A DNA stretch of 35,368 bases from NCBI GenBank assembly GCA_021736985.1, contig JAIPEW010000027.1, positions 1 to 35,368 of the forward strand, given 5' to 3'. Each line of letters starts with the position of its first letter. The first letter of the stretch is position 1. A program made the translations under genes and the position numbers. A model generated the notes under the pieces. It saw only the letters and a list, made by a program, of their open reading frames with translations. It made no database searches and had not been told where the DNA came from. The DNA is from Clostridiales bacterium (GTDB taxonomy: Bacteria > Bacillota > Desulfotomaculia > Desulfotomaculales > VENG01). Shown here piece after piece: positions 1 to 35,368 of this stretch.

Positions 1-2
1 CC

Positions 3-407
3 GGGGGTACAATCCAAACCAGGTGTGAATCCCTAACTATCCAGCAGGTGCGCCGCAATAACCGTTCCCTGCAAAAATTCTACGATGCCAGGTATATAGA
101 CACCCGCACCGGGGAGAAAGCAAGCGGCCAGGAGTTAAACAGCGGCAGGCGCACCCGGAATAAGAACCACAACACGGAGAACCTTCATAAGTACCATGGC
201 CACAAGGTTAAGAAAGGCCAGGTTAGCATACGCCGCCAGCGGTATCCACTGCAGCCATTTGATACTGTTCTTTATTACGGTCAAAGGTACTTGGTTAAAG
301 GGGTGCAGAACAAGGGAGCTTACATTAAACTTGATGGTTTAGCTAAACCCGTCAAGACCAGCGTGGTTAAGCTACTGTACTACGGTAAGGGACTTTGTGT
401 GCTTTAA
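3..407 (+). CDS. IscB-type HNH/RuvC nuclease, C-terminal part (5' cut by window edge)
   Basis: The frame is open from the first bases, so the gene begins upstream of the window and only about 134 C-terminal residues are visible. The visible part starts with a QVRRNNRSL motif and ends with a basic, beta-rich tail (IRRQRYPLQPFDTVLYYGQR, then a GxYIKLDG segment and a KLLYYGKG end). This matches the region after the HNH/RuvC core in IscB/RRXRR-type proteins, where the C-terminal domain contacts the target-adjacent motif. The PLMP, RuvC and HNH parts are not in the window, so whether the nuclease is intact cannot be judged. A strong hairpin follows the stop directly, as expected for the right end of an IscB-carrying IS200/IS605-like element. 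The family call rests on remembered sequence patterns, not on an alignment. Confidence 0.72.
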   Translation, partial: GGTIQTRCESLTIQQVRRNNRSLQKFYDARYIDTRTGEKASGQELNSGRRTRNKNHNTENLHKYHGHKVKKGQVSIRRQRYPLQPFDTVLYYGQRYLVKGVQNKGAYIKLDGLAKPVKTSVVKLLYYGKGLCVL

Positions 408-465
408 AGCCGCCATTCATCCCCCACCTTCGCCTTCGGCTTAGAGGTGGGGGTCTTCTGGCGGA
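408..465 (+). repeat. Right-end hairpin of the IscB element
   Basis: A stem begins CCCCCACCT at 421 and closes with AGGTGGGGG at 445-453 around an inner CCTTCGG loop. It starts a few bases after the IscB stop. IS200/IS605-like and IscB elements end in such subterminal hairpins, recognised by TnpA. It could also act as a transcription terminator, although no long T-run follows. Confidence 0.6.
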
Positions 466-500
466 ATTTGATAAATATATGGCCTCAAGGAGTGTAAATA

Positions 501-908
501 TTGAAAAAAATATTTCTCTTTTTAATGTTTTTACTAATAGTTATACCTCTAAATGCCAGTGCTTCTCAAGAGCCTCCTGATAGATACCAGGAGGCTTTAA
601 ATATAGCTAACAAAGACTTGGAAGACGTTACTTACCCCGGCTATTTCCAGATGCAAAATATTAACGGCAGACCTTTTAATGAAAATTTATATGATACCCG
701 CACTCTTTTTGTGTACGGCGCACCTTTTGAAGATTTTGAAGGCGGCAATTACCGCTATCTCGGTTATACAATGGAAACTGATGATAAAGAACTAACCCTA
801 TCAGATAAAACCTGGATTTGTAGTTATTGTGGAGTAGAATTAGACCGGGATATAAACGCTGCTATCAATATCAAAAATGAAGGCTGTCACTTGCTTGGCA
901 TAGCCTAA
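501..908 (+). CDS. Chimera: secreted protein N-terminus fused in frame to TnpB zinc-finger tail
   Basis: A TTG start at 501 has an AAGGAG site at 487-492. Residues 1-22 form a signal peptide (KK, a hydrophobic stretch, then ASAS). Residues 23 to about 95 are an acidic-aromatic secreted domain of unknown function with a FVYGAPFEDFEGG segment. From about residue 98 the sequence becomes the C-terminal signature of IS605 TnpB: TLSDKTW, one CxxC of the zinc ribbon (CSYCG), then DRDINAAINIKNEG, which holds the last RuvC aspartate. The natural C-terminus of the secreted protein is missing. The TnpB piece is too short for catalysis and lacks the first CxxC. The fusion frame is open end to end, so a secreted hybrid could be made, but it is more likely a relic of element insertion and deletion. 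Confidence 0.7.
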   Translation: MKKIFLFLMFLLIVIPLNASASQEPPDRYQEALNIANKDLEDVTYPGYFQMQNINGRPFNENLYDTRTLFVYGAPFEDFEGGNYRYLGYTMETDDKELTLSDKTWICSYCGVELDRDINAAINIKNEGCHLLGIA

Positions 909-987
909 TCAATAATTAAGAACCGTTGGGCAAATTATAATGGACCCATAAAACTAGACAGCGAAAAGGAGGTAGTTAAGCTATAGC

Positions 988-1284
988 ATGGCCAAAAGAA
1001 AAAGATATAGTCCAGAATTAAAAGCCCAAATTGTACTGGAAATTCTCAAAGAAGAAAAAACTATTTCCCAGCTGGCCTCAGAACATGAAATACATGTTTC
1101 GCAGTTAAACCGCTGGAAAAGAGAAGCACTTGAGAACTTGCCACAGCTGTTCTCGGACCAAAATAAAACCATAGAAACCGTTAAATCCGAATATGAAAAG
1201 CAAATCAACGACTTATATGCTGAAGTTGGCCGGTTGACTACAGAATTGTCGTGGTTGAAAAAAAAATCTGGCCTCAAACTTTAA
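988..1284 (+). CDS. IS3-family transposase OrfA (helix-turn-helix/leucine zipper)
   Basis: The 98-residue protein has the N-terminal HTH of IS3 OrfA (RYSPELKAQIVLEIL, then ISQLASEHEIHVSQLNRWKR at about residues 30-49). A coiled-coil zipper follows at about 65-92 (IETVKSEYEKQINDLYAEV and on), used for dimerisation. An AAGGAGGT site lies about 15 bases before the ATG. The gene ends after a run of nine A (1258-1266). The OrfB region lies in the +1 frame, and shortening the run by one A would join the frames as LKKNLASNFNREDRLSMVEW. OrfA binds the terminal repeats and forms the full transposase when joined with OrfB. Confidence 0.9.
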   Translation: MAKRKRYSPELKAQIVLEILKEEKTISQLASEHEIHVSQLNRWKREALENLPQLFSDQNKTIETVKSEYEKQINDLYAEVGRLTTELSWLKKKSGLKL

Positions 1285-1303
1285 CCGGGAAGACCGGCTT
1301 TCC

Positions 1304-1849
1304 ATGGTTGAATGGGATAACCACAATATTTCTATTGCCAGGCAGGCATATCTGTTAAGTCTTAACCGAACCAGCCTGTATTATAAGCCGGTGCCTCCAT
1401 CACCAAGAGAAACACAAATTAAACACCGTATTGATGAAATCTATACAAAATGCCCGTTTTTCGGTTCCCGCAAAATAACAGTACTTCTAAACAAAGAAGG
1501 CTTTAACATAAACCGTAAAGCAGTACAGCGGCATATGCGAGAAATGGGGATACAGGGCATTACTCCTGGACCTAATCTTAGTAAAAGAAACATCCAGCAT
1601 TACATATATCCTTACTTGTTAAATAACGTAGTAATTAGCCATTCAGACCACGTGTGGGGTATAGATATAACCTATATCCGGCTTCTCCGGGGATGGATGT
1701 ACCTGGTTGCCGTTTTAGACTGGTTCTCACGCTACGTGTTAAGCTGGGAGCTCGACCAGACTCTGAAGATACCATTTGTTTTAGATGCAGTACAACAAGC
1801 CTTATCCCAATCTAAGCCAGTTATTTTTAACAGCGACCAGGGTAGTCAA
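1304..1849 (+). CDS. IS3-family transposase OrfB, 5' exon (interrupted by group II intron)
   Basis: 182 residues of OrfB. An N-terminal HTH_21-type region (SIARQAYLLSLNRTSLYYKP) is followed by the rve integrase core, with the first catalytic Asp in WGIDITYIR and the second in NSDQGSQ. The intron begins immediately after the CAA codon of that last Gln. Joining 1849 to 3975 restores NSDQGSQ|FTSPQYTNLL with no frame change, giving a 268-residue protein of normal length. Unspliced, translation runs into the intron and stops at 1870. The open frame extends upstream to about 1268, so the natural product is probably an OrfAB fusion and not an independent ATG product. Confidence 0.88.
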
Positions 1850-2398
1850 GTGCGACAAGAAGTCGCATGATATATTGCCGAAAGGCTACCCCATCCATTC
1901 GGGGTAACTCTATTGTGACTAGCGTAGATGGTAACGTCTGGGTTAGAAAGCTCACAAGACAATGTGGAAATCCGAGAAGCCTAAATCTGGGATAACTGCT
2001 AGAGTAAGAAAGCTATGGAGAACGTAAAGTGAACCACTGTAGGAATCGTTACTCTGGAGGAAGCGAAATAGGCTGAAACGCTTTGACCAAAATGGTAAGG
2101 AGTCGAGCAAAGGCGAACTGGCTAACCAATGCGAATGGATGAAGAACTCCCGGTTCAAAGGTGGCTCCTAAGGCTTTCACAATTATGTATCATGCGGAAC
2201 TTGGTAAACCCTATATGCTCCTCAAAAAAATGAGGTATCTAACCGCAAGGGAAAGAAACGGCATAGAGGGTAGAAGAAAAGGATAAAAAGCAAACGCTAC
2301 TTTTGTAATGAAAGAAGATAGGGGTTCAAACTTTGCCCTAACTCGAAAGAGTGCTGACTTATCCTATGGTATTTCTTGGCAGGACGGAGTGTAAACCT

Positions 2399-3937
2399 AT
2401 GAATTTTAGTAACTCAACGACGGATAAAACCGAGAGGCTAAAAGACAGAGACACACTAGCTGACCAATGGAAATCCATTGATTGGACGCTGGTGCAAACA
2501 CATGTTAATAGGCTGCAAACTAGAATTGCTAAGGCAACAGTGAAGGGTGACAAGAACAAGGTTAAAAGATTGCAATACTTACTAACACATTCATTCTATG
2601 CCAAAGCCCACGCAGTAAAGAAAGTAACATCAAATAAGGGAAAAAACACCTCTGGGGTAGACAAAAAGCTATGGTCAACCCCAGCTTCAAAGATGAAGGC
2701 GGTATTAGCACTTACTGATAAACACTACAGGGCAAAACCTCTTAGGCGAGTCTTCATTGGAAAAAAGGGTAAAAACAAGAAACGACCGCTGGGAATCCCC
2801 ACCATGTACGACAGAGCCATGCAGACATTGTACGCACTAGCACTTGAACCTGTAGCTGAAACTACAGGGGACCACATTTCTTTTGGCTTTCGTAAGGGAA
2901 GAAGTGCTAAAGATGCCTGTGAACAGATATTTTGTGTACTGGCAAGAAAATGTTCTCCTACATGGATATTAGAAGGAGACATCAAAGGCTGTTTTGATAA
3001 CATTAACCACGGCTGGCTGCAAGATAACATTCCGATGGACAAAAGAATAATGAAGCAATTTTTAAAATCGGGGTTCATATATAAGGGCAACTTATTTCCT
3101 ACGGACATAGGTTCACCACAAGGCGGAGCTATCTCAAGCCTATATGCAAACATGACACTAGATGGTCTTGAAAAACTAATTCAGGATAAATATCATCGAA
3201 ATTCTAAAGGCAAGATAGAAAACCACTATCGAGCAAAGACCAAAGTAAATCTAGTACGATATGCTGATGACTTTATCATTACCGCAAATACAAAAGAAAC
3301 AGCGGAAGAACTCAAAGGTATTGTTAGTAAATTCCTTAAAAATCGAGGGCTAACTCTATCCGATGAGAAAACAATGATCACGCATATAGATGACGGCTTC
3401 GACTTTCTCGGCTGGACATTTCGAAAATTCAAAGGAAAATTAATTGTCAAACCATCAAAGAATTCAATAAAAACCCTGATAAGGAAGTGTGCCACCATCA
3501 TTCTAAAAGAGGGGAAAGCACACAGCCAATCCGAGATAATCCGAAGACTAAATCAAGTGATTAGAGGATGGACCAACTATCACAGACATGTTGTGGCAAG
3601 TCAAGCCTTTTCCTACACAAACAACACACTATATCTATTATTACAACAATGGGCAAAACACCGACACCCCAACAAAAGTAAATGGTGGAGATTGAACAAA
3701 TACTGGCATGAAAAGAATAGAAAGAGATGGTTGTTCATGTCGGATGAATACAGCCTGATAAATCTTAGAAGGATAAACATCATCCGACACCCTAAATTAC
3801 AGATTTCTAAAAATCCCTTTATACACAAAGAATACTTTGTGAAGAGAAAAATGAAATTGAAATCACTGTTTGCCGCCAGAAATGGTGAAGAAATGCTTGA
3901 GCCGTATGAGCGGGAAACTCTCACGTACGGTTCTTAG
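2399..3937 (+). CDS. ltrA: Group II intron reverse transcriptase/maturase
   Basis: I chose the ATG at 2399 (MNFSNSTTDKTERLKD), because the 16 codons before it do not resemble the family and cover intron RNA. The product is about 512 residues. An N-terminal RT0 region (WTLVQTHVNRLQTRIAKA) is followed by the fingers (RPLGIPTMYDRAMQTLYALA), motif 3 (ILEGDIKGCFDNI), motif 4 (GSPQGGAISSLYANM) and the catalytic YADD in LVRYADDFIIT. Maturase domain X/GIIM follows (IIRRLNQVIRGWTNYHRHVV). There is no C-terminal HNH endonuclease (no paired CxxC), so retrohoming would have to prime without second-strand cleavage. The 3' end of the gene overlaps domain V. It promotes splicing of its own intron and target-primed reverse transcription. 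Confidence 0.93.
   Translation: MNFSNSTTDKTERLKDRDTLADQWKSIDWTLVQTHVNRLQTRIAKATVKGDKNKVKRLQYLLTHSFYAKAHAVKKVTSNKGKNTSGVDKKLWSTPASKMKAVLALTDKHYRAKPLRRVFIGKKGKNKKRPLGIPTMYDRAMQTLYALALEPVAETTGDHISFGFRKGRSAKDACEQIFCVLARKCSPTWILEGDIKGCFDNINHGWLQDNIPMDKRIMKQFLKSGFIYKGNLFPTDIGSPQGGAISSLYANMTLDGLEKLIQDKYHRNSKGKIENHYRAKTKVNLVRYADDFIITANTKETAEELKGIVSKFLKNRGLTLSDEKTMITHIDDGFDFLGWTFRKFKGKLIVKPSKNSIKTLIRKCATIILKEGKAHSQSEIIRRLNQVIRGWTNYHRHVVASQAFSYTNNTLYLLLQQWAKHRHPNKSKWWRLNKYWHEKNRKRWLFMSDEYSLINLRRINIIRHPKLQISKNPFIHKEYFVKRKMKLKSLFAARNGEEMLEPYERETLTYGS
3899..3933 (+). ncRNA. Group II intron domain V hairpin
   Basis: The sequence runs GAGCCGTATGAGCGGGAAAC then TCTCACGTACGGTTC. It folds into the conserved domain V stem with GAAA-type tetraloop and opposing GCCGTA/TACGGT arms. 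The catalytic AGC triad is represented by AGC at 3900-3902 or its equivalent. It lies inside the last codons of the maturase gene. Confidence 0.85.
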
Positions 3938-3974
3938 ACGAGGGAAAGGGAGCAATCCCTTTTCTTTAGTCGAT

Positions 3975-4235
3975 TTCACCAGTCCCCAGTATACTAACCT
4001 TTTAAAAGCGGCCGAAGTCAAAATTAGTATGGACGGTAGAGGCTGGGCATTTGATAATATCTTTACAGAACGCTTATGGCGCAATGTCAAGTATGAAGAA
4101 GTATATTTAAATGAATATGCAACCCCACGTATAGCCAGGCAGCGTATTAATGCCTATTTCCAGTTATATAATAACGAACGTCCGCATCAATCGCTGAATT
4201 ATAAGACACCAGCAGAAGTTTATTATCAAAGTTAG
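3975..4235 (+). CDS. IS3-family transposase OrfB, 3' exon
   Basis: These 86 codons complete OrfB after intron removal: FTSPQYTNLLKAAEVKISMD, then the catalytic Glu in FDNIFTERLWRNVKYEEVY, and the usual end NERPHQSLNYKTPAEVYY. The exon carries the third residue of the DDE triad, so neither half alone can be active. In the unspliced reading the frame continues upstream into intron domains V/VI to 3870, but those codons are not protein-like. Confidence 0.88.
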   Translation, partial: FTSPQYTNLLKAAEVKISMDGRGWAFDNIFTERLWRNVKYEEVYLNEYATPRIARQRINAYFQLYNNERPHQSLNYKTPAEVYYQS

Positions 4236-4505
4236 CCTGGTGCTTGGGCTGTGGATATGCCGTTCATGTGGACTTGTGGGCAGGGGTAATCACAATAAAG
4301 AAGATCCTTAAACTTTAGGAATATATGTACTAACAAGATAGCCAATTATTATAACGCCTGCCCACAGGATCCACAATCACTTGAATAACGCAAGCGTTAT
4401 TCACATAACCACAGCCCCGGCGGCGATGATAAATATCTTCTTCATCACCATAACAAATAATAACAAATATGGAAATTTAGCAAGTGGTTAAACCCTTCAT
4501 TGCAC
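4236..4505. repeat. Non-coding IS tail with long imperfect inverted repeat and palindrome
   Basis: No gene is seen. Arms at 4249-4284 (CTGTGGATATG, then GTGGACTTGTGGGCAGG) and 4357-4414 (CCTGCCCACAGGATCCAC, ending AACCACAG) are inversely related, with the best match GTGGGCAGG/CCTGCCCAC. A perfect 20-base palindrome, GAATAACGCAAGCGTTATTC, occupies 4383-4402 inside the right arm. The block could be the remains of another transposon end inside the IS3 tail. Confidence 0.4.
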
Positions 4506-4586
4506 ACCATAATTTAGGAGAAAAAGGGGTGGAAGGTATAGCTTAAATTTTAAAAATTATTGTCTTGACACTTGGGTCCACCCCAA
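4506..4586. repeat. 81-base direct repeat, copy A (contains IS3 right end)
   Basis: This copy begins ACCATAATTTAGG and ends GGGTCCACCCCAA. It matches copy B at 5840-5920 over 81 bases with about four differences. Inside is a 59-base unit bounded by GGGGTGGA (4526-4533) and TCCACCCC (4577-4584). The TGGGTCCA at 4573-4580 is the IS3 right terminal repeat. Confidence 0.8.
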
Positions 4587-4627
4587 ATGGGGGTAGCTTG
4601 GTAATTATACTGGCGTTAGCTAGTACG

Positions 4628-4678
4628 TCCCAAGAAGCCCCCACCTCTAAGCGTTAGCGTAGGTAGGGGAGTATGTCA
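4628..4678 (+). repeat. IS200/IS605-type right-end hairpin relic
   Basis: GTCCCAAGAAGCCCCCACCT leads into a stem closed by TAGGTAGGGG, followed by AGTATGTCAC. This is the layout of a TnpB element right end, including the GTCCCAAGAAG lead-in typical of the 3' part of TnpB omega RNAs. GTTGGG at 924-929, just after the TnpB tail at 908, could have paired with CCCAA here before IS3 insertion. Confidence 0.5.
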
Positions 4679-4726
4679 CTTTAACCTTCTAATAAATAAA
4701 GTAAAGACCTCAAACCATGGATTTTT

Positions 4727-5317
4727 TTAACTGTTCATCGAATTAGTAATCCAGGCTTGTTTTGCCTTACAGCATAAGCGATGGGCTTTTTTGTTGTGTC
4801 TGTAATGAATCCATTTTATTTTTACTTTATCAATTTTAGTAAAAAAGTTTTTTGCTACACCGCAATGAGCAAAATATTTACCATGGCTTTTTTTGCCCAT
4901 TAACTTCAAAACTGCTGCTTTATTGTCGGAAAAAATACGAACATCATTAATATTCTCTTCTAATGCCCATTTTAATGCAAAAACAATTGCCCAGAGTTCA
5001 GATTCAATAGGACTATCAGCCGGGACTTTGCTGTACCAGTTTGTTATTTCACCCCGGGTATCATACGCACACCAGGCAGCAAATGCCGGCTGGTTCTGCA
5101 ATGCAAAACAGAAGGAGCCATCGCACATTATTATTACTGGTTTGTCCCTTACAAATTCTCTCGTAGATGAGAAAAAAGAATTTTGGAGATAAACCTGTAC
5201 TTCCTCCAAAGTTTTACACACAGTTAGATCTATCTGCTTTCTTTTCTTTTGGAGATAATTTTCAGCCAGTGCCTGACGAATATTAGCTTTTTTATTTCTT
5301 GTAGCAACCTTACTCAT
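4727..5317 (-). CDS. RNase H-like protein
   Basis: The product is about 196 residues. I chose ATG 5317 because AAGGAT lies 12 bases upstream; a GTG at 5338 is in frame but has no site of its own. An N-terminal basic segment (KKANIRQALAENYLQKKRKQ) precedes an RNase H fold. The acidic positions are MCDGSFCF, SPIESELWAI and VRIFSDNKAAV, followed by a final helix RHNKKAHRLCCKAK. The fourth acidic position appears as His, as in some RVT_3-type RNase H relatives. RNase H cleaves RNA in RNA-DNA hybrids; whether this one is active is uncertain. It stands alone, with IS debris on both sides. Confidence 0.7.
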   Translation of the reverse strand: MSKVATRNKKANIRQALAENYLQKKRKQIDLTVCKTLEEVQVYLQNSFFSSTREFVRDKPVIIMCDGSFCFALQNQPAFAAWCAYDTRGEITNWYSKVPADSPIESELWAIVFALKWALEENINDVRIFSDNKAAVLKLMGKKSHGKYFAHCGVAKNFFTKIDKVKIKWIHYRHNKKAHRLCCKAKQAWITNSMNS

Positions 5318-5586
5318 ATAGAACAATCCATCCTTCACTATGTTTATAATTACCGGTTTGCGATAAATCTGTCTTTAAAAAAATAAATGCATTTTCTAAA
5401 CCGGCAGAGCTTTATTCATCGTCTTCTTTCTTTTTCTCCTTCTTTCTTTTATAAGCATCTGCACATCATGATACACATCTTTCTATTTAAACCTTTTTAA
5501 TTTAAGATACATATTATCTAACAATACCTTGACTCTTTTATGGTAAATTGCCTTTGATATTGCAACCAAGGAGTTTTTTGCATTAA

Positions 5587-5844
5587 TCACTTCTGCCAGG
5601 CTCTTTTCCAGCGAAGACTTTTATATAGTTCCCATGGTTGATCAATTACTGGATCAACACAAACAACAGTTCCATTTACTGCATTTCTCGCGTAAGTTAT
5701 TTTATCGTTTACCATACATACTTCAAACAAATCACCAGGCTGGATAAAAACGTCAACATCGGGTACATAAGCAAATAAATGAATTCCGTTTTCAAAAAGC
5801 AAATTACAGGTTGTAACTTTTCTCCACTCATTATTGTGTACCAT
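5587..5844 (-). CDS. Hypothetical protein, 85 residues
   Basis: No family was recognised. The protein is compact and mixed in charge with many beta-type segments (HLFAYVPDVDVFIQPGDLF, then TVVCVDPVIDQPWELY), which could be a small OB- or SH3-like barrel; this is speculation. The ATG at 5844 lies in the first bases of 81-base repeat copy B, and no good ribosome binding site is seen upstream. Transcription might come out of that repeat. It may be the trimmed remnant of a larger gene. Confidence 0.4.
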   Translation of the reverse strand: MVHNNEWRKVTTCNLLFENGIHLFAYVPDVDVFIQPGDLFEVCMVNDKITYARNAVNGTVVCVDPVIDQPWELYKSLRWKRAWQK

Positions 5845-5920
5845 AATTTAAGATAAAAAGGGGTGGAAGGTATAGCTTAAATTTTAAAAATTATTGTCTT
5901 GACAAATGGGTCCACCCCAA
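5840..5920. repeat. 81-base direct repeat, copy B (solo IS3 end)
   Basis: This copy matches copy A at 4506-4586 base for base except at about four positions (AAGATA for AGGAGA, AAT for CTT before GGGTCC). It carries TGGGTCCA at 5907-5914, which is an IS3 right end without any transposase beside it. Confidence 0.8.
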
Positions 5921-5949
5921 TAGGTGGTGAAAAAAGAATATAAAATAAA

Positions 5950-5990
5950 AAAATAAAACCCCCTACAGTAGCATTACCAGTAGGGGTGTT
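5950..5990 (-). terminator. Rho-independent terminator after the GNAT gene
   Basis: On the minus strand a stem CCCCTAC ... GTAGGGG is followed by TTTTATTTTTTT. It lies 26-66 bases after the GNAT stop and ends the two-gene unit above it. Confidence 0.8.
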
Positions 5991-6015
5991 CGTATTAATA
6001 AGATTGATTAATTTC

Positions 6016-6531
6016 TTAAGGATTTTCAAAATATTCATCCAATATATCATTAAATTTGAGGTTTAAATATATTGGTTTTGTAATTTGATCTTCAGCATCT
6101 TCATCTTCTTCTACTAATTCAAAGTTGAGTTTTTCTTTATACCAATCAACAACCTCTGTTAATGCCATAGCAATTATATATTCTTCATTAAATAAATAAG
6201 CTAAATTAATTATATTATTAACTATTGATTGCCCAATTCCTTGACTTTTTTTAGATTCTTTCACAGCAATTCTAGCTATCTCAATACAATCTTTTTTACT
6301 ATATCCTTCAACCTCAAATTTATTGTGTCTTAGTGTAAAATATGCTACTAATTCTTCATCAATAAAAACAAGTGTTGTACTAGCTTCTTTTTTTAAATGA
6401 CTAACATAAGCCTCATTTTTCAAGAAAGCTTCCATGTTGTTGTTATTACAATAAAAATCTTCATACGTGGAATAATCACAATCTTTTATAGGATAGAAAT
6501 AAAGCTCATTACCACCTATTCGGGTTTGCAT
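6016..6531 (-). CDS. GNAT-family N-acetyltransferase, possible toxin of a TA-like pair
   Basis: 171 residues with the GNAT order. A central strand (TTLVFIDEELVAYFTLRH) precedes motif A with IEIARIAVKESKKSQGIGQS, where SQGIGQS is the acetyl-CoA pyrophosphate loop (Q/RxxGxG/A). Motif B follows (LTEVVDWYKEKLNFELVEED). These proteins transfer an acetyl group from acetyl-CoA to an amine. The gene overlaps a small upstream gene by 16 bases and is probably translated from the same message. GNAT enzymes behind a small charged partner are a known toxin-antitoxin layout (TacT/AtaT type), but the upstream protein has no recognisable RHH domain, so the role is inferred only from context. Confidence 0.75.
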   Translation of the reverse strand: MQTRIGGNELYFYPIKDCDYSTYEDFYCNNNNMEAFLKNEAYVSHLKKEASTTLVFIDEELVAYFTLRHNKFEVEGYSKKDCIEIARIAVKESKKSQGIGQSIVNNIINLAYLFNEEYIIAMALTEVVDWYKEKLNFELVEEDEDAEDQITKPIYLNLKFNDILDEYFENP

Positions 6532-6764
6532 AAATGAATGCCTTTACTCCTTTTTGATTTTCTAAAGGAAGAAGGGTTTTTTCTAAAATTATCTACTAAA
6601 CTATCCCGCATTTCTTCTGCCTTTTTTTCCTTCTCCATAAACTTTTCAGCATCTCTACCTTTAATAACGGGAAATTCTCTTAAACTTACAGCCATTCTCC
6701 CACCTCCCTTTTTTGGGGACTTCTCTTCATTCTTATCTTTATACTTGTCCTTATCCTTGTCCAT
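6516..6764 (-). CDS. Small charged protein upstream of GNAT, possible antitoxin
   Basis: From ATG 6764 (GGAGGT, 8-base spacing) it has 82 residues: a DKDKDKYKDK leader, KKGGGR, then AVSLREFPVIKGRDAEKFME and a charged helix ending in KPE. A second ATG at 6695 has its own strong site (GGGAGGTGGGAG) and would give a 59-residue protein that begins exactly at the conserved-looking part. The codons for KKGGGR are the ribosome binding site of the second start. The end overlaps the GNAT start by 16 bases, indicating coupling. The function is not recognised; a partner or antitoxin role is inferred from gene order. Confidence 0.6.
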   Translation of the reverse strand: MDKDKDKYKDKNEEKSPKKGGGRMAVSLREFPVIKGRDAEKFMEKEKKAEEMRDSLVDNFRKNPSSFRKSKRSKGIHLCKPE

Positions 6765-7031
6765 AATTATACACCTCCACAAACTAGTCTGTCTATAATT
6801 ATGGGTAAAAAATACCTTTTAGAATAAAAAAATTAAGATTTATAAATGCAATAAAATACGTTTTCATGCAATGTTATAAAAAAGAAAAACTCTCACCAAT
6901 TAAAGGTAAAAGCTTTTCTACATAAAGTCTCTCATTGGTAGAGAATGTTCCCAAGAATTTACCGTATAATATAAATGCTCCCAAGACAGGACCAAAGACA
7001 GGATTCTATGGCAGAACTACTATTCTGTCAT
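6765..7031 (-). other. Intergenic with a decayed coding stretch
   Basis: On the minus strand, about 7008 to 6880 reads as 43 open codons (NPVFGPVLGAFILYG, then NERLYVEKLLPLIGESFSFL) between a TAG and a TAA with no start codon. It looks protein-like and may be the tail of a broken gene; the family is not recognised. The rest is AT-rich and holds the promoter region of the small-protein/GNAT pair. Confidence 0.3.
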
Positions 7032-7345
7032 TTATAAATCCAAACTCAAATATACATCGTCAAGCTCATCCTGAGTTATGCCAATATAACGAAGGGTTAT
7101 TGAAGGAGCTGAATGATTAAACAACTTCTGTAATATTGTAATGTCATACCCTTTTTTGAAAGCATGATAACCAAAAGTTTTTCGCAGAGTATGAGTACCA
7201 ATTTTGTCTTTTACACCCACACTTCTAGCAGCTTCATTTAATATCCTGTGTGCTTGCTGGCGGGATTATTGGACCATTACTTTTTTTCTGCTTAAAAATA
7301 AAGGTCATATCCCAATCTAGCTTATATTCTCGTAAATATTCTTTA
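7032..7345 (-). pseudogene. Tyrosine recombinase, degenerate C-terminal copy
   Basis: The last 62 codons (HTLRKTFGYHAF, then FNHSAPSITLRYIGITQDEL) are nearly identical to the intact recombinase at 11952-12518, including the catalytic His-x-x-Arg, His and Tyr. Further upstream (7221-7345) the match continues but is broken by small indels: the equivalent of LNEAA, HRIL and the LFLSRKG segment can be read only by changing frame. The N-terminal half, with the first catalytic Arg, is absent. It is a dead paralogue. Confidence 0.85.
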
Positions 7346-7479
7346 TTTCTGAAGGAACTACAATGTATTCCATAACCTGTTATTTCTTTGTAATAAAGAT
7401 TAATTCCTTTGTGGGAGGAAAAAGCTTGCCCTCTTCTTTTTTAACGGGATTTAATTTCTTATGAAAACAAATAAAATTA

Positions 7480-7764
7480 CTAACTTACTAATATTTCTAC
7501 TGCAGGTTGAAACATAACCCAGCAAATTATAAAGATCTGTAATACTATTATTGAAGGTACACCATATTTAAATTTTCCATGTCTGGTTTTATGCCTAAAC
7601 CATTTCATTCCAAAGTATATTCCTATAAAACCTCCAACAAAAGCTATTAATATAAGATTTCTCTCAGGTATACGCCAACTTTTATCCCGGGATTTTTCTT
7701 TATCATAAGCCATTAGTAAAATCCCAATAATATTTATAAAAATGAAAAACAACCCAAAAATCAT
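7480..7764 (-). CDS. DUF1294-family membrane protein
   Basis: I chose ATG 7764 because AGGAGG lies 6 bases upstream; the open frame runs on to 7896 without a site. The 94-residue protein has the family pattern: TM1 (MIFGLFFIFINIIGILLMAY), then the conserved DKEKSRDKSWRIPER cytoplasmic motif, TM2 (LILIAFVGGFIGIYFGMKWF), RHKTRHGKFKYGVP, and TM3 (IIVLQIFIICWVMF). The family is a small integral membrane protein of unknown function. A decayed fragment of a second copy lies at 8867-8991. Confidence 0.85.
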   Translation of the reverse strand: MIFGLFFIFINIIGILLMAYDKEKSRDKSWRIPERNLILIAFVGGFIGIYFGMKWFRHKTRHGKFKYGVPSIIVLQIFIICWVMFQPAVEILVS

Positions 7765-8137
7765 ATTAGTCCTCCTAGTACGCGCATACACAATGTATTG
7801 CAAAAAATTCTTTTTAAGTAAAAAATTACTAATATTATTAGGGCTGTCTATTACCCCTGAAGAACTCGAAAATAATAAATCTGAAACGTTAACCATTACT
7901 AGTTATACAAAGCACCGGAATCTCCATTAATATTCCAGATATATGCCCCACTCCACTTCAAATAGTCAAGCAGTGAACGCTTAGTACCACACCAACTAGT
8001 AATATATACAGTATCACTTTAATTCAGTGTATATCATTAGGAAATATGTAAGTTTGGTTTTTAATATCAATAAAAACACAGGAAGGATTTAAAACATACT
8101 GTTAAAAAATATATATTATTGAAAAACTTAATGAAAG
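7765..8137. other. Intergenic, AT-rich, nothing recognised
   Basis: No gene, RNA or repeat could be supported. It would contain the promoter of the DUF1294 gene (minus) and of the 125-residue protein (plus). Confidence 0.5.
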
Positions 8138-8515
8138 ATGGAATTGAAAATAATGTGGATGTTCACTGAAATGATTAGTTTCTTAGTTTTTATCGTTGCC
8201 GCTTTAGGTACAGTAGTAATTGCCTTTAAGCGTAACCCTGCCTTGCACAAAACCAGGGTTATCTGGGCAGGCTATTATATAGATGAAGGGTTCTACCTTG
8301 AGGAGTTCAGCGATGTCAGTCCTGATATCAATCTGCACAAGTATGCTAAAAGATACTTCACCAAGATTGAGAAGATTCATCGCCATCCAACTAAGCTGCT
8401 TTATATCGTAAACCATTCTACCAAAGAATGCTTTGATATGCAGGACAGAATAGAAGCCAGAAAAAAAAGGCCTGGGGCCTATCATTCACCCACTACCTTT
8501 ATTAGTAACTTTTAG
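8138..8515 (+). CDS. Hypothetical membrane-anchored protein
   Basis: 125 residues. One N-terminal membrane segment (about residues 11-30, MISFLVFIVAALGTVVIAF) is followed by a soluble part rich in basic and aromatic residues (VIWAGYYIDEGFYLEEFSD, then YFTKIEKIHRHPTKLLYIV). No family was recognised. There is no strong ribosome binding site, and an overlapping ATG lies at 8131 in another frame, so the start is uncertain. It sits among gene relics and may be a remnant. Confidence 0.45.
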   Translation: MELKIMWMFTEMISFLVFIVAALGTVVIAFKRNPALHKTRVIWAGYYIDEGFYLEEFSDVSPDINLHKYAKRYFTKIEKIHRHPTKLLYIVNHSTKECFDMQDRIEARKKRPGAYHSPTTFISNF

Positions 8516-8536
8516 TAATGGACAGGGCGTAGGTGT

Positions 8537-8757
8537 TTATCGTGACACCAATGTGATTGTTTGCTCACTTCTACCAATAATCACGGGGTGATTTTCGGTA
8601 GATATATTATCTTCATTAGTTGTATATTTGCGGAGCCAATACCATAACTGCCCGGGATTTATGTTGTTAGATGCGGATCATTCTCTAACACTCTTTCTGC
8701 TAGCCCGATATTCGGAACACGTACCTCCCACATTTTTTGCTGTTCGGCTCTCGTCAT
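8537..8757 (-). pseudogene. IS66-family accessory protein TnpA, decayed
   Basis: An ATG at 8757 with GGAGGTGG upstream begins MTRAEQQKMWEVRV, the usual start of IS66 OrfA/TnpA. The frame then shifts and continues as SEYRASRKSVRE, then a TGA in place of Trp, then SASNNINPGQLWYWLRKY, matching the family pattern EYRASG-SV-EWC followed by QLRYWLRK. One frameshift and one in-frame stop show that it is dead. No other IS66 genes are present. Confidence 0.7.
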
Positions 8758-8866
8758 TAAAGAAATCCACCTCCAACAACATTATTTCTGAGGTAGATTA
8801 TCCTATAAATCCGGGGGGGGATTACTAGGTAGGTTATGTTTGACGCTTACCTTTCTAGTAATTTTT

Positions 8867-8991
8867 TTAACGAGATTTTATTTCTCATGAAAAACAAGTA
8901 GAATTACCGATAATTTTGTGCAAAACTACTAATTTAACAATATTTTTACCACAGGCTGAAATGTGACCTAGCAAATTATAAAGACCTTGAA
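8867..8991 (-). pseudogene. DUF1294 C-terminal fragment (decayed duplicate)
   Basis: About 120 bases match the 3' end and downstream flank of the DUF1294 gene at 7443-7560. Translation gives KVFIIC, a stop where the intact copy has Trp, then VTFQPVVKILLN, against QIFIICWVMFQPAVEILVS in the intact gene. The upstream part of the gene is missing. Confidence 0.75.
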
Positions 8992-9022
8992 TGAAACTTT
9001 ATTTCTAAAAATACAGTAAAAC

Positions 9023-9052
9023 GCAAAAACCCGACAAATTACTATCGGGTTC
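9023..9052 (-). terminator. Rho-independent terminator after the Dam-class methylase gene
   Basis: On the minus strand AACCCGA ... GTCGGGTTTTT forms a 6-7 bp GC-rich stem followed by a T-run, about 30 bases after the methylase stop. Confidence 0.8.
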
Positions 9053-9079
9053 GTTCTTAATAATTAACTATTTAACTTT

Positions 9080-9934
9080 TTACCAGGTGAATAAAAGTAA
9101 ATCATGAACATTTTCATTTTCCATTACTTCTCCCACCCTTTGAAGACGATTAACCATAGATGTCCCACAATTGACGTCTACGCCTCTCTCAAATAATCCT
9201 TCCGGAACGGTTACACTAATATCTTTTTGCTTTGATTTGCATTTTCCATTGATTGATAAAATAACCTTAACTCCTCGTTGCTTACATTTCAAGATTTGTT
9301 CCCATAAATCCGTTATCCTAAATGTTTGCGAGCCGTACAGTATTTTTTGACTATGAGTATATGGTGGGTCACAATAAATTAAATCCCCCGCCTTTGCCTT
9401 ACTCATAATCTCTTTAAAATCAGATTTTAAAAAAGTAACATCCTTTACTAGCTCATGCCAGGAATAAACTCTCCTTTGAAACTCTTCTGGAGAAATCGGT
9501 TTGTGTGGGCCAACAGGCGTACTCATATAGCCATCCTGCTTTCTAAATCGTACTACTCCAGAGTAACAAGTTCTTGTTAACACAGCAAAATCCAAGGGAT
9601 TGCGGGTTTCATTAAATCGATTTCTAATTTCCAGATACTTGGCTTTCTTATCGACATTATACCCCTCGATGTTCATTTTGTAGTGTTCAATTAAGGTTTT
9701 AGGGTCACTTTTTACATATTTAAATATCTCAATCAGTGGGTCTAATATATCACTGGCTATTGCTTTTTTAAAATGTTTCTCATTTGAAGCGGCTAGCTTT
9801 GCTAATACTGCCCCACTACCCAAAAAAGGCTCGAAATATGTTTCTATTTCACCATCCATATGTGCAACTATTTCGTCAGCGAAACGGTACTTATTTCCAA
9901 TCCATTTAAGTAACGGTTTAACAATGATAGTCAT
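9080..9934 (-). CDS. Type II DNA adenine methyltransferase, Dam (alpha) class
   Basis: 284 residues. The N-terminal PLLKWIGNKYRFADEIVAHM is the Dam/DpnIIA opening. Motif I is FEPFLGSGAVLAKL (SAM binding), a target-recognition region spans about residues 70-175, and the catalytic motif IV is IYCDPPYTHSQ at about residue 190. It transfers a methyl group to N6 of adenine in the site cut by the neighbouring endonuclease. It diverges from the controller and nuclease genes; the 178 bases between carry its promoter (TATAAT with GTGACA 17 bases upstream) and a C-box that overlaps this -35 element. The exact recognition sequence cannot be read from the protein. Confidence 0.92.
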   Translation of the reverse strand: MTIIVKPLLKWIGNKYRFADEIVAHMDGEIETYFEPFLGSGAVLAKLAASNEKHFKKAIASDILDPLIEIFKYVKSDPKTLIEHYKMNIEGYNVDKKAKYLEIRNRFNETRNPLDFAVLTRTCYSGVVRFRKQDGYMSTPVGPHKPISPEEFQRRVYSWHELVKDVTFLKSDFKEIMSKAKAGDLIYCDPPYTHSQKILYGSQTFRITDLWEQILKCKQRGVKVILSINGKCKSKQKDISVTVPEGLFERGVDVNCGTSMVNRLQRVGEVMENENVHDLLLFTW

Positions 9935-9968
9935 GGCTAATAATAACCTCTCATGATGTTTTATCTAA

Positions 9969-10019
9969 ATTATAGCACGGAAAACCATAATTGTCACTTA
10001 TAGTATGTAGACTCATAGT
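9969..10019. promoter_or_regulatory. Divergent R-M promoter region with tandem C-boxes
   Basis: Two operator half-palindromes, ACTTATAGT (9996-10004) and ACTCATAGT (10011-10019), are spaced 15 bases apart, matching the C-protein operator pattern GACTtataAGTC. The methylase promoter reads leftward: -10 TATAAT (9969-9974), 17-base spacer, -35 GTGACA (9992-9997), which overlaps the first operator. A rightward promoter can be drawn with -35 TTGTCA (9991-9996) and -10 CATAGT (10014-10019). C binding would therefore touch both promoters. Confidence 0.75.
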
Positions 10020-10112
10020 CTGCAAAAAGGTAAATTATTACTTGTGAGAATAAGGTATCGAATTTCACAGTATTCTAAGACCTAGACATCACCAAGGAAA
10101 TAATTAAGGGAA

Positions 10113-10376
10113 GTGGTTGTTTTGGTGAAACACCCTAATGAGGGTACCAAGAACTACGAAAATTTAAGCATAAAGTATAAATTTGGAGAAGTAGTAAAAA
10201 GAATTAGAATAGAGCAAAAGCTATCGCAGGAAAAACTTGCTGAACTCACGGGTCTGCACCGTACATACATTAGTGAAGTTGAACGAGGAGAGAGAAATGT
10301 ATCTCTCGTTAATATTTATAGAATTGCTCATGGCTTAAACAAAAATGTTTCGGAATTATTTTTATATTTGGAGTGA
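10113..10376 (+). CDS. R-M controller (C) protein, XRE-type HTH
   Basis: Up to 87 residues. The HTH_3 domain spans about residues 25-82: FGEVVKRIRIEQKLSQEKLA, then LTGLHRTYISEVERGERNVS and LVNIYRIAHGLNKNVSELF. This is the standard C-protein size and fold, which binds C-boxes and delays endonuclease expression until DNA is methylated. GTG 10113, TTG 10122 and GTG 10125 are all possible starts; AAGGGAAG at 10107-10114 favours one of the latter two. The stop overlaps the start region of the endonuclease, so the two are translated together. Confidence 0.88.
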   Translation: MVVLVKHPNEGTKNYENLSIKYKFGEVVKRIRIEQKLSQEKLAELTGLHRTYISEVERGERNVSLVNIYRIAHGLNKNVSELFLYLE

Positions 10377-10381
10377 TACCA

Positions 10382-11251
10382 ATGCAACCAAATCCCTATT
10401 TCTTAGGCAAATCTAGCGAATTTTGGGCTCATGTTATGCTAGTATCTGAACAACTGGGTTATTCTAATAAAAATAATGGTGTAATTTCACACACTTCAAA
10501 GGAAATAATTAAAAAATTGCATGAGTTTGGTCTGGAACCTAATCCAGAATTAATCAATGAGGTTGTAGCTTATTTAGATTATAGGGCTAATTTGTTAAAT
10601 AACTGTGTAAAAGACTTCTTAATGGACGTGGAACCCGCAAGAAGGGTATTTTGTGACCTATTACGTCAATACAAAAAACAAGGGTTAACTTGTTCTTTGC
10701 CTTTAAACAAACAAAAGGGAGAAAAGAAAGACTATGCATATTTTACCTGTATGGTTAACATTATAGCGGAGCAGACCTTACGTCGCTACTGTGCGGAGAA
10801 TGGGCTTTCGTACGGGCCAAAAGGAGATATTTATTTTAATGATGACCCCCGAACTCTATCTTTTAATGTTAATGGTGATAGCCATTTAATCAGCGTTTTT
10901 TCAAGACGTTTTGATGGAGCATTCCCAGGGATTAGGAACCCCGTTGCAGTTTGGGAAATTAAGGAATACTATTATACTACAACGTTTGGCAGCAGAATCG
11001 CTGATGGAGTTTACGAAACACAATTAGATGGCTTTGAAATACGTCTATTCAGAGAAAATAATCCAGAAGGGCATAACGTTAAACATATATACTTTGTCGA
11101 TTCCTACACCACATGGTGGCTAATGGGGAAGTCTTATCTTTGCAGAATTGTTGATATGATGCATAAGCAATTAGTTGATGAAGTAATTTTTGGCTATGAG
11201 GTATTTGAAAGATGGCACGAGTTGATTTATGAAATTCTGTCTGACATCTAA
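10382..11251 (+). CDS. Putative type II restriction endonuclease
   Basis: 289 residues from ATG 10382 (GGAG 8 bases upstream); a GTG at 10373 overlaps the controller stop. The likely PD-(D/E)xK core is RRFDGAFPG, then PVAVWEIKEYYYTT, where the Asp and the E-x-K follow the usual spacing; a conserved-looking SRIADGVYETQLDG helix comes after. The N-terminal third is helical. Identification rests on position, directly after a C gene and opposite a methylase, plus the motif. It would cut DNA at the sequence protected by the Dam-class enzyme. Confidence 0.82.
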   Translation: MQPNPYFLGKSSEFWAHVMLVSEQLGYSNKNNGVISHTSKEIIKKLHEFGLEPNPELINEVVAYLDYRANLLNNCVKDFLMDVEPARRVFCDLLRQYKKQGLTCSLPLNKQKGEKKDYAYFTCMVNIIAEQTLRRYCAENGLSYGPKGDIYFNDDPRTLSFNVNGDSHLISVFSRRFDGAFPGIRNPVAVWEIKEYYYTTTFGSRIADGVYETQLDGFEIRLFRENNPEGHNVKHIYFVDSYTTWWLMGKSYLCRIVDMMHKQLVDEVIFGYEVFERWHELIYEILSDI

Positions 11252-11252
11252 T

Positions 11253-11631
11253 TTCATAATCACTCCTGGCGACAAGATATTTGTTCAGAACGACCACGGA
11301 GGCGGTCGTCTTTCCGGTCCCGGTCCCCATCGGGGTCTTAGGATTCGGAACTGAGAATATATAAACCCCAGTCCCGTCCTCGACGTCGTTAATAATGTCC
11401 TGGCAATAGGTTTTGACCCACTCGTAAGCCACGGGATTTTCCTTTTCGAACGGCAGGTCCGAGACTCTAATTGCCCCGTAAGCCTTCGGGGATGTCGGCT
11501 AGGCCCCAGATTCCCCCGATCCCGGTTGACCCGTGAAAGAACCCGTACCCGTAACAAAGGTCATGGCAATAATCCTTTTTACCAGCTATACGACAGGTAG
11601 TTCGCAGCATACAATCACCGCAAACCTTCAT
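11253..11631 (-). pseudogene. Phage/plasmid DnaC-like replication loader, frameshifted and truncated
   Basis: It starts at ATG 11631 (GGAGGG upstream) with a Cys-rich N-terminus (CGDCMLRTTC, then KKDYCHDLCYGYGFFHGSTG) and GLADIPEG. It then shifts frame near 11490 and continues as AYGAIRVSDLPFEKENPVAY, CQDIINDVEDGTGVYIFSVP and a Walker A loop, GTGTGKTTASVVVLNKYLVA. The ATPase domain stops after the P-loop at the end of the restriction gene. GC content is clearly higher than in the flanking genes. It resembles helicase-loader ATPases of phages and ICEs. The junction suggests that the R-M cassette replaced the rest of the gene. Confidence 0.65.
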
Positions 11632-11741
11632 TTATTAGCTGCCCTCCTTCTTTTTATTCGTGCGAGAGCGTCCTCCGCTATCGGCCCATTGTAGGACTCT
11701 AGCTCTGCCCGTTTCTGCTCCCGTTCCTGGACGACAGCCAT
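11628..11741 (-). CDS. Small protein or C-terminal remnant upstream of the DnaC-like gene
   Basis: 37 residues from ATG 11741 (MAVVQEREQKRAELESYNGP, then IAEDALARIKRRRAANK), strongly helical and basic at the end. The stop overlaps the DnaC-like ATG as ATGA, so the two were translationally coupled. The frame is open up to 11846, but that part is AT-rich and not protein-like. It may be the tail of a truncated phage replication gene. Confidence 0.4.
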   Translation of the reverse strand: MAVVQEREQKRAELESYNGPIAEDALARIKRRRAANK

Positions 11742-11951
11742 CGTTTTATTAGCCAGCCAAATACAGAACTGCCCGATTGTATGCAAAAGTTTTTTGCAAG
11801 AAAAAGCTCTAAAATCTAGTATAAAAAGTGGAATACATTTGCACAATATAACAATTTATTCCACGGAGGATTAGTACTCAACAACAACATCTCCCGAACA
11901 TTGACCACCATTTCTTCACTTTTTCAAATGTCTCCCCCAAAAAGACATCAT

Positions 11952-12518
11952 TTATAAATCTAAGCTCAAATACACATCGTCAAGCTCATCTTGAGTTATG
12001 CCAATATAGCGAAGCGTTATTGAAGGAGCTGTATGATTAAATAACTTTTGCAAAAGCGTAATATCATATCCCTTCTTGTAGGCATGGTACCCGAAAGTTT
12101 TACGAAGTGTATGGGTACCGATTCTGTCTTTTATACCTACACTTGCAGCAGCTTCATTTAATATCCTGTGTGCATGCTGGCGGGATATTGGCGCACTGCC
12201 CTTCCTGCTCAAAAATAAAGGCATATCCAAGCCCAACTTATATTTTCTTAAATATTCCTCCAGGGCCTTCCTGGCCTTTGTCCCCACCGGAAAGTTTTTA
12301 ACTTTATTCGTTTTTCTTTCCCGGATTGCTATTCTGTCCTTAACTTTTCCTTTGTCACTCACTACATCAGAAACTTTCAGGCTTAATAGATCGCTTACTC
12401 TTAAACCTGAATTAATTCCCAGGGTAAACAGACAGTAATCCCTCAGGTTATTTCCTTTTAATATTTTTTTTATGGCCTCTATTTTTTTTATATCTCTAAT
12501 CGGTTCCACAAATTCCAT
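11952..12518 (-). CDS. Tyrosine recombinase (phage integrase family), catalytic domain only
   Basis: 188 residues from ATG 12518 (GGGGAG 7 bases upstream). The catalytic set is complete: Arg in NSGLRVSDLLSLKV, Lys in IRERKTNKVKNF, His-x-x-Arg in GTHTLRKTFGYHAY, His in LFNHTAPSITL and the nucleophile Tyr in RYIGITQDELDDVYL. The usual N-terminal SAM-like DNA-binding domain is absent, so it belongs to the short recombinases of about 180-190 residues common in Firmicutes. A broken near-copy lies at 7032-7345 in the same orientation. Confidence 0.9.
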   Translation of the reverse strand: MEFVEPIRDIKKIEAIKKILKGNNLRDYCLFTLGINSGLRVSDLLSLKVSDVVSDKGKVKDRIAIRERKTNKVKNFPVGTKARKALEEYLRKYKLGLDMPLFLSRKGSAPISRQHAHRILNEAAASVGIKDRIGTHTLRKTFGYHAYKKGYDITLLQKLFNHTAPSITLRYIGITQDELDDVYLSLDL

Positions 12519-12658
12519 TTTTGTTCTCCCCTACTATATATTACTTAATTATAAAAATTATATTATTTAGTAACATTTAAACTCAATAAAAAAATACCAT
12601 ACTCTTAAATTTTATATAAAAAGCAGGTTTGACAGGAGCTAAAGAAATTTCTCCAATG

Positions 12659-12976
12659 TTACACAATAAGTTTGTGTAACATCTTTAATCTATATGCCAG
12701 TAAAATAGGAAGCAAATTTTTTGCATCCCTTCTCAGGGATAGAAAGCATTTTTCAATAGTGCATGAACTAAATACAAGAGCAGGAAAAAGACAGCAAGCG
12801 TTTTTCTGAAGTTGTGAACTAATAAGCTGGAAAATTATAATTCGCCCAATATAAGTATTTTTTACTTGCCAGACACACTTTATTTCTTCTCTATTCCAAA
12901 ATTCAACGGCTGCACCTAATGCATCCCCCACTGCTGCTCCGTATAAACCTCCCTTCATTTGATTAATAATTACCAC
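12659..12976 (-). pseudogene. ADP-ribosylglycohydrolase, N-terminal fragment
   Basis: Only the first 32 residues are recognisable: MKGGLYGAAVGDALGAAVEF then WNREEI, the conserved start of the DraG/ADP-ribosylglycohydrolase family, with the first metal/substrate Asp in GDALG. From about residue 34 the sequence no longer resembles the family. A normal protein has about 250-350 residues, so this is a truncated gene joined to unrelated sequence. A GTG at 12976 (AAGGG upstream) or ATG at 12958 could start it. Confidence 0.6.
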
Positions 12977-13033
12977 TTTCCCTTCTTATAAGATTATCCG
13001 GCAAAAGGCACACCACTATAATTACTTTATCAT

Positions 13034-13450
13034 TTACCTAACCAAAGTCTTTATGATGTCAGATAATCTCCCATTCTTATTGGAATTTAACTCCATTATT
13101 AGAAACACCATAGCAAGTAGGTAAAAAAAATCCCCCAGATTAGCAACATAATTACCAACAGGAATAAAATCTCTTCCGCCAGAAAAGAGTATTAGATCAA
13201 TTGTTGTGCTGGTCGTAGAAGCAATTAATAATACATAAAAACCATCAAAAAGAGGGCGACGGCCATAAAGCTTTTGGTATACAACATCTAATTTAATTAT
13301 TGCGAGGACTAATAAAATTGCAGCAATGATAAAAAACTCTTTTAAACTCGCTCTACTCGTATTTATCATGTACCATAGTGAATCTTTATTCATAAATCTT
13401 GTTAATTGGTCAATAAATAAAAGAGCAACAATAAAAACCAGCCTATACAT
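13034..13450 (-). CDS. Signal peptidase II (LspA)-like membrane protein
   Basis: 138 residues with four predicted membrane segments. The layout follows LspA: IDQLTRFM near the N-terminus (compare LDQLTK), a third region TTIDLILFSGGRDFIPVG and a fourth NYVANLGDFFYLLAM (compare N-ID-RLL-G and FNLAD). Both candidate catalytic aspartates are present (TIDL and NLGD), but the surrounding motifs are divergent, so it may be a specialised paralogue. LspA removes signal peptides from lipoproteins in the membrane. A GGTGG site lies before ATG 13450. The gene sits directly downstream of a group II intron fragment. Confidence 0.6.
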   Translation of the reverse strand: MYRLVFIVALLFIDQLTRFMNKDSLWYMINTSRASLKEFFIIAAILLVLAIIKLDVVYQKLYGRRPLFDGFYVLLIASTTSTTIDLILFSGGRDFIPVGNYVANLGDFFYLLAMVFLIMELNSNKNGRLSDIIKTLVR

Positions 13451-13480
13451 CTTCCACCATCCTCGAAGTTAATTGGATAC

Positions 13481-13657
13481 GCCGGGTGATATTATGCTTT
13501 TCATCCAAGTTGGTTTATGTGCCATATCTGCTTGTACTGTCAACGCTTAGTCCAATATATTACTGCATTAAACTCATGACTCGCTACTGGTGGTTCAGCT
13601 TAAACCTTACCAGGCAGGATTTCCACCTGCTAAAATACATGCCGTCATCCGGCGCAC
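13481..13657 (-). mobile_element. Group II intron 5' fragment (domain I only)
   Basis: Read on the minus strand from 13657 it begins GTGCGCCGGATGACGG. It continues through a GCAGGTGGAAATCCTGC hairpin, GAACCACCAGTAGCGAGTCA, and AAGCGTTGACAGTA. This is the recognisable order of domain I segments in a bacterial group II intron class different from the one at 1850. No maturase, domain V or 3' end follows. The fragment stops about 30 bases before the LspA-like gene. The class assignment is from memory of related introns. Confidence 0.5.
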
Positions 13658-13852
13658 GATAATGAGAAGTTAATTTGCAATATCTCATATTTAATTAACA
13701 ATTAAGGACATACGTAAATTTTTATTACTAATCTGTTTCACAACGTTTAGATAACTTAAACTTTAAATATTTTTAGGTTTCGGACACAATTACCAGTCAG
13801 TACTTAATGTTTACTTAACTGTAAATATATACGGAATTTTAACTTCTTTCTG

Positions 13853-14608
13853 TTCGACTATCCACTACATTCAGATAAAAAATTTATCTCCTGCTTTTAA
13901 AAACAATTGTCTTGTGTTTTCATTTATATCCCACTACGTTCAGATAAAACTTCGTGAGTTACTTTCATAATACGAAAGCGTCCTACCTATTTATATCCCA
14001 CTACGTTCATATAAAACCTCCCACTCCCTAAACTTCCTCGGGTACGGATTTTTCTTATTTATATCCCACTACGTTCAGATAAAACGCATCTATCTTTTTA
14101 AACTCTCTACGCACAGCCACATTTATATCCCACTACGTTCAGATAAAACCAGCCAACGGTTTTGGAGATTACTTCCATAAACTAATTTATATCCCACTAC
14201 GTTCAGATAAAACTATTGTCCGCCACATTACACCTTCGCATACCAGCCCAATTTATATCCCACTACGTTCAGATAAAACTATAAGGCAGTTATAAATTGG
14301 GCAAAAAATAAGAAGTTAATTTATATCCCACTACGTTCAGATAAAACGTACCTCATCTGCTTTGTGGCGGGGGCAGTGGTTGATTTATATCCCACTACGT
14401 TCAGATAAAACCAAGATGGCGAGGCCTTGCAGATAAAAGTTAAAAAACATTTATATCCCACTACGTTCAGATAAAACCTGCACACTGTACCGTATAACGA
14501 AATAGAATGGGGCTCATTTATATCCCACTACGTTCAGATAAAACTTTTACTAACGAAGCACGTTCTAATGCATTGATAAATTTATATCCCACTACGTTCA
14601 GATAAAAC
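13853..14608 (-). CRISPR. CRISPR array 1: 11 repeats plus one degenerate repeat
   Basis: The 29-base repeat, read on the minus strand, begins GTTTTATCTGAACG and ends TAGTGGGATATAAAT. Clear copies end at 13950, 14017, 14085, 14149, 14213, 14279, 14347, 14411, 14477, 14544 and 14608 (plus-strand right edges). The copy ending at 14017 has one change. A degenerate copy lies at about 13853-13881, marking the leader-distal end. Spacers are about 34-40 bases. The conserved leader lies to the right, so transcription is leftward and the crRNA 5' handle would be AUAUAAAU. The repeat resembles Clostridium type I-B repeats. The gene cas3 ends about 200 bases to the right. Confidence 0.97.
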
Positions 14609-14805
14609 CCTTTATAAACGCACATCCAAATCCCTTGCCATACACATTATCAAGCGGATTACCGATATTTTATAAATTAACATTACTGCAGTAAACCTTA
14701 AGTTTTATCATTAAGATATTAATTAAATACTCCCTCAAGTCCCACCTCTTCTGGTTTGAGCGGTATTTTTTACTTATTGAAGTTTACTGCAAATTAACAA
14801 TATTA
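14609..14805 (-). promoter_or_regulatory. CRISPR leader 1
   Basis: About 190 bases between array 1 and cas3 match the region beyond array 2 in order and spacing. Shared blocks are TTATAAAC next to the first repeat, GATTACC, GCAGTAAACCTTAAGTTTT (14688 on) and AAGTTTACTGCAAA (14780-14793). The two inverted blocks lie 80 and 174 bases from the first repeat. Conservation in both copies identifies it as the leader, carrying the pre-crRNA promoter and integration signals. Confidence 0.85.
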
Positions 14806-14813
14806 TGTAACTA

Positions 14814-16955
14814 TTACAAAATCAGGCCACTTTTATCTTTATCATTATAATTGTAACTTGAACCTGGAATTCTATAAAGGTTTAACTTTTCATTAATTTT
14901 TTCTTTACCTCTAATCCTTCTGTCCCCTCTTGTATCTGTACTGTAATCCTGAACATTAACTGTTCTCATGTCAATCATTTTTTTTATTTTTCGTTTTTCT
15001 TGCTCAGTTGAAACATCTTGTAGTTGTTGCAGTAAATTCTGTATTTGAGTAAGATAACACTCTGGAACAATATTTATTGTATTCAATTTACGCAACCTCT
15101 TTTGGGCTTCAGCTTTTGGCATAGTATTTTTATAAATATTACTATGCATATCATCCAACCATTTAAGTGTTTCATAAAATTGGGTTAAATAGATTTTATT
15201 TTTCTGTCGCTCAAGCATTTCTTTTGTATAAAGTTTGTTTATCATTTTTACTTTGTCCGATTCTTTTAAATCACGATATTTTTGTAACATTTTAATGCTT
15301 TGATCTATCAGAAAACCATCTTTTACAAAATGCTTCCCTTCTTTATATAGATTTCCGTAGACTGTACCATACCCAGATATATCTTTAACAAAAACATGCA
15401 CATTTATTTTTTCATCTTTCACTGAACGATTACGGTAACAACGACCTAATCTTTGAAATAGTGTGTCTAAAGGAGCAACTTCAGTAAAAAGAAAATCAAA
15501 ATCTATGTCTAAACTAGCTTCAACTATTTGCGTTGTTATCCATATACCCTTATCACCAGAATTACTAAAATCAATTATTTGTCTTTCCAGCTCACTTCTA
15601 TGTTCTCTTGTAAAGTAAGCATGCAAGATATTAACGTTTGTTTCTTTAAATTTATTGTATATTTCAATTGCTCTTTTTACTGTGTTTACAATTACTAAAA
15701 CCTTTCCTTTACTTGATGCTTTTTTAATTTCGTCTACGGCATATAATATAGAACTATCATTCATATTTATGCGGTGCCTAAGTTTATTGTCGTAAATAAA
15801 TTCATCAAAAACAACATCAGGTATTCTATTTGTAATTTCATTTTTATAGATAGTAGGGAGAGTAGCAGTCATAACATAAAATTTTCCACCCATTTTATTT
15901 ATTATTTCTAATCCCTTTATAAGCAGTGCAACTATATCTGGATCATAGGATTGAATTTCATCTACTACAACCTTGGAATAGGTAAGTGTTGCTAATTCTC
16001 TTTCGAATCCTAAATAAAACATTGGGAATTTCATTATTTGATCAATAGTAGAAATAGTTAATTTTTTTGATAAAAGGCGGGACTCTTGATAGATTTTTTG
16101 AAAATTAACTTCATATTCTTCTAAATAATCTAGACTTGTAGAATGTACTAACCCGGTAGAGTTAATCTGCATCTTCTTTGCTCTGTCATAAATTGCGTTA
16201 GAACTTACGCGGATCGGTAATGTAAAAAACATTTTATCTTCTCCAGCCCACAACAAAGCTGATTCTGTTTTCCCAACACCAGTTTGTCCAATTACCATAA
16301 TATTCTTATCCTTATTATTCAGAACAAAATTCTGTAAGTCATTAATTTTTAATCCATTATTTTGCATATATTCAGTGGTTTTTTGGTTAATTGATTCTTT
16401 CCATCCTGTTTCAACATTTAATTCAGCAGAAGCTGCATAATCAATACGCTGGAGTAATCCTTTTAATATAATGTACTGGTCTAAATTTTGTATATTAAGT
16501 GAATTTTTGTTAAGTTTTTTAATACAATCTTTCCTAATTTCAAAATCTATCCCCATTTTTTCCCTTATATATTCTTTTTCTTTTTCTATCTCTTTTAGGT
16601 TATTTAATGTTAATTTTAAATCAAATTCGTGGGAACTACTGTGATGATAAGCTATTGCAAACACTACCATTAACTCTTCTTCAGCACTAAGCCCCAAATC
16701 ACTTCTTAACATACATGAAGATAAATAATTATGGGGCACTTCACCTTCTAACATACGGCGAATATTATTATAAATTCGAATTTGAAATTTTTTACTAGCT
16801 TTTCCAATATCATGATACATGGCTGCTATTTTTAATAATTCAAATAAACGTCTATCAAAATGGTTTTGTAGTATTAGTGATAAATTCTCTGCTTCTTCTA
16901 CTACTTCCAACGAATGTTTTTTTATAGTCTTAATTGGCTTTGTTTTTGCAAGCAA
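14814..16955 (-). CDS. cas3: CRISPR-associated HD nuclease-helicase Cas3 (type I-B)
   Basis: 713 residues from TTG 16955, preceded by AAGGAG; the N-terminus then reads LAKTKPIKTIKKHSLEV, the usual Cas3 opening. The frame extends to 17027 but overlaps cas5. The HD domain is N-terminal: KHSLEV, MYHDIGKASKKF, PHNYLSS and AIAYHHSS. The helicase part has Walker A GQTGVGKTESALLW, the DExH box VVVDEIQSYDP, motif III MTATLPT and motif VI QRLGRCYR. Cas3 is recruited by Cascade at matched DNA, unwinds it 3'-5' and degrades it. It is the last gene of the operon, 25 bases after cas5, and ends at leader 1. Confidence 0.95.
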   Translation of the reverse strand: MLAKTKPIKTIKKHSLEVVEEAENLSLILQNHFDRRLFELLKIAAMYHDIGKASKKFQIRIYNNIRRMLEGEVPHNYLSSCMLRSDLGLSAEEELMVVFAIAYHHSSSHEFDLKLTLNNLKEIEKEKEYIREKMGIDFEIRKDCIKKLNKNSLNIQNLDQYIILKGLLQRIDYAASAELNVETGWKESINQKTTEYMQNNGLKINDLQNFVLNNKDKNIMVIGQTGVGKTESALLWAGEDKMFFTLPIRVSSNAIYDRAKKMQINSTGLVHSTSLDYLEEYEVNFQKIYQESRLLSKKLTISTIDQIMKFPMFYLGFERELATLTYSKVVVDEIQSYDPDIVALLIKGLEIINKMGGKFYVMTATLPTIYKNEITNRIPDVVFDEFIYDNKLRHRINMNDSSILYAVDEIKKASSKGKVLVIVNTVKRAIEIYNKFKETNVNILHAYFTREHRSELERQIIDFSNSGDKGIWITTQIVEASLDIDFDFLFTEVAPLDTLFQRLGRCYRNRSVKDEKINVHVFVKDISGYGTVYGNLYKEGKHFVKDGFLIDQSIKMLQKYRDLKESDKVKMINKLYTKEMLERQKNKIYLTQFYETLKWLDDMHSNIYKNTMPKAEAQKRLRKLNTINIVPECYLTQIQNLLQQLQDVSTEQEKRKIKKMIDMRTVNVQDYSTDTRGDRRIRGKEKINEKLNLYRIPGSSYNYNDKDKSGLIL

Positions 16956-16980
16956 AAGCCTAACTCCTTTTAACCAAATT

Positions 16981-17772
16981 TTATTTAATTGGCAAACAAA
17001 AGAAAACTGGGTTCTTTTCCTCGTCAATTAAAACATCGTCTACTTCACATAATAGTTGACCTTTTTTAACATATCCTGCGTGAATTTTTTCCCATTCTCT
17101 TGTCCCATTAATAACTTGGTATTTCCAGCAAAGAGAATATGGAACATATTTTAAATTTATTTCTTCTGCTTGTTCATGTCGTACATAAAAATTATATTTT
17201 GTTATTATATCTTCTTGGAGCAAATATAAATTAGTTTCTTTTATTTCATCAATTCTTATAAGGTATTCAGCCGCACCAAGAGATAAAAAAGAGCGTTCTT
17301 CAAAAGCTGTTTCAAGTTTTTTTAAAATATTATCTTCTGCCATAACATGTATAATCAAATTTACGTTTTTTAGTGAGTATTTATAGATTGGACTTCTTAC
17401 CATTAAGTCTTTATAATCAACTGGATCATTGCATGGTTTTTCTTTTGTTGTTAATGGTGCTTCCCCTGGAATTTCTTCTCTACCTTTTTTTCCCTTCTTT
17501 ATTTCTTTAGTAACCCTATTAACTTCTCTATTTCTAAATTTATAAAAATAGTGGCTTTGATATTCAAGAAAACTGTATTCATAACCTCCTTGGATAGATA
17601 TATTCATTGGAATATATTCATTAGCATCCATCACAGCATGAAGCATCCCTTTAACTGTAGAAAAGGGTGGTAAAGGGTATGTCTCCCCCACTTTAAAACT
17701 TAAAGGTTTTTTGTAACATGCAGTGTCTTGAAAAACCTTAATCCGTAAAGCCTTCATTTTATGAAACCCCAT
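16981..17772 (-). CDS. cas5: CRISPR-associated protein Cas5 (Cas5t, type I-B)
   Basis: 263 residues. The N-terminal RAMP fold (MKALRIKVFQDTACYKKPLS, then KVGETYPLPPFSTVKGMLHA) is the Cas5 signature. Cas5 caps the 5' handle of the crRNA in the I-B Cascade complex. The C-terminus contains an LGAAEYLIRIDEI segment. I prefer the start at MKALRI (17757), which is typical for Cas5; the ATG at 17772 adds five residues and overlaps cas7 by 14 bases. Translation is coupled to cas7 upstream. Confidence 0.92.
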   Translation of the reverse strand: MGFHKMKALRIKVFQDTACYKKPLSFKVGETYPLPPFSTVKGMLHAVMDANEYIPMNISIQGGYEYSFLEYQSHYFYKFRNREVNRVTKEIKKGKKGREEIPGEAPLTTKEKPCNDPVDYKDLMVRSPIYKYSLKNVNLIIHVMAEDNILKKLETAFEERSFLSLGAAEYLIRIDEIKETNLYLLQEDIITKYNFYVRHEQAEEINLKYVPYSLCWKYQVINGTREWEKIHAGYVKKGQLLCEVDDVLIDEEKNPVFFCLPIK

Positions 17773-18688
17773 AATACGTCTTCACTTCTTTTTTTAAATT
17801 ATCAAAGAAATCTTCCACTGAAATAGGTCCAAGATTGTTTTTTATTTCGTTTTCATTTCCAAAAACACCCGGCACCAAACCTACATTTGTAAAATCATTC
17901 AAGTAAGTATTTTTAATTTTTATATTGAGAGTGCTTTTAATAATCTCTAAATCAAGATTAATCGTTTCAGGGATTAACCTTAATCGTCCATCAAAATAAG
18001 GATTTGCTATTGGATACAGACCACCTATAATAAAAAGTGGGGACATATTTACTGCTCTTCCTTGAATTTCTCTATTTAAAATTTTTACTGCTTCTAAAAA
18101 ATCATTTACACGTTTTGCTTTTTGTTTGGCTTCGATCTCAATTATGCCATCTATGTCTTCATCTTTTTTAGTAACTCCGATCCTGCTTAAATCAGCAGAA
18201 ATTGTATACGCATATAAACTCTTATGATTTTCAATGTTAGCTATATTATTACTAGCACTACACCTTGCAGCCATACCCATGTTAGTTAAATAGTCAATAT
18301 CACCTCGGTACGGTTCAAGCGAAGTTGCATGACTAAGTCTTACAACAGCACTACGTTTTAAAGTCTCGCCTTCTTCTTTTTTTGCTGTTTTCATATAACC
18401 AAACAGATCCATTTCTTCAGACTCTCTAATTGATACGTCACGCTTATACTGAATTACCTTTTTGTCTCCTGAACCTACCGGCTCAACTGTATAATAATTC
18501 CAATCAAACTCTTTAGCTAAAAGTTCCCTTATACTGTATAAGATAGATTGACGCGAAGAATATGAATATGTCTCTCCATTACCTCTTGTAACTTTTTTCA
18601 GTTCTCCCACAGTACCTATTCCTTCTCCATAATTCATTGAATTGCCCTCAAAAATAATCCCTAATGAAAGGGCTTTATTGTTTGCCAT
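17759..18688 (-). CDS. cas7: CRISPR-associated protein Cas7 (Cst2/DevR family)
   Basis: 309 residues starting at ATG 18688 with AAGGAGGATAAG upstream inside the cas8 end (14-base overlap). The N-terminus ALSLGIIFEGNSMNYGEGIG and the following RGNGETYSYSSRQSILYSIR are typical of Cst2/DevR-type Cas7. The middle carries MSPLFIIGGLYPIANPYFDG. Cas7 forms the helical backbone along the spacer part of the crRNA. It is the most expressed Cascade subunit in related systems. Confidence 0.93.
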   Translation of the reverse strand: MANNKALSLGIIFEGNSMNYGEGIGTVGELKKVTRGNGETYSYSSRQSILYSIRELLAKEFDWNYYTVEPVGSGDKKVIQYKRDVSIRESEEMDLFGYMKTAKKEEGETLKRSAVVRLSHATSLEPYRGDIDYLTNMGMAARCSASNNIANIENHKSLYAYTISADLSRIGVTKKDEDIDGIIEIEAKQKAKRVNDFLEAVKILNREIQGRAVNMSPLFIIGGLYPIANPYFDGRLRLIPETINLDLEIIKSTLNIKIKNTYLNDFTNVGLVPGVFGNENEIKNNLGPISVEDFFDNLKKEVKTYYGVS

Positions 18689-20429
18689 TATTCTTATCCT
18701 CCTTACAATTTACTTTTGTCAATAACCCGCCTATAAAAGCATTAGCAATATCATCAAATGAAACATTACTTTCATTAGTAGCCACTTGTGCATTTACAAG
18801 CGATTTGGATATTTCTATTTCGGCATTTATATGTAATCGAAAAACTATATCTAAAAAGTCTTTTCTGTTCCTTGTTTTAGCAGTATTTAATAATTTATAA
18901 ATAACTCCATTTAGTTTGCGATCATCCCACTGTTTGTAACATATTAATATATTCTTAAGCTGTACTGCTTTGCTAAAAATATTATCAAAATCCCGTTTGG
19001 CTTTATTGTTCACCGGATTACCTCCTTTTTTCAAATGATTAATTATAATCTTAGCTTCACAAATATTTTTGTGGTAAAAGTAGAAATTTTCTTTCAAACT
19101 TGCATAAAAAAGTTCATAAATAAGCGGCTGAAAGTCAATTCCTTTCATTATCATAGCAGTAATTCTATTTGAAAATTTAGTATGGATTCTATCTATTTTA
19201 GAAAAATATTTTTCATTACCAAAAAATTTAACCACATAGTCAGGCAAGGTTAATGTTTCTACAGCACTCTTTTTTTCTTGATTATTAGGGTTTGCCCATA
19301 CTTCAACTACTGTAATCTCGTCTTTATATTGCCTTTCTTTTTGGGCTTTTACCCTAATGCTATCTTTTGTACCTTGACTTCTTTTTGAAATATCGTTAAT
19401 AGTTTCTTTTAATGCAATACTGAAATTTTCTTCCCTTTCTTTTTCTTTTATATACTTTATATTAGTTTCATACATTTGACTGAATGGTTCACTAGTTACG
19501 AGAAAACTCCAGGTAGGTCGAATATCTTGCTTTTTCTCGGTTAATTCACTGTAATTATATTCTTTGTTATATTGAGCAGCTCCTAAAGGTACTAAAAGCA
19601 TAATCAATTTGGCCATTGAAGATATCCTAGGCAAGCTATCAGCATTATAATTCCATTGATAGTTTACTGATTCAACTTCTGATATGCCTAATTGAAAAAA
19701 TTCATTATTAGAAAATTTGTATACCCCTGGTAATGAAGGAATAAAAAAACATCTATTAGGACAACTATCAGGATTTTGTATTTCTTCAATAGCTACTTCG
19801 ACAATATTTTGTTTAAACCAGTCTGCATGACTTTTTGTATTTAAATAAGTAGCCTTTACAGCCGGATTTAATAATCCTGATTGCCCTATTATAGGTTTTA
19901 AATATTTACCTCGAATACTTCTAAGTGCAAACTGTTCATTAATAGAAATTTCATCGTCTTTTTCTAATTTTTCTTTTTCCTCCAGATAAGTAATTACTTT
20001 ACGAAGACTTTCTTTAACTAAGTCCGTTATTTGTTTTGCATCCTCTTCGCAACAATTCAAATTACCAGATTTATTAATTATTTTCTTTTTCTTTTCAAAA
20101 ATTTCTGCAAACTCTTCAAGTACTTTTTCTTTGACTTTTGAAAATCCATTTGCATTTTTTTTAATATCATCTCTAAATCTTGTTAGTTTATTGAATTCTT
20201 TTTCCATAAAAATTTCATTATTCAATATTTCTTTAAGTTGAGTGATAGGGTTACGATAATTAAAACAGAGTTTAAAATAATTCTCTGAAACTTTTTTCAT
20301 ATCTTCTGTGTCTACTTCTACCTCGAATTGATTAGGAAAGAAAAACTTATCTTTACTTATTAACCTAATCAATCCAGTAAGACCCATTAAATAAGTCCAG
20401 TCATAAGTTATAGGGAGTTTTATTTTCAT
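18675..20429 (-). CDS. cas8b: CRISPR-associated large subunit Cas8b (Cst1-like)
   Basis: 584 residues from ATG 20429. It starts one base after the cas6 stop and overlaps cas7. The N-terminus (TYDWTYLMGLTGLIRLISK) and the middle segment AKLIMLLVPLGAAQYNKEYN are like Cst1/Cas8b of Tneap-type I-B systems. The CxxC pairs that name the Cst1 family are poorly kept: only NCCEED and SCPNRC appear. The large subunit reads the protospacer-adjacent motif and recruits Cas3. Family assignment is by gene order and these segments, so the subfamily name is less certain than the role. Confidence 0.83.
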   Translation of the reverse strand: MKIKLPITYDWTYLMGLTGLIRLISKDKFFFPNQFEVEVDTEDMKKVSENYFKLCFNYRNPITQLKEILNNEIFMEKEFNKLTRFRDDIKKNANGFSKVKEKVLEEFAEIFEKKKKIINKSGNLNCCEEDAKQITDLVKESLRKVITYLEEKEKLEKDDEISINEQFALRSIRGKYLKPIIGQSGLLNPAVKATYLNTKSHADWFKQNIVEVAIEEIQNPDSCPNRCFFIPSLPGVYKFSNNEFFQLGISEVESVNYQWNYNADSLPRISSMAKLIMLLVPLGAAQYNKEYNYSELTEKKQDIRPTWSFLVTSEPFSQMYETNIKYIKEKEREENFSIALKETINDISKRSQGTKDSIRVKAQKERQYKDEITVVEVWANPNNQEKKSAVETLTLPDYVVKFFGNEKYFSKIDRIHTKFSNRITAMIMKGIDFQPLIYELFYASLKENFYFYHKNICEAKIIINHLKKGGNPVNNKAKRDFDNIFSKAVQLKNILICYKQWDDRKLNGVIYKLLNTAKTRNRKDFLDIVFRLHINAEIEISKSLVNAQVATNESNVSFDDIANAFIGGLLTKVNCKEDKNNGKQ

Positions 20430-20430
20430 A

Positions 20431-21180
20431 TCATACCCCTTCTCTTTCTAGCTCTAGCAAACCAAACCCTTGACTGCGGCGTTTGGAAAGACCTAATTGA
20501 TATAAGGAATTCAGATCTGCAAGCGAACCAGAAATCCCTAAAAGCCCTTTATAAGTAGTATAAAACAATTTTTTCTCTACAACTTGGTTGTCCAAATTGT
20601 TCTCAAAATTACTATTGTTTTCTTTGACTACTTGTTTTTTCATTTCTATTGGAGCTACCGAAAGTGGTTCTACAAGTCCCTCATTTCTATAGTTTTGTAA
20701 AATTAGATCAGCAAAATAATTAACTTGCTTACTATAATCAGATGAATAAGGGGAAACAGGATTCCCATATTTGTCTTCAATTAAAATGGGTGACATTGTT
20801 TTAAAAGTTACTGACCTTGAATATATCTCCTTTTCTCGTATTGGACGAATTCCATTTCTTTTTAAAGTTATATCTCGATATTTAAAATTTTTGCTTTTTA
20901 ATAATCCATTGTACAGATTAAACATAAATTCCTGATCAGGAGAACTAACCGTTACTGATAACTCATCAAGATAAATGTTTTCCCCCTCAATATTAAAATT
21001 GTGCAAATAAGCTGCTGTAACAAAAGGTTTCATCTTTTCTTTTCGCTTTTCAAATATTTTACTGAAATAACTTTCATCAGCTCGTCTAATACTTTCTTTA
21101 ATTATAGACAGCAGCATCATACGATAACTTAAGGGTATCTTTTCAACAGCAAAATCGATTACAAAACGAATTTTCTTTAT
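20431..21180 (-). CDS. cas6: CRISPR repeat endoribonuclease Cas6 (N-terminus includes a non-canonical start)
   Basis: The first ATG in frame is at 21120 and gives 229 residues, but 20 codons upstream of it read KKIRFVIDFAVEKIPLSYR after an ATA, which is exactly the missing first strand of Cas6. The family N-terminus demands a start at ATA 21180 or ATT 21171, and AAAGGGGG lies just before. The C-terminal glycine-rich loop is LGLSKRRSQGFGLLELE, the RAMP signature; a candidate catalytic His lies in FVTAAYLHNF. Cas6 cuts each repeat to leave an 8-base 5' handle on the crRNA. It is the first gene of the operon, 29 bases from the last repeat of array 2. Confidence 0.85.
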   Translation of the reverse strand: MKKIRFVIDFAVEKIPLSYRMMLLSIIKESIRRADESYFSKIFEKRKEKMKPFVTAAYLHNFNIEGENIYLDELSVTVSSPDQEFMFNLYNGLLKSKNFKYRDITLKRNGIRPIREKEIYSRSVTFKTMSPILIEDKYGNPVSPYSSDYSKQVNYFADLILQNYRNEGLVEPLSVAPIEMKKQVVKENNSNFENNLDNQVVEKKLFYTTYKGLLGISGSLADLNSLYQLGLSKRRSQGFGLLELEREGV

Positions 21181-21189
21181 GCCCCCTTT
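21171..21189 (-). promoter_or_regulatory. cas6 initiation site without a standard start codon
   Basis: On the minus strand AAAAGGGGGC is followed by ATA AAG AAA ATT. No ATG, GTG, TTG or CTG in frame lies near the site. If the ATA were ATG the protein would begin MKKIRFVIDF as expected. Confidence 0.6.
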
Positions 21190-21209
21190 TAATAATAATT
21201 ATCTAAATT

Positions 21210-22744
21210 AATATTATCCCACTACGTTCAGATAAAACGAGGGTGGCCCCGGCTTGCACGAGGCTGGGCCTAGCTTTATATCCCACTACGTTCAGATAAA
21301 ACGATTCAAGATATGTTTTACAATATTCTAATCCTAGTTGTCTTTATATCCCACTACGTTCAGATAAAACTGAATAAATGCGAGCTAAAAAAATTTTTAA
21401 AAACTACTTTATATCCCACTACGTTCAGATAAAACTTTTTTTCGGTTACAGTTTGCGGTAATCCATTTAGCCAGCTTTATATCCCACTACGTTCAGATAA
21501 AACAGTTGCCGCCTTGCGCGGCGCTGTCTCCCCGGTGTATCCGCCTTTATATCCCACTACGTTCAGATAAAACTCAAGGTATTCTCTTTAGTAATTTCTT
21601 AACTCCCTTCTTTATATCCCACTACGTTCAGATAAAACGAAAGAAAGTTGAAAAAGAAAACTCTGCTAAACTGCTTTATATCCCACTACGTTCAGATAAA
21701 ACTATTCCTTTACCCATGCTAATTCAATTGTGCCTATCTTTATATCCCACTACGTTCAGATAAAACGATGAGGCGGACAGGAAAATAGACAGCGGAGCTC
21801 TCTTTATATCCCACTACGTTCAGATAAAACGATTGGCGCATAGTGCCACAAAGTTATTAGGGATTATCTTTATATCCCACTACGTTCAGATAAAACGCAC
21901 TGGAAAAAGTCACCGTCTGCACATCATAATCTTTATATCCCACTACGTTCAGATAAAACGAAGGACGCGCCAAGTCCCGATGAATTGGGTATACCTTTAT
22001 ATCCCACTACGTTCAGATAAAACTGCACCACAAACGGGAAACGCTTGGGAACGTGCGCCTTTATATCCCACTACGTTCAGATAAAACTGTAGGCAGGGCG
22101 GCTCTGGATGAATATTTGAGGAATCTTTATATCCCACTACGTTCAGATAAAACCTGTTTTATCGGGTAATATGTGGGCATGGTATCTCCTTTATATCCCA
22201 CTACGTTCAGATAAAACACCTTGGAAATTTATAAGTAAAAGGTTTGCGGATGACTTTATATCCCACTACGTTCAGATAAAACAAAGATTAAATAATGGGA
22301 GTGGACATTTAACCGGTCCCTTTATATCCCACTACGTTCAGATAAAACAAAATATTTTAAAAACGTCTCAGGAATGCGAGTTTACTTTATATCCCACTAC
22401 GTTCAGATAAAACAACGGGATAAAAGTACAACACCGAAGAAGTAAGCACCTTTATATCCCACTACGTTCAGATAAAACTGTGATATTATGGTTTTGTCGC
22501 ATAAATGTCCTATTCTCTTTATATCCCACTACGTTCAGATAAAACTTAAATCTATCCTTCCATTCCTTATCCTTGCCTATCTCCTTTATATCCCACTACG
22601 TTCAGATAAAACTAAGGGTTTATGCGAGCTTTAGAATCATTTAAAAACTAACTTTATATCCCACTACGTTCAGATAAAACAACTGACTGCACTAACCCTT
22701 TTTCTCCTTCTCCCCCTTTATATCCCACTACGTTCAGATAAAAC
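21210..22744 (-). CRISPR. CRISPR array 2: 24 repeats, 23 spacers
   Basis: The 29-base repeat begins GTTTTATCTGAACG and ends TAGTGGGATATAAAG on the minus strand. Copies start (plus-strand left edges) at 21210, 21274, 21342, 21407, 21475, 21545, 21610, 21674, 21738, 21802, 21868, 21931, 21995, 22059, 22125, 22189, 22254, 22320, 22385, 22450, 22517, 22584, 22652 and 22716. The first is degenerate at its outer end (GGGATAATATT) and is leader-distal. Spacers are about 34-41 bases and all differ. The last base is G in every normal copy, against T in array 1. The leader is at the right. Confidence 0.98.
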
Positions 22745-22930
22745 CCCTTATAAACACTTACCCAAACCCCTCGTCATACCCACTATTAAGTGGATTACCA
22801 ATATGCTGAATATAAAATTTTTGCAGCAAACCTTAAGTTTTGTTGTTGAGAAATTAATTATATGCGTTTTCAAGTCTCATTTTTCAAGGTTTGAATAGGA
22901 TTGCTTTAATATAGAGGTTTACTGCAAACA
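22745..22930 (-). promoter_or_regulatory. CRISPR leader 2
   Basis: It is homologous to leader 1: TTATAAAC beside the first repeat, GGATTACC, GCAGCAAACCTTAAGTTTT (22823 on) and GGTTTACTGCAAAC (22917 on). The inverted blocks lie 79 and 173 bases from the repeat, within one base of the positions in leader 1. Minus-strand transcription from here would pass through array 2 and reach cas6 with no visible terminator. Confidence 0.85.
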
Positions 22931-23402
22931 AAAATTACTAGGCTACATCTAAATTAACATTGTTACCATTCATGACATCTTTTGCTGGCATAAAATCATT
23001 ATTCATCTTAAATTTAATAATCTAATATATACGCTCTTGCAATCTTCTTTTCTTATGATCTATATTATTATACTTCTGTACTAACTTTTCAAGCTTCTTA
23101 TGGAAACAACTAATGGCTTATCTATCTCCATAAACCCATAATTATTTCTTCTTTCCAAAGATCAACGGAAAAATATGACATTTATATAATTAATTTTTAC
23201 TATATCATTACCACATCTACAAAGTTTTTCCTTTTATATCTTATCGTTAATATTCGACATAAAAATATACCTTATCTTATTCCTAAGATTGGAAACATAA
23301 GGTATACATGGAATTACAGGTAATTACTTTTGAAAATGAAAACTAATAAATTATTATGAAAGAAAATATTAACTCATTTCTCTCCTCTGTAGCTTTTCAA
23401 AT
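22931..23402. other. Intergenic, AT-rich; no gene supported
   Basis: On the minus strand short open stretches (KKLEKLVQKYNNIDHKKRRL near 23115-23025) look like the debris of a gene, but no frame is long enough and no family fits. No cas1, cas2 or cas4 remnant was recognised here. The right end holds the promoter region of the HNH gene. Confidence 0.4.
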
Positions 23403-24344
23403 ATGTCGGCAGTATATCTTCCAGCTTTTTTTGTCTCTTTAATTGACTTACTTGAAGACTACTACAAATTTGATGCTATACCCGATACGGGCCACATACA
23501 AGTACACAAAACTACAGTTAAAATTTCTTATCCTCTGGCTACTGCTTACTTTCTATCCTTTCTACTTAGGATTAGAAAACAAGTACCTGCGGTTAAAATG
23601 GCACCGTCGAAGGGTAGAAGCCATGATGAAAGATTTATGGGTGACGCAAGTATTGACGATTTACTTACTCCCGAACAAATATTCACTTCTCTTTTGTTTG
23701 AACAGAGAAGCTCCAAGGTTATTCAGGACATGAGAAAAACACAGAATATTTATCCAGTCTTTGAAAAGCGTTGTGCTGTATTACAATGTAACAGTGATTG
23801 CATTGAAATGGACATAGCAGCTGTCGACACTATACTGACTAACTCGATACTTTACTCCAAAATGGGAGAACTAATATGCTTCCAATACCTGAGCAAGCTT
23901 TCTTCAAACTCTGATCTAACTCCCCAGCTTGAAGATTATTTCCTGCGTGGAGATGGAAGAAATCCTTTTTCACAAACAGCAAAAGAGTTTGTTATTGAAT
24001 ATCAGGAAAACCGGTGTTTTTACTGCGGACAAGTATTAGATAATAAAAATACTGACAAAAAACCCAGGGCTGACCACTTTATTCCCTGGGTTTTTATAAA
24101 ATCGTCTAATATAGAAAACCTGGTTTATGCCTGTAATAACTGTAACAGTAATAAATCTAATCGCTTACCTACTACTTCGATATTTAATAATTTACTACAG
24201 CGAAATGTCCCAAAAAGCAAGTTTTGGAGAAAATACCCGGAAGAGATTACAAAGTTAGATGAGAGAATTGACCGGTGGATTAGAAACTACTACCAAGCGT
24301 CGGAACAGTTAAGCACAGGGTGGAAACCTGATTTTATTGCCTAA
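23403..24344 (+). CDS. HNH endonuclease-domain protein
   Basis: 313 residues. About 200 N-terminal residues of unknown fold are followed by a C-terminal HNH domain: CFYCGQ at about residue 207, RADHFIPWVF with the catalytic His, and YACNNCNSNKSNRLP with the second Cys pair and the Asn. Such domains nick or cut DNA using one metal ion; many single-gene phage-defence or recombination nucleases have this layout, but no specific family was recognised. No ribosome binding site precedes ATG 23403. An out-of-frame ATG at 23356 opens a 28-codon reading, so the real start may be elsewhere. It converges on the GIY-YIG-like gene 14 bases downstream. Confidence 0.8.
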   Translation: MSAVYLPAFFVSLIDLLEDYYKFDAIPDTGHIQVHKTTVKISYPLATAYFLSFLLRIRKQVPAVKMAPSKGRSHDERFMGDASIDDLLTPEQIFTSLLFEQRSSKVIQDMRKTQNIYPVFEKRCAVLQCNSDCIEMDIAAVDTILTNSILYSKMGELICFQYLSKLSSNSDLTPQLEDYFLRGDGRNPFSQTAKEFVIEYQENRCFYCGQVLDNKNTDKKPRADHFIPWVFIKSSNIENLVYACNNCNSNKSNRLPTTSIFNNLLQRNVPKSKFWRKYPEEITKLDERIDRWIRNYYQASEQLSTGWKPDFIA

Positions 24345-24358
24345 AGTCAGTCATACCT

Positions 24359-25054
24359 TTACATCCCTTCAACTAGATTATCCAATGCATCCAAGAAAGC
24401 AGGGTTATATTGTTCAATAACATTTTCATCATTCCATAAACCTGATCTCCTTACAAATTCACTGCTGCAATAAAGGCCTAACCAATCATTTGAGGGTCCG
24501 TCAATAACCTGTCTATTATAATTTGATAAAAGGGCAACAGCATTTTTATAAATAAAATTTCTAACACTACCTGGCCCTAATTTATCTTCTGCTTTTACCC
24601 AGATAAAAGGCATTGACCTGATTTTTTCACTAACCTTAAGTTCCATCCAGTGCTCAGTTTTTCTCACATAATAATTAGATGTTTTTCCTTCACCCCAAGT
24701 GTTAAGATTTATACCATGCCAATTTATTAAAGCTGTACCTACATGTAAGCGAAAGTCGGAGTTACGGTGACTGCCTCCACCAGCAAATTTACCGCTTTTA
24801 CTACCCCGGTGCGTTCTCAAACACTCCCAGAGTGTATAGCTAAGATCATTTGATACAGCATGAGTACCTACCCGTACTACTCTCGGCTCACCGTTTGATC
24901 CCCTGAATTCGCCGTCCTCAAAGAAAAAATATATGCCGTGAAACGGCCAGTCCATTTTCCAGTGACATTCAGCAAGTGACCTTTTTCCTGTTTTTGCTTC
25001 CAACCTGTTAAGTATAGTATAAAACCTGTTTAAATCATCTAACCTTTTCACCAT
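24359..25054 (-). CDS. GIY-YIG-like nuclease domain protein
   Basis: 231 residues. Near residue 38 it has PFHGIYFFFEDGEF (the GIY part), then PRVVRVGTHAVS (in place of YIG), followed by LWECLRTHRGSKSG with the Arg and His expected after the second strand, and SDFRLHVGTALI. The C-terminal half (FIWVKAEDKLGPGSVRNFI, then SNDWLGLYCSSEFVRRSGLW) may recognise a substrate. GIY-YIG enzymes cut DNA with a single tyrosine/arginine/glutamate centre. It lies 69 bases downstream of the histidine kinase on the same strand. Confidence 0.65.
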   Translation of the reverse strand: MVKRLDDLNRFYTILNRLEAKTGKRSLAECHWKMDWPFHGIYFFFEDGEFRGSNGEPRVVRVGTHAVSNDLSYTLWECLRTHRGSKSGKFAGGGSHRNSDFRLHVGTALINWHGINLNTWGEGKTSNYYVRKTEHWMELKVSEKIRSMPFIWVKAEDKLGPGSVRNFIYKNAVALLSNYNRQVIDGPSNDWLGLYCSSEFVRRSGLWNDENVIEQYNPAFLDALDNLVEGM

Positions 25055-25123
25055 TATTTACCCCTATGCAAACATATAATTTTGCAAAAACACTGTTGAA
25101 ACTTCAATAAAGCTTACTTTTAA

Positions 25124-27385
25124 TTAATTGGTTAACTTAAACTTTACAAAGAAAGTACTTCCTTCAGAACTTGTCTTTACAGATATTACAGCATTGTGCC
25201 TGGCAGCTATGCTGTAACAAATGGCCAAACCCAGTCCTGTTCCTTCATCCTTGGTTGTTAAAAATGAAGTACCTAATTTATCAAAGACCTCTGGTTTTAT
25301 TCCTTTACCCTGATCGCTAACAGCTAAAACTACTTCTTCATTTTTTGCAAATGTTCTTATAGTAAGCGTATTGCCTTCTTCCATCTCTTCAAGACCGTTT
25401 TGTACAAGATTAAGAATTAGCTGTTTAATTTCCTGGTCATCTAGTAATAAGTCCGAAATGTCACCTAGCTCTAGTTTAATCTGCATATTATATCTAAATG
25501 CATTTGCATTAATTAACGGGAAAATAGTTGTAATTATAGTATTAAGACTTGTATTTTTCTTTTCTACAGGTTTATCTTTTGCAAGTGATAGAAATTGTGT
25601 GATTATAGTATTAGCTCTATCTAACTCGTCAATCATTAAATCTATATTTTCTTTATATTTTGTTAACTCTTCTTTTTCTTTATATAGTTGCAACATTCCC
25701 CGTACTGTAGTCATAGGGTTTCTAATTTCATGACCAATTCCTGCTGCCATTTGGGCTGCCAGATTCAATTGTTCCAAACGAATCATTTCCTGTTGAAAAC
25801 GTCTAATCTCTGTTATATCTTGAAGAGAAGCTACACGATTTTGAGTCTCCGGGATTACACTTACTGTTACCATTATGTTTTTAATATTGCCATGCCTGTC
25901 AACAAACCGAGTTTCATACTTTCTTGGAGCTTTATCAGGATCATTAAATCTCTTAGAATGATACTCAAGTAATAATTCTTTGTCTTCTCCAATAACAAAA
26001 TCCAGGCATTTCTTTTTGCCTTCTATATCTTCTTTAGAATACCCTGATAATAACTCAAACTCTGTATTAACCAGAGATATTTTATTATCTCTTTTAAATA
26101 AAAATGTTGCAGTTCCCGTGTTTTCAAATATAGTACGGTATAATATCTCTGATTCTTTCAACGCTAATTCTGCTTGCTTGCGCTTTGTTACATCAATTCC
26201 TAACACTAAAACTAACAAATAATTGTTAATATCATAAAAAGGATAATTGAAAATTTGGTACGTTTTACCGTCGTTATTTGACCATTCCCATTCCTGAGGC
26301 TCTTTTGTATTAAAAACATTAAGCGTTTTACAATGCTCACAGGGCTCTTTTTTTCCCAATATGGTTTCATAACATGTTTTGCCTTTTTCAGGTTCTCCAA
26401 ATTTATTTATAAACATACGGTTTGCAAAACGGATAGAACGGTCTTTTGCTTGAATGTAAACCACGGCAGGAAGTTGGTCTAATATTAAAAACAATTTCCT
26501 GCGTTCCTTTTCTAATAACTCCTGATACCGTTTTCGTTGTGTTATATTTTTAGCAATAACTAAAACAGCTGGATAACCAGAAAATGATATAGGAATTCCC
26601 GCAGTTTCCACGTCAATACAGGTTCCATTTAGCATTAAAAGCGTTTGTTCAAAAAATAGAATTTGATTATTTGTCTTTTGCATATGCTTAATTTTATCTT
26701 TTACTAACTTTATGTAATTGGGATGAACAAAATCTATTGCGTTCCTTCCAATCAATTCATCTACACTTTTACACCCTAAAATTTTTGCCGCAGCATGATT
26801 GCAAAAAAGCAGTTTCCCGTTGAAATCATGAACACCAATCAAATCCGGGGAAAGTTCAACCAGCTGTTGGTATAATTCTTTACTTTCACGCAATGCTTTT
26901 TCCATCTGTTTACGTTCATTGATATCAACAATTACACCTACTATCCCCGCTATCTCACCTTCACTGTTTTTATAAGCCCCCTTATGTATAACTACGTCAT
27001 GCATAGTTCCATCAGTGAAAGGAAATGCTGTCTCGTCAACCTGAACACTTGAAGTTTTTAAAAATTGTAGTTCTTTTTCTTTATAAATATCTGCTAATTT
27101 TTGAGGAAAAAGATCGTAGATAGATTTTCCCAATAACTGTTCTTCAGAAAATCCTATTTTTTCTGCAAAAGCTCTATTACAACCCTGATATAAACCATTC
27201 ATATCCTTATAAAAAATTGGATCAGGTATAGTATCAATCAATGTTTTAAAAAAACACCCTTGCTCCTGTAAAAGGTTTTCATTTTTATTTTCCTTTTGCC
27301 GCAATTTAGCTCTTAACTCAGCATTTTCTTTGCGCAAACAATATAATTCTTTCATTACTTTTTGTTCTCTGTCCCCGCTAATCAT
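25124..27385 (-). CDS. Multi-PAS sensor histidine kinase
   Basis: 753 residues, with no membrane segment. An N-terminal coiled coil (LYCLRKENAELRAKLRQKEN) precedes four PAS domains: about 45-160 (IDTIPDPIFYKDMNG), 165-285 (VELSPDLIGVHDFNG), 290-405 (LDQLPAVVYIQAKDRS, with a Cys cluster KTCYETILGKKEPCEHC) and 410-530. The HisKA box is MAAGIGHEIRNPMTTVRGML. The ATPase has the N-box LILNLVQNGLEEME, G1 VSDQGKGIKPEVF and G2 GTGLGLAICYS. It resembles the KinA/ResE-type soluble kinases of sporulating Firmicutes. No response regulator is adjacent, so it is an orphan kinase. The Cys-rich third PAS might bind metal or sense redox (inference). Confidence 0.93.
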   Translation of the reverse strand: MISGDREQKVMKELYCLRKENAELRAKLRQKENKNENLLQEQGCFFKTLIDTIPDPIFYKDMNGLYQGCNRAFAEKIGFSEEQLLGKSIYDLFPQKLADIYKEKELQFLKTSSVQVDETAFPFTDGTMHDVVIHKGAYKNSEGEIAGIVGVIVDINERKQMEKALRESKELYQQLVELSPDLIGVHDFNGKLLFCNHAAAKILGCKSVDELIGRNAIDFVHPNYIKLVKDKIKHMQKTNNQILFFEQTLLMLNGTCIDVETAGIPISFSGYPAVLVIAKNITQRKRYQELLEKERRKLFLILDQLPAVVYIQAKDRSIRFANRMFINKFGEPEKGKTCYETILGKKEPCEHCKTLNVFNTKEPQEWEWSNNDGKTYQIFNYPFYDINNYLLVLVLGIDVTKRKQAELALKESEILYRTIFENTGTATFLFKRDNKISLVNTEFELLSGYSKEDIEGKKKCLDFVIGEDKELLLEYHSKRFNDPDKAPRKYETRFVDRHGNIKNIMVTVSVIPETQNRVASLQDITEIRRFQQEMIRLEQLNLAAQMAAGIGHEIRNPMTTVRGMLQLYKEKEELTKYKENIDLMIDELDRANTIITQFLSLAKDKPVEKKNTSLNTIITTIFPLINANAFRYNMQIKLELGDISDLLLDDQEIKQLILNLVQNGLEEMEEGNTLTIRTFAKNEEVVLAVSDQGKGIKPEVFDKLGTSFLTTKDEGTGLGLAICYSIAARHNAVISVKTSSEGSTFFVKFKLTN

Positions 27386-27566
27386 AAAACCCCCAAAGAA
27401 GACACCAATATATTTATCAATTAATATATTATATAAAATTTTCTACATATTTCCTTTTTTTCCTGCAATACTCTAAAATTTAATAACACTTATTTCCTTT
27501 TTCTAGTCTCTATATGTTTTATAAACCCATAAGCTATTCAATGTTTTAAATATGAGTGTTCTTATT

Positions 27567-27602
27567 AAAAAGCTTTTCCGGGTTTTTCCCGGAAAAGCTT
27601 TA
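27567..27602. terminator. Strong bidirectional terminator
   Basis: AAAGCTTTTCCGGG and CCCGGAAAAGCTTT form a perfect 14-base stem with a 4-5 base loop and T/A flanks. It overlaps the stop of the SNF2-type gene and ends that operon on the minus strand. Confidence 0.85.
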
Positions 27603-30476
27603 TACAATTTCATCAAACAATGTTCCCTGGTCTTTAGGGGCTTTTCTCTTTCTCTTCTTCTTCTTGGGCAGGAACTCTTCCAGTTCAAAAATTGTAGGGC
27701 CGGGCTTTCTATCTATTTCCCCGGTATCCAGCCCGCACAACCTGAGGGTCTCTTTAGAAAGTTCTTTTTTCCTGTCCTCCAGAACTTTTGCAAATTCACT
27801 TTCACTTACCATTTCAACACTTTCGTCCATATCTTTTCTGGATAATCTTTCCCATTTTGATTCTATATCCGAGTCCGCCAGGCAGTCTGCCAGATCGGCA
27901 GTCAGACTGGAATGGCTGTCGCGCCCGTATTCAGCTAGTTCACTCCTGTCCAACCTGCCTTCGGCTAAAAGGGCGTGCGCCCTCTTGGCCATGCACTGCC
28001 TGAACTGGGCCATCTGCTGCGTCTGGTCGTATATAAGGTAATAAACGCGGCATTCATTTCTCTGGCCTATCCTAAATGCCCGGCGGGAGGCCTGGCGTAC
28101 CATATTTATGTCGTATGCAAGCTGGTAAAAGATAATGCTCGGCCAGGGGAGTAAATCCAGTCCTGTTTCTACAAGGCGCATATTGCAGACAATTACCTTT
28201 GCGCCTTCCTCTTCTCTTTTGGCAAGCCATTCCACCCTTTTCTCGGGACTGATACTGCTTTCCAGTACACGGCTTTCAATCCCGTGGTCTTGCAAAACTT
28301 TTCTTATCCTGTGGTGCATTTTATAGTTGTCAGTAAAACTGGCGTAGATGACGCAACCTCTACCTTCATCCAGTTCCCTCTCGACTATTTTTACTAGCTC
28401 ACGTTCTTTTGCGTGATAGTAATCCGGGGAAAATTCGGGGGCATAAACTACCTCACTTTCAAACTTGCTCGTCTTTACTTCTATTTCTGCCCCCAAATCA
28501 GGGCGGTCAGCATAATTAATCGTGGCCGGGATAAACCGGCCGTAAGCTCCCCTGACTCCGGCTGTATAAGCGCAGCTGCACACCCTTTTCAGTTCTTCGT
28601 GAAAAGGTTTATACTCTTCCAGCTGTTCTTCGTCCATTTGTATAATTCTCGGTATCTCCTTTAACTCGATGAGCGGCAGTCCCAGGTCCCCCAGCTCTAA
28701 AAATCCCGCGCGGTGGAGGATATGGTCTGCCACAAGTACCGGGGCAATACCTGGCCGCTCTCTCGGCTGAGACTCTTTCCTTTTGCGCGTAACAACTCCT
28801 TCGTCTTCCATGTCCGGATAATGCACTCTTTCCAGAACCCCGTATTTGCGGGCCCAGCTTACAGTGCCGGACTTGTGGGTAAAGCCTTCCCTTAACAGAG
28901 AACCCGGGTCTACACGCCACAAAATTTCCTTAATACATGTACTCATACCGTTAATAAGCGTGCCGGTAAGGCAGAGAACTTTTTTGGACGCAAGAACCAT
29001 CTGCTGGAACGCATCACCCCTTCCGGAGTCAGCAGCTTTTACCTGGTGTACCTCATCCATGATAAATAGATCAAAGTACTTCCCCAGGCGTTTTAACACC
29101 CTGCTCACGTTCCAGCGGGGTGAATTCCTGTTTTCGCCCCTGGACTTCAGAGCGGGCCGCCACAATTTTGCTCCGCACTCGCACTTGTGCGTCTTGTTGG
29201 GAAGTTTCCATTTAGGGACAAACCCTTCCGGCAGACCGTTCGGGCAGAGTTTTTTCTTTCTTAGAGAAGGCGGCTTTCCACAAGCTATATGTCCCCACCT
29301 CAGTATATCGTCTCCAGCGGGATCGGGAAGAGTCCTTCCACAGTCTGGACAGTGCCATGCCCAACCAGTTGTGCCGGGCACCCGCTTCCATGTACCTGCA
29401 AAGAAGGGCTCAGGATTTAATTTTGCCCGGTCTATCGATAAGACGACAAATTCTATCCCCTCCGGGCGGTACCCGTTTTTTACCTTCCTGACGTATCTGA
29501 GGGCATCCGCAGTATTTTTTATAACATATATACTGGCGCCGGGTAATGCAGCGGGAATTTCCCGGCGCACCCACTTGGGGACCATAATTCCGGGAGAAGA
29601 CAGCAGTACGGGCATAGAACCGCCGCCTTTTTCTTCGTGCACAGCTTTTACTACGCCGAGGGAAATAACGGATTTTCCAGTACCCATATCACCTGAGGCA
29701 AAAGCCAGTTTTTCTTCTTTTAGTGTATTTATTATCCCCTGGCTCAAGTGTGCCTGCGCCGGGAACGGTATCCTCTCCATTTTGCCCAAAGCCGGGTGCA
29801 GGGAGTCGCGCTGCGGGTCGTGTTTTGGCCTCCTCTCTTTAACCTGCCGGGACAACGTGTCGGCATTGGCCTGTACATATTCTTTCATCGACCAATCGGG
29901 ATTAAAAAAGCCTTCTACTTCGGTTTCAGGTATTTTGAGGCTACCTTCCCTGACGGCAGACTCTATTGCCGCCATCAAGTTCTCTTCAGTGATATTGCCC
30001 ACACCTCTTATCCCCGTTAACCTTAACACTTTGACGTTTGACCACACATCAAAGCAGGAATTGAAAAAAATGTCCGGGACTACATAGTCGAATAAATCCA
30101 TGTACTGCTGTTCCCACTCACGGGGGACGGGGTATTTGCGGGTTATATACTTACCGGCAGCGCTTTTTACGTCTCCGTCCGGGGCAATAATTACAGGTTT
30201 TTCACTGTCTTCTTTTAAACAGACAAAGCCGTGGTATATATCCCCCACTTTCTTTTCTACAGACCTGTACCTGCCTTTATCGGGTACATACATTTTAATA
30301 AGTTCACCATTGTCGTCTACTACTTCTATTCTCCTCCCGTTTTTTATGTTGGAGGTTATGCTCCAAACTGCCGTTGCGGGCCCGGCAAAACTGGCACAGT
30401 ACAAGTCTAAACAACCTGTCGCAAAATGCAGTATACATTCGAACTGGCGTTCAGTCTCTTGAGTCCTTATCTTCAT
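27600..30476 (-). CDS. SNF2-type DEAD-like helicase/ATPase with zinc motifs (mobile-element type)
   Basis: About 958 residues from ATG 30476; a TTG at 30491 with GGGAG upstream is equally possible. The N-terminal 240 residues are of unknown fold. ATPase lobe 1 has FASGDMGTGKSVISL (Walker A), VLLSSPGIMVPKWVRREIP and FIMDEVHQVKAADSG (DEVH), then VLCLTGTLINGM. Inserted in lobe 1 are CPDCGRTL, HIACGKP and KCECGAKLW, likely zinc ribbons. Lobe 2 has VIYASFTDNY, VIVCNMRLVETGLDL and MVRQASRRAFRIGQ, the SNF2 motif V/VI. The end is very basic (PKKKKRKRKAPK). Such proteins translocate on DNA. It follows the DUF6094-type methyltransferase and DnaN genes in one minus-strand unit. Confidence 0.88.
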   Translation of the reverse strand: MKIRTQETERQFECILHFATGCLDLYCASFAGPATAVWSITSNIKNGRRIEVVDDNGELIKMYVPDKGRYRSVEKKVGDIYHGFVCLKEDSEKPVIIAPDGDVKSAAGKYITRKYPVPREWEQQYMDLFDYVVPDIFFNSCFDVWSNVKVLRLTGIRGVGNITEENLMAAIESAVREGSLKIPETEVEGFFNPDWSMKEYVQANADTLSRQVKERRPKHDPQRDSLHPALGKMERIPFPAQAHLSQGIINTLKEEKLAFASGDMGTGKSVISLGVVKAVHEEKGGGSMPVLLSSPGIMVPKWVRREIPAALPGASIYVIKNTADALRYVRKVKNGYRPEGIEFVVLSIDRAKLNPEPFFAGTWKRVPGTTGWAWHCPDCGRTLPDPAGDDILRWGHIACGKPPSLRKKKLCPNGLPEGFVPKWKLPNKTHKCECGAKLWRPALKSRGENRNSPRWNVSRVLKRLGKYFDLFIMDEVHQVKAADSGRGDAFQQMVLASKKVLCLTGTLINGMSTCIKEILWRVDPGSLLREGFTHKSGTVSWARKYGVLERVHYPDMEDEGVVTRKRKESQPRERPGIAPVLVADHILHRAGFLELGDLGLPLIELKEIPRIIQMDEEQLEEYKPFHEELKRVCSCAYTAGVRGAYGRFIPATINYADRPDLGAEIEVKTSKFESEVVYAPEFSPDYYHAKERELVKIVERELDEGRGCVIYASFTDNYKMHHRIRKVLQDHGIESRVLESSISPEKRVEWLAKREEEGAKVIVCNMRLVETGLDLLPWPSIIFYQLAYDINMVRQASRRAFRIGQRNECRVYYLIYDQTQQMAQFRQCMAKRAHALLAEGRLDRSELAEYGRDSHSSLTADLADCLADSDIESKWERLSRKDMDESVEMVSESEFAKVLEDRKKELSKETLRLCGLDTGEIDRKPGPTIFELEEFLPKKKKRKRKAPKDQGTLFDEIV

Positions 30477-30505
30477 ATAAAAAGGGAGCAAAAAGCTCCC
30501 TTCCC
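30477..30505 (-). promoter_or_regulatory. Hairpin with T-run at the SNF2-gene start
   Basis: On the minus strand GGAGGGAAGGGAGC is followed by TTTTTGCTCCCTTTTTAT and ATG. The GGGAGC/GCTCCC stem plus T-run resembles an intrinsic terminator placed directly before the ATG and including the ribosome binding site. It could end part of the transcripts after the methyltransferase or hide the start of the helicase gene. Confidence 0.6.
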
Positions 30506-30511
30506 TCCTTT

Positions 30512-31534
30512 CTATTCCAAATCATAAATCCCGGACGGGGTAAAAATTTTAACGGTCGTTACGTACCTCTCAGTTTCCACAACCTTCTCCCTTTCCGTTT
30601 TTCTGTCCAGAGTTGTCTTTGTATCCGCAACTTTTTTGGCCCGTCCAACCAGTAAATGTGTTCCCATGTTGCCGCCTACTACCCCCGCGGCAATCGCCGT
30701 AGCGTCGTGGGCAGGTTTTAGGGGTAGCACGGGGCTTTTTAGTATAGAAACTCTTTTATCCGGTACCAGTGTTTGTTCTACTTCTTCCCAGACAGGCGAC
30801 CGGGGAAGTTCTTTAGCAATTTCTTCAGGGTCGTAAGGCGAACCCTTGAATATTATTTCTTTTTCAGACTCCGGGAGCATATAACTCCCCGGCCCATCCA
30901 GTGAAGGGAGCGAGGAAGACTCAGAGAGCATTTTTAACCACTCCCTGGTTTCCTGAGCATTCTCTCCCCGGCAGACCCTTTTTCTCCTTACACCGAATAC
31001 AACCACCTGGCCGTATTTCGTGAAATCTTCTTCAGTAAACTTGTAAACAGTCAGGTTGTCAAACCTGGCTGTCAGTACCGGGGCCGCATGGTAAAGTGTT
31101 TTCTGCGGAACGCAGTAGCCGAGAATTCCACCGGTCATTAATTTCCCTTTTACAGGATCAGTTAAGTCCCGCAAAAACGCGACTTCTGCACGTTCACTTA
31201 AAAACTTATCATACGGAGGATTTAGCCAGAGAAAGGAAAAAGCATTTTTAGAAGTCCTGGCCCGGGCATAATCGCACCCGACGGCATAATCTAGAACACC
31301 CCGGGCTTTTTCTGCCCGGCTTTTTTCCAGCTCAATGCCGTAGCTGGTAACATTACCTCCTGCAGCATTCAGATGATCGGAGATAGTTTTTAATGCACAT
31401 CCGTCCCCGCAGCAGGGGTCCAACAGCGCGGCTTTTGTACCCGGTTCTATATTTAACTTTTGGACGATATATTCAAGCTGTTTTTCAGGGGTAGGATAAT
31501 AGCCGCCTTTTTCTCTTGATTCTAAGCGGGCCAT
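30512..31534 (-). CDS. DUF6094-type SAM-dependent DNA methyltransferase
   Basis: 340 residues from ATG 31534 (GGGGGTG 6 bases upstream). SAM-binding motif I is ALLDPCCGDGCALKTI, the acidic residue after strand 2 is in SYGIELEKSRA, and the catalytic motif IV is FLWLNPPYDKFL, the NPPY of amino-methyltransferases (adenine N6 or cytosine N4). GGILGYCVPQKTLYHAA follows. The C-terminal 140 residues are not typical of R-M enzymes and may bind DNA or partner proteins. No restriction gene is next to it; it lies between a small ORF/DnaN and a SNF2 helicase, an arrangement found on mobile elements. The target sequence is unknown. Confidence 0.8.
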   Translation of the reverse strand: MARLESREKGGYYPTPEKQLEYIVQKLNIEPGTKAALLDPCCGDGCALKTISDHLNAAGGNVTSYGIELEKSRAEKARGVLDYAVGCDYARARTSKNAFSFLWLNPPYDKFLSERAEVAFLRDLTDPVKGKLMTGGILGYCVPQKTLYHAAPVLTARFDNLTVYKFTEEDFTKYGQVVVFGVRRKRVCRGENAQETREWLKMLSESSSLPSLDGPGSYMLPESEKEIIFKGSPYDPEEIAKELPRSPVWEEVEQTLVPDKRVSILKSPVLPLKPAHDATAIAAGVVGGNMGTHLLVGRAKKVADTKTTLDRKTEREKVVETERYVTTVKIFTPSGIYDLE

Positions 31535-31668
31535 ACATAACACCCCCGGCGTACATATAATTTCAGTTGGGTATAGCGTTCAGGAAACGCCTTTTCCAGT
31601 TTTTTTGACCACTTTCCTTTTTTGTTCCGGGCTAACTCGGCCCAGACGCGCTTTTCAATATTTTGCAT
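31522..31668 (-). CDS. Small basic protein, 48 residues, coupled to the methyltransferase
   Basis: ATG 31668 follows AAAGGGGAAATGTT with proper spacing. The product reads MQNIEKRVWAELARNKKGKW, then SKKLEKAFPERYTQLKLY and ends YVWPA. It is helical and basic. The 3' end overlaps the methyltransferase start by 13 bases, indicating translational coupling. The family is not recognised; a DNA-binding accessory role is possible. Confidence 0.6.
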   Translation of the reverse strand: MQNIEKRVWAELARNKKGKWSKKLEKAFPERYTQLKLYVRRGCYVWPA

Positions 31669-31682
31669 AACATTTCCCCTTT

Positions 31683-31713
31683 AAAAAAACTAAAGGCCCC
31701 TGTAAGGGCCTTT
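31683..31713 (-). terminator. Rho-independent terminator after dnaN
   Basis: On the minus strand AAAGGCCC-TTACA-GGGGCCTTT is followed by AGTTTTTTT. It lies 6 bases after the dnaN stop and before the small-protein gene, so transcription of the methyltransferase genes depends on read-through or on another promoter. Confidence 0.85.
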
Positions 31714-31718
31714 TTAGT

Positions 31719-32810
31719 CTAAGAAGCAGCTTCTGCTTCTTCCGTAACAATACCGACAACCATGCTGCAGAAATCTTCTTCCTCGATTTTTGCCATGTTG
31801 CCTTTAAACTTTATTACAGTTTCGCTGCCGTCTACCACGCTTAACGAATCCAGCAGGTAGCGGGTATTAAAAAAAACATCAATGTCTCCTTCGTGCTGTA
31901 TTTCCAGTTTCTCATTGACTTCACTTTTTTCGTCTTCTGCGTCTACGTACAGAATACCGTCTTTTGTCTTTAGGTGCACCTTGGAGATTTTAGCTAAATT
32001 TGAAGTTAAAAGAGATGCCCTTTTCAGAGTATCCAGGAATTCTTCTGAATTGACTTTTACCTCTGCCTCAAATTTTAACGGCACAATTTTCGAGTAGTCA
32101 GGGAATTTGCCGGAGAGCGTTTTAGCGTAAATATTTATGCCCCCGGAATGGAATTTTACGAGATTATCGCCTGCAGTAATCTCAATTCTGTCGCTTTTTA
32201 AAAGCCGCATTGCTTTTTCTATACTGTTTTTAGGGACGACGACCGAAGTTTCATCGTCACCTCCTTCAAGTACCTGCCAGTTGAGCCTGTGCCTGTCAGT
32301 GGCAACAAGATTAAAGTCAAAAGGGGTGGCATCAAGCAATACTCCTGAGAAAACGGCATAAACTTCGTCTTCTGACGCGGCAAGAGAAACTTTTTTGGCT
32401 GCAGACAAAAAGGTTTTTGCGTCCAACTCTATCGTTGTCGGGTTTTCCGGTTCGGGAGTTACGGGAAATTCTTCGTCATACACATGAATACGGAAAGAAT
32501 TTTTTTCGTACTCAATAACTGCACTTGTCTCCGATTCTTTTCTTACAGTGACAGTGCAGCTGCGCATAGATTTAACTAGCTCGTAAAACCTTTTTGCGGG
32601 AATTATAGCTTCTCCTTCATCAACTATTTCCGCTTCCATTTCTGTGTTAACTGTTATATTAAGGTCAGTTCCGAGCACCTGTACACCACTGTAATTTGCA
32701 CTCAAATATATGCCCGACAGTACAGGCAGGGGACTAGTATTATTAGGCACTGCCTGGGTAGCAGCATACAGGGCGCTCTCCAACACTTTTTTGTCCACGC
32801 TAAACTGCAA
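31719..32810 (-). CDS. dnaN: DNA polymerase III beta clamp paralogue
   Basis: 363 residues from TTG 32810 (AAAGGAG, 8-base spacing). All three clamp domains are present: MQFSVDKKVLESALYAATQA with PLPVLSGIYL in domain 1, LLDATPFDFNLVATDRHRLN in domain 2, and SGKFPDYSKIVP with FFNTRYLLDSLSVVDGSETV in domain 3. The C-terminus ends SMVVGIVTEEAEAAS instead of the MPIRL/MPMRL end of housekeeping clamps, which changes the wall of the client-binding pocket. The setting (phage-like methyltransferase and helicase, no dnaA/recF) marks it as a second, mobile-element clamp. It has a good terminator on its downstream side and a structured RNA upstream. Confidence 0.92.
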   Translation of the reverse strand: MQFSVDKKVLESALYAATQAVPNNTSPLPVLSGIYLSANYSGVQVLGTDLNITVNTEMEAEIVDEGEAIIPAKRFYELVKSMRSCTVTVRKESETSAVIEYEKNSFRIHVYDEEFPVTPEPENPTTIELDAKTFLSAAKKVSLAASEDEVYAVFSGVLLDATPFDFNLVATDRHRLNWQVLEGGDDETSVVVPKNSIEKAMRLLKSDRIEITAGDNLVKFHSGGINIYAKTLSGKFPDYSKIVPLKFEAEVKVNSEEFLDTLKRASLLTSNLAKISKVHLKTKDGILYVDAEDEKSEVNEKLEIQHEGDIDVFFNTRYLLDSLSVVDGSETVIKFKGNMAKIEEEDFCSMVVGIVTEEAEAAS

Positions 32811-32836
32811 AAAACCACTCCTTTCAAAATAATAAA

Positions 32837-32860
32837 ATCCGGCTTGTGCCGGATCTTTTT
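32837..32860. terminator. Hairpin just upstream of dnaN
   Basis: ATCCGGC-TTGT-GCCGGAT forms a 7-bp stem. T-runs lie on the plus-strand side (CTTTTTT), and on the minus strand the stem is followed by TTTATTATT. It could terminate in either direction or structure the dnaN leader. Confidence 0.55.
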
Positions 32861-32872
32861 TGACTTATTAAA

Positions 32873-33040
32873 CAATAAAAAAAGGCCTTTTAGGTGTGCT
32901 TTTAAAGCACACAAAGGCCTTTGTGTCCCGGGGGATAATAAATCTTTCTGCAGTACCTGTGAGGTACTGTAATTTTCTGCCCTATTCGGGCAGCCTGCTG
33001 CTGGACCAGTAAAGTCCAGAGAATCATAAGCTTATATCAA
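32873..33040 (-). ncRNA. Candidate structured RNA or dnaN leader with terminator
   Basis: On the minus strand a TTGACA promoter is followed by three separate hairpins: CTGGAC/GTCCAG (33001-33019), CTGCCC/GGGCAG (32977-32993) and CAGTACCT/AGGTACTG (32951-32969). A CCCCCGGGACAC linker and a long two-part stem follow (AAAGGCCTTT and GTGTGCT pairing across 32881-32922) ending in TTTTTTT. That last stem is a strong intrinsic terminator. The unit is about 150 nt and holds no reading frame. It could be an independent small RNA or an attenuator leader of the dnaN operon. No known Rfam class was recognised. Confidence 0.6.
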
Positions 33041-33044
33041 TTTT

Positions 33045-33074
33045 AGTTTATCAGTATTTAAAATTTACTGTCAA
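33045..33074 (-). promoter_or_regulatory. Promoter for the structured RNA/dnaN unit
   Basis: -35 TTGACA at 33069-33074 (minus strand). The -10 is ATAAAC after 17 bases or TAAACT after 18. Transcription would start about 10-15 bases before the first hairpin. Confidence 0.6.
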
Positions 33075-33370
33075 CAATAAGTTTGTCCAGTACAATTACA
33101 GTAGAGGTGCAGCAACATGAAATATTTCTTTTTCTATCCTTTCTGTATCTGCTTTCATTATTGACCTGTATGTGCTGGAACAATACTGATATGACGCCAT
33201 GGCGGAGGGGGTCAACTTGTATCTGCAGCTCTACACTCTTAAAGAACTTTCTTTCAAAATCTTTCTCTTTGCATCTCTTGCTTTATTTCATCTGAATCTC
33301 GCGCTTTGAAACTATATACATATCCCACATTGTTTCTAATTGCTTATTCTCTTATATCACTACCATTTTG
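33075..33370. other. Intergenic between dnaN leader and IS605 element
   Basis: No supported gene. On the minus strand about 60 open codons (VELQIQVDPLRHGVISVLFQ and on) lie behind a frame break from an upstream KQEMQRERF stretch, which may be the end of a decayed gene; the family is not recognised. Confidence 0.35.
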
Positions 33371-33520
33371 CTTGACTTCTCCTCACGGCTAAATCCGGAG
33401 GATTCTTCCTGGTTCATCCTGTCCGGCAATCCGGTACAGTCCCCAGGCTGACACCGCGTGCCCCGCGGCCAAAATCTTTTAACCTGCCAACCTCAATCCT
33501 TCAATTAGAAGGTTTTGGGC
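33371..33520 (-). ncRNA. TnpB omega RNA (reRNA) 3' region and right end
   Basis: In IS605 elements the guide RNA scaffold covers the end of tnpB and the right end of the element, and the guide is read from the flanking DNA. Here the non-coding tail includes CGCGGGGCACGCGGTG- and CCGGATTGCCGG-type stems and ends in the CCTC...GAGG hairpin plus AGTCAA. The guide would start in the flank at about 33370 and below. The 5' limit is an estimate. Confidence 0.6.
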
Positions 33521-34573
33521 GGCGTTCAAATCACGGTCATGGCTTGTGCCGCAGTTAGGGCATACCCATTCCCGCAATGCCAGGTTTTTAACTTCCGGGT
33601 TGCGGTATCCGCAAGCCGAACAAAGCTGGCTGGAAGGAAAAGTTTTGTTGACAGTGACAACTTTTCTGCCGTACCAGCTAGCTTTGTATTCCAACATAGC
33701 TCTAAATTCAGACCAGCCCGCATCTGCGATACTCTTAGCCAGGCAGTGATTCTTTTGCATACCCTGCACCCCTAGGTCTTCCTGGCAGATAGTTTGGTTT
33801 TCACGTACCAGCCTAGTAGACAGTTTGTGCAGGTAGTCCTGGCGGGAGTTTTTAATCTTTTCGTGCAGCCGGGCTACTTTAATGCGGAGTTTCTCCCGGT
33901 TTTTGCTGCCTTTCTTTTTACGTGACAGCTTGCGTTGTAGTTTTTGAAGTTTACGCTCATACCTGCGATAGTATTTAGGGCCGGGAAAGTGCTCTCCTGT
34001 TGATGTTACGGCAAAATCTTTAATCCCCAGGTCTACACCCGTGTTTTGAAATACTATCGGCAGGGGTTGTATGTCTACATCGCACAAGATAGAGATAAAG
34101 TTTTTCCCGGTTGGTGACCGGCGCACTGTTGCCGATAGTATTTGTCCTTCTATTTCCCGCGACTTGGCGAACTTAACCCAACCCAATTTGGGAAGCATAA
34201 CAAAGTTGTCCTTCACCTGGATGCTGTGACCGTTGGCATTGGTGCGGTAGCTCTGCTTGGGGTGTTTTTTACTCTTGAACTTCGGAAACCCGTTGTTTTT
34301 CCGGAAGAAGTGCTTGTAGGCGCTGTCCAGGTCTTTTAAGGATTGCTGCAGCGCCATGGAATCTACTTCTTTTAACCAGGGCAGTTCTTTTTTTAGCCCG
34401 GTTAACTCTTTACAGCACCCAGAATAATTGAGGCTTTTAGCTTCTTCTTGGTATAACTGTATTCGCCGGTTGAGGAAGTGATTATAAACATACCTGCAGC
34501 ATCCGATTGTCTTATTGATAAGTGTTGTTTGTTCTCCGGTTGGGTATAAGCGGAATTTGAATGACTTATGCAA
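33479..34573 (-). CDS. tnpB: RNA-guided endonuclease TnpB
   Basis: 364 residues from TTG 34573 with AAGGTG 7-8 bases upstream. The N-terminal wedge/REC opens with [20 protein letters not shown]. The RuvC residues are [13 protein letters not shown] (Asp), [12 protein letters not shown] (Glu) and [13 protein letters not shown] (Asp), with a zinc ribbon CSACGYRN and CPNCGTSH between the last two. All catalytic and zinc residues are present, so it is probably active. TnpB with its omega RNA cuts DNA next to a short target-adjacent motif and helps keep the element at its site. Confidence 0.95.
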
Positions 34574-34576
34574 AGC

Positions 34577-34972
34577 TTACACCTTCTTTTGGTTTTCAAT
34601 GTACTTTTTAATGTCTTCTAATGGTGCCCCGCCAACTGTTGATACAAAATAGCTATTTGTCCAGAGACTTGGAAGCCTGCTTTTTAGCCAGGGAAACTCT
34701 TCTCGTAGTATTTTTGATGATATGCCTTTAATATGCTTAACCAGGCGGTGAATGCCAAATTGCGGGTCTACCTCTACCAGTAGATGCACATGGTCGGGCA
34801 TAATTTCTAACTCTAAGGCTTCTGCTTCCTTTTCAGTGAGAACTTGGTTTATTAAATCTCTTAAACGATTATCTACACCATTTACAAGCACTTCACGCCG
34901 GTATTTGGGACACCATACAACATGGTATTTACAAGAGTATACAATATTGCGGTTTGATTTATAATTTTTCAT
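34577..34972 (-). CDS. tnpA: IS200/IS605 transposase TnpA (Y1 HUH)
   Basis: 131 residues. It opens SNRNIVYSCKYHVVWCPKYR, has the HUH motif in EIMPDHVHLLVEVDP and the nucleophile Tyr near the end in EDIKKYIENQ. It excises and inserts the element as single-stranded DNA using end hairpins. No ribosome binding site stands directly before ATG 34972; a GGTGAAGG lies in the loop of the left-end hairpin 23-30 bases upstream. Confidence 0.96.
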   Translation of the reverse strand: MKNYKSNRNIVYSCKYHVVWCPKYRREVLVNGVDNRLRDLINQVLTEKEAEALELEIMPDHVHLLVEVDPQFGIHRLVKHIKGISSKILREEFPWLKSRLPSLWTNSYFVSTVGGAPLEDIKKYIENQKKV

Positions 34973-34974
34973 AA

Positions 34975-35007
34975 TTTAATTATACAGCCTTCACCTGTAT
35001 AATTAAA
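34975..35007. repeat. IS605 left-end palindrome
   Basis: TTTAATTATACAG (34975-34987) and CTGTATAATTAAA (34995-35007) form a perfect 13-bp stem with a 7-base loop directly before tnpA. It probably serves as the TnpA binding hairpin and may also fold in the tnpA message. Confidence 0.8.
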
Positions 35008-35028
35008 GGATAATTTTTACTAAAACAG

Positions 35029-35045
35029 GCCGGGTTTTGCCCGGC
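35029..35045. terminator. GC hairpin between omega-RNA element and IS605 element
   Basis: GCCGGG-TTTTG-CCCGGC, a 6-bp GC stem. On the minus strand it follows the omega-RNA element and is followed by CTGTTTTAG. It may be a weak terminator. Confidence 0.45.
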
Positions 35046-35050
35046 GCGCC

Positions 35051-35368
35051 TTATATCCCTACACCTAAAGGCGAGGGCTTTACGGCGCTTTTGGTAAATC
35101 TCCTTTTGAAGATAAGTCAGCCCTAAAAGGCTGTCGGTCCACTTCGCCAATGTTGCTCCGGGTTTTCACCGGCGGCACTCCGCCTAACCCTGTAGCGGGT
35201 TTTAACCACCGGTCGCAGTCAGGGGACGAGTGGAGTATCCCCTGGTGACCTATATCATTCCGGGCAACGTAGCACTCGAAGTGCTTAGGCTAATCAACCG
35301 GGCTTGCAGCGTTACTCCTGCAAGCCCCCACTTCAAGCCCCGTTAGGGGCTAAGTGGGGGTAGTTGAC
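35051..35368 (-). ncRNA. HEARO/omega-RNA-like element without an IscB gene (5' end at or beyond window edge)
   Basis: Read leftward it has a CCCCCACTT/AAGTGGGGG stem (35325-35360), CTTGCAG/CTGCAAG (35303-35324), AGCACTTCGAGTGCT (35271-35285), then a CAGGGGATACTCC ... GTCCCCTGACTGCGACCGG core. This core follows the same order as known IscB omega RNAs (GGGAT, CC, GTCCCC, GACTGC, CGG). The RNA ends in AAAAGGAG (35100-35107), the ribosome binding site that normally precedes IscB, but only about 23 bases later comes a right-end hairpin (CCCT-CGCCTTTAGGTGT-AGGG, 35057-35077). No nuclease gene lies between. The assignment is from the remembered consensus and needs a covariance-model search. Confidence 0.6.

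Follow-up and report, generated by a model that had tools for sequence, protein, structure and literature searches.

A complete HEARO omega RNA next to a nested IS200/IS605 element in a probable iscB-element remnant of a Clostridiales bacterium

Introduction

HEARO RNAs (Rfam RF02033), the omega RNAs of the IscB nucleases, are known to occur without an accompanying open reading frame from earlier work on HEARO and IscB. One such locus, L022 (G006:C50:4504-4723), is found in the same order as the bacterium studied here, so a HEARO without an adjoining iscB is not new. The L022 HEARO scored 151 bits and is located between a cpaF-like and a tadB-like (pilus-type) gene, and no match to IscB was found in its host genome. 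IS200/IS605 elements of the IS608 type are characterized by a Y1 transposase TnpA, the nuclease TnpB, subterminal hairpins, insertion 3' of TTAC and a right end closing with ..GTCAA. IS608 itself has TTAC as its target (PMC8612924).

The DNA analyzed here, referred to as the window, is the whole of contig C36 (35,368 nucleotides) of a 65-contig draft genome. The window ends exactly at the first base of a minus-strand HEARO that, like the ORF-less HEARO RNAs, is without a neighbouring iscB, but differs from these in that a nested insertion and a deletion account for the absence, and in that the right end is missing. Of the two loci, L022 makes the stronger case for an RNA-only HEARO; the one in the window is an ordinary nested insertion. 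An initial annotation of the window had proposed here an OMEGA element that is non-autonomous, consists of RNA only and carries its own right-end hairpin.

Results and discussion

Table 1. Features of the omega RNA locus, the nested IS element and the opposite contig end
Feature	Position	Strand	Evidence
HEARO (IscB omega RNA) scaffold, complete	35133..35368	-	Rfam RF02033 match, fold, identity to other left ends
iscB leader with SD, ending TTTAC (IS605 target/insertion site)	35094..35132	-	aligns with five relatives' iscB leaders
IS200/IS605-family tnpA-tnpB element, inserted after TTTAC	33372..35093	-	both ends homologous to relatives' copies
IS605 left-end hairpin, outer stem GCGCC...GGCGC	35046..35088	-	comparison with relatives' left ends
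tnpA, Y1 transposase of the IS605 element	34577..34972	-	PF01797 1.4e-43; NF033573
tnpB, RNA-guided nuclease of the IS605 element	33479..34573	-	NF038281 2.9e-169
tnpB-to-right-end region, including the right-end hairpin; reRNA of TnpB expected here	33372..33478	-	end matches relatives
3'-terminal part of another iscB copy, truncated at the contig end	3..407	+	70% identity to L050 IscB C-terminus
True iscB-element right end, CCGCC..hairpin..GGCGGAATTTG, then ATAAAT	408..475	+	five copies at five contig ends

The presence of an IscB/HEARO guide RNA on the minus strand, as initially annotated, was confirmed by the covariance-model search that had been proposed along with it. The HEARO model matched the window in full length (model positions 1-211) with 108.3 bits, above the gathering cut-off of 83, and an E-value of 1.3e-21. 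The stretch folded with a minimum free energy of -111.9 kcal/mol (z -5.76), and none of 200 shuffled sequences was as stable. Over its first 138-199 nt it shared 97-100% identity with six further left ends of this genome. The RNA proper stops at 35133, and the bases from 35132 to 35051 belong to the iscB leader and the left end of the IS605 element. The left end of the iscB element coincides with base 1 of the HEARO. In the six other HEARO copies, every one at a contig end, base 1 is immediately preceded by a unique flank, and the 5' guide and true left flank of the window copy lie beyond the end of the contig.

The DNA around the junction (35368-34975) was used as a query against 113 genomes of the class. 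Matches from the relatives formed two sets, dividing at window position 35098/35097. In the HEARO-side set (L050, L051, L052, L026/L057 and L025) the omega RNA was followed by a leader up to the Shine-Dalgarno sequence and then by the ATG or GTG start codon of iscB. The second set began at TTAC (35097-35094) and spanned CAAAAGCGCCGTAAAGCCCTCGCCTTTAGGTGTAGGGATATAAGGCGC, and several of its copies ran on into tnpA. More than 12 copies of this left end in the relatives start at TTAC, and the DNA upstream of TTAC is mutually unrelated among them. The split at TTAC places the IS605 element of the window between the Shine-Dalgarno sequence and the start codon of iscB. The continuity of leader and TTTAC was judged from the relatives, as the assembly of the window's own genome holds no intact iscB leader. 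Compared with the iscB elements of the relatives, the window copy is alike in its full-length model match and in its leader with Shine-Dalgarno sequence, and differs in the interposed IS605 element and in the lack of a following iscB.

The ribosome-binding site that had been assigned to iscB, AAAAGGAG at 35107-35100 on the minus strand, was thereby upheld, with TTTAC following at 35098-35094. The right-end hairpin claimed 23 bases beyond it fared less well. A stable hairpin does exist there, its outer stem beginning 11 bases and its inner stem about 22 bases 3' of AAAAGGAG, but it forms the left end of the IS605 element and not a right end of the HEARO element.

All the features of an IS200/IS605 element were found in the inserted DNA: a Y1 tnpA, a tnpB, hairpins at the ends and insertion 3' of a tetra- or pentanucleotide target. 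Its right end, ..GAATCC..GAGGAGAAGTCAA (closing with ..GTCAA) at 33372, resembles those of three copies in genome G025 and of L099. Compared with IS608-type elements it is unremarkable, apart from having landed in an iscB element. By analogy with ISDra2, from which the role of the reRNA is taken (PMC8612924), a TnpB reRNA is expected at the 3' end of the element, with the right flank beyond it (GCAAAATGG..., from 33371 downwards) as its predicted guide. The DNA from tnpB to the right end is single-copy in the genome and the right flank is unique, and both junctions of the IS605 element are therefore unambiguous assembly paths.

The absence of the nuclease gene from this locus, also noted in the initial annotation, was borne out. 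No iscB was found on the minus strand past the IS605 element in a tblastn search of two IscB proteins against the window, where only the region 3-407 matched; an iscB is thus not present 3' of the omega RNA as it would be in a complete iscB element. Likewise, no iscB right end was found downstream of the HEARO, the only one in the window being the plus-strand copy of Table 1. The right flank GCAAAATGG is slightly similar to the start of iscB and may hold a few iscB codons, with a likeness that ends after about 10 bases and is too short to judge.

The iscB tail at the opposite contig end had been recognized correctly, as it matches L050, which is an IscB by NCBIfam; it lies on the other strand from the HEARO. 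Directly downstream is one of five iscB right ends of the genome, CCGCC..CCCCCACCTT..GAGGTGGGGG..GGCGGAATTTG, all located at contig ends. The hairpin CCGCC..CCCCCACC..GGTGGGGG..GGCGGAATTT was present in all five, with ATAAA one base later in each. No intact iscB was found in the genome: the contigs hold only 3' ends, and the 5' two thirds of the gene, in no contig, were presumably dropped from the assembly as a collapsed repeat.

Joining of flanks across the missing elements restored a HepT-like ORF (C9-C58), a 302-codon frame (C52-C52), and a Shine-Dalgarno sequence and start (C1-C21). From these three joined pairs, the iscB element would extend from GTCAAC to GGCGGAATTTG, and ATAAA is likely the target-adjacent motif of the iscB elements in this genome. 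In a flank count that was itself deduced from the draft assembly, six left flanks stand against five right ends, leaving one left flank unpaired, which fits five complete iscB elements and one broken copy, that of the window. The window HEARO, which has no left flank of its own, must belong with one of these six. The left end on contig C35 is identical to the window HEARO over 139 nt and is the sole identical one without a right-end partner; for these reasons C35, from its position 140 on, is likely the continuation of the window beyond HEARO base 1. Contig C52 (G000; L010, L005) carries the halves of one iscB insertion at its two ends and is probably circular, a 71-kb plasmid or phage in which the collapsed iscB element closes the ring.

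Several other features of the window were observed. An ORF at 501-908 (+) has a signal-peptide-like start and ends in a fragment of a TnpB zinc ribbon (PF07282, 1.9e-7); it was read as a 3' remnant of tnpB fused in frame to another gene. Two pieces resembling a single transposase lie within 1304-4235 with a group II intron between them, the intron containing a reverse-transcriptase-like ORF (2351-3937) and Rfam matches at 1887-2023 and 3897-3974. Two CRISPR arrays with nearly the same repeat (CRISPR-DR43) and slightly different repeat scores were found within 13922-22744, with an apparent type I cas gene set between them on the opposite strand.

Outside the genome, a search of plasmids gave no HEARO-iscB element, only tnpA/tnpB-type matches and short weak ones, and a scan of viral contigs gave four more distant IscB loci. 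Genome G010 (L032, L047; 340 contigs) contained 17 HEARO and 24 IscB matches, many of them incomplete, and is a case of strong expansion of iscB elements.

The locus very probably represents an ordinary iscB element reduced to its left part, with an IS605 element nested in the leader and with iscB and the right end lost. An iscB (OMEGA) element would have inserted at this site, of which the left end, the omega RNA and the leader with its Shine-Dalgarno sequence remain. An unrelated IS200/IS605 element would then have inserted 3' of TTAC, between the Shine-Dalgarno sequence and the iscB start codon. A deletion, which we infer from the absence of both the iscB gene and the element right end beyond the IS605 element, would have removed these parts before or after the IS605 insertion.

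The order of these events bears on a variant in which iscB was lost before the IS605 element arrived, so that the insertion struck a remnant of HEARO, leader and a few further bases. The unique right flank could be a trace of such a shortened iscB start, and a single copy cannot reveal the order of insertion. However, no homologue of the shortened form was found, and the flank aligns with iscB over about 10 bases at most, which makes this order rather unlikely. Far less probable is an assembly chimera, in which a multi-copy HEARO was misjoined to the IS605 element. The genome is a draft in which every HEARO copy sits at a contig end, but neither the IS605 element nor its right flank is repeated in the genome, which leaves one read path from the left end, and HEARO and IS605 sequences meet precisely at the target TTAC inside an iscB leader. 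The least probable reading, to which we give hardly any weight, is the RNA-only OMEGA element of the initial annotation, relying on IscB and TnpA in trans. It agrees with a complete HEARO that lacks an adjoining iscB in a genome with other iscB copies, and with HEAROs in relatives that also stand without iscB, such as L022. Its supposed right-end hairpin GCGCCGTAAAGCCC..GGGATATAAGGCGC, however, is the conserved left end of tnpA-tnpB elements, found in many genomes with unrelated flanks and starting at TTAC. The five right ends of the iscB elements in the same genome are different from it, and nothing like them follows the HEARO. A truncated remnant of an iscB element, without its true right end, accounts for the locus instead.

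Implications

Because its right end is missing, the remnant should no longer be mobile by TnpA. The intact omega RNA scaffold could be transcribed from the left flank together with its own guide, as a putative RNA. As five other iscB copies exist in the genome, IscB from these copies might possibly bind the orphan omega RNA in trans. That the RNA is expressed with its guide and, with IscB in trans, continues a putative cleavage of the broken element's empty site is improbable.

The locus calls for caution, as a hairpin beside an omega RNA can instead belong to the terminus of an adjacent IS605 element, and both ends of a proposed RNA-only OMEGA element therefore need to be checked against independent copies. 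The genome offers a compact example of nesting between two RNA-guided IS families.
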